DNA of 39,480 nt, taken from positions 1 to 39,480 of the forward strand of contig NZ_BIXY01000066.1 in assembly GCF_008326305.1 (NCBI RefSeq), written 5' to 3'. Below, one piece after another: positions 1 to 39,480 of the stretch. The notes beneath the pieces were generated by a model. That model was given only the letters and a program-made list of their open reading frames with translations, had not been told where the DNA came from and made no database searches. Positions within the stretch are counted from its first letter, which is position 1. Every line of letters begins with the position of its first letter. This DNA comes from Dictyobacter arantiisoli (GTDB taxonomy: Bacteria > Chloroflexota > Ktedonobacteria > Ktedonobacterales > Ktedonobacteraceae). A program made the position numbers and the translations under genes.

Positions 1-205
1 CGCGTCGATACCACGCCCGGACTGCGGATGGCGATAGGTCAGCCCCCGTGCCTCCACGAGCGTCAATCGATCGGTCATGCTGCGAGCGGGAGGCGGTACG
101 GTGGGTAGTGGTCCGCGCAGGTACAGCGGGGTCGGCGCGACCAGCGCATCTGACGGAGCACCATCCAACAAGACACCCATGCGCGCGAAAGCGACGCCGG
201 TCTGC
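1..205 (-). pseudogene. Truncated duplicate of ABC exporter gene (internal fragment)
   Basis: This stretch is nearly identical to 4192-4396 inside the ABC exporter subunit gene; I count three mismatches, at 124, 139 and 184. It corresponds to about residues 303-371 of that protein: the end of the membrane domain, the linker and the first strand of the nucleotide-binding domain. Identity stops abruptly after 205. The copy runs off the left window edge, so its 3' part may continue outside. It has no start and no upstream membrane domain, so it is either a truncated paralogue or the scar of a partial duplication. The following bases, 206-371, match nothing I recognise. Confidence 0.75.
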
Positions 206-371
206 CGGTCACAGAGGTCGTGAGCCAGTAGATCTTTCGTCCTCTGGAACAAAAATATGGCCGAGAAAGCTCACCCACAGTCGATATGGATATCCTGTGC
301 CGACCATGGGTGAGCTGGCGGAAGGTGCGGATGTCTGCTTCAATCTTTGTCTCACGCATGCAGGAGGAAAC

Positions 372-494
372 ATGGAACCCATAACTTCCAAAACCGATCA
401 GTACCATCATCACCTGGTGAACCGAGAACGCTTTCGGCGCGTGATGGGCCACTTCGCCAGCGGTGTCACGATCATTACCACGCGCCACGAGGGA
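372..494 (+). pseudogene. Flavin reductase-like N-terminal fragment
   Basis: An ATG at 372 is preceded by the ribosome binding site AGGAGGAAAC. It opens a frame reading FRRVMGHFASGVTIITT, typical of the N-terminus of flavin reductase-like (FMN-binding split barrel) proteins. The family resemblance stops at about 494, where the expected continuation (flavin-binding loop and barrel) is replaced by unrelated sequence belonging to the 3' flank of the next, oppositely oriented gene. About 40 of the usual ~160 residues remain, so no functional reductase is made. The frame continues to a stop at 645-647 but that tail is not flavin reductase. Confidence 0.6.
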
Positions 495-516
495 ATTGAT
501 TTCAGCACGTTTCTAT

Positions 517-969
517 TTAAGAGCCTTGCTTGCTTTTCCATCTTTTCCGTATTGGCTCACCTGTATCAGAGTACACTGTTGAAAACGCGCTTTCGACAGT
601 CAACTCGAATAAAATGTAGTGACCCTGCGGTGGATATCCGTATGTAGTAGCAAGCTCCCGCATGGCTGGACTATCAGTTAAATGAGCATGCCCAGTCAGC
701 CTGAATTCTCCTTCGCCGCCATCATTGCTGCTTACCCAACAATGCAATGCATAGCCTGAGCCACGCTGTAGATCATGGCCTTTCGGAGATGTTGGCTCCA
801 TAAACAAGAGAAGATGCCCCTCGCCAATAATTGGCGTCACAGGATGAACTCTAGGCATTCCGTCCGCACGAACGGTTGACAGGAACGCTGGACCACTCTT
901 CAAGCGGAGCTCGCCAAAAGAAGAGAGTTCGGGTTCAGCGAGCGCAAAATCTTGCCAGGACTGTTTCAT
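517..969 (-). CDS. Pyridoxamine 5'-phosphate oxidase (PPOX) family protein
   Basis: A 150-residue protein with the split-barrel pattern of PPOX-like flavin/F420-binding proteins: an N-terminal helix, then a first strand near residues 28-45 (GPAFLSTVRADGMPRVHPV) followed by the LLLFMEPTSPKGHDLQR segment typical of this group. The family includes pyridoxamine-phosphate oxidases, F420-dependent reductases and haem-degrading relatives; the sequence does not decide the substrate. The start at 969 is supported only by a weak AGGTG. It is probably cytosolic and transcribed alone. Its 3' end touches the broken flavin reductase fragment, so the downstream flank has been rearranged. Confidence 0.75.
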   Translation of the reverse strand: MKQSWQDFALAEPELSSFGELRLKSGPAFLSTVRADGMPRVHPVTPIIGEGHLLLFMEPTSPKGHDLQRGSGYALHCWVSSNDGGEGEFRLTGHAHLTDSPAMRELATTYGYPPQGHYILFELTVESAFSTVYSDTGEPIRKRWKSKQGS

Positions 970-1129
970 ACATACACCTAATTTTCTACTTTACTTCGTG
1001 CCAATTATGGCTTAGCCTCGCCTGATCCAGGTTTGCGCCCTGGTGCTTCCTCTTTTTGCCTGGCTCCGCCACAGTATAAATGGCTGAGAACATCCCACGC
1101 AAGAGCCATGTCCGCCCTGAACGGACATC

Positions 1130-1152
1130 AAAAAAAAGGGGCTCGCCCCCCC
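1130..1152 (-). terminator. Rho-independent terminator of the MmyB-like regulator gene
   Basis: On the minus strand a G-rich arm and CCCC enclose the loop CGAG, followed by eight T residues. This sits 19 bases beyond the stop of the gene ending at 1171. GC stem plus U-tract is the classical intrinsic terminator form. Confidence 0.7.
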
Positions 1153-1170
1153 TTGCATCCCCGCCTCTCA

Positions 1171-2019
1171 TCACATGATGCCTGACAGACTACTAGCCTG
1201 TGTATCCAACAAGCGTTGCAGTTTTGCTTGTGTCACGGCATTCGGCGTGTAGATCATGATCTTGATATCAGGGTTGCTGAGAACCTGCAAGGTAAGATGC
1301 TCAAACTCCAGGAGTCCCAGGGTCGCATGTTGTATGACTTTATGACCGTCCAGTGCGCCACGCACATTGTGATGGGGCCACCAACGACAAAATTCAGGAC
1401 TGATCTGCTTCAAATCCTCAATCAGCTCCTCGAACCATCTATCTTCAGGATAGTTGGCGCTGGCAGTACGAAACTCTGCTAATGTGGCTCGCGCAATCAT
1501 TTCCCAATTGGGGTTCTCCCGCATCGTCTGGCTGGTGAAGAGTCGCCAGATCAGGTTGTACCCATAGGGGGGCGATGCTTCCGAAATGGAGAAGAGGCCA
1601 TCGGCAGCTTTGTTCCATGCCAGGTAGTCATACCGTCGTCCCATGACATACGCGGGAGTCGGGTTGAGATCGTCCAACACCTGTTGGAGAGCTGGACTGA
1701 TGCTCTCCTCTAAAGGAGAAACAGGTGCTGGAAGTGGTTGCCCGGCGAGGAGAAACAGGTGCCGACGTTCATTCAACGTGAGCCTGAGCGCCTGGGCCAG
1801 ACTTTCCAGAACTTGCGCCGAAGGATGCACATCGCGTCCCTGTTCCAGCCAGACATACCAGGAGGTGCCAATATTGGCAAGTTGCGCGATCTCTTCGCGG
1901 CGCAATCCTGGCGTTCGCCGGCGGATGCCAGGCGGTAATCCCACATCAGTAGGGGAAAGGCGAGCCCGTTGCTGGCGCAAAAAATTGGCGAGGGTCCGTC
2001 GACGCTCATGTTCCTGCAT
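1171..2019 (-). CDS. XRE-family regulator with MmyB-like ligand-binding domain
   Basis: A 282-residue transcription factor. Residues ~8-75 form a helix-turn-helix of the XRE type (RTPGLRREEIAQLANI, then WYVWLEQGRDVHPS), the signature of actinobacterial and chloroflexal MmyB-like regulators. Residues ~105-270 match the MmyB-like C-terminal domain (PAYVMGRRYDYLAWNKAA; FCRWWPHHNV; FEHLTLQV), thought to bind a small lipophilic ligand. An AAGGAG seven bases upstream supports the ATG. It is divergent from the LLM oxidoreductase at 2204, which in this family is often the regulated neighbour; that link is inference. A consensus promoter and a possible operator lie directly upstream. A degraded relative of its C-terminal domain occurs at 30.9-31.2 kb. 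Confidence 0.9.
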   Translation of the reverse strand: MQEHERRRTLANFLRQQRARLSPTDVGLPPGIRRRTPGLRREEIAQLANIGTSWYVWLEQGRDVHPSAQVLESLAQALRLTLNERRHLFLLAGQPLPAPVSPLEESISPALQQVLDDLNPTPAYVMGRRYDYLAWNKAADGLFSISEASPPYGYNLIWRLFTSQTMRENPNWEMIARATLAEFRTASANYPEDRWFEELIEDLKQISPEFCRWWPHHNVRGALDGHKVIQHATLGLLEFEHLTLQVLSNPDIKIMIYTPNAVTQAKLQRLLDTQASSLSGIM

Positions 2020-2071
2020 CTCAATTGCTCCTTATCCTGGTAGTCAGAGACCTATGATCAAGAAACCCTGG

Positions 2072-2085
2072 TCCTGGTATCAGGA
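2072..2085. promoter_or_regulatory. Candidate operator TCCTG-GTAT-CAGGA
   Basis: A perfect 5-bp inverted repeat with a 4-bp spacer, just downstream of the -10 box of the regulator promoter, so it would cover the transcription start. Position and symmetry suggest a site for autoregulation; the binding protein is inferred. Confidence 0.35.
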
Positions 2086-2089
2086 ACAG

Positions 2090-2118
2090 AGTATATTCAA
2101 GCTAGGCACCTGTGTCAA
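2090..2118 (-). promoter_or_regulatory. Sigma-70-type promoter of the MmyB-like regulator
   Basis: On the minus strand TTGACA (2118-2113) and TATACT (2095-2090) are separated by exactly 17 bases. The -35 box is perfect and the -10 box has one mismatch. The regulator starts at 2019, giving a leader of about 65 bases. Confidence 0.7.
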
Positions 2119-2203
2119 GGTAATACATTCATAGGTGTACAGAATTACTCCGCGCAGGAAGAATGTCCTTCTTCCATTTTTCGCAGAATTGAGGTAATTG
2201 TCC

Positions 2204-3145
2204 ATGGCTCTGAAATTTGGTTTGTCCTTGCCGCAAGGCTGGACAATGGAACTGGCGGGTATCAAGAATCCAGTTGAAGCGTACGAAGCGATGACACTTG
2301 TTACACAGACCGCCGACGAGGTGGGCTTCGAGTCCGCCTGGCTCGTCGATCACTTTCACACGATCCCGCAGCCATCGCAGGAAGTAACGTTTGAGTGCTG
2401 GACCACCACCGCAGCCCTTGCACGTGATACCAGGCGTATCCGCATTGGTCAGATGGTCACCTGCAATAGCTATCGCAATCCCGCACTGCTGGCGAAAATG
2501 GCCAGCACGGTCGATGTTCTGAGCCACGGGCGGCTCAACTTCGGCATCGGGGCTGGTTGGCATGAGCATGAGTATCGGGCTTATGGCTACGACTATCCTG
2601 AAGCGCCCGAACGCCTACGCCAACTGCGCGAAGCTGTGCAGGTGATACTGGCCATGTGGACGCAGGAAGAAGCAGCCTTTGAGGGTAAATACTACCAGGT
2701 GCGCGGTGCCATCAATCAGCCCAAGGGTGTCCAGAAACCGCACATCCCCCTGCTGATCGGCGGTAGTGGCGAAAGGGTCACCCTCAAACTGGTTGCACAG
2801 TACGGAGATGCCTGTAATGTGTTTGGCGATCTGAAGACCATCGAGCATAAGTTCGCAGTGATCAAAGAACACTGCGCGACCATTGGGCGCGATTACGAGA
2901 GCATCCGCCGTACAGTAACCCTTGCCTGTTCTATCGGAGAGACCGACGAACAGGCAAGAGCGAAATTCCCCGCCGCGCTCCTGGGCCATCCGGTTGCGGC
3001 TGGCGCGCTGATCGGTAGCCCTGATACTCTTCGCCAACGCCTGGCCGAGTTAGAGGCGGCAGGTGTCCAGGAAGTGATACTCGGGTTCCCTGATGCCCTG
3101 CAACTGGATTCGTTGCGCTTCTTTGCGCAAGAGTTCATTGCTTGA
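2204..3145 (+). CDS. LLM-class F420-dependent oxidoreductase
   Basis: A 313-residue TIM-barrel protein of the luciferase-like monooxygenase superfamily, F420-dependent branch. Typical features are an N-terminal strand KFGLSLPQG, the segment ESAWLVDHFHTIPQP near residues 42-57, NPALLAKMASTVDVLSHGR and the phosphate/cofactor loop FGIGAGWHEHEYRAYGY near residues 111-128, then IPLLIGGSGE. Such enzymes transfer hydride between F420 and varied substrates; the substrate cannot be read here. I chose ATG 2204 rather than TTG 2198 because GAGG at 2191 has a 9-base spacing to it. It is divergent from the MmyB-like regulator. The stop codon coincides with the tip of an IS200/IS605-like right end, so the last codon and stop could be supplied by that element. 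Confidence 0.9.
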   Translation: MALKFGLSLPQGWTMELAGIKNPVEAYEAMTLVTQTADEVGFESAWLVDHFHTIPQPSQEVTFECWTTTAALARDTRRIRIGQMVTCNSYRNPALLAKMASTVDVLSHGRLNFGIGAGWHEHEYRAYGYDYPEAPERLRQLREAVQVILAMWTQEEAAFEGKYYQVRGAINQPKGVQKPHIPLLIGGSGERVTLKLVAQYGDACNVFGDLKTIEHKFAVIKEHCATIGRDYESIRRTVTLACSIGETDEQARAKFPAALLGHPVAAGALIGSPDTLRQRLAELEAAGVQEVILGFPDALQLDSLRFFAQEFIA

Positions 3146-3383
3146 CACTCCCTGGCATAAATGCACAGGGATTCTTCCTTCATCCATGAGACTTGCCCAT
3201 CAGTCTCACAACTGAAAGGTAGCGGTCCACATGTCCAGAAGCGTTGCGCAAACCGAGGTTTGCAGGTTTCCGAGTGCCCCTGGGTACCAACCACTTGTTC
3301 TTGTGGTGCATGAAGCCCAACCAACCGTGAGGTGGGTATCGTGCCTCATCGTCTTCAGACGAATCTTTTTGCAATGGCTTCAT
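3142..3383 (-). mobile_element. IS200/IS605-like remnant: right end and degenerate TnpB tail
   Basis: On the minus strand the segment ends in a short stem-loop (3150-3170: CCCTG ... CAGGG enclosing GCAT/ATGC) followed by GAGTGTCAA. This resembles the right-end hairpin plus TCAA cleavage motif of IS200/IS605 elements. The sequence before it reads, in one minus frame, SWMKEESLCIYARECQ, which resembles the end of TnpB-type proteins as I remember them; no RuvC or zinc-finger core is present. No transposase or left end was found, so it is an inactive relic. A TnpB guide RNA would normally end at this boundary. The assignment rests on the hairpin, the terminal motif and a remembered pattern. Confidence 0.45.
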
Positions 3384-3522
3384 TTCATACAGGAGAGTCT
3401 ACAAAATGTTTTAATGGTTGTCAATCAGGAAGAGCCATTCATCCCTGCCATGAATGGACAGGGCTTTCTGGCTCGTTTCCTGTAAGCAGGAGAAAGAGGG
3501 GCCGATGATGGGTCTTCACCAT

Positions 3523-5304
3523 TTATTCATGCTTCCCATCCTCATCATCCCCCCTCCACAACCGCCCCATCTCTTCATTGGTTGCGAGCAACTCATCCAG
3601 CGTCCCTTCTGCGTCGATCTTGCCATCCCTGAGAAGGATAATATGATCGGCACGCTGCAAGACGGTGCGTCGGTGCGTGACGACCAGACAGGTCACATCT
3701 TCCTGCTCAAAGATGCGTTCCCAGAGCAGCTGTTCAGTCTCGACATCCAGCGCGCTGGATAGGTCATCGATCACCAGCAACTCGGCACCTCGCACGAACA
3801 TACGTGCCGCCGCTGTGCGCTGCACTTGTCCCCCTGAAAGCTTGACACCACGGGTACCCACGCGTGTCTCCAATCCTGCCTCCAGTGTCTGCACGTCGTG
3901 ATCAAGGACAGCCCCCCGCACGGCAGCGATCAGAGGCGCAGGATCGTCTGGGAGCCCCAGGAGGATATTCTGCTTGAGCGTCTCGCTGAACAGGCGCGGC
4001 ACCTGTGCCGTGTATGCCGCACGAGGCGGTACAAGGAAGGAAGCTGCATCATCCACGCTGTGATCGTTCCACCGGATCTCGCCTGCCTCCTGAGGTAGTA
4101 AGCCCAGGATGGTCTGTAGGAGCGTTGTCTTGCCCGCGCCGACGCGACCTGTCACCACTGTCAGGGTGCCGCGCGACAGACGCAGGTCTACCGCGTCGAT
4201 ACCACGCCCGGACTGCGGATGGCGATAGGTCAGCCCCCGTGCCTCCACGAGCGTCAATCGATCGGTCATGCTGCGAGCGGGAGGCGGTACGGTGGGTAGT
4301 GGTCCGCGCAGGTATAGCGGGGTCGGCGCTACCAGCGCATCTGACGGAGCACCATCCAACAAGACACCCATGCGAGCGAAAGCGACGCCGGTCTGCTGAT
4401 AGTGGGCCAGGAACTGACCAAGCCCGGTTGTAAAGTCGGCGATGAAGCCCAGATACGAGACAAACAGGGCAAAGTCACCCACCGTCAGGCTGCTACTGCG
4501 CAGGAAACCAGCGGCTAACAGCATGATCAGCCCAGTACCTATGCTCACCGTGTTTGCCGTAATGGAATCCAGAGCTTGCGTCGCCACGCGATCAGCTAGC
4601 ATGGTTGTCCGGCGCTGCTCGTTCAGCCGTCGGAAACGCGCCAGGACCCGCTCTTCGACACCGGCAGCCTGCACCGTCTGCACCGCCGTCAGGATATCAC
4701 CGATGGCTCCAGTGACCTGACTTGTGGCCTGACTACTGGCTGCACGATAGCGACCCAGCACGTTGCTCGCCCAGCGAGCGATTACCGTCACGAGCACAAG
4801 AGGCAGGATGGTGATTAGGGCCATGAGAACATTGATATGCAGGAGTATCAGGAATGCTACCACAGCAAGCAGCCCATGACCCGTAATCTCATCACTCCAA
4901 TCAATGCAATCCTCGGCCTGATAGACATCGTCACGAAAGCGGCTGATGGTCTCACCTACGGAATAAGGCAGAGCATAGGCACCAGGGCGCTTCAGGATGT
5001 GCCGCAGCAAGTTGCGGCGTAGCAGCCCGCTCATGGTGAAGCGCGTGAGGATTTCGACAAAGCCAGCGCTAAGCACCACGACCACACGGCTCACAGCGAG
5101 CACCACCAGTAACACGATGAGCCCCGTCGTGTCCAGGGAGATGGATGCCTGTTTGGTAAGCGCGTCAAAGAAGGCGCGAACGATCAGTCCGGTGAGAAGT
5201 GCAGACAGACCAAACACACCCCACAATACCGCGTGGAGCAGGTAGAGCCAGGGCCTGTAGCGAATCATTTTCCGCAGATAGTACCACGTTGGGAACGGCT
5301 TCAT
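3523..5304 (-). CDS. ABC exporter subunit (permease-ATPase fusion), degenerate catalytic site
   Basis: A 593-residue half-transporter: six membrane helices within residues ~15-320, then a nucleotide-binding domain. Walker A is GRVGAGKT (386-393), the signature LSGGQ (489-493), Walker B LLVIDD (509-514) and the switch His is H544. The catalytic Glu after Walker B is replaced by Asp514, as in the degenerate-site subunit of heterodimeric exporters such as TM287/288. Its start overlaps the stop of the upstream ABC gene by 4 bases (ATGA), so the two are translationally coupled and probably form a heterodimer in the cytoplasmic membrane. The substrate is unknown; lipid, peptide or drug export is usual. 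Part of this gene (4192-4396) is duplicated at 1-205. Confidence 0.93.
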
Positions 5305-7115
5305 AGTGCAACCTCCGAAGTTTCGACTCGCAGCAACCCGGCAAAACGCGAGGTTGGATCGGTCGCGAGGGCAAGCCGCGATCCGTACTCGCGCACCTGC
5401 CCATTCTCCAGGACAAGAATATCGTCAGCATAGGCAAGCGTGGCAAGCCGATGTGCAATGATGATGCCAGTACGGCCTTCGAGCAGCCGACGCAACGCCG
5501 TCTGCACCAACTGATCCATCATCGGATCAAGACGCGAGGACGGCTCATCCAGAATCACCAGATCGGGATCGCGTAACAAGATACGTGCGCACGCCAGTAT
5601 CTGTGCCTGTCCGGCGGAGAGCCCGGCGCCATCTGGCAGAAGCGTGCTGTCCAGTCCTTGCGGCAATTCCTGTAACCAACTGGTTAGGCCCAGAGTATCC
5701 AGCACAGTGTGAATCTGCTCATCGGGCACGTCATCGTCGAAGAGGGTCAGATTGTCGCGCACGCTGGCATGGAAAAGGTGCACCTCCTGGCTGACCAGAC
5801 CAATGCGTGCGCGCACCGCCGCGATGCGAACCTCTCGCAGGTCCACGCCTCCCAGGCGCACGACGCCAGCCAGTGGATCATAGAAGCGTAGAAGGAGCCG
5901 CGTCAGCGTTGTCTTACCGCTGCCTGTGCGTCCCACTACACCCAGCACACGGCCCGGCGCGAGCGACACATTGATATCGCTCAGAACAGGGGCATCCTCC
6001 GCATAGCCAAATGAGACTCCGTCCAGTTCAACCGCCAGCGGGCCTGATGGCAACGCGACGCCGGGGCCATCGACCATGCGCGGAACTGTATTCAGGAGCG
6101 CCTCGACACGGGCAATACTAGCATCCGCCTGCTGCAGGTCCTGTACTTCGTTGCGGATCTGCTCGGTTGGCTGGCGCAGCATCTCGGTACACTGAAAGAT
6201 CAGATAGACGGTACCGATGGTCAGCGTGCCAAGCTTGAACTGCATGGCACTCAAAGCAAAGGCGACCGCCGTACCGAGCGCGAACAGTCCCAGGCTGGTG
6301 GCATTCATGCTATAACCCCACATCTGCGCTTTACGCCTCACAGCCAGCCACAACCGCATCATTTCAGCACAGCGACGCAGCACAAACGCGCCAGCCCCAC
6401 TGGACCGGATATCCTGCAATCCTGCCAGATATTCGCCCAGGAAGCCATAGAAATCGGCACTGGCCTGACGCTCGGCAGCCCAGGAGGGTGTGGCAGCAGC
6501 ACGGATGCGCAGTATGGCGATCAAGGTCAGCACGGCAAAGACGCTCATCCCCAGACCTACGCGCCAGTCCACATGATAGAGCAGACCGAGCACACCCACC
6601 AGCAAGACACCATTGCCGAGCACATAGATCACAAACCGTGAGAAGAAGCGAGCCAAAGTGGACACGTCGCCGTCCACCCGCTCGATCAACTCACCCGACG
6701 TATGGGCCGTATGAAATGTGGCATCCAGCCGTAACAGGTGGGCGACAAGATCGGCACGCAACGCGTTCGTAGCCGCCCAGCCCACATTTTCGGCCACGTA
6801 AGTTTCGGCGACAGCCAGACCCTGTCCCGCCAGGGCCAGACCTATAGTCAACAGTGCCAGGACGAACAGAGCGTGTAAATCCCCGCCGGAGGTAGCCTGG
6901 TCAATGAAGTGGCTCGCCACCAGCGGCGTGACCACCTGCACGCAGATGGTGCCGCACATGATCACACCCAGCAGGCCCATTAGCGCCCTCTGGGGCCACA
7001 GATAGTGGACCAACAGCCTCCAGTAGCGCTTCAGTGTTTGCAAGGGGACATATCTCTGCTGCGGATTGAGATAAGTAGTCAGTAAGCGCCAAAAACGTCT
7101 CAACTGAACATACAT
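5301..7115 (-). CDS. ABC exporter subunit (permease-ATPase fusion), catalytically intact
   Basis: A 604-residue half-transporter, first gene of the exporter operon. Six membrane helices lie in residues ~40-310. The nucleotide-binding domain has Walker A GRTGSGKT (395-402), a slightly altered signature LSAGQ (499-503), Walker B LVILDE (519-524) with the catalytic Glu, and switch H555. It supplies the intact Walker B Glu missing in the partner, consistent with an asymmetric heterodimer. The frame stays open up to 7292, but I chose ATG 7115 because of the purine-rich GAAAGAAAGAAAA just upstream and because the extra 59 residues look non-coding. Residues ~5-20 and ~28-42 repeat a WRLL..YL.PQ pattern, an unusual tandem elbow helix ahead of the membrane domain. 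Confidence 0.93.
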
Positions 7116-7555
7116 AAAATTATTTTCTTTCTTTCGCTCAAGATCGTTATAGAGGATAGCCCACAATGAAGTATGGCTATGATGGATAGTGGAGAGTGGT
7201 GATGCTAAACAGGAGACAATACGCTGCTGCCTGCGAAGAACGGGCAAACAAAAAAGCCCTACGAGGCTAAGTGGGCTGGTTGTGGAGAGCAAAAAGGAAA
7301 TCTACAGAAGAGGGTAGTACCTATCTGTAGCCTATCTAAGAAAGGGTATGGTCGTACTTATAAAAGTGGAATCATAGTGATGATCCGCATACAACGACCT
7401 TGCTTATTTGTAGACACAGCTCACTTAGCTTAGCAACACCCTGGCTGTGAATAATTGCATGATGAATATACCTCCGAAAATAAGATTAAATAAATAATAA
7501 TCCATATTTGCCCGAAAGTCAAGTTTTGAGTTGGAATACCAGGGCTTTCCAATTC

Positions 7556-7589
7556 TCTTTTTATTACAGCCCTCTTTTTATTACAGCCC
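7556..7589. repeat. 17-bp direct tandem repeat, two units
   Basis: TCTTTTTATTACAGCCC occurs twice head to tail (7556-7572, 7573-7589) with no mismatch. It looks like slippage or a local duplication in non-coding DNA; no function is evident. Confidence 0.7.
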
Positions 7590-7653
7590 TGGCATATTTA
7601 CCAGAGTTTCTGCTGGTAATACTCTGACAAGCTTCATTTGAAGGGCAGGGTTC

Positions 7654-7668
7654 CAGGGCTGTGCCCTG
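7654..7668 (-). terminator. Weak hairpin after the gene at 7680
   Basis: CAGGGC-TGT-GCCCTG is a perfect 6-bp stem with a 3-base loop, 12 bases beyond the stop of the minus-strand gene. There is no T-tract, so terminator function is uncertain. Confidence 0.3.
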
Positions 7669-7679
7669 ACCTCTTCCCC

Positions 7680-8462
7680 TCACCTGCCCGCGTAGCGGGC
7701 TTCCTTCTGCCATTTGTCGAATTCCTTGAGTGTCCATTCTCTCAGTTCCTGATACCTTGTTTGATACTTTTCTTGTCGTAAATATGCATACCTGGGATAG
7801 CTTTCTCCTTTTAAATCACCTATTATGGCCCATATCAATTCATGTTCGTGAGCATTACTGGGCCCGTTATCAGAAAATACTTTATCAGGATTTTCCATTA
7901 GTATGTCAGTTGCAAATTCTACCAATGGGTCGCTTGAGATTTCTCTGGTTTTACTCCTATTCAAGCCTGGATTACGCATTATTTCTACGTTGTCTATCAA
8001 TCGAGCATGTTCTGCTCTAAATGCTTGAGGGATGTGTGCCAAAAAGGTCCGATGGACTTGCCGTTGCTCTTCGAGAGGCATACGCCGTGTGCGCTCTAGT
8101 GTGCGCTCTCTTTCTTTCTCATAGATATATTGAGCAGCTTCTGTCCGCAATTCCGGGGCAGCGTGCTCGATGTGTGCCAGAAAGGTCTGATAGACTTGCC
8201 ATTGCTCTTCGCGAGGCATACGCCGTGTGCGCTCTAGTGTGCGCCATCTTTCTATTTCGAGTGATCTTGGAGGTTGTTGTGATATTGGGGACTCTGGTTG
8301 ACTTTCCCTTACCAGGATGCGGCCTCTTAGAAACTCCGTATTTTGTCTTTGTATTCCCTCGAAATTCTGTTGAGGAGCTCCCCCCGTTTGTTGATCTACT
8401 CTTTCAGGTGTAGAAGCTTCCCCTCTCTCTGATCGGGGAGAAACGTCACCTCTTCTGGACAT
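7680..8462 (-). CDS. Hypothetical polar protein with tandem RTLERTRRMP repeats
   Basis: A 260-residue, highly charged protein with no signal peptide or membrane segment; I do not recognise a family. Residues 1-60 are Ser/Gln/Glu-rich and probably disordered. Two copies of a ~45-residue unit follow, each starting RTLERTRRMP, then EEQ.QV..TFLAHI (about residues 74-115 and 118-150), and predicted to be helical. The C-terminal ~90 residues are acidic then basic (HEHELIWAIIGDLKGE; KYQTRYQELREWTLKEFDKW). It stands alone between the ABC operon and a regulator relic. The repeat also shows at DNA level (around 8080-8110 and 8215-8245), so the duplication is fairly recent. It could be an adaptor or a domesticated mobile-element protein; no function is assigned. 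Confidence 0.65.
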   Translation of the reverse strand: MSRRGDVSPRSERGEASTPERVDQQTGGAPQQNFEGIQRQNTEFLRGRILVRESQPESPISQQPPRSLEIERWRTLERTRRMPREEQWQVYQTFLAHIEHAAPELRTEAAQYIYEKERERTLERTRRMPLEEQRQVHRTFLAHIPQAFRAEHARLIDNVEIMRNPGLNRSKTREISSDPLVEFATDILMENPDKVFSDNGPSNAHEHELIWAIIGDLKGESYPRYAYLRQEKYQTRYQELREWTLKEFDKWQKEARYAGR

Positions 8463-8769
8463 AGTGTCTCCTTTTGTCTTCCTGCTCTCCTGATTGGGAT
8501 CGTGGTTGCTGCTTCTTCCTTCTCAGACACTGTTGTGCCTCTCAGCATGAATACTCAAGCGAAGAGGCTCCATGCTTACAGGAAACACAGAGGCACATCA
8601 GCCTCTCTGCGAGAATAGATGATCCTGTTTCGCCTTTCAAGTAGAAAATAGGGACAATCTTTCCGCTTCTGGATGTGGGGTTCCCAGCAGTCGTGACAAG
8701 CAAGGGGTCTGTGGTGTAAATCGGTATTTTGCCAATGATTGAACGAGAAGGATAGAGGATGTTGTAAAT
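8463..8769. other. Intergenic region without recognisable features
   Basis: Between the start of the minus-strand repeat protein and the LuxR-like relic. It must carry the promoter of the minus-strand gene, but I see no clear boxes. Short frames on the minus strand show no family resemblance. Confidence 0.5.
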
Positions 8770-9018
8770 AAACGCTATCACGCGCTTTTTGCCGAAGCCA
8801 TGCGCGACGAAGCACGTCGTCGATGTGGTGAAGATATATTGCATCAACTCTCTGTTCGTGCCTCCCACTGGTATGAAATGCATGCTTTTCTACACGAAGC
8901 AATCAATGCAGCACTGTCTGCATGGGATTACGAGCAAGCGGCGCTTTTGATCGCTCGCTCAATCGAGGAGCACAACTTTCCAGATGCAATAAAAGTGTTA
9001 ATTAACAAAACACGATAA
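8770..9018 (+). pseudogene. MalT/LuxR-type regulator fragment (winged-helix/TPR junction)
   Basis: The frame reads KRYHALFAEAMRDEARRR, then RASHWYEMHAFLHEAINAAL and DYEQAALLIARSIEEH. This resembles the segment between the ATPase module and TPR region of large MalT-like LuxR regulators (typically ~900 residues, with the form YHHLFAEALR...RAS.WYE..G...EAI.HAL...D...AA.LI). Only about 80 residues remain. Upstream NTPase and downstream HTH regions are absent, and a stop follows at 9016-9018. It is a decayed fragment, not a working regulator. Confidence 0.6.
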
Positions 9019-9278
9019 ATCAAATTTTCTACCATTACTTATCAGCATACTAGAAAAATGTTGTGACAAAGGTATCTGGTTCTTGATATACACAAGAGTA
9101 GACAGAGATTTATTTTTAAAGTAGGGAGTTCAGCAATGTTCTTTATGCTATTTTTATAGACATCAAAATACTTTATGATAAAGTAGATCCGTAATGAGTT
9201 CATACGAGAGAAAAGTAGAGGCTGTTTTTTGCTTCTTCTCCCAACGATTAAGTTGGATCTCATTTTGAGGAAGCTACG

Positions 9279-9800
9279 ATGGCAAATGATCAAGAACGCT
9301 ACTATAAATTGCCACTTGAGGCAATCATTGAAACGATGAGGATGCTGAGGGAAACGGGTATCCTGCAGACAACGGTTGCTTCCTTGCCGATGATCTCGAA
9401 AAAAAACTGTAAAGTACAGATCGCTCTGATAAGTGGAAAAATGGCTACGTGCGAAATCACCTCTTCTGAAGGGCAACCACTCCTTCAGGGGGAGGCCGCC
9501 CTGTATGCCTTACGTGGAAGTGGAGATTTGGAGTGGACGAATAGACGAGAGACTTCTTCCCAGGCGATGACAACGCAAACGATGCACATCGGGCAATCAT
9601 CGACGCGGGAGAGGCTCCCATGCCGCCGGGCTGAGATTACGGCGGCTCATTTACAAATGCTCACACACCTTCAACGACAAATCATTGCGCTGGCAGATGG
9701 GAAAACAAGCGTGGCAAAAATGGCGACCCTATCAGGTAGAGACGAACGGACAATCAAAAAAATGATCGACATCTTGCGAGAGAATCACTGGTTGTATTGA
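9279..9800 (+). CDS. Hypothetical protein with C-terminal winged-helix-like domain
   Basis: A 173-residue soluble protein, start supported by GAGGAAG eight bases upstream. Residues ~10-90 alternate strands and helices (LPLEAIIETMRMLRETGIL; KVQIALISGKMATCEI) in a way reminiscent of DUF4388-like regulatory domains; this is tentative. Residues ~120-173 (LQRQIIALADGKTSVAKMA, then RDERTIKKMIDILRENHWLY) look like a winged helix-turn-helix. It is followed after 37 bases by a membrane protein gene and then DUF2332, all co-directional, suggesting an operon. A role as a small regulator of that operon or partner of the membrane protein is inference. Confidence 0.7.
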   Translation: MANDQERYYKLPLEAIIETMRMLRETGILQTTVASLPMISKKNCKVQIALISGKMATCEITSSEGQPLLQGEAALYALRGSGDLEWTNRRETSSQAMTTQTMHIGQSSTRERLPCRRAEITAAHLQMLTHLQRQIIALADGKTSVAKMATLSGRDERTIKKMIDILRENHWLY

Positions 9801-9837
9801 CTCTTTCTCAGGAATATAGAAAAGGACGGGATGTGGT

Positions 9838-10890
9838 ATGGATAATTCATTTTCTTCTCAGGAATCATCCTTGATATATAAGGTCTTAGGAGAACATAAT
9901 TTTCAAGCACAAAAAGGGTTTTTCCCCTGGTGGTATCGTTTGACCTCGCCACCTGAACCTGAGCACGCTACCTTTCGACAACGAGAACTGGTACAACGCG
10001 GTCGCATTGCCAGTGCCCTGATGCTCTTTCTCGCATTTATTCTGCTCTTCGTTGGATTGGTTGCAATCATCGGCCCCAATAAGCAAATCGCCAATGTGCT
10101 GTATACTCTCTATCCAGCCATTGGCCTCTGTATCTTTCTCAACCGCCGTGGGTGGGTCAATATAGTGGGAATTGTCCTGACCCTGGGCATGATCGGGGGC
10201 ATGTGTATGACCCTGTTTACGACGGCGACACATGGAGGACTGGCTCCCAATGATACCTATATTCTCTTTCTTCTCTTTTTCGATATTCTCTTTATCGGGA
10301 CGATCTTGCCCGTCAATTATACCTTCCTTGCGGCTGCCCTCAATATTCTCATAAGTATCTATGCGCTCTCCTTCGCTCCACATACACGAGCGTTGAATGC
10401 AATGCTCCCCACGATGTACTTTTCGATGCTCTTTCGCCTGATCCAGATTAATGTGATTGTGCCAGCTGCGATATGGGTTCTGGTCAATATTGGTATCATT
10501 GCGATCAAACGTGCGGGACGAGCTGAGGAACTGGCACGCCTGCAACACGATATCGCCCAGCGCCTGCGCGAGGAGGCAGATAAACAAGAGGCATTGGAGA
10601 AGAGTATTGCCGATATTTCCAGAGTGCATGCCGCAGTCGCCAATGGAAATCTCAATGCGCGTGTTCAATTAACAAATACCAATGTTTTATGGAGCGTTGC
10701 TGGACAGCTCAATTTCCTGCTCTCGCGACACCAGAGAGCCATAGAAGAAATCAAGTCGTTGCAGAAAGAACTGCTCACCATCAAACAACAGGAGATCTCA
10801 TGGATGCAACAATCAAGCCCTTCTTCATTGCAACAACCATCAAAAAATCCCAACCAGATCCCGGACCCTAAAGGATTTCATCGGCGCTAA
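9838..10890 (+). CDS. Six-helix membrane protein with HAMP-like region and coiled coil
   Basis: A 350-residue protein. A soluble N-terminus (1-55) is followed by six predicted membrane helices (about 57-79, 84-101, 107-129, 141-160, 162-180, 205-224). After a charged coiled-coil stretch comes a HAMP-like segment at ~260-300 (ISRVHAAVANGNLNARV), then another coiled coil and a Gln/Ser/Pro-rich tail. This is the front half of a membrane sensor, but no kinase, cyclase or methyl-accepting output domain follows. The preceding winged-helix-like gene may be its output partner. AAAGGACGGG precedes ATG 9838; gaps to neighbours are 37 and 39 bases, so an operon is likely. Confidence 0.75.
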   Translation: MDNSFSSQESSLIYKVLGEHNFQAQKGFFPWWYRLTSPPEPEHATFRQRELVQRGRIASALMLFLAFILLFVGLVAIIGPNKQIANVLYTLYPAIGLCIFLNRRGWVNIVGIVLTLGMIGGMCMTLFTTATHGGLAPNDTYILFLLFFDILFIGTILPVNYTFLAAALNILISIYALSFAPHTRALNAMLPTMYFSMLFRLIQINVIVPAAIWVLVNIGIIAIKRAGRAEELARLQHDIAQRLREEADKQEALEKSIADISRVHAAVANGNLNARVQLTNTNVLWSVAGQLNFLLSRHQRAIEEIKSLQKELLTIKQQEISWMQQSSPSSLQQPSKNPNQIPDPKGFHRR

Positions 10891-10929
10891 TAAGACGTCA
10901 GTACTCATCGCAGAAAGGATGCTTCACAC

Positions 10930-12027
10930 ATGATTCAGTCGGATAACAGAAACCAATGGTTTGCTTTTGTAGCGCAAACCCTGAGTGCTTCTCCATTATA
11001 TAGCGCGCTTTTTGAGCGGCTTCAGGATGATCCCGTGCTGCTGGCGCTCTTTGGCCTGGTGGAGGCGAATCAACCGCCCCATGTCACCTTTTTCAGTGTC
11101 GTCAATTATCTCCTGTTCAAAGAGCCAGAACATCCACTGGCTCAGTACTATCCCTATCTGACCGCGCATCCCCGGCCTGCCGCAGAAGCCTATCCAGTGT
11201 TCCATGCGTTTTGCCTGGAACACATGGATCAATTGCGGACCCTGCTGCCAGTTACACGGCTTCAGACAAATGAGGTCACACGTGCCGCGAATCTGGTGCC
11301 CGCCTTTGCCAGCGTCTTTCAACAGGAACAGGAAGCAGGCAGATCCTTTGTGCTGGTAGAGATGGGGAGCAGCGCGGGCCTGAATTTGAATTGGCTCCAG
11401 TATGGCTATCACTATACTGCGAAGGATAACACTGCTCCGCCTATGGATTGGGGTAACGACGCTGCAGCAGTCCACATAGCCTGTGAGGTGAATGGAAAAC
11501 TTCCAGCGCTTCCAGCCCGCTCTGAGATACCTTCAATTATTTCTTGCCTGGGAATTGATCTGGCTCCCCTTTCTCTTTACAACAAAGACGATATCTTACA
11601 ACTTCGCTCCTGTATCTGGCCCGAAGAAAACTATAGATACAAGTTATTAGATGCAGCCATAGCCTTTGGACGCGCTGTTCCCATGCCCATGGTTGTTCAC
11701 AGAGGTGATGCATTAGAGCTTCTACCCATCATTATCAATACCCTCCCCGCGCACACGGCACTCTGTACCTGGCATACTTTTGCGTTAGCACAGGGGCCCT
11801 TACATGTGCGCGAAGGTATCGAGCGGATACTGGCAGAAGCCTCAAAAACACACCCTGTTTACGATATATCCATTGAAACTGATCCAGCACAGGAAAAATA
11901 TCGAGATCCGCAATTGAAAGTAAATAGCTATAAGAAAGGAGAACTGGTTACAAGCAGCGTATTAGCGGAGTGCTCGATCCATGGCAATTATATGAAGTGG
12001 CTTGCCACAAGCTCAAGCTCAAGCTAA
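10930..12027 (+). CDS. DUF2332 family protein
   Basis: A 365-residue cytosolic protein. The segment FVLVEMGSSAGLNLNWLQYGYHY (about 140-162) is the hallmark of DUF2332, together with N-terminal HYP-type spacing ASPLYSALFERLQDDP and the C-terminal part HTALCTWHTFALAQGP. The G-S-S-A-G-L-N-L motif resembles a Rossmann glycine loop, and a methyltransferase-like fold has been considered for the family, but no reaction is established. AAAGGA lies 10 bases before the ATG. It is the third gene of the 9.3-12.0 kb run. The C-terminus ends in a Ser run encoded by short AGCTCA repeats. Confidence 0.85.
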   Translation: MIQSDNRNQWFAFVAQTLSASPLYSALFERLQDDPVLLALFGLVEANQPPHVTFFSVVNYLLFKEPEHPLAQYYPYLTAHPRPAAEAYPVFHAFCLEHMDQLRTLLPVTRLQTNEVTRAANLVPAFASVFQQEQEAGRSFVLVEMGSSAGLNLNWLQYGYHYTAKDNTAPPMDWGNDAAAVHIACEVNGKLPALPARSEIPSIISCLGIDLAPLSLYNKDDILQLRSCIWPEENYRYKLLDAAIAFGRAVPMPMVVHRGDALELLPIIINTLPAHTALCTWHTFALAQGPLHVREGIERILAEASKTHPVYDISIETDPAQEKYRDPQLKVNSYKKGELVTSSVLAECSIHGNYMKWLATSSSSS

Positions 12028-12160
12028 GTGAAAAGACAACTCCCCTCTACTCGCGTTGGGTTGGGGGCTTCATCCAGGAACACCTGGAACCCTTACACGT
12101 TGTGAAGTGCAATAACAGATATAACGGATTAGAAAAGGTGTTCACGTAAAAGGAGCTATC

Positions 12161-13618
12161 ATGGATGAGTCTATCTTGCCTACATCTGAAGAAGTAGGAA
12201 TTGGAGTTGAAAAGGAACAGGGCGAAAATGCGCTTCCCCTGACCGTACCATCAGCTTCAAAAAATACAGAAGAGATTCCTGTCCTTTCTTCATTCCAGCA
12301 AACGGATCAGATTGATATAATTGGGAATGATCATGTAACGACTTCTCCACTGGTGGATGAGGACAGCGTTCCCGGCCATCCTCTGCGCAAAGTCATTACT
12401 GTCTCAGGCTTTGGTCTGGCAAGTCTGGTCGCCGGATCTAATGTGGCGATCAAGCAACTTCTGCTTCCACTTCAGATCAGTCTCCTTGCTCCGCATACGA
12501 TCAATACGTCATTCACGCTGGTGGCAACGATTGGTGCCCTGGCAGGCTTCATCGCAGCCCCACTGACAGGGGCGATAAGTGACCGTGTGATAACGCGCTG
12601 GGGTCGCCGTCGACCCTGTATTGCGCCAGGGATTGTGGTTGCGGTGCTTGGTCTCTGTGGCATGGCTATTGCGACCACCATTCCCTTCTTGCTTGTTGGC
12701 GAGATTCTGGCTCAGATCGGTATCGACATTGTGCTCTCGGCGGTGACTGCGTTGATCCCCGATCAGGTCCAGATAGCGCAGAAGCAGCGGAATTTGATTT
12801 CGTCGCTGAATGGCATTGGACCCAATGTGGGAGGAGTGATTGCTCTGCTGCTGATCACGACCTTTACCAATACCAGGATCGTCGCGCAAGGCTATTTCCT
12901 GCTGGCGCTTGTTTCGCTTGTGATTGTCGCACTATTCCTACCCGTTCCCAGGGAACCACTCGCGCAGGATCTCAAGGAAAAGGGATTGGAGGGACAAGCA
13001 CAGCAACGTTCACCATTTCGCATGCGTGAATTCTTCCAGCCGCTCCAATCCCGCGAGTTTTCCTTCGTCCTGCTCTCTCGTGTTCTTGTCTATTTAGCGT
13101 TTACCATTTTAGGTGCCTACACCCTTTTCTATTTGCGAGGGGTGCTCCATTTTTCAGCGAGCGAGGCAGCCCATGGGGTGACGACATTCCAATTGCTATC
13201 CACAGCCTGCCTGATAGTGACGGCGTTCCTGGCCGGTCGTCTGGCCCAGAGCATTGGACGCCTGAAACCCTTTGTGATCGGCGGAGCTATCCTGATGGCG
13301 GTTGGCCTCTTCCTGATTGTGGCTATCCATAGCTGGCCCGCGCTCATAGTGGCGGCCATTCTCTTTGGAAGTGGCTTTGGCCTCTATCTGGGCGTGGATA
13401 TTCTGCTGATCTTTCGCGTATCGCGCTCAGAAGCCAATCGCGGCATGCATGTCGGGATCATGTATACCGCCATTTTTCTTCCCTTGATCATCAGTCCACT
13501 GATCGGGGGATTTGTCCTGAATACATTTCATAACAACTTCTCGCTCCTCTTTGCGGTAGCAGCCAGCGTGAGTGTGCTGGCTGCCTTGATCCTGTTTCCT
13601 CTCAAAACGGTGAAATAG
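12161..13618 (+). CDS. MFS transporter
   Basis: A 485-residue inner-membrane transporter with about 12 helices after a ~75-residue polar N-terminal extension. The cytoplasmic loop between helices 2 and 3 carries the MFS motif GAISDRVITRWGRRRPC (about 135-151), similar to sugar/H+ MFS members. Substrate cannot be read; a sugar or drug is possible. AAAGGAG eight bases before ATG 12161 gives a strong start. It lies 133 bases after DUF2332, so it may have its own promoter. The long acidic N-terminus is unusual for MFS proteins. A hairpin at 13665-13693 probably ends transcription. Confidence 0.9.
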   Translation: MDESILPTSEEVGIGVEKEQGENALPLTVPSASKNTEEIPVLSSFQQTDQIDIIGNDHVTTSPLVDEDSVPGHPLRKVITVSGFGLASLVAGSNVAIKQLLLPLQISLLAPHTINTSFTLVATIGALAGFIAAPLTGAISDRVITRWGRRRPCIAPGIVVAVLGLCGMAIATTIPFLLVGEILAQIGIDIVLSAVTALIPDQVQIAQKQRNLISSLNGIGPNVGGVIALLLITTFTNTRIVAQGYFLLALVSLVIVALFLPVPREPLAQDLKEKGLEGQAQQRSPFRMREFFQPLQSREFSFVLLSRVLVYLAFTILGAYTLFYLRGVLHFSASEAAHGVTTFQLLSTACLIVTAFLAGRLAQSIGRLKPFVIGGAILMAVGLFLIVAIHSWPALIVAAILFGSGFGLYLGVDILLIFRVSRSEANRGMHVGIMYTAIFLPLIISPLIGGFVLNTFHNNFSLLFAVAASVSVLAALILFPLKTVK

Positions 13619-13664
13619 CAGGCAGGCGAATACCATATGACAAGAGATTAGTTGTTGCAACTCT

Positions 13665-13693
13665 GCCTGCATCCCTTTTCCAGGGATGCAGGC
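13665..13693. terminator. Bidirectional hairpin between convergent genes
   Basis: GCCTGCATCCC and GGGATGCAGGC form an 11-bp perfect stem with a 7-base loop, between the MFS gene (stop 13618) and the minus-strand small gene (stop 13697). There is no long T-tract on either strand, so it is a likely but not classical terminator. Confidence 0.5.
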
Positions 13694-13696
13694 GCG

Positions 13697-13885
13697 CTAG
13701 TGCTTGTTTGACTGCTCGTTGTTTGTATTCGTGGTGTTGTCACCTGTGTCCTGTCCAGGCTTCGGTGTAACGGGGATCTTATATTTGCTGCCGGTGATTT
13801 GTAGCTCTTTCTCCAGATTTGGATTGTCGATTACTTTTTTGACATATTCCTTCGCTCCCTCATCTTTTTTCTTTTTGTGTGCCAT
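13697..13885 (-). CDS. Small basic hypothetical protein
   Basis: A 62-residue protein starting MAHKKKKDEG and ending in an Asn/Thr/Gln-rich tail. It has no membrane segment or Cys. I chose ATG 13885 because AAGGA lies eight bases upstream; an in-frame ATG three codons earlier has none. The start lies inside the 3' end of the HAD-like gene in a different frame (55-base overlap), so the two are probably co-transcribed. I do not recognise a family; the Lys-rich N-terminus would allow nucleic-acid binding. Confidence 0.55.
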   Translation of the reverse strand: MAHKKKKDEGAKEYVKKVIDNPNLEKELQITGSKYKIPVTPKPGQDTGDNTTNTNNEQSNKH

Positions 13886-14574
13886 AAGCTGCATCCTTTT
13901 AATTCACATACAAACGCATCCGCATCCTTCCAAGAGTGAAGTGGGATTACCTTGAAAGGGATATCAAATGTTGCGCAGGGACCAGAGCCATATGCGCCAA
14001 GAATAAAGCGTTGTGACAATACTTCCTGCTCTTGATCTGCCAGGGTTTTAAACAAACAGATCATCTTCTCATACAAATCGTCAATCAGGACAATAATGTG
14101 CTGTGGAGATGCGATCAGCTTGCTGGCAATAAAGGCTAGCTTGCCCTCCGGCCCTTCACAAAAAGTGACGCGCTTATAATGAGGAAAGGATTTGTCCTGT
14201 AACCAGGCACGGGTAGCTTTTTTGACATCAGCGGTCCAGCGCTCATTCATGCCCCGACGGGCCGTACAGTATCCCGCCTGACCATGGGTAGCGAGGAGAT
14301 TGACGCCCTCAACAGCGTCACTGATCACGTTGGCGGAGCGCAACAATTGTGGATCAAGCACAACCACTTGCTTTAAAAAGTTATATTTGACCGGTCCAAC
14401 ACGACTTTTGAAGGCCACCATTTCAGGGAGGGCTTCAAATTCATCAATGGAATTGACTGTTTTCAACTGTTCTTTACTTAAATTGAGCTTAAAATAGTCA
14501 TCGTACGTCTGGAATAAGCTTTGCTGGTTTCCCCATGCCAGAGGACCATCGATATCGCACAACACTTCAACCAT
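13831..14574 (-). CDS. HAD-like hydrolase / nucleotidase-like protein
   Basis: A 247-residue soluble protein with HAD phosphatase motifs: motif I CDIDG (D7, D9), motif II Thr in CTARRG (T104), a candidate motif III Lys near K145, and motif IV IDD (D165, D166). The C-terminal ~50 residues are basic and not part of the fold. Overall it resembles 5'-nucleotidase-type or polynucleotide-phosphatase-like HADs, but the cap and substrate cannot be named. AAAGGAG eight bases upstream supports ATG 14574. It shares a transcript with the overlapping small gene downstream. Confidence 0.7.
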   Translation of the reverse strand: MVEVLCDIDGPLAWGNQQSLFQTYDDYFKLNLSKEQLKTVNSIDEFEALPEMVAFKSRVGPVKYNFLKQVVVLDPQLLRSANVISDAVEGVNLLATHGQAGYCTARRGMNERWTADVKKATRAWLQDKSFPHYKRVTFCEGPEGKLAFIASKLIASPQHIIVLIDDLYEKMICLFKTLADQEQEVLSQRFILGAYGSGPCATFDIPFKVIPLHSWKDADAFVCELKGCSLWHTKRKKMRERRNMSKK

Positions 14575-14889
14575 CTTCCTAACTCCTTTATTGCGATCCT
14601 TCAGGACATTCCAATGCTCATGCGCAGAGGCCGTACACCAGTTCCCACCCGTAGAGACGAGACGGGTGAGAATTGGGATATCCCGACCATCCTCTACATC
14701 CTTTGCTTCACATCAGACTGGCAGAACACTCGACTCCGAAAACTATACCATTGCGATATTTATAACACAATAAGCATACAATGATAATTTTCAGGAATTT
14801 CACTTCTGGGATAATGAAAGCTACAAGTTTAATCATAACCACCACCTGGAGGAGATTGTTTTTGATTACCATTTATACCAAGTTGAGCT

Positions 14890-15100
14890 CTAAGAGAGTG
14901 TCAGCCTCCCGTGGTCTCCACAGTCTCTGTGCATGAGTTTTCGCACCTGCGGTGCTCAAACAGATTTTTATTATGTGATGTAGAAAAGTTTCTTCGAACC
15001 TTTTCTACATCACATAATAAAAAGGGTGCAGGCGCGCACGCGCCTGCCAGCAGGTGAACAGCAAGATCCCGATGGTATTGGGGGGCTGACACACTCTTAG
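14890..15100. mobile_element. MITE-like element with 21-bp imperfect terminal inverted repeats
   Basis: The left end (14890-14910) and the reverse complement of the right end (15080-15100) agree at 19 of 21 positions (core GTGTCAGCC). TA lies just inside each outer base, which would fit a TA-targeting transposase such as IS630/Tc1, but this is tentative. The 211-bp element has no coding capacity and contains the multi-hairpin repeat at 14924-15072, so either the repeat was captured or it is the body of the MITE. Confidence 0.6.
14924..15072 (-). repeat. Multi-hairpin repeat, copy A
   Basis: About 149 bp matching 33460-33609 in inverted orientation. The centre is a 28-bp-arm palindrome (14965-14992 / 14996-15023, loop TTC, one mismatch). 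Flanking it are CAGGCGC/GCGCCTG with a 4-base loop and GCACC/GGTGC with a 3-base loop. Relative to copy B, stems are kept while loops differ, and one stem pair changes on both sides, which argues for selection on folding. No open frame of note. Confidence 0.8.
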
Positions 15101-15119
15101 ATAGTGTCAGCCCCCCAAT
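15077..15119. repeat. 16-bp-arm hairpin at the right MITE end
   Basis: ATTGGGGGGCTGACAC (15077-15092) and its exact complement (15104-15119) flank an 11-base loop. The second arm is an extra inverted copy of the MITE end, perhaps left by a second insertion or an abortive transposition. It could also act as a transcriptional barrier, though no T-tract follows. Confidence 0.7.
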
Positions 15120-15278
15120 AAGATTGCTGATGAAGGGCTGTCATGATGTTGATCGTTCACTGTGGATGGGGCCTTTCTCCAGGATGTAATGGGCAGTCAA
15201 AACAACGAGAAAGCATGCCAACATATCAATGTAGGCATGCTTTCCTGTGCATATGGAAAAGAGTTCGCTCGCTCTTAC

Positions 15279-16829
15279 CTATTTCCCGCCATGGACGATT
15301 TCGCCAGTGTTGGGATCCAGGAACAGGTGCTCGCTAGCACGGGGATCGGCAGCGAAATTGAACATGTTGTTCAGCGTACCAGCACGCGCATCGAACGACT
15401 GATCTCCGATACGACCAAGTTTCCAGTTGTCCTCGATAAAGCGCAGGATGGAGGATTGGTCGGTTACTGAATGATCAATGTAGTTCTTTTTAGCGTAAGG
15501 GGAGATGACCATCAACGGTAAGCGTGGACCGTAACCGCAACGATCCTCATAGGCACCAGCCTGGGCGGTCCCACACAATCCAGTCCCGGTCAGAGCGTCC
15601 GCACTACTGTTCGATTGGCTTACGATGGGTCCCAGGACATGATCATACCAACCATCCGAGTCGTCATAAGAAATGACAACCGCGGTGTTTTTCCAATCAG
15701 GGCTCTTCTGAAGCTGGTTGATCGTGGTGGTCAGGAAGGTTTGCTCATCCAGGGGATCTGAATAACCGGCATGTCCATCCTGGTACTCAGAAGCTTTTAG
15801 ATAGCTCACCGCTGGCATGTGACCATTGTTCACGGCGGTCCAGAAGTCCTGAAGATCGTATTGATGGTTGGCCTGATCGGTTTGACCGATCTTGCCGGGT
15901 GAAGAGGGCGCCAGGTGATGCGGGTTCGCGGTGGATTTGTAGTATTGGAATGGCTCGTGATGCGGGCTGTAGTCTCTTACAGCCACACCACCGATATTGG
16001 TGTGGGTTGTACCACAGGTTGCGACTCCATTAGTGGTGGCAGATGGTCTGAAACCACCCTGGAACCAGCCCCAGGTAATATTTTTTGCGTTCAGCAGATC
16101 ACCGACATTTTGCCCGGTCATCCCGGCAACATTGCCATTGGTGGCTGAACAGTCATCATATTGAGGATCAGCGTCGCCAATCATCGTACCATTGGTAACA
16201 CTGCTGAGCTGTGTAGCCGCGACAGCACCATGCGTCTGACCAGAGATCAGGTTTAGCGCACCAGGGGTTGATGGACCAAAGGTTGTGCCAAAGGAATTAT
16301 CGCTCAAGGCATAATGCTGAGCGTAGTTCCAGAGCCCGGTGACCGTGTTGCCATCATAGTAATTCATGACGATATTCTTATTGGGACAGGAACCACCACT
16401 ACCATACTGCACAAACTTGTCGGCCAAACCACTATCATAGGCCTTCTGCTCATCGGTATAACCATGGTCCTGGTCGCAGGTCAGCGCCTGTGAGCGATCC
16501 AGACGGCTGGGATTGGCAGCATTTGGATTATTGGTCAACAGGTTCTCGCTCAGACCATTTACGCTCGGCGTGCTCGCGCTGGCATGAAAGGCTGGCTCAC
16601 CCGCTGGATTGGTCGCATTCGGATAAGTACCAAAGTAGTGATCAAAAGAGACATTTTCCTGGAAGATAACGACAATATGTTGAATAGGCGTCGTTGTCGC
16701 TTTGTTCGCAGTGAGATCACTGCTAACCGGTGCCGATGCGAAAACACCGGAGGTTGCGAAGAGGGTAACAGCAATAATAGCAATCCCCAACGCAGCATAA
16801 ATAGAGGTTGTACGCCAGGTCTTTTTCAT
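15279..16829 (-). CDS. Secreted phosphoesterase (phospholipase C / acid phosphatase family)
   Basis: A 516-residue exported hydrolase. An N-terminal signal peptide (KKTWRTTSIYAALG, hydrophobic to ~30, ending near VFASA) precedes a phosphoesterase-family domain. The metal-site motif HIVVIFQENVSFDHYFG lies at ~51-67; the usual R after QEN is V here. Later motifs include FGPSTPGALNLISGQT and VVISYDDSDGWYDHV, the second metal-binding region. The family covers bacterial phospholipases C and acid phosphatases acting outside the membrane; the substrate class is unresolved. AAAGGA precedes ATG 16829. It is divergent from the glycoside hydrolase at 17223, so both could be induced together for nutrient scavenging. 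Confidence 0.9.
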   Translation of the reverse strand: MKKTWRTTSIYAALGIAIIAVTLFATSGVFASAPVSSDLTANKATTTPIQHIVVIFQENVSFDHYFGTYPNATNPAGEPAFHASASTPSVNGLSENLLTNNPNAANPSRLDRSQALTCDQDHGYTDEQKAYDSGLADKFVQYGSGGSCPNKNIVMNYYDGNTVTGLWNYAQHYALSDNSFGTTFGPSTPGALNLISGQTHGAVAATQLSSVTNGTMIGDADPQYDDCSATNGNVAGMTGQNVGDLLNAKNITWGWFQGGFRPSATTNGVATCGTTHTNIGGVAVRDYSPHHEPFQYYKSTANPHHLAPSSPGKIGQTDQANHQYDLQDFWTAVNNGHMPAVSYLKASEYQDGHAGYSDPLDEQTFLTTTINQLQKSPDWKNTAVVISYDDSDGWYDHVLGPIVSQSNSSADALTGTGLCGTAQAGAYEDRCGYGPRLPLMVISPYAKKNYIDHSVTDQSSILRFIEDNWKLGRIGDQSFDARAGTLNNMFNFAADPRASEHLFLDPNTGEIVHGGK

Positions 16830-16890
16830 ACGTTTCCTTTTTTCTTTATAAGAAGTGTAAAATCACAGAAATCTAAACAGTAAGTAGTAT

Positions 16891-16904
16891 AACAGTTCTC
16901 TGTT
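16891..16904. promoter_or_regulatory. Inverted repeat AACAG-TTCT-CTGTT upstream of the phosphoesterase gene
   Basis: Symmetric 5-bp half-sites 62 bases upstream of the phosphoesterase start, next to a minus-strand TATACT at 16886-16891. The place suits an operator, but no -35 box is clear and no binding protein is known. Confidence 0.3.
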
Positions 16905-16962
16905 AAAACAGTGCTAAATCTGTATTAATACTTCTTTATATTACTCTTATAAAAGAGAAGCA

Positions 16963-17098
16963 GGCTCTCTATCCTTCAGGGGGATTGAGAGGAGGGGGAG
17001 TTTGCGAGGGCACCTCGCGCTCCGTCATGGGCTGCCGCCCCTGCGCCCCGCTTTCACCCGTAAGGACGGAGAGCTGAGAAACTGGCTCTCTATCCTTC
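16963..17098. repeat. GC-rich insert flanked by 15-bp direct repeats
   Basis: GGCTCTCTATCCTTC occurs at 16963-16977 and 17084-17098, bracketing a GC-rich segment in AT-rich surroundings; a one-mismatch copy lies at 22806-22820. The insert includes GCGAGG-GCA-CCTCGC. This looks like another small dispersed repeat rather than a gene. Confidence 0.5.
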
Positions 17099-17126
17099 CA
17101 GGAGAGTAGCCATATTTTCTGGTTAT

Positions 17127-17156
17127 TTGATCTCTTTCTGCCTGTATTACTATAAT
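17127..17156 (+). promoter_or_regulatory. Promoter of the glycoside hydrolase gene
   Basis: TTGATC (17127-17132), an 18-base spacer and a perfect TATAAT (17151-17156). The gene starts at 17223, giving a leader of about 60 bases. Confidence 0.55.
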
Positions 17157-17222
17157 TGGAACAGGTAAACTCGGCTTTTTCTGGCATTTTTGTGCTTCAC
17201 GAGAATTCTAAAAGGAGATTTC

Positions 17223-18992
17223 ATGCACAACCGCGAGCGCTTTTATAAGCGTCCGATTTTTCGTCTGCTCGCTTTGATGATTGTTATTATTCCACTCATC
17301 ATTCTTGTGGTCATACGTGTCTCGGCCTCAGCTTTTCTGGGAGGGTCGGATGCTAATATTACGATTGATTATACCCACCAGATTCGCACGCTTGATCCTT
17401 TGGCGGTCGGTGGAGTGGATGAAAGCGCCTATGGCGCGCCCAATGTGCTTATCAATGATCCTTTGCAGCAACAGCGGCTACGCACGCTGGGAACAAGATA
17501 TATGCGCATCAATCTCCGCTATGCCATAGCGGGCAATCCACGCAGTCCGCTGATCTGCGGCGCACACGGCTGTGATACGCGCTGGAGCGGCGACGCCTGG
17601 GTGAATGCGATCAAGGCACTGGGCGCAGAGCCGGTACTTGAAGATCCAGTCAATCCCGGCGACTTGCCCGCGCTGGTGAAACATTTCAATAAAGATACGC
17701 ATAATTATGTGAAGCGCTGGCTCGGCGGCATCAATGAGCCCAATATGCATGGTCAGAATGGGACGACCTATAGCCAGAACTTTAATGTTACCTATGATGC
17801 GATGAAGGCGGTTGATCCTACTATTCTCATCGGTGGTCCAACACTGGCCTGGTACGATCCTGGTTTCCTGCAAACATTCCTGAAAATCTCAGGGAGTCGC
17901 GTCGATTTCCTGGATTTCCATGGCTATGCACAGGGCGCGACGCAACAGCTATCATATCCTGCTCTCTTCGCCAAGACAGCACAATATGAAACCGATATCA
18001 ACAATTTATACCGCTATGTACGTGAGATTGTTCCTCAGCGCGCCTCATCAATTGAGATTGAGGTGGGCGAGTGGGATCTGGATTCAGATGGGCATTTACT
18101 TGAATATACCCAGTTTACCAATGTCTGGGGCGCTTCGACGATAGGACATATTTTACGTGCCGGGGCCATCGATCTGGTCTATGCCGATAAGGGGAATTTA
18201 CTGCTCAAGATGGGTACGGAACTGCCCGGTGGCTCCCTCGATCAAACAACACCTATGTATCATGCGCTGGGGATGTATACGGGTGAAAACCTCTTCCGTC
18301 GCTTTGGAACGGTGATGGTGCAGGCAACATCCACCCTCCCCAATGTTGAGGTCTATGCTTCGGATAATGACAAAAACATTGTGGTGATCAATACCAGTGC
18401 CACGGCGACACAGACTGGAAAATTCCAGCTTCAGGGCCTCTCAACAGGCACCGTCGCGCAATGGCGCAAAGATCAATCCATCGCGCTCACAGCTGCCCCG
18501 CGCTTGCTCAACACATTGACGATCAACAATGGAGGCTTCAGCGCGACGCTGCCGCCCTTCTCGGTCACCACGTTTGTGATCGATCCCAATTCATCCTCAT
18601 CCTTTACGGTTCCACCGCAGGGTAGCGGTAGCACACCGACTGTACTTGCTGGCACAGCAGTGGCACAAACAGCGATCCCACCTGCTTCGCCCACGCCAAC
18701 CACAAGCGCGACGGGGAACGCCTGCGTGGGTGATGGTGTTTACGTCTATCGGGATAGCAATTATCGCGGTGTGTGCGAGAACTTCACCACCGACATACCT
18801 GACTTCGCCCAAACTACCGTTGGCAATGACGTGGCCTCTTCTATCCGCATTGTCGGACCGTACACGGCGATTCTTTATAAGGATTCGCAGTATCGGAACA
18901 CATCCTCTACCGTCACCGCCAACGTGCCGAATCTCTCTACGCTTGCTGTGGGCACCGATGCGCTCACTTCTCTGCGCGTACAACGCCGCTAA
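17223..18992 (+). CDS. Exported clan-A glycoside hydrolase with C-terminal beta/gamma-crystallin domain
   Basis: A 589-residue protein. Residues 11-38 form a signal peptide or N-terminal anchor. Residues ~45-455 are a TIM-barrel glycosidase with GINEPN (acid/base candidate E172) and IEIEVGEWD (nucleophile candidate E283), as in clan GH-A and GH39-like enzymes, followed by a small beta-domain (~370-455). A Pro/Ser/Thr linker (456-498) leads to a beta/gamma-crystallin double Greek-key domain (~500-587) with Ca-binding-type motifs NDVASS (535-540) and TDALTS (578-583). It probably cleaves polysaccharide outside the cell; the crystallin domain may stabilise or anchor it. ATG 17223 has AAGGAG upstream; an earlier in-frame start does not. 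Confidence 0.85.
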   Translation: MHNRERFYKRPIFRLLALMIVIIPLIILVVIRVSASAFLGGSDANITIDYTHQIRTLDPLAVGGVDESAYGAPNVLINDPLQQQRLRTLGTRYMRINLRYAIAGNPRSPLICGAHGCDTRWSGDAWVNAIKALGAEPVLEDPVNPGDLPALVKHFNKDTHNYVKRWLGGINEPNMHGQNGTTYSQNFNVTYDAMKAVDPTILIGGPTLAWYDPGFLQTFLKISGSRVDFLDFHGYAQGATQQLSYPALFAKTAQYETDINNLYRYVREIVPQRASSIEIEVGEWDLDSDGHLLEYTQFTNVWGASTIGHILRAGAIDLVYADKGNLLLKMGTELPGGSLDQTTPMYHALGMYTGENLFRRFGTVMVQATSTLPNVEVYASDNDKNIVVINTSATATQTGKFQLQGLSTGTVAQWRKDQSIALTAAPRLLNTLTINNGGFSATLPPFSVTTFVIDPNSSSSFTVPPQGSGSTPTVLAGTAVAQTAIPPASPTPTTSATGNACVGDGVYVYRDSNYRGVCENFTTDIPDFAQTTVGNDVASSIRIVGPYTAILYKDSQYRNTSSTVTANVPNLSTLAVGTDALTSLRVQRR

Positions 18993-18997
18993 AGCAG

Positions 18998-19029
18998 CGG
19001 GCAGGAGGATGATGAGTCCTCCCTGCCCG
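18998..19029 (+). terminator. Hairpin after the glycoside hydrolase gene
   Basis: CGGGCAGG-AGGA pairs with TCCT-CCTGCCCG with one bulged C and a 7-base loop, six bases after the stop codon. No T-tract follows because the MITE begins at 19029; the insertion may have cut off the original tract. Confidence 0.55.
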
Positions 19030-19216
19030 GGCAATACCGCTTCAATAACGAGAATCTCGATGGAGAAATGTAGGTGCGTGCCGAGGTCGCAACCTCGGCA
19101 CGCACCTACATTTCCCTTCATCATGCTCACCAATTGCGGTCTGTTCATCGCTTGTCTGCGTTCGGGTTGTTCGCGTTGTGGCACCATCCCTTCTCCGGAT
19201 TGAAGCGGTATTGCCC
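19029..19216. mobile_element. 188-bp MITE with perfect 18-bp terminal inverted repeats
   Basis: The right end ATTGAAGCGGTATTGCCC (19199-19216) is the exact complement of 19029-19046. Inside is a perfect palindrome with 22-bp arms (19066-19087 and 19092-19113, loop CGCA). No coding capacity and no obvious target duplication. It is the best-preserved of three related copies here (others at 21814-22036 and 22822-22953), so it is probably mobilised by a transposase elsewhere. Confidence 0.75.
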
Positions 19217-19326
19217 TTCACGGATGGAAGCAGACGATCCTCTTGCACCGTGGTGAGATCAAAGCGGTGACACGTCCCAGGAACGTTGATCTCACCATAG
19301 CGCATGGATTGAAGCCGGGGCTGGCG

Positions 19327-20523
19327 CTAGTTGAAGGTGATGGGAAGCGATTGGATGACGTAGACGATGCCCGTACGTACGTTGATGGGGACATCAGGCA
19401 CGCGCTTGATGTTTTTGAGCTGAGCGAGCAGCATGGGTAAAACTATCCTGGCTTCCAGGCGGGCCAGGGGCGCTCCAATACAGAAGTGGATGCCGTGGCC
19501 GAAGGTGAGATGCCGGTTGGGTTCTCGCTGGATATTGAAGTGGTCTGGATCGGGAAACTGGGCCGGATCACGGTTGGCGGAGGCATTCCAGGCCAGCACA
19601 ATAGCATTGGCGGGAATCTTTTGTCCACTCAGCTCAACCTCGCTGGTGGTACGGCGCATGGTGAACCAGACAGGCGGCAGGAAGCGCAGAATCTCTTCGA
19701 TGGCGTTAGGCATCAGCTCCGGCTCCTGGCGCAACTGCTCGGCCACAGCAGGATATTCGGTGAACAGGTACAGAGCATTGGCAATCAAGTTCTTGGTCGT
19801 CTCTTGTCCCGCCGCCAGCAAAAGGATACAGAAGCTGATCAATTCACGCTCACTTAAGCGTTCACCATCGATCTCGGCCACACTCAGGCTACTGATCAGG
19901 TCGTCCCGTGAAGCGGTGCGGCGCTCCTTGAGCAGGCGAGAGAAGAAAGCATACCTATGCGCCTCCATCGACTGACGCGACTGGATCACCGTACCCAGCG
20001 TCACAGGCTGCCCGGTATTTTCCTCCTCGCTAACCCAGCGCCGGAAGACATCCCAATCCTCATCGGGGACACCCAGCAGTTGCGCAATCACCCTGGCAGG
20101 AAAAGGAAAGGCTATATCCGCCACAACATCCATGCGACCCGTCGGCAGGGCAACATTGATAAGCTCCTGAGCGATCTCAGTCACACGGCCCGAAAGATGG
20201 TTCACCGCACGCGGCGTAAACGCCTGATTAACCAGATTGCGCAACTTGCGATGATCAGGCGGATCGGTAGCCACCACGGTCCCATTCAGAAAGCTGTTTT
20301 CCGAGAAACCAGGGATCGACTCAGATGAGAAGTGGCTATAATCGGTCACCACCTGATTGACATCCTCATAGCGAAACACCTGCCAGAGCCTGGATTGTGG
20401 ATCATAGACCACTGGCTGGTTGGAGCGCATAGAAGCGAACCACTGGAAAGTTTGAAGCGTCTGCTCGATAGTTTGGAAACGATACGCTGAAAATTCACCT
20501 TCGGAACGACTTTGTTGCTGCAT
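19327..20523 (-). CDS. Cytochrome P450
   Basis: A soluble bacterial-type P450 of 398 residues from ATG 20523, or 406 from ATG 20547. Counting from the longer start, the I-helix oxygen-activation motif is AGQETT (246-251), the ExxR pair is E285/R288, and the haem-binding loop FGHGIHFCIGAPLARLEA contains the thiolate ligand C356. DPPDHRKLRNLVNQAFTPR is the usual C-helix region. It would need ferredoxin and reductase partners, which are not nearby. The substrate is unknown; macrolide or terpenoid hydroxylation is usual for such P450s. AAAGGA eight bases before 20523 made me prefer the shorter start. It is divergent from uvsE, with an inverted repeat between them. Confidence 0.93.
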   Translation of the reverse strand: MQQQSRSEGEFSAYRFQTIEQTLQTFQWFASMRSNQPVVYDPQSRLWQVFRYEDVNQVVTDYSHFSSESIPGFSENSFLNGTVVATDPPDHRKLRNLVNQAFTPRAVNHLSGRVTEIAQELINVALPTGRMDVVADIAFPFPARVIAQLLGVPDEDWDVFRRWVSEEENTGQPVTLGTVIQSRQSMEAHRYAFFSRLLKERRTASRDDLISSLSVAEIDGERLSERELISFCILLLAAGQETTKNLIANALYLFTEYPAVAEQLRQEPELMPNAIEEILRFLPPVWFTMRRTTSEVELSGQKIPANAIVLAWNASANRDPAQFPDPDHFNIQREPNRHLTFGHGIHFCIGAPLARLEARIVLPMLLAQLKNIKRVPDVPINVRTGIVYVIQSLPITFN

Positions 20524-20593
20524 CCAGAAAATCCTTTCTCTAACCATCCCTCGCCCTCTACAAAACCTTTATAGAGGAAAGGAAGAGATATAT

Positions 20594-20608
20594 AAGAACA
20601 AAGTTCTT
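20594..20608. promoter_or_regulatory. Inverted repeat AAGAAC-AAA-GTTCTT in the P450/uvsE divergent region
   Basis: A perfect 6-bp inverted repeat with 3-base spacer next to a TATATA on the minus strand, 47-71 bases upstream of the two P450 start candidates. It resembles the Gram-positive-type SOS box (GAAC-N4-GTTC) except that the spacer is one base shorter. Confidence 0.4.
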
Positions 20609-20824
20609 TTGTTAGCATATCACATCAACCCATTCCCTCTATACGTCTGGATGCCCGCACGCGCGACATTACGCGCCCCATCCTGCTGAGTGAGCTGAGA
20701 AACATAGATGATGCAGACAAGATTGTGGGCAGGTTGACTCAAACTCTTGCTGTCAGGCGTCTCTATTCTGATACCAATACAGTCGTACGCTGAAGGAAGG
20801 AAGGAAAGAAAGAAGGAAGAAGAT

Positions 20825-21718
20825 ATGAAGCTGGGCTATGCCTGTATCAATTTGACCCTTGAGCGGACCTTCCATACCTTGCGCCTGGCAACTTTACAGG
20901 CACAGGGGATGCCATATTTGCAACAGTTGGTCAATGAGAATTTCAGCTTGCTGGCCGAAATTTTGCAGTGGAATCGTGAGCATGACATTCTGATGTATCG
21001 TCTCTCGTCAGAACTGGTGCCGTTCGGTTCTCATGACAGCGTCGATCTCGCGCAGATCGATTTTCCCTATCAGCAAGAGATTGCCGCCTTCGCAACAGGA
21101 ATGCGCCTCTCAACCCATCCCGGCCACTTTACCCTGCCCTCGGCCCAGGGGGCAATCTGGAAGAATAGTCTCAAAGACTTGCGCTATCACAGCGATCTGA
21201 TGGAACGCCTGGGCATCGATGGAGATATGGTATTACATGGCGGTGGCGTGTATAATGATCGTCCTGCCACATCTGCTCGTATTGTCCGTAATCTTCTTTC
21301 TTTACCTGCAGATATCTTTCGCCATATCCGCCTGGAGAATGATGAGCGCGCCTGGTCGGTAGCGGACCTCTTGCCTATCTGCGAAGAGACCGGCATCCCG
21401 CTAATCGTAGATAGCCTTCATCATCAGATCCTCGGCCATGAGCCATTCGCCGAACTGCCCTGGCAACGCATCCTGGCAACCTGGCATGGAAGCAGACCCA
21501 AACTCCACTATTCACAACAAGATCCAGCCAAACGGCCAGGAGCGCACAGCGCCTTCATCGAGGCACCCGCCTTCATCGCATTCAGCGCCAGCGTCGCCAT
21601 GTCGGATTACGACGTCATGCTCGAATGTAAAGGCAAAGAACTGGCCTTACTCAAGCTCCGTGAAGACCTCGCCACGCTCTCTACCGGCACCTATCAGCCA
21701 GGCCACACGGCCCTATGA
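20825..21718 (+). CDS. uvsE: UV damage endonuclease UvsE
   Basis: A 297-residue TIM-barrel metal-dependent endonuclease (UVDE family), which nicks DNA 5' to UV photoproducts and starts alternative excision repair. Typical motifs: MKLGYACINLTL at the N-terminus, MYRLSSELVPFGSH (~58-70), STHPGHFTLPS (~97-106), VLHGGGVYND (~136-145), LENDERAWSVADLLP, VDSLHH (~195-200) and KLHYSQQ (~226-232), together supplying the metal ligands and the lysine seen at the active site. Length is standard. ATG 20825 has a GAAGGAAGAAG purine tract upstream; the frame is open 26 codons earlier but without family similarity. It stands alone, divergent from P450. Confidence 0.93.
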   Translation: MKLGYACINLTLERTFHTLRLATLQAQGMPYLQQLVNENFSLLAEILQWNREHDILMYRLSSELVPFGSHDSVDLAQIDFPYQQEIAAFATGMRLSTHPGHFTLPSAQGAIWKNSLKDLRYHSDLMERLGIDGDMVLHGGGVYNDRPATSARIVRNLLSLPADIFRHIRLENDERAWSVADLLPICEETGIPLIVDSLHHQILGHEPFAELPWQRILATWHGSRPKLHYSQQDPAKRPGAHSAFIEAPAFIAFSASVAMSDYDVMLECKGKELALLKLREDLATLSTGTYQPGHTAL

Positions 21719-21813
21719 GCAATAATGAACGCAACAGACAAAAAATTCTGAATATCCCCAAATCTCATCCATAGAGACGAAACAGCAAAACAACGTAGCG
21801 AACACCCTTCACA

Positions 21814-22036
21814 GGCAATATCGCTAAAACAAAAAAATCATGATGGAGAAGTGCGCTTTCCCGTTCATCGTACGATATGTTCTCCCGTAGGCTCATCCGT
21901 ACCGCAACCATCATGCCCGTCACAGAGCGTTGGAGCGAGATGTCGGTGCGAGCAAGGGGAAAGCGCACCTCGGCTGTGACCTACGTTCTCCCTCATTCGT
22001 GTTTTTCCCCAAATTATTTTATTGAAGCGGTATTGC
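21814..22036. mobile_element. Diverged MITE, second copy
   Basis: The right end ATTGAAGCGGTATTGC (22021-22036) matches the 19.2-kb MITE; the left end GGCAATATCGCT (21814-21825) is a decayed form. GTGCGCTTTCCC (21851-21862) has a near-complement at ~21957-21969 with a one-base indel. The interior has diverged from the first copy. It fills most of the gap between uvsE and the secreted unknown gene. Confidence 0.55.
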
Positions 22037-22128
22037 TTTTCAGGGGTGGAGTCGGACACAAATGTCGTCCACTCCCCCGTAGAACGGGGGCCGCTACGTG
22101 GGCTCTCCCGTTACGGTGGTTTTTGGGT

Positions 22129-22677
22129 CTAGAGGATGTGTTGGGCGGTGCCGCGCAGCGCGATGGTGCTATAGGTGAGCCGGGCTGGCGGTAAAAGGAT
22201 GAATCCCCGGTGGTGGACATATATGCCAAGAGTCTCAAAGTGGGCTGGAACAGCGCTTATGAGGTCGATGGGCGGCAAGAGAAGCGTGAGCGCTACGATG
22301 CCAACATCGGGATTACCAGGGAAGTAGACAGTGATCAGGGTTCCGAGTGAACTATCCTGCACGCCTATATTGCTCCCATTCCACGTCTGCTTGCCCTGTG
22401 AACCCTGATAGGAGAGTTGCGCGCTTACCTGGTTGTAGGTTATGTAGGTGTGTGAACCTGTAAAGATGAAGAAGTTTGCCTCCAGTTGCGCTGGTCGCAT
22501 CCTCATCTGGCTGTTCTGCATATCCTGACTAGCGGGCGAATGACCACTATGAGTGACTGGCGCACTGGCAAAAGCGTGGGATGCCTGTGCTAGCATCAAC
22601 ACAAGCATAAGTAGAGAAGCTAATCCATACAGAGCACGTTTTCCAGCGAACTTGAAGCTATAAGGAACGAAGTACAT
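22129..22677 (-). CDS. Secreted hypothetical protein
   Basis: A 182-residue protein with a signal peptide: positive start (KFAGKR), hydrophobic ~16-30, cleavage likely after AFA near 36. The mature part is small, beta-rich and unfamiliar (FFIFTGSHTYITYNQVSAQLSYQGSQGKQTWNG; VGIVALTLLLPPIDLISAVP). ATG 22677 has AAGGAG ten bases upstream; the open frame before it reaches back 31 codons without support. A perfect TATAAT on the minus strand at 22746-22741 could be its -10 box. It lies between two MITE copies. I do not recognise a family and give no function. Confidence 0.65.
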   Translation of the reverse strand: MYFVPYSFKFAGKRALYGLASLLMLVLMLAQASHAFASAPVTHSGHSPASQDMQNSQMRMRPAQLEANFFIFTGSHTYITYNQVSAQLSYQGSQGKQTWNGSNIGVQDSSLGTLITVYFPGNPDVGIVALTLLLPPIDLISAVPAHFETLGIYVHHRGFILLPPARLTYSTIALRGTAQHIL

Positions 22678-22821
22678 AAAATCGCATCTCCTTAAAGAAA
22701 ACTTGCTGCATGAGCAAGCAGAATATACACTTCTTCTTTTATTATAATCGAATAACAAACTCATAAACATCTATAACGTTTTTCAAGCTTTAAGCTTTGG
22801 AGGCTGGCTCTCCATCCTTCC

Positions 22822-22953
22822 AGACAATATCGCTCAAAGAACGAGAATGGATGGTGCAACAACGCGAACAACCCGAACGCAGATAAGCGATGAACAGATC
22901 GCAATTGGTGAGCATGACGAAGGGAATTGTAGGTGCGTGCCGAGGTCGCAACC
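22822..22953. mobile_element. Truncated MITE, third copy (half element)
   Basis: Begins with a decayed end (ACAATATCGCT) and then matches, in inverted orientation, the 19114-19198 part of the first copy (for example ATTGGTGAGCATGACGA). It ends at 22953, just past the loop of the central palindrome (GTAGGTGCGTGCCGAGGT then CGCAACC), so the second arm and far end are lost. The break at the palindrome centre suggests deletion at a hairpin. Confidence 0.6.
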
Positions 22954-22982
22954 CCCACTTTCACCCTCAAGTTTGATGGAGG

Positions 22983-23339
22983 CTACTGGCTTCGTTCTAA
23001 GGATGTTTTCAGGCCGTTGAGATCGGCGATGATGGTATTTCGCTCGCCTATCATTGGATTGGATGCGTAGAACTTGCGTAAGGCATCTACCATTATGTTC
23101 AGTGCCAATAGTTCATCAGTGTTGATGGTGAGCATGATGGTGATGGTTGTGTTTTGTTGATCGATGGTACTCAGGAGTTTTCCCTGGACAGCTTGCAACA
23201 AGCGAAGCGTGGCATTGCGCTCCGCGGATGGCACGGTGTTTTCCCAGGCCAGACGACGATAGGATTGAATATAGGTGACCAGTTTCCGAGCTTGTGTTGG
23301 TGTCATGTGAAAGCTGATCGGAAGCGGTGCTGTGTTCAT
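22983..23339 (-). CDS. Hypothetical helical protein coupled to methyltransferase
   Basis: A 118-residue, predicted mostly helical protein (MTPTQARKLVTYIQSYRRLAWENTV; LLALNIMVDALRKFYASNP). It has no membrane segment and no family I recognise. Its ATG at 23339 overlaps the stop of the methyltransferase gene (ATGA), implying translational coupling. Upstream codons to 23402 lie inside that gene and are unlikely to be used. Coupling suggests an accessory or partner role, but nothing in the sequence shows it. Confidence 0.65.
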   Translation of the reverse strand: MNTAPLPISFHMTPTQARKLVTYIQSYRRLAWENTVPSAERNATLRLLQAVQGKLLSTIDQQNTTITIMLTINTDELLALNIMVDALRKFYASNPMIGERNTIIADLNGLKTSLERSQ

Positions 23340-24256
23340 AAGGAAGAAGCTCTTCTTCCATAGGCGGCGTGAAAGACGTAGGAGGCATGCAGTGTTTCCC
23401 ATTCCTCGGCTACACTCTGAACCCAGGCATCAAACTGCTCGGGAAGTATATTTGCCTGTATGCAATAGACACCTTTGAGCGCATTAAAGGCACTTATAAC
23501 ATTGGCTTTGAGCATTGATCCCACATGCCCGCCCCAGGCACCAAGCGGCGCGGGAATGTTTTGTATCTCAACATCCTGCACTCCCGCCTCAACCAGGAGC
23601 ATCCCTAATTGAGAGACCATCCCCATATCGAAGCCGCGTTGTTTGCTCTGATTTCCCATCCATTCAAGCAAGCGCGCCGTTTCTGGTCCTGCATTCTTAA
23701 TGGTCACCCCAATCTCCAGAATCTCTATCCAGCCCCCGGGACGCGTCACGCGAATAAGCTCCTGGATCACAGCCGGCCAGTCAGCGGTCGGGATTGCGGC
23801 AACCAGTAACCGCTGATGAACAAAGGCAAACTGCTTCTCAGGAAAGGGCAATCCCTTCAAGATATCCGCGATCATGAAAGTATAAGCAGCCGTCGAAGGA
23901 AATTGAAAGGAAGAGGAAGAAACATCCAATCCGACTGTATGCGCCTTTGGAAAGAGGCGGCTCATCTCAACCGGCCAGATACCTGTGCCGGTGCCCACAT
24001 CGAGAATGGTATCCGTCTCGGGTGCCAGCGGCGCGAGATAATGATTACCGATAGCGGCATAAAGGGCGCGATGTTGAAAATTGAGACGCGTATCTTCTTG
24101 CGCATCTTTGGGTAAAAAATAAGGAGTATCCGTCAGGCGAGCACGATCATCGATAGAACGTGGAACCGTTAGGTGCGGTTCTGGCGGAGTTGATGAATGA
24201 TCAGGAGTAAAAATAACTGTCTGGCGACGACGGAAAGGCCACTGGCGAAGTTTCAT
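23336..24256 (-). CDS. Class I SAM-dependent methyltransferase
   Basis: A 306-residue protein. Residues ~82-200 form a Rossmann-type methyltransferase: motif I TILDVGTGTGIWPVEMSRLFP (83-103), acidic end of strand 2 in TVGLDVSS, FAFVHQRLLVAAIPTADWP, and the later motif IRVTRPGGWIEILEIG. This resembles UbiE/Methyltransf_25-type enzymes of Chloroflexota whose substrates are small molecules or unknown. The first 50 residues are polar. ATG 24256 has AAAGGGA upstream; an earlier frame start has none. A promoter lies ~110 bases upstream. It is followed in a 4-base overlap by the helical unknown. Confidence 0.85.
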   Translation of the reverse strand: MKLRQWPFRRRQTVIFTPDHSSTPPEPHLTVPRSIDDRARLTDTPYFLPKDAQEDTRLNFQHRALYAAIGNHYLAPLAPETDTILDVGTGTGIWPVEMSRLFPKAHTVGLDVSSSSFQFPSTAAYTFMIADILKGLPFPEKQFAFVHQRLLVAAIPTADWPAVIQELIRVTRPGGWIEILEIGVTIKNAGPETARLLEWMGNQSKQRGFDMGMVSQLGMLLVEAGVQDVEIQNIPAPLGAWGGHVGSMLKANVISAFNALKGVYCIQANILPEQFDAWVQSVAEEWETLHASYVFHAAYGRRASSL

Positions 24257-24367
24257 GCGACATCCCTTTCGAGAACAAGGCAAGAGGCACACTGAAGCAC
24301 ATTTCTCTCCCAAAAGCATTTCCGTCAGCATCTTCGCTTACGAACTCATAAAAAGTGAGAGGAGCGC

Positions 24368-24397
24368 TGTATAACAATAAATATGTATCTATGTGAA
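24368..24397 (-). promoter_or_regulatory. Promoter of the methyltransferase operon
   Basis: On the minus strand TTCACA (24397-24392), 18 bases, TATACA (24373-24368). Each box has one mismatch to consensus. The leader is about 105 bases. Confidence 0.5.
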
Positions 24398-24555
24398 TAA
24401 CGAGATCATATCCGTTATGTAACGCCAGGAATGTGTGCTAAACGCGTATCATAGGTCGTTTGGCAGAATACGCAAAGCCGAGTATTCTCTCATCAGAGCG
24501 AGAATGAACATGAAAAGGTATTAGATCTGTACATATGGATTGCCTATCCACAGAT

Positions 24556-24614
24556 AGTGTTTAATTCCCACTCCCATCGGGATCTTGCTGCTCACTGGCT
24601 GGCAAGCGTGTCTC
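24556..24614 (+). repeat. Partial copy C of the multi-hairpin repeat
   Basis: Matches the 5' part of copy B (33439 onward): the shared core is ATTCCCACTCCCA-CGGGATC. It stops before the long palindrome, after GGCTGGCAAGCGTG. It is a truncated copy between the methyltransferase promoter and DUF3147 genes. Confidence 0.65.
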
Positions 24615-24641
24615 ACTATGCTTCCAATAGTACTTCCACGA

Positions 24642-25040
24642 CTATCCTCTATTCACTTTCAACAATTTGGCTTTGAAGCATATGGCGTAGAGAGCTATGC
24701 CACAGACAAACCAGAGCACGAGTCCTAACAGCAAAGAGACAGTTCCCGCCATCACGCCCAGCGTGACGCTGACAAATATTGCCGTCAGGACAAATGAGAT
24801 CGCGCCAATGATGCCTCCACGCGCATCTGCTTCAGCATCATGCTTCCCATCCTGGCGACGAATAATGGTCAGGCTCGCCAGCAGGATTGCGGGAAAGGCG
24901 GTAAAAATTCCTCCGATGCGGGGATTGATCCAATGGCCGATAAGGGCCGCGATGACCGAAATAATTCCTCCAAAGAGGAAGCGAATGGCGTAATCTTTCC
25001 ATTGAATATGTCTTAACTGTGAAAAATCAACCTTCCACAT
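24642..25040 (-). CDS. DUF3147 family membrane protein
   Basis: A 132-residue membrane protein with four predicted helices and the DUF3147-typical loop NPRIGGIFTAFPAILLASLTI (~43-63). The family is related to GlpM and has no established biochemical role. ATG 25040 has GGAGGAG upstream; the frame is open 22 codons earlier without support. It is the second of two adjacent DUF3147 genes (gap 93 bases), which may assemble as a two-subunit membrane unit. A cytoplasmic His/Asp/Glu-rich loop (RRQDGKHDAEADARG) separates the two halves. Confidence 0.8.
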   Translation of the reverse strand: MWKVDFSQLRHIQWKDYAIRFLFGGIISVIAALIGHWINPRIGGIFTAFPAILLASLTIIRRQDGKHDAEADARGGIIGAISFVLTAIFVSVTLGVMAGTVSLLLGLVLWFVCGIALYAICFKAKLLKVNRG

Positions 25041-25133
25041 AGCATGCTCCTCCAAATTTGCACAACCAGGAACCATGGCACAGCACATCCTGTATGATCC
25101 TGGCAAGGTCCTACTGCTCGCTATTCAGTCAGA

Positions 25134-25484
25134 TTACCAGCCCAGCATGAAACGTAGGACAGCAAAGGTGCCAAATGCCACCACAAACCAGCCAGCCAGT
25201 GATCCCATTAAGCCAGGGAAAAGCTTATAGCGCTTGATGGCTGGTGTTGCTACGAGACAATAAAAAATCATGCCGACCGCGCCCGCAATAGCCCCTTGCG
25301 CGGTAAGAGTCGCATGGGCCGCGCCTTTCGTACAGAGCGTAATCACCAATCCCGCCATGAAGACAGAAGGGGCCGCAGAAAAAAAGCCGCCAAATTGCTT
25401 CGGCTGGCAGATCTGGGATATCAGCGCAAAAATACAGACGAGAAGACCGCCGGCAAGAAACCTGGCAAGATACTCCAATAGCAT
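25134..25484 (-). CDS. DUF3147 family membrane protein (paralogue)
   Basis: A 116-residue membrane protein with about four helices and the same loop as its neighbour (QPKQFGGFFSAAPSVFMAGL). I chose ATG 25484, preceded by TTGGAG at a 6-base spacing, over TTG 25496. The two DUF3147 genes are about equal in size but clearly diverged, so the duplication is old. Probable operon with the gene at 24642. Function unknown. Confidence 0.75.
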   Translation of the reverse strand: MLLEYLARFLAGGLLVCIFALISQICQPKQFGGFFSAAPSVFMAGLVITLCTKGAAHATLTAQGAIAGAVGMIFYCLVATPAIKRYKLFPGLMGSLAGWFVVAFGTFAVLRFMLGW

Positions 25485-25947
25485 ACGTGGCTCCAATCCA
25501 TCGCTTCAAAAACATACGCTGCAACACAAAACACCTCAATCCATCTTTTTTCATGCCGCGTTCAAATTCCTGCCAGTCTGTTCACTCTATGCCATAAGGA
25601 TAGGTCGTAGGAGGCGTAAAAGAGTTCGTTCCTCTAATCTTATAGGTCCAGCGGCAAAACATGACGGGTCTTCATATGGAGAAGCGCTATATTTTGTACG
25701 GACCAGCGAAATGACTGGATGCAAATAGTATCAACATGTTAACAAGCTGAACATCTGGCAGTGGGATTGCGGGCCAGGAAGATGCATCAGACACAGCAAA
25801 GGAAGAGTGAGATTCCCCTATTGCTCCTATTTTGTGCCCTGTCTCAGGCTATAAATGAACCTTTTATGCATGCTCATACGTGCCTCAAGAAGACAACTAG
25901 CAATAGACGCCAGGGGATAAATTGCGCCTATGTACAGGGAACGATAT
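25485..25947. other. Divergent intergenic region
   Basis: 460 bases between DUF3147 (minus) and the lipoprotein operon (plus). It must hold both promoters; no convincing boxes or repeats were found. Open frames here are antisense shadows or lack family resemblance. Confidence 0.5.
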
Positions 25948-26412
25948 ATGATCCAAATTACAGGACTATCAGTAGTTCAAACGACAACGCCTCAGCATCA
26001 CAAACCTTCAAGGTATACCCATCTAGTGGTTCTCCTTCCATTGTGCGCGCTGCTACTGATCACAACCGGCTGCCAGTTCAAGCAATCTGCCTTTGCACTG
26101 ATGGCAGGCAATACCGGTTCAAGCTTTGCAGCCGCCGCCATGACGTTGGACTATGCGCATAAGGGGAGTGTAACCGCCACCTATGCCAGATCCGCGTTTC
26201 AGAGCTATCAGAGCCAGTTGCAAAATGTCGATCAACAGTTATCAGCCCGGGCTGGTGCCCCCGACAACCGAACGATCCAGGAATTATTAAAGCTCTATCA
26301 GCCTGCTATGCAGGCCATTAATCATCCCTGCCTGGAGGCTGCCTGTCACTGGCAGGCGCAAATTACAGCGCTAAACCAGGCCAGTCAGGCCTTTCTGAAG
26401 GCGGGTGAATAA
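25948..26412 (+). CDS. Small lipoprotein, first gene of the Nramp/PRC operon
   Basis: A 154-residue protein with a lipoprotein signal: basic N-region, hydrophobic LVVLLPLCALLLITT, then lipobox ITTGC with lipidation Cys42. The mature part is ~110 residues, mainly helical (YARSAFQSYQSQLQNVDQQL; HPCLEAACHWQAQITALNQ), with two later Cys that could pair. I recognise no family. AGGGA seven bases before ATG 25948 made me choose it over ATG 25930. Its stop overlaps the Nramp-like ATG by one base (TAATG), so it is translationally coupled. A role outside the membrane in helping the transporter is inferred from coupling only. Confidence 0.7.
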   Translation: MIQITGLSVVQTTTPQHHKPSRYTHLVVLLPLCALLLITTGCQFKQSAFALMAGNTGSSFAAAAMTLDYAHKGSVTATYARSAFQSYQSQLQNVDQQLSARAGAPDNRTIQELLKLYQPAMQAINHPCLEAACHWQAQITALNQASQAFLKAGE

Positions 26413-27635
26413 TGAAGAAATGGCTCTCGATAACACTTGGGATTGTCACCGCCATCGGAGGATTTCTGGATGCCGGGACGATTGCGACCTCTGGTGAAGC
26501 GGGGGCAAAGTTCGGCCTGGGCTTGATCTGGGCAATTCTGCTGGCGACAGTGATGGCGATTCTGCTGGTTGAGATGGTTGGTCGCTTCACGGCGGTCTCC
26601 CAGAAGCCCTATGCCGCTGCGATCCGTGAGGAATTGGGCTTCCGCTTTTATCTCTTTCCGCTGATCAGTGAAATCATTGCCGAGGGACTACTGTTAACGG
26701 CGGAATTGGGTGGTATGGCGATTGCTCTCTCGCTCGTCACAGGCCTCTCCTGGCACATCCTCTTCCCCGTGGCCGTAGTGATTGTGTTCTTGATGGCATG
26801 GCGGGCACCCTTTGATTGGATTGAGAATGGCCCGGCCATCTTCGGCATGCTCATGTTAGCGTTTCTGGTGGGCGTCTTTGTGATGGGCGGCCCATCCCAG
26901 GAAACCGTGCAGACCCTCTGGAAGCCGGTGATCAAGCCAGGTGAGCTAGCTGACTATTTCTATCTTGTCGCGGCCATCCTTGGAGCCACGATCAGTCCCT
27001 ACCTGCTCTACTTCTATTCGTCAGGCACACGCGAGGAAGGATGGTCCGGCAAGTCGCTCTTGCTCAATCGTATTACGGCCTTCGCCGGTATGGGCTTTGG
27101 AAGCCTGGGCTCAATCACGATTGTGATCATGTCCGCGATTGTCTTGCAGCCACAGAATATACAGGCGAGCACGCTGGGTGAGATTGGTCTGACACTGGCA
27201 ACCCCCTTTGGCAAAATAGGATCGCTTATCTTTGCCTGTATCCTCTTTGTGACCTGTCTTGGCGCGGCGCTAGAGTGTGTGCTGGCGCTCTCTTATAACG
27301 TAGCGCAGGGCTTCGGTTGGCCGTGGGGAGAAAACAAGAAACCGGTTGAGGCGGCCCATTTCAACCTGATCCTCGTACTGTTTCTGGTCATCGCCTTGCT
27401 CATCAATCTTATCGGTATTGAGCCCTTGCAGCTGGCACTTTTTGCCTCAACTATTATCGCCCTGTTTCTGCCCCTTTCATTACTACCATTTTTGATCATC
27501 ATGAACAATCGACAATATCTAGGCGACAAAATCAATAAGCCCTGGCTCAACATCCTTGTGCTGCTGATTCTCTTGATTGCGTTTGTCGTCTCGATCACAG
27601 CTATTCCGCTTGAGCTCCTGAGCGGTGGAGGATAA
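26412..27635 (+). CDS. Divergent Nramp-family metal ion transporter
   Basis: A 407-residue membrane protein with about 11 helices, divalent-cation Nramp (MntH-like) family. The first-helix DPGN motif reads D20-A-G-T; Asp, a metal ligand, is kept. The helix-6 MPH motif reads I194-S-P-Y, so both Met and His are lost. Loss of the helix-6 Met is known in Nramp-related magnesium transporters, so Mg2+ (or Mn2+) is more plausible than Fe2+; this is inference. It starts on the stop of the lipoprotein gene and is followed after 3 bases by a PRC-like gene, so lipoprotein, transporter and two PRC proteins form one operon. Confidence 0.85.
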   Translation: MKKWLSITLGIVTAIGGFLDAGTIATSGEAGAKFGLGLIWAILLATVMAILLVEMVGRFTAVSQKPYAAAIREELGFRFYLFPLISEIIAEGLLLTAELGGMAIALSLVTGLSWHILFPVAVVIVFLMAWRAPFDWIENGPAIFGMLMLAFLVGVFVMGGPSQETVQTLWKPVIKPGELADYFYLVAAILGATISPYLLYFYSSGTREEGWSGKSLLLNRITAFAGMGFGSLGSITIVIMSAIVLQPQNIQASTLGEIGLTLATPFGKIGSLIFACILFVTCLGAALECVLALSYNVAQGFGWPWGENKKPVEAAHFNLILVLFLVIALLINLIGIEPLQLALFASTIIALFLPLSLLPFLIIMNNRQYLGDKINKPWLNILVLLILLIAFVVSITAIPLELLSGGG

Positions 27636-27638
27636 ACG

Positions 27639-28007
27639 ATGAACGCCAACAACGATGATATTTTCTCTATCGCGGACATTATTGATTCGCAACTGGAAAG
27701 TAGTGATCGGCAGAATGTCGGTCGGGTCGCTGATATTGAGGCTGAGTGGCGGGAAGACGGAACCCTTGTCTTATGTCATCTTGTCACCGGCCCGCAAGCA
27801 CTATCAGGTCGGATCGCCAGGCCACTGCGTTCATTGGCGCAACGCCTCCTGCATGATCGCTTTGAATACAGCATCCCATTGAGTGATGTAGAAAAATTTG
27901 GGCCAACCCTGAGATTACGCCGGAAGGCCAGAGATTATCCAGTAGGGCGTTCCGAGCGCTGGATCGCCGAGCATATTCTACGCTGGATACCAGGAAGTGG
28001 ATATTGA
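27639..28007 (+). CDS. PRC-barrel-like cytosolic protein 1
   Basis: A 122-residue soluble protein with a barrel-type pattern: VGRVADIEAEWREDGTLVLCHLVTGP (~27-52), then SIPLSDVEKFGPTLRLRRK (~78-96). This is the form of PRC-barrel domains (a strand with VGRV..I, hydrophobic strand, closing IP...I). The C-terminal ~25 residues are basic/aromatic (RSERWIAEHILRWIPG). It begins 4 bases after the Nramp-like stop and overlaps the next PRC gene by 4 bases. PRC barrels are small regulatory or sensory modules, known for example in MgtE-associated proteins. A regulatory role on the Nramp-like pore is inferred from the operon and from the fused version at 37.6 kb. Confidence 0.65.
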   Translation: MNANNDDIFSIADIIDSQLESSDRQNVGRVADIEAEWREDGTLVLCHLVTGPQALSGRIARPLRSLAQRLLHDRFEYSIPLSDVEKFGPTLRLRRKARDYPVGRSERWIAEHILRWIPGSGY

Positions 28008-28297
28008 TGAAACAGCATACAAACAAGATTTTTCTCGGTGATCTTATGGGCTGTAAGATCGTCACCGCCGAAGGCAAGGTCCTGGGGCATATTCATGATG
28101 TCGAAATTAGCGCAGGGCCAGAGTATCAGGTCACAGCCCTGCTCTATGGTCGAGGTGGCCTTGAAAATCATCTCCATATGCTCAATCCATTCCGAGGCGA
28201 ACAGCAGCCACCAGCCAGGCCCAAAAGCATTCCCTGGCGTAAAATTGCCTCTATTGAGCAGCATACCGTGCGCTTGCGAGCAAGTAAGGACGACTAA
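28004..28297 (+). CDS. PRC-barrel domain protein 2
   Basis: A 97-residue protein, nearly all PRC-barrel: FLGDLMGCKIVTAEGKVLGHIHDVEI (~9-34), YQVTALLYGRGGL, and the closing IPWRKIASIEQHTVRLR (~75-91). A Pro-rich loop (EQQPPARPKS) interrupts the barrel. Its ATG overlaps the previous stop by 4 bases, so it is the last gene of the transporter operon. As above, regulation or assembly of the Nramp-like transporter is the best hypothesis. No membrane segment or signal. Confidence 0.8.
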   Translation: MMKQHTNKIFLGDLMGCKIVTAEGKVLGHIHDVEISAGPEYQVTALLYGRGGLENHLHMLNPFRGEQQPPARPKSIPWRKIASIEQHTVRLRASKDD

Positions 28298-28396
28298 AGC
28301 AAAGACTCCTCAGAGACGCAATAAAGGCACACTAGCAATCCTGGAATGGCACATATTGCAACACCATGACACACCATGACAAATGGGTAGCCTCGA

Positions 28397-28425
28397 TTGA
28401 CAAAAAAAATACCCCTGCCTATACT
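28397..28425 (+). promoter_or_regulatory. Near-consensus promoter with long leader, for purine nucleoside permease
   Basis: TTGACA (28397-28402), exactly 17 bases, TATACT (28420-28425). The first gene downstream starts at 28636, so the transcript would have about 200 untranslated bases, enough for a regulatory RNA. GCAGA-N7-TCTGC is one possible stem in the leader. The promoter also follows the PRC operon's end by 100 bases, so the permease is a separate unit. Confidence 0.7.
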
Positions 28426-28635
28426 TGAACTCAACTACTACTCGCTTGCTCTGGAAGCGTAGGAAACCATTCAGCTTTCCCTCCATCAGTGCTCCTTCTC
28501 CCAGGGGGAAGAGAGCATGAGCGAACTCCATAGCAGGTAGGTACGTAAGCCCCACGAGATGCAGAGTTGGGTTCTGCAAGTACCTCTACCCTTATTTGTT
28601 GTCGCGTCTCTATTGTAGAGAGGGAATCCAGGCCA

Positions 28636-29610
28636 ATGAACGTCACAACGTCATTCAAACGTCGTCCCATTATTTTTATGTGCCTCGCACTCTGTGCAGC
28701 GATGCTCCTGACAACCCTGCTGAGCTTTAGCCGGGTACAGGCAGCGCAAGGACCCTTTCAGGTCAAAGTATTGGTTTTGACGATGTTTTCGTCAGAAACA
28801 CAGCCCTGGTTGGCTCATGAGAGCTTACCACTTGACTTTAAAAGTACCGGTGCTTTTAGTGATGTCCATTGTAACAGTAATGGTCTCTGCGTCACCACAA
28901 CAGGTGAGGACAAAACCAACGCCTCCGCAAGCCTGATGGCGATTGTGCGCGACCCACAATTCTCATTCCAGAACAGCTACTTTCTGACGGCGGGTATCGG
29001 TGGGACAACGCCAGCCCACGGCACACTTGGGTTTGCTGCCTGGGCACGCTGGGTGGTTGACTGGGACCAGGGACATCATCTGCTCCCCAGCACGGCCCCC
29101 AACACGCCTTATGGATATCTACCTATCACGAAGGCCGGTACCACTGCCTTTCATCTCAACGAGCAACTGACCAATCTTGCCATGACGGTCACGTCGCACT
29201 TGAATTTACAGGATAGTGCCACCGCTGTTGCTACCCGTCAGAAATATCCGGGGCAGGCGAATCAGCATCCCTTTGTCACCACCTGCGACACCATCGCTGG
29301 TGACGACTATTGGGCTGGTCAGCAGCTCTCAGCCGAGGCGCAATCTATCACCAGCCAGCTCACCAATGGGAAGGGAACCTACTGCACAACCGAGCAGGAA
29401 GATAGCGGGGTTGCCACGGTTCTCCAGCGTATGGGCTATCTGGATCATTATCTGGACTTACGTACTGGCAGCAACTTTGATCAGCCATCGGCGGGTCAAT
29501 CGGTGCAGGCTCTGCTCTCAGGCTTTCCTGGCGGCAGTATCGCACTCTCCAACGCCTATCTCGTAGGCTCCACGATGGCCCATTACCTCGTTACTCATAA
29601 CGCGCAATAG
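28636..29610 (+). CDS. Purine nucleoside permease (NUP family)
   Basis: A 324-residue exported protein. A signal peptide (KRRPIIFMCLALCAAMLLTTLL, cleavage near AAQ ~38) precedes a NUP-family domain: VLVLTMFSSETQPWL (~45-59), the glycine-rich FLTAGIGGTTPAHGTLGFAAW and EDSGVATVLQRMGYLD, shared with nucleoside-phosphorylase-like folds. Family members are described as purine nucleoside permeases; here a periplasmic/extracellular binding role is suggested by the signal. I chose ATG 28636; an earlier in-frame start at 28567 lies in the leader and would not give a signal peptide at the start. Promoter at 28397, hairpin at 29620. Confidence 0.85.
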   Translation: MNVTTSFKRRPIIFMCLALCAAMLLTTLLSFSRVQAAQGPFQVKVLVLTMFSSETQPWLAHESLPLDFKSTGAFSDVHCNSNGLCVTTTGEDKTNASASLMAIVRDPQFSFQNSYFLTAGIGGTTPAHGTLGFAAWARWVVDWDQGHHLLPSTAPNTPYGYLPITKAGTTAFHLNEQLTNLAMTVTSHLNLQDSATAVATRQKYPGQANQHPFVTTCDTIAGDDYWAGQQLSAEAQSITSQLTNGKGTYCTTEQEDSGVATVLQRMGYLDHYLDLRTGSNFDQPSAGQSVQALLSGFPGGSIALSNAYLVGSTMAHYLVTHNAQ

Positions 29611-29619
29611 TAAAGCAGC

Positions 29620-29650
29620 GGCAGGTCCTATCGAAATGGTAGGATCTGCC
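29620..29650 (+). terminator. Hairpin after the purine nucleoside permease gene
   Basis: GGCAGGTCCTA pairs with TAGGATCTGCC with one mismatch and a 9-base loop, ten bases after the stop. The downstream T-content is weak. Confidence 0.45.
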
Positions 29651-29755
29651 ATCCTGGCAGGACTGTTTGCTACCTGATATGAGAGAGATCTTCAAGCATG
29701 GCAAATCTCCCTTTCAACCATTCTCAACAAAATGCTATGCAGGCTTATCGCAACC

Positions 29756-30373
29756 TCAACTATTCGAATGCAAAGCAGCCAGCAAGTGGTGCCGGGCCTC
29801 AGCCTCAGTTTGGGCTTGAGCAATCTGAAACAATGCAGTATTTAATACATCCTCAGTGAACGTTTTTTGGGAAAACTCTTCCACCAACGGTAAGAGCATC
29901 GGAAAACGACGCTTCACAAAATACCGCAACGGCTTCAACATCCCTCTTTGTTCCCCGATTTGTTCCCCTTTTTGTTCCCCGATTGCAATGCCTTTTTGTT
30001 CCCCGATTGCGATGCCTTTTTGTTCCCCGATTGCGATGCCTTTTTGTTCCCCGATTTGCTTCCCGATTGCAATGCCTTTCTCCTCGGCGCGTTCGCGAAG
30101 TCGGCGAAAGGTCCAGCTATCCTCTAAAAGATCTTCAAGCATGGCAAACCTCCGGTCCAACCAATCTTTATCGGTCTGGTCGTGAAATGTGAGTCCCGAT
30201 ATCCCATAGAGTAGAGAGAGTAGTTCTCTGCTCTGCCGGTCGGGATCGCCTTTTGAAAGTACATGTATCGCCTCATCGACCACATCCAGATGCGCCCCAT
30301 CACGGGTCATTGGTATCAGTGGAAGGAGTCCTTTGAGATGTTTTGAAAGATTTCTGCGGTTGGCAGTTCCCAT
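29756..30373 (-). CDS. Rpn-type nuclease, C-terminal part after frameshift
   Basis: A 205-residue frame; the genuine part begins near residue 14 (GLLPLIPMTRDGAHLDVVDEAI), which normally follows the nuclease domain encoded by the next frame upstream. The part before that is out-of-frame overlap. Residues ~100-140 carry 8-residue repeats GIAIGEQK from 24-bp DNA repeats; such Gly/Lys/Glu repeat linkers are usual in this family. The C-terminal ~60 residues (LKPLRYFVKRRFPMLLPLVEEF) are helical. With 30316-30756 it makes one gene broken by a -1 shift near 30330-30340. Confidence 0.7.
   Translation of the reverse strand: MGTANRRNLSKHLKGLLPLIPMTRDGAHLDVVDEAIHVLSKGDPDRQSRELLSLLYGISGLTFHDQTDKDWLDRRFAMLEDLLEDSWTFRRLRERAEEKGIAIGKQIGEQKGIAIGEQKGIAIGEQKGIAIGEQKGEQIGEQRGMLKPLRYFVKRRFPMLLPLVEEFSQKTFTEDVLNTALFQIAQAQTEAEARHHLLAALHSNS
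29972..30043 (-). repeat. 24-bp tandem repeats in the Rpn-type gene
   Basis: Three units of a 24-bp repeat (29972-29995, 29996-30019, 30020-30043), partial units on both sides. The unit is a multiple of three and encodes GIAIGEQK, so copy number can change without shifting the frame. Confidence 0.8.
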
Positions 30374-30756
30374 AGTTTAATGATATCAAACTCAAATCGC
30401 CCTACCTCTCTTCCATCAACATTATATAGTATATACGGTGAACTGAGCGCGATGGGCTCTTTTTTGAGAAAGATAACAACAGAATGAACCGGACATTGGT
30501 ATTTCCCACGCGCCAGGATGTTGTATTCCTGCAAGCGGTGCCCCATCGTCTCGTCGCGACGGGTTTGGAACTCGATATGCAGGATCATGCGAGATCCATT
30601 GCTACGTACTGCATATAAGCAGTCGGCGTTGCGTGTGACCTGGAACTGGGGAGAAAGTTCTTTTTCGATGATCGCGCCATCGATCAGCCAGGTGGCATAG
30701 TCTTGCGCGGCATAGCTAATTAATTGTTTGAAATAGTTGTCCCACTGACCCGGCAT
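30316..30756 (-). CDS. Rpn/PD-(D/E)XK nuclease-family protein, N-terminal part (frameshifted)
   Basis: A 146-residue frame carrying the PD-(D/E)XK nuclease core of the recombination-promoting nuclease (Rpn)/'transposase-like' family: RNADCLYAV with D45, then HIEFQT with E62 and Q64, followed by HRLQEYN and VHSVVIFL. After FDIIKLWELPTAEIF the family usually continues into a GLLPL..L segment. Here it ends 15 residues later at a stop while the continuation is in another frame (29756-30373). The gene is either a pseudogene with one lost base or uses a -1 shift. Whole-gene length would be ~320 residues. Confidence 0.75.
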   Translation of the reverse strand: MPGQWDNYFKQLISYAAQDYATWLIDGAIIEKELSPQFQVTRNADCLYAVRSNGSRMILHIEFQTRRDETMGHRLQEYNILARGKYQCPVHSVVIFLKKEPIALSSPYILYNVDGREVGRFEFDIIKLWELPTAEIFQNISKDSFH

Positions 30757-30886
30757 ACCATTGTCCCTCTTTCCTCACGTACCACATCCTCGATCTGTTA
30801 ATAGCATAGCCAATTTTGAACACATTGTCGAGAGGTTTTAGAACCTATTTTTCAATCATGAAGATATTGTAATGTGATGGGCTTGC

Positions 30887-31230
30887 GTGTCACCACCCCT
30901 GGCTCGGCATGTGCTGGCCCAATTCCGCGCCACCTTTGACCATTTCCGGCACGATCCGATCCCTGGATGCAAGAATTGCTTCAAGAACTGCTGTGTGATA
31001 GCTCTGAATTCCGAACGTGGTGGCCTGAGCATGAAGTACAGCGTATCCAGGAAGGCCACAAAGCATTCGATCATCCCGAAGCTGGACGCCTCATTTTTGA
31101 GCATCTCACCTTTCAGGTCTATGATACACCCAACCTGAAGGTTACTGTCTATACTCCGGTCGAGGGAACTGAGACGCCAGCGAAGATTAACCAACTCCTG
31201 CGAGAATGGGAGGGCGCATCGCTCCCATAG
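30887..31230 (+). pseudogene. MmyB-like regulator remnant
   Basis: Two frames together resemble the C-terminal domain of the regulator at 1171-2019: LARHVLAQFRATFDHFRHDP in one, then, after a shift near 30965, SSEFRTWWPEHEV and RLIFEHLTFQVYDTPNLKVTVYTPVEG. The latter aligns with FCRWWPHHNV and FEHLTLQVLSNPDIKIMIYTPN of the intact gene. The helix-turn-helix half is missing, and no start or ribosome binding site is seen. It is a truncated, frameshifted relic. Confidence 0.7.
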
Positions 31231-31285
31231 GAACACTACAGAGACCTCCCACTTCCGCGCCTCTGCGACCGGATTGAGTGAAGAT

Positions 31286-32632
31286 TCAGCCCAGTAATTG
31301 GATGCCAAAAAAGGAGCATACTTGCACGGCCACTGAGAGGATGGCGAGCAGGCTTACGATGATGGTCAATGTATATGCTAACGCGTTGAAAATAGGCCCA
31401 TTGGTATATGTGCCCATCAGACGTTTGTTATTGACCAGCCATAAGACGGAAAACAGGATCACCGGAAGCACGATACCATTGAGCAGGTAGAGGTTGAGCA
31501 GTACCTGGACCACTGGCAAATTCGGTAGCATCGCCACCACCACGCCGATGATGATCAAGGCGGTAAACAGGCCCCAGAAAACAGGTGCCTCCTTCCAGCT
31601 TTTGCTGACCCCATTCTCCAATCCCAGCGTTTCTGTAATGGAGTAGCAGGTTGAAAGTGGCAAGACTCCGGCTGCCAGGAAGGATGCACCCAGCAAGCCT
31701 ATAGCAAACACGGTACTCGCGAAATGGCCCAGAAAAGGGGCTAGCGCCAGAGCGGCATCCGCCGCATCCTTCAATACCACTCCTTTGCCTCCGCTATGCA
31801 CAAATAACGTGGCGGCACAGGCGATGATAATGACACCAGCCACCAGATTGGAAAAGATGGCCGCGCTATAGACATCAATGCGCTCATGCCCATACTCGCG
31901 CATATTGACGCCGCGCTCGACGACAGCACTTTGAATGTAGATTTGCATATACGGACTAATTGTCGTGCCGACTGCTGTTACCAGCATAAATAGATAGGCG
32001 CTATTGAATTGAATCGTTGGCACCACTGATCCAATCGCAACCTGTCCCCAGGCAGGCTTTGCCAAAAAGGCTGCGATAAAGTAGGCAAAAAAGACCAGTG
32101 TTAAGGCCAGAAAGATCTTTTCTACGCGTGCATATGATCCTTTAACGACCAACCACCATAAGAGGAAACCCGCCACGGGGGCGCTAATCCAGGGGGGAAC
32201 ATTGAAGATTCTCAGAGCAGCAACGATACCAATAAATTCTGAAATAATGACGCCGCTATTGGCAAGCAAAAAGGATAACATGACCAGAGCCGTGACTCGT
32301 AATGGAAAATTCTCTCGAATAAGGTCAGATAGACCTTTCCCGGTCACCGCGCCCATACGGGAACACATCTCCTGCACAATCGCCATACCCAGGGTCAATA
32401 CCACCATTACCCACAACATCGAATAACCAAATTGCGCACCCATACTACTATAGGTATAGATACCGCCCGCGTCATTGCCCGCGCTGGCGGCGACCAATCC
32501 GGGTCCCAGCACACTCAGGGGAAGCAACCAGGAAGCACGCCGGCGCTTCCTGGTATGCGAGAGTGAACCCTTGCCAATATCCTTCTGAACAGAAGCTAGC
32601 GCCCCTGTATCGTTGCGAAAATCTTTCCTCAT
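31286..32632 (-). CDS. Divergent Nramp-family transporter (stand-alone)
   Basis: A 448-residue membrane protein with ~11 helices after a basic N-terminus (HTRKRRRASW). First-helix motif is GNDAGGIYTYSSMGAQFG (DPGN replaced by D-A-G-G); helix 6 reads VGTTISPYMQIYIQS (MPH replaced by S-P-Y). It is therefore the same divergent Nramp type as the other two here, but closer in motif to Nramp-related proteins annotated as divalent cation transporters in actinobacteria. I chose ATG 32632, with GAGGG five bases upstream, over upstream ATGs. It has no PRC neighbour. Ion unknown; Mg2+/Mn2+ is plausible. Confidence 0.85.
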   Translation of the reverse strand: MRKDFRNDTGALASVQKDIGKGSLSHTRKRRRASWLLPLSVLGPGLVAASAGNDAGGIYTYSSMGAQFGYSMLWVMVVLTLGMAIVQEMCSRMGAVTGKGLSDLIRENFPLRVTALVMLSFLLANSGVIISEFIGIVAALRIFNVPPWISAPVAGFLLWWLVVKGSYARVEKIFLALTLVFFAYFIAAFLAKPAWGQVAIGSVVPTIQFNSAYLFMLVTAVGTTISPYMQIYIQSAVVERGVNMREYGHERIDVYSAAIFSNLVAGVIIIACAATLFVHSGGKGVVLKDAADAALALAPFLGHFASTVFAIGLLGASFLAAGVLPLSTCYSITETLGLENGVSKSWKEAPVFWGLFTALIIIGVVVAMLPNLPVVQVLLNLYLLNGIVLPVILFSVLWLVNNKRLMGTYTNGPIFNALAYTLTIIVSLLAILSVAVQVCSFFGIQLLG

Positions 32633-33149
32633 ATCAACCCTCATATATTCTGTCTGTGAACCCGCCCCGCTGCTCAGCAAAACGGCCACAGTGATAGGAT
32701 AGGTAAAGTGGATGCTAGTTCCCCGGGACACATCAAAAGACATCCCGAGCACAGCATAATGCACATACGTATAAAAAAGTCAGCAGAGCTGCAATGAGCA
32801 AGCAGAGTGAGGATGTCACTTCCAATTTCATGCAGGAAACTACATCAAGGGGTGCAAAAGGGATATCTCATGCTGCTCACGTGTCTATATAGGTGAGGGG
32901 AGCAAGCGAGCAGTGAGTGGAAGAATGCAGAACCAGTCAAGAGGAACCATCAACAAACCACTCACTACCGGGCAAGTTCCCCGGTAGTGTAGACGCCTTC
33001 ATCAGAAGGATGACTACGACCAGCGTCCATTCGGTTCCTCACTTTCGTCTCATATTTGGCCGGAAGAGGCGAACATCAGATGCAACTTCGTGCATAGTAT
33101 AGTCAAGAGGACCAGGAAAAGTCAAGCAAAAGCCAGAATTTGCCCGGGC
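32633..33149. other. Intergenic region with one hairpin
   Basis: About 515 bases upstream of the Nramp-like gene. A perfect 10-bp-arm hairpin (CACTACCGGG / CCCGGTAGTG, 32963-32972 and 32980-32989, loop CAAGTTC) may end the DUF6582 transcript, though no T-tract follows. I saw no M-box, yybP-ykoY or MntR-like pattern, and no gene. Confidence 0.5.
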
Positions 33150-33416
33150 TCAATCCTTTGGAATGGAGCGCCCATTGCGGGTGAACAGTTCATGCCAATC
33201 TTTTTCCTGAAGTTCGACATCAAACTTCCTGGCGGCTTCCTGAATGCGTTTCCAGGCTTCAGCACGCTCTTTATTCGACACGCCTTCCACCTGATCAAAG
33301 CGCGAGACCGCTTCCCGCACATGCCGTCCATCCACCAGAGGTTCTTTACGTTCGCGTGGAAAGGCAAAGGCGCTCTCAGGTAACTTCTCACGCTCATGTT
33401 CGGATAATTTTGTCAT
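33150..33416 (-). CDS. DUF6582 family small protein
   Basis: An 88-residue, charged soluble protein: SEHEREKLPESAFAFP, RKEPLVDGRHVREAVSRFDQ, RAEAWKRIQEAARKFDVE. This matches the short DUF6582 family often described from soil bacteria; no function is known. ATG 33416 with GAGGAGG five bases before it is preferred to the ATG directly upstream. A hairpin-rich repeat (copy B) begins 23 bases upstream of the start and therefore forms or adjoins its leader. Confidence 0.75.
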   Translation of the reverse strand: MTKLSEHEREKLPESAFAFPRERKEPLVDGRHVREAVSRFDQVEGVSNKERAEAWKRIQEAARKFDVELQEKDWHELFTRNGRSIPKD

Positions 33417-33438
33417 CATACCCTCCTCTTTTTTACAA

Positions 33439-33609
33439 AGTGTTTGATTCCCACTCCCAGCGGGATCTTGCTGTTTGACCTGCTGGCAGGCGCTTGCGCG
33501 CCTGCGCCCTTTTTATTGTGTGATGTAGAAAAGGTTCTTCGAACCTTTTCTACATCACACAATAAAAATCTTTTTGAGCACCATTGGTGCGAAAACTCAT
33601 GCACAGAGA
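33439..33609 (+). repeat. Multi-hairpin repeat, copy B
   Basis: The most complete copy. After the head shared with the 24.6-kb copy it carries CAGGCGC-TTGC-GCGCCTG (33487-33504), a perfect 28-bp-arm palindrome (33510-33537 / 33541-33568, loop TTC), then GCACC-ATT-GGTGC, and GTGCGAAAACTCATGCAC. Four stem-loops in ~170 bp, no coding frame. It lies directly upstream of DUF6582 on the opposite strand. Copy A is at 14924-15072. Confidence 0.8.
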
Positions 33610-33982
33610 TCCTGGAGAGCATAGGAATAAAACACATTCTTAGAGACACTATAGATGCTAAATGATGAGCTATAGCGAGATTTCGCTTTGTCTGTTTCAC
33701 AGTATAATCTCCCTTCTAATACGATAAGAGTGGTTTCATCGGTTCAAAAATGGAGACTCGACGATTACACCTGACGAGGGAGGCCCAATGAAATGATCAG
33801 CACGAGAAAAGGTCGTGTCACTCTTTTTCGCGGATGTAGCGTGTAGAGATTGGCTCGTGTGTAGCGTTATGAAGCTGTGTTAAAAACCTATCAGCCCCTG
33901 TTGCAGCATCTGTTTGCTGGCATACCTTATCATGAGGATAGAACAGGTATACTGAAAACGTCCATGAATGGAGGAAGTAATT
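33610..33982. other. Intergenic region upstream of the PPOX-class gene
   Basis: Contains a TATAAT near 33702 without a matching -35 box, and TATACT just before the gene. Nothing else recognised. Confidence 0.4.
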
Positions 33983-34378
33983 ATGGCAGTAATTCCAGAG
34001 AAATACAAAGACATCTTGAACACAAATGCGGCTTCACATGTCGCGACCATCGGACCCAAGGGCGAGCCGCACAGCACCCCGGTCTGGTTCGATTGGGATG
34101 GCGAACATATACGCTTCAGTCTCACCAAGGGCCGTCAGAAGTATCGCAATCTGCAACGCAATCCACAGATTGCCCTTTCCATCACCGATCCCAAGCTACG
34201 AGAACGCTATCTGGAGATTCGGGGCAGCGTTGAGCGTATTGATGAAGATCCCAAACTGGACTTCATCAATAAGATGGCAAAGAAATACCTCGGCATGGAT
34301 AAATATCCCTGGCACCAGCCTGGCGACGAGCGGGTCGTTGTCGTTGTCAAGCCAGAACATGCCACCTATCAAGGCTAA
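33983..34378 (+). CDS. PPOX-class F420-dependent oxidoreductase
   Basis: A 131-residue split-barrel protein: IPEKYKDILNTNAASHVATIGPKGEPHSTPVWFDWDG, then IRFSLTKGRQKYRNLQRNPQIALSI. This is the pattern of short PPOX-class F420-binding proteins of actinobacteria and Chloroflexota, which reduce or oxidise small substrates using F420. ATG 33983 has GGAGG eight bases upstream; an ATG five codons earlier lies within that region. Stands alone. It is clearly different from the PPOX protein at 517-969. F420 is preferred over FMN from the family pattern only. Confidence 0.85.
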   Translation: MAVIPEKYKDILNTNAASHVATIGPKGEPHSTPVWFDWDGEHIRFSLTKGRQKYRNLQRNPQIALSITDPKLRERYLEIRGSVERIDEDPKLDFINKMAKKYLGMDKYPWHQPGDERVVVVVKPEHATYQG

Positions 34379-34470
34379 CCCAGACAACGTAGGCCCGATC
34401 CCTTGCGGTCGGGCTCTGTGAATCGTACGCTAGTGTCTCTGTTGCCTCTTCTCAGAAAACGAAGGACATC

Positions 34471-35565
34471 GTGACGAAACTACGGGCCACCTTGCTCACA
34501 CCTTTAAGCGGTTCACTGGCTCCCTTTGGACAGGCCTGCGCCACCGGGCTTCTCCTCTGGGCACAACACGCCTCACAGCTACCCACACCATGGACTGGCG
34601 TGGAACTTGCGATCCAGGACATCGGTAGCTCCCGTGGAGCGCAAATGGATGCAAGCATACGGGCTGCTCTGAATACACGGCCCGATGTCCTGTTTGGTCC
34701 CTATGGAAGCAATACCATGCTGGCGGCTGCACGTGCCACGCAGCAGGTGATCTGGAATCACGGAGGCGCAACCTCTCAACTGGCCCATCCCACTTTCCCA
34801 CACGTCATCAATATCCTCTCACCCGCCTCTACCTATTTTGTGGGCGTATTACAGGCGGTACGCACCTCTGATCCCGATGCAGAGACAGTCTCTCTCTTCC
34901 ATAGCAATAGCGGCTTTGGCAAAGATATAGCCAGGGGAGCCATACAGGCAGCTAACGACCTCAAATTCGCGCTCCAGGCTATCCCATTCGAGCCCCGGCA
35001 CGCCAGAGAAACGACGACACGCATACCACAGGCGCATATATTACTGGTCGCGGGCAACTTTGAGGATGAGCTGGCGGTCGCCCCCATCCTCTTGCGACGT
35101 CCGTGGCGGGCGGCAGCATTTGTCGGAGCTGGTGTTGAAGAAGTACTGGCCCCACTCGGAACCCGGCGTGAAGGACTACTGGGGCCAGCGCAATGGCTCG
35201 CCAGCGCCGCTCCCATACCTGATGAAGGGCCTGACGCCAACTGGTTCATTACCCATTACAGAAAAGTAGCAAACGCAGACGGCGATCCACCCTATCCAGC
35301 GGTCCAGGCATTCGCCGCTGGCCTCCTCGCAGCCCGCACCCTGTACACCACTGGCAGCCTTGATGATACCGACCTGCTCACCGCCGCCGCTCAACTCACC
35401 TGCACCACCCTTTATGGGGCATTTCAGCTCGATCCTCATAGCGGCCTGCAAAGCGGGCACCAGATCCTCATCGTCCAATGGCAACAAGGAAAACGCCGTG
35501 TCGTATGGCCTCCCCAACAGGCAGAAGCCACCTTGCAATCGGGGTCAAAGGGATTAAGCCATTAA
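34471..35565 (+). CDS. Signal-less ABC substrate-binding-like protein (type I periplasmic-binding fold)
   Basis: A 364-residue protein of the Leu/Ile/Val-binding protein type: LRATLLTPLSGSLAPFGQA at the start, PDVLFGPYGSNTMLAAARATQQV (~71-93), then HVINILSPASTYFVGVLQAV and VSLFHSNSGFGKDIARGA. The second lobe continues to ~330. GTG 34471 with AAGGA five bases before it places the first strand at residue 3, so there is no signal peptide or lipobox, and no ABC permease is nearby. It may be a cytosolic sensor domain or its signal was lost. The ligand could be an amino acid or amide-like compound, unverified. Confidence 0.8.
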   Translation: MTKLRATLLTPLSGSLAPFGQACATGLLLWAQHASQLPTPWTGVELAIQDIGSSRGAQMDASIRAALNTRPDVLFGPYGSNTMLAAARATQQVIWNHGGATSQLAHPTFPHVINILSPASTYFVGVLQAVRTSDPDAETVSLFHSNSGFGKDIARGAIQAANDLKFALQAIPFEPRHARETTTRIPQAHILLVAGNFEDELAVAPILLRRPWRAAAFVGAGVEEVLAPLGTRREGLLGPAQWLASAAPIPDEGPDANWFITHYRKVANADGDPPYPAVQAFAAGLLAARTLYTTGSLDDTDLLTAAAQLTCTTLYGAFQLDPHSGLQSGHQILIVQWQQGKRRVVWPPQQAEATLQSGSKGLSH

Positions 35566-35567
35566 AA

Positions 35568-35582
35568 CACCAGGCCCTGGTG
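35568..35582. terminator. Short hairpin between convergent genes
   Basis: CACCAGG-C-CCTGGTG (7-bp arms) lies 3 bases after the substrate-binding-like gene and before the 3' end of the minus-strand glycosyltransferase. No T-tract; weak candidate. Confidence 0.3.
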
Positions 35583-35623
35583 CAGGGGCGGCAGGTCCTG
35601 ATTTATTGCTATCTATCTAATAT

Positions 35624-37339
35624 TTATGAATGTATGGGCTGATAGACCAGATAGCCATCAATTTCAAAAATCTGATAATTTTCCTGCAAAAGCTGGATAC
35701 GCTTTTCTACAATATGTCTGTACGCAACATCGCTATGCTCTGGAATTATATAGGCTGCGTAAGGATCAGACTCTACCCGTTGGATATAGGGAATGTACTT
35801 ATTTTGGAATAAGGTTAACGCATGGCTATTTCTGTAATTGTATGCTAACGATACACCAATAATTCGTTCGTCACTGGTAAATGCCATGCGATAGACAACC
35901 CAATAATCACCATAAACATGCTTGATATTATGGGTTAACAAAGTATCGATAAACGTCTGTTCCTGTGTACTGGCAGTGCGAGCCTCTGGTATATCACGAA
36001 GAGAGAGTGCACTACCCACCATAAAGAGGGCAACAATTAACATTAGCAAACTTGCACAAAATCCCTGGCGTACCACACTCAGCATCCGACCTGAGCGCGA
36101 TATGTACTGCTTGAAGCGGCGACACCCGAGCCAGAGAGGCCACAACAATGCAGGATAGCCAATCCATACCCCCATCAAATAACGTGAGTTTGTGCCAGGT
36201 CCATTAATAGGAGAGACACTGCGCAAATAGGGCAAGATATTCGCCACGATGCCAAGCAGAAGAATCAGCCAGACGACAACCAGAACAAAATGCCGATATT
36301 CTTCTACAGACCAATGGCGTCTCCGTAGAGGCCAGACTATCTTCATGAGCGAATAGAAAGCCAGGAGCGCAGAAATAAACCACAACGTGCAAAATCCAAG
36401 TGACCAGACAATACCAATATTCGTACATTGGGGAGCCCAATGCTGCTCAAAGCCCCAATATTGCAGGAAACCATATTCAGAACTATGGCAAACAGGATTC
36501 CCAGAAATAATTGGCAAGCTTACTGTAAACGTGTTAAAAAACTGCGTATAAAGGACACTAATGGTCAAGGGAACATGTCCCATTTGACTCAGAATAGTGC
36601 TGATAGAGTCATGTCCTGAAACGACATGAAGATTGTGAATGATTAAGGGTGTACTCCCAATAAGCAAACCCATCAACAATGGAACAATTGCCCCTCTAAA
36701 GATAATCTCACGCCAACTCAAGAGAAGAACCAGACAGGAACAAACAATCCATGGCACGATCAGCGTATCGCTCCACAGCCCCAGGCCAACGGCTCCTCCC
36801 CAGAGAATATATAAGAGATAACGACCGAGATTTTCTTGCCATCTTTCCTTGTAAGGATGTAAAGCCAGATACAAAGTGATCAATAAAGAAGCAGTTGAGA
36901 AGAAAAGTATTTCAGGATAACCACCAATCGCGCTCAACTGACGTGAAAGCATAGCAGTCGATCCAAAGGCAAATAGAAAAACCATGAATAAAGCAAAATA
37001 TCGCGTATAAAGTTGACGGCACAATCCATACAAACAAAGCATGAAGGCTACATAGAGCACAATCATACCCAGGCGTAACACAAAAACAGAACTTCCAAAT
37101 AAATTAAAGAGAAATGCCCCTATATATGCCTGTAACGATCCCATATAATCCTGTCCATAGAAAAGCAAGGGGTGCTCACCATTGCGTTGAATATGGAGTG
37201 CCATCAAACCGATAATGCTCTCATCACTGTTGGGAAGAGGCCAATTATAATAAGCAAGACATACGAGTAAAGCGATAGCAATTAACAAAATTAACGCAAG
37301 AAACAAAGTATGAGGACTAATACGCACATTTCGTTTCAT
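35624..37339 (-). CDS. GT-C-type membrane glycosyltransferase (ArnT/PMT-like)
   Basis: A 571-residue membrane protein with roughly 11-13 helices. After helix 1 comes NWPLPNSDESIIGLMALHI, with the acidic DE pair typical of lipid-phosphosugar-dependent GT-C enzymes (ArnT, PMT, GT39-like). A large C-terminal extracytosolic part (~470-571) follows the last helix, as in these families. Acceptor and sugar are unknown. Start is MKRN at 37339 or the ATG four codons earlier at 37351; ribosome-binding support is weak for both. Divergent from the Nramp/PRC fusion gene with palindromes between. Confidence 0.75.
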   Translation of the reverse strand: MKRNVRISPHTLFLALILLIAIALLVCLAYYNWPLPNSDESIIGLMALHIQRNGEHPLLFYGQDYMGSLQAYIGAFLFNLFGSSVFVLRLGMIVLYVAFMLCLYGLCRQLYTRYFALFMVFLFAFGSTAMLSRQLSAIGGYPEILFFSTASLLITLYLALHPYKERWQENLGRYLLYILWGGAVGLGLWSDTLIVPWIVCSCLVLLLSWREIIFRGAIVPLLMGLLIGSTPLIIHNLHVVSGHDSISTILSQMGHVPLTISVLYTQFFNTFTVSLPIISGNPVCHSSEYGFLQYWGFEQHWAPQCTNIGIVWSLGFCTLWFISALLAFYSLMKIVWPLRRRHWSVEEYRHFVLVVVWLILLLGIVANILPYLRSVSPINGPGTNSRYLMGVWIGYPALLWPLWLGCRRFKQYISRSGRMLSVVRQGFCASLLMLIVALFMVGSALSLRDIPEARTASTQEQTFIDTLLTHNIKHVYGDYWVVYRMAFTSDERIIGVSLAYNYRNSHALTLFQNKYIPYIQRVESDPYAAYIIPEHSDVAYRHIVEKRIQLLQENYQIFEIDGYLVYQPIHS

Positions 37340-37391
37340 AATACTTCTCATAGAACTCTATATATCCATAGAATGATAGCTTCTTTATCTA

Positions 37392-37450
37392 GTTCTCAGA
37401 ACAAAACTATCAAGTAAAACAAAATAATAGAAGAAATTCTTCTGTTATTT
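37392..37450. promoter_or_regulatory. Palindromes in the glycosyltransferase/Nramp divergent region
   Basis: GTTCT-C-AGAAC (37392-37402) and a 14-bp-arm near-palindrome (37422-37435 / 37437-37450, one mismatch, centred on A37436) lie in AT-rich DNA 41-99 bases upstream of the glycosyltransferase start. TATACT occurs at 37497-37502, but no good -35 box was found. They are candidate operators only. Confidence 0.4.
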
Positions 37451-37635
37451 TAAATCAAAACATATAAAATTATCAATATAAACAGAAAAAAAGAGCTATA
37501 CTTGCATCTTATACAATGGTCAGTTCAATCCAATACAAATCTTTGCAACTTGAATGCGAATTGTTGAGTCTTCATCATCTATTGCCACGTATAAACAGTA
37601 GAATTATTTTGCTAGCTTGCACTTGAAGGATAGTT

Positions 37636-39336
37636 ATGTCGATAGAGAATGATCCAAAGGGATTAGATGCGCTCGAAACAGGCATGCGCGTCGAGACGCC
37701 GGATAAGGACCTTGGAGAAACAGATGTCAGTCAACCCAGGGTAAAGGAAGTTATCAGGGATCGAGAGGGCGCGGTCGCAAAGATTATCATTCAAAAAGGG
37801 GCCATCTTCAAAAAGGAGTTGGAGGTGCCAGCAGATCGTATTCAGGAGATCATTACACCTGATACATTGCATCAAGCGGGCCAGGTGGTTCTCGATATAA
37901 ATGAACAAGAAGCGGATGCGTTAAATGTGCACGGTATTGAAGAAATTGAGGATGAACAGACGCATCAAGATTCTTTGCTTGAGGATTCAGAAAAAAATAT
38001 CCCGACCACTGAAGGCATTCGCGCAATGGAGGCGTACTCATCACTAGAGGAACATGAAGAGCAGGAAGAAGGGGCTGAGAGCCAGCAAAATGCATCTGCC
38101 GAATCACAAAAATCTTCCTCGTGGTTGAGATTGATTGGGCCTGGTTTTATCTCTGGGATGGCTGGCAATGATTCATCCGCCGTCGCCTCTTATTCGGTCG
38201 ATGGCGCTCAGGTTGGGCTGGGTCACCTCTGGCTCCTGCTCTTATCCACTCCGCTCTATCAAGCCGTGCAGTACTCCTGTGCCAAAGTTGGGCGCATCAC
38301 CCAAAAAGGCTTCGCGGAAGTCCTGCGCGAGAATTATGGTCGTTCTGGTGCAAGCCTGGCTTCACTGGCCCTGATTATCGCGAATGTGGCCCTGATTACA
38401 GCTGATCTCGTAGCTATCGGTAGCGGCTTCCAACTCCTGACCACTATGAGCTGGGTCTGGTTTACAGTTCCCATTGCCGTGATCCTCTGGTATCTAACGG
38501 TCTTTAGCAATTTTGACAAGCTCAAGAAGGTTTTCATCGTGATGAGCCTGGCTTTTATTGTCTATATCGTAACAGACATCCTGGCTCGACCAGACTGGAT
38601 CGCAATCCTGACGAGTACCGTGGTTCCACATATCGATATGACCTACGCCAGTATCAGTAGTGCTGTCGCATTGCTGGGTGCCACCATCTCACCCTATAAT
38701 ATCTTCTGGCAGGTACAGGGTGAGAAAGAAGAACGTCGTCAGGGCACCTTGAAGCAGAAGCTACGCACAGCCGCATTAGATGTTGGGATCGGCGTTGTCA
38801 GCGGAAATATGGTAGCTTACTTCATCATTATCTGTACCGCAACCACCCTCTATACCCATCACAAAGCAATTACTACAGCAGCGGATGCCGCCATAGCGCT
38901 GGTGAGCGTCTTAGGTCCAGTGGCGAAATATCTGTTTGCCATTGGCTTGATTGGCTCAGGCTTAGTAGCCATTCCAGTACTGCTTGCCAGCACCTCCTAT
39001 GCAGTCGCAGGCACATTTGGCTGGCCGTCAGGGCTTTCCAAAAAACCCTGGCAAAGTGAGGGCTTCTATCTGATCCTCACGGGAGCATTGGTCCTCAGCC
39101 TGTTCCTGGCGCTGCTTCATTTAGACCCCATCCAGCTCATCTTATGGGCGAATATCATTTCTGGCATTCTGGCTCCAGTCCTGATCGTATATCTGATCCT
39201 GGTTGGCAATAATCGCAAGATTATGAAGAAGCAAGGCTTTAGCTGGCTATTGAATATCTGCCTGGGCACCACCTTCGTAATCATGGTAGCAGCAGCAATC
39301 CTCTTCTTCTATAGCCTCGCAACCGGACGATCATAG
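37636..39336 (+). CDS. PRC-barrel-like domain fused to divergent Nramp-family transporter
   Basis: A 566-residue protein. Residues ~15-97 are a PRC-barrel/DUF2171-like domain (GMRVETPDKDLGE; VAKIIIQKGAIFKKELEVPA; QVVLDINEQEA). An acidic, probably disordered linker (~100-160, EEHEEQEEGAESQ) follows. Residues ~163-560 are an Nramp-like membrane domain with ~11 helices: GNDSSAVASYS in helix 1 (D179, DPGN replaced by D-S-S-A), and LLGATISPYNIFWQVQ in helix 6 (MPH replaced by S-P-Y). It is probably a cytosol-gated metal transporter; ion unknown. AAGGA before ATG 37636 fixes the start. It is the fused counterpart of the 25.9-28.3 kb operon. Confidence 0.88.
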   Translation: MSIENDPKGLDALETGMRVETPDKDLGETDVSQPRVKEVIRDREGAVAKIIIQKGAIFKKELEVPADRIQEIITPDTLHQAGQVVLDINEQEADALNVHGIEEIEDEQTHQDSLLEDSEKNIPTTEGIRAMEAYSSLEEHEEQEEGAESQQNASAESQKSSSWLRLIGPGFISGMAGNDSSAVASYSVDGAQVGLGHLWLLLLSTPLYQAVQYSCAKVGRITQKGFAEVLRENYGRSGASLASLALIIANVALITADLVAIGSGFQLLTTMSWVWFTVPIAVILWYLTVFSNFDKLKKVFIVMSLAFIVYIVTDILARPDWIAILTSTVVPHIDMTYASISSAVALLGATISPYNIFWQVQGEKEERRQGTLKQKLRTAALDVGIGVVSGNMVAYFIIICTATTLYTHHKAITTAADAAIALVSVLGPVAKYLFAIGLIGSGLVAIPVLLASTSYAVAGTFGWPSGLSKKPWQSEGFYLILTGALVLSLFLALLHLDPIQLILWANIISGILAPVLIVYLILVGNNRKIMKKQGFSWLLNICLGTTFVIMVAAAILFFYSLATGRS

Positions 39337-39477
39337 ACACCAACACACCACACTTTTTATGAGTCATCCCGGATTTTTGGAGAACCCGTAAAACCTCCAA
39401 TCAATGAGATGAAGGAATTCCAGGAATTGCAGGCACTAGGCAAAAATGGCCTCCTGGTCTACACTGTTGGTGATTAA
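39337..39477 (+). other. In-frame open stretch after the Nramp/PRC stop codon
   Basis: Directly after the TAG at 39334-39336 the same frame stays open for 46 codons to a TAA, reading (after ~10 polar residues) IFGEPVKPPINEMKEF and GKNGLLVYTVGD. It resembles a real protein tail but I recognise no family, and there is no ATG with ribosome binding site. It could be the relic of another gene's 3' end or a rare stop readthrough. It reaches nearly to the window edge. Confidence 0.35.
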
Positions 39478-39480
39478 AAT

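Follow-up and report, generated by a model that had tools for sequence, protein, structure and literature searches.

In this study, we found that a divergent Nramp-family carrier of Dictyobacter arantiisoli is encoded in a compact four-gene operon, in which the genes for a putative lipoprotein, the Nramp carrier, a PRC-like protein and a PRC-barrel protein follow one another on the forward strand. We consider it reasonably probable that this unit forms a multi-component transporter of divalent cations. In the mechanism that we propose, the transported ion would be a divalent cation, most likely Mg2+ or Mn2+. The two PRC-barrel proteins probably form a pair, which would be located on the cytosolic side of the carrier and set its activity or stability, as the N and CBS domains of MgtE do on MgtE, while the lipoprotein would be an external partner on the outside of the membrane. 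The physical complex, the gating or regulation, the substrate and the role of the lipoprotein are what we infer for this operon; the gene coupling, the family assignments and the repeated occurrence of PRC domains on other transporters are laid out below.

Table 1. Coordinates of the operon and of the other Nramp genes in the window.
Feature	Position	Strand	Remarks
Putative lipoprotein	25948..26412	+	154 aa; alternative in-frame ATG at 25930
Nramp-family (PF01566) transporter	26412..27635	+	407 aa
PRC-like protein	27639..28007	+	122 aa
PRC-barrel protein	28007..28297	+	96 aa
Third Nramp-family transporter	31286..32764	-	NRMT-like motif DxxG-TxxS
Fused PRC-like/Nramp ORF	37636..39336	+	566 aa; Nramp domain from residue 183
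Fusion N-terminal part: PRC-like barrel (about residues 15-100) and acidic linker	37636..38130	+	
Fusion Nramp part	38131..39336	+	PF01566 E 1.4e-70

The operon lies in the window, by which we mean the whole stretch of 39,480 nucleotides that was analyzed (Table 1). The D. arantiisoli genome is a draft (7.2 Mb in 256 contigs) with four Nramp genes, three of them inside the window; the one on the reverse strand went unmentioned in the preliminary description. The gene order and spacings given there agree with our reading. The lipoprotein and Nramp genes overlap by 1 base (TAATG), the PRC-like gene starts at a spacing of +3 bases from the Nramp gene, and the two PRC genes overlap by 1 base when counted from the ATG (TGATG) or by 4 bases if an upstream TTG is the start, which the earlier spacing of -4 presumed. 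Directly upstream of the operon, and divergently oriented, lie two adjoining genes for small DUF3147 membrane proteins (24642-25496, reverse strand). Two overlapping ORFs at 29756-30756 on the reverse strand, with in-frame GEQKGIAI repeats, resemble what we take to be a frame-split Rpn/PD-(D/E)XK transposase. A near-perfect 29-base inverted repeat at 33509-33569, which forms a hairpin on both strands and has A/T-rich ends, is possibly a bidirectional terminator. Low-E Rfam matches at 33503-33582 were rejected as chance, being miRNA models that catch this strong hairpin, and a scan for promoters and terminators gave a number of sites not above that expected from shuffling.

Conservation of the neighborhood in relatives had been named beforehand as one of the checks on which the preliminary description could fail, and the neighborhood is retained. 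Orthologs of the operon Nramp occur in 4 of 29 genomes of the family besides D. arantiisoli (58-70% identity), including Ktedonosporobacter rubrisoli and Thermosporothrix hazakensis, and all four keep the four-gene order while their flanking genes vary. In a sample of 400 Chloroflexota genomes, 16 encode a Nramp of the operon clade, and in 14 of these the PRC-like and PRC genes lie directly 3′ of it; the upstream lipoprotein gene is also present in 8 of the 14 (G000, G002, G012, G017, G025, G039, G083 and G290). One of the two exceptions, G112, has its locus cut by a contig end. The other, G135, carries a divergent clade member with no PRC gene adjoining, which counts against a multi-component transporter. 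The G135 Nramp (L139/L143) has the helix-6 methionine, and a one-helix, secreted-looking protein is encoded upstream of it. At locus L078 (G039, contig C204), the operon Nramp ORF is broken by a frame shift in a draft assembly, through either sequencing error or decay.

Outside Chloroflexota, frequency was counted on plasmid records only, of which 72,556 were searched. The operon Nramp retrieved full-length relatives in rhizobia, and a rhizobial PRC-like protein, used as the query, matched 22 records (16 from Rhizobium, 3 from Mesorhizobium and the others from Paraburkholderia, Caballeronia and Chroococcidiopsis). The PRC-like gene lies directly behind the matching Nramp in every one of them, at a distance of about 8 bases or less in 21 records and about 53 bases in Chroococcidiopsis. 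The four-gene order was also found on a Streptomyces plasmid. Eight plasmid records that have intact small genes and that we read gene by gene (L150-L152, L158, L159 and L161-L163) contain the upstream lipoprotein-like gene and both PRC genes. Profile E-values in the plasmid operons are 1e-130 or better for the complete Nramp, about 1e-24 or better for the PRC-like protein and 5e-10 or better for the PRC protein; the lipoprotein match is weak. A transposase-type insertion splits the Nramp on the Chroococcidiopsis plasmid, and both the Nramp and PRC-like frames are broken on the Paraburkholderia sabiae plasmid. The module ranges over at least five phyla or classes (Chloroflexota, Alpha- and Betaproteobacteria, Cyanobacteriota and Actinomycetota), and the four-gene coupling is far beyond chance. 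The genes might nonetheless be co-transcribed for shared regulation, for instance under stress, with products that do not act on each other, since direct interaction is something that we infer. However, the genes adjoin in all 22 plasmid records and in 14 of the 16 Chloroflexota genomes, across five phyla or classes and with varying flanks, which renders this explanation highly improbable.

Pfam gave no match above the cut-off for the first and third genes of the window operon (lipoprotein and PRC-like). The last gene matches PF05239 (E 9.1e-8, 32.4 bits against a cut-off of 21.2), which identifies its product as a PRC barrel, and its profile matches 1pm3 (MTH1895) and the archaeal PRC-barrel chains 8qzo/8onw. 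When the PRC-like family (A7) was compared with the PRC family (A8, an alignment that left out the L038 protein, which was read by eye), hhalign returned a probability of 98.8 and an E-value of 1.2e-16. PF05239 is matched by 7 of 14 relatives of the PRC-like protein (best 5e-6), and the relative in L083 scores 26.9 against the cut-off of 21.2. The AlphaFold model of the PRC-like protein (pLDDT 81.5) has 1pm3, CdpB1/CdpB2, the A. fulgidus PRC1-PRC2 heterodimer and reaction-centre subunit H as its top PDB matches, at a probability of 1.00 but with a best E-value of only 1.7e-3. Both the family profile and the predicted fold identify the PRC-like protein as a PRC barrel. The earlier proposal that both small proteins are PRC barrels, another point on which the preliminary description could have failed, therefore stands, through PF05239 for the fourth gene and through hhalign and fold for the third. 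Matches of the PRC-like profile to PDB sequences (PIT54, lectin) look like chance. The C-terminal tail of the PRC-like protein, modeled at lower confidence, carries a conserved W...IPGS motif and may be a docking peptide.

The N terminus of Nramp structures is cytosolic. We consider the PRC proteins to be cytosolic because they are soluble, with no hydrophobic segment in either, and because the PRC-like domain is N-terminal in the fusion. In genome G083, the two PRC genes are joined in one ORF, which points to direct pairing of the two proteins. The close fold match to the archaeal CdpB1-CdpB2 heterodimer (8qzo/8onw), in which two different PRC proteins pair as proposed for the operon, also counts for this pairing. 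Alternatively, the PRC pair could be a soluble chaperone or buffer to which the carrier hands over the imported metal ion, with no part in gating. Strict gene coupling would fit any partner needed in step with the carrier, and the authors of the NrmT study offered chaperoning as an alternative for their MgtE-like fragment (PMC4072509). However, Gly, Val, Asp, Pro and Trp make up most of the best-conserved columns in the PRC families, the family alignments contain no conserved Cys, His or acidic cluster resembling a metal site, and the PRC fusions to Nramps and MgtE better fit a membrane-attached role. We thus regard a chaperone as unlikely and favor a pair that would act on the carrier.

The Nramp family, including Slc11/MntH, has a LeuT-type fold. 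The operon Nramp matches PF01566 with an E-value of 2e-53 (182 bits against a cut-off of 29.8) over profile positions 1-355 of 357, and canonical Slc11/MntH proteins (DraNramp, ScaDMT and EcoDMT) belong to the same Pfam family. Its metal site reads DxxT in helix 1 (DAGT) and AxxS in helix 6 (ATIS), in contrast to the DxxN and A/CxxM of canonical Slc11 proteins and to the DxxG-TxxA/T that defines the NRMTs (PMC8806188). The fusion Nramp has DxxA-AxxS and the canonical gene on contig C31 has DxxN-AxxM. In the operon Nramps of Proteobacteria (L150-L152 and L161-L163), Glu replaces the otherwise conserved helix-1 metal-site Asp. Carriers with the DxxN-A/CxxM site discriminate strongly against alkaline-earth ions (PMC8806188); the operon Nramp therefore likely has another substrate than Mn/Fe, or one in addition to them. 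Mg2+ is not certain to be that substrate, because an NRMT-clade protein with an MgtE-N partner transported Mn2+ better than Mg2+ (PMC4072509).

We placed the carrier in a tree of 89 Nramp sequences, whose long branches call for caution. The operon Nramps form one clade (14 rows, support 100/100), the canonical Nramps form their own clade (100/100) and the fusion Nramps fall in a clade separate from that of the operon. Nramps partnered with PRC-MgtE_N proteins fall in the EleNRMT group, whereas the 14-member operon clade lies outside the group formed by EleNRMT and the fusion clade (support 99/95, on long branches). The closest solved structure to the operon Nramp is that of EleNRMT (7qia), at 108.8 bits compared with 67 for DraNramp. 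The helix-6 methionine is missing from every PRC-partnered Nramp in the tree, and no canonical Nramp among the rows examined has a PRC partner, unlike the operon Nramp; DraNramp and the C31 gene stood outside the neighbor-script scoring. By motif and tree position, the operon carrier belongs neither with the canonical Mn/Fe importers nor with the NRMTs. The Slc11 "orphan outgroup" comprises PF01566 proteins that fall outside Slc11 and NRMT (PMC9606685, PMC10606218), as the operon clade also appears to do; the parts of these two papers that we consulted mention no partner genes for this outgroup.

The lipoprotein has a single hydrophobic segment at residues 26-44 by hydropathy, with Cys42 at the lipobox position, the arrangement of a putative bacterial lipoprotein. 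The lipobox Cys is invariant across the family alignment (A5), and the residue at -3 fits the consensus in some orthologs only. The 112-residue domain that follows Cys42 looks all-helical and contains a Cys pair (PCLxxxC) found in most relatives. Orthologs at loci L035-L038 are 39-53% identical, more relatives occur at L078-L080, and no Pfam or PDB family was matched. The Chloroflexota and plasmid-operon lipoproteins show only weak similarity to each other (hhalign 39%, E 3e-4), which counts against the multi-component transporter, and the lipoprotein does not appear to be obligatory, since it is absent or unrecognised at six Chloroflexota loci that retain the PRC pair. Five of these six loci (L081, L082, L085, L086 and L089) encode, 3′ of the second PRC gene, a conserved protein of 64-98 aa that has a single hydrophobic helix and a tail resembling RPxTxxYDRLG...NPDYHxNPGE; no Pfam family was matched in the two members scanned. 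This small protein seems to stand in for the lipoprotein as the fourth gene.

PRC domains meet Nramps in three ways: in the four-gene operon, as an N-terminal fusion, and in a PRC-PRC-MgtE_N-CBS protein encoded beside the Nramp. The third arrangement directly adjoins an NRMT-like Nramp in Chloroflexota, and related CBS proteins lie beside Nramps on plasmids of Alicyclobacillus, Leifsonia, Citrobacter, Cellulomonas and Mycolicibacterium, as seen by tblastn and annotation. Additionally, D. arantiisoli encodes a full-length MgtE with an N-terminal PRC domain (L146:10585-12534, contig C39) and a free-standing PRC-MgtE_N-CBS protein (L148:3950-5272, contig C35) behind a CTP-synthase-like gene, which is not beside any Nramp. 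In MgtE, the MgtE_N and CBS domains serve Mg2+ sensing and gating. Like the operon, the PRC-bearing MgtE combines a divalent-cation transporter with PRC barrels on its cytosolic side; however, MgtE is an unrelated channel with its MgtE_N and CBS sensor domains in one chain. The three separate arrangements strengthen the preliminary view of PRC barrels as cytosolic-side associates of Nramps. That description also treated PRC/CBS proteins of magnesium transport as known, which the literature searched did not bear out, whereas the PRC-MgtE_N-CBS architecture is plain in the sequences. The recurrence of PRC domains on MgtE and Nramp and the fused pair of G083 together speak for a PRC-PRC unit that acts on the carrier. 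It could be argued instead that the PRC proteins and the lipoprotein serve to assemble, localise or scaffold the carrier and take no part in sensing, as the closest folds (reaction-centre subunit H, CdvA and CdpB1/B2) are structural, membrane-associated proteins. Subunit H shares the PRC-barrel fold with the operon proteins, but it belongs to photosynthesis, and CdpB1-CdpB2 to cell division, with no transporter involved. Against a structural role, the PRC-PRC-MgtE_N-CBS proteins attach a PRC pair to the sensing and gating domains known from MgtE. We therefore judge a purely structural role quite unlikely, compared with a PRC pair that would set carrier activity or stability.

The fused ORF, 9 kb from the operon, and the acidic linker pointed out in the preliminary description are real; the linker has 19 D/E against 4 K/R over 70 residues and is of low confidence in the AlphaFold model. 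The N-domain is modeled with a pLDDT of about 80-90 across residues 31-90, and its top PDB matches are CdvA and reaction-centre subunit H (probability 0.93-1.00, E 7e-3 at best). Among the 13 copies examined within the family, PF05239 is matched in 1 (5.7e-4) and a short bPH_2 stretch in 12, and the comparison with PRC family A8 by hhalign was not significant. The domain is thus PRC-like mainly by predicted fold; sequence support is thin, and the bPH_2 stretch competes. A search of the phylum found the N-domain only within the same taxonomic order, apart from two weak matches, and almost always as part of an open frame that spans 550-690 aa. Matches of the fusion-N profile at L048 and L103 were discarded as artefacts, as these over-extended ORFs belonged to the training set. 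The ORF had been described as a fused form of the operon, which we reject on the tree and the domain comparison: its Nramp falls in a separate clade and its N-domain has no recognisable sequence kinship with the operon PRC proteins. The third Nramp of the window has close relatives in G014-G016 and G018, and the G018 relative lies 27 bases behind a PRC-MgtE_N-CBS gene.

Our literature search, with subscription papers outside its scope, returned no paper joining PRC-barrel proteins with Nramp or MgtE, which suggests that the four-gene unit is undescribed in the literature searched. Among published systems, the closest is NrmT, which has an MgtE-N-domain gene next to it and was proposed to be under feedback regulation (PMC4072509). 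Both systems combine a PF01566 carrier that lacks the metal-site methionine with an operonic cytosolic accessory. However, the accessory of NrmT is an MgtE-N domain, whereas that of the operon is a PRC pair without MgtE_N or CBS, usually together with a lipoprotein. Some NRMT members have an M-box upstream, whereas no M-box or Mn riboswitch matched at the Rfam gathering score in the window and the four ortholog loci. Co-expression of MgtE-N did not improve Mg2+ rescue, and NrmT worked without its partner (PMC4072509), a result that we count against a multi-component transporter. Nramp-family carriers with cytosolic accessories were already known; what is new relative to NrmT is another carrier clade, other accessories and the added lipoprotein.

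In its widest form, our proposal is that this is the first multi-subunit Nramp-family system, with an orphan carrier, neither Slc11 nor NRMT, placed between an external lipoprotein and a cytosolic heterodimeric PRC-barrel gate throughout the lineages listed above, and that PRC barrels serve divalent-cation transporters in general, both Nramp and MgtE, as a regulatory module; we put this forward tentatively, as a possibility that we hold at somewhat less than even chances. PRC barrels are common and mostly without an assigned function, and little functional context exists for Nramp relatives other than the Mn/Fe importers. A module that links the two in several phyla, culturable rhizobia among them, opens both to direct testing. 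It would also improve annotation, since the small proteins are often labeled hypothetical proteins and the carriers just Nramp divalent metal transporters. If true, the proposal would show soluble subunits controlling a secondary carrier of the Nramp fold.
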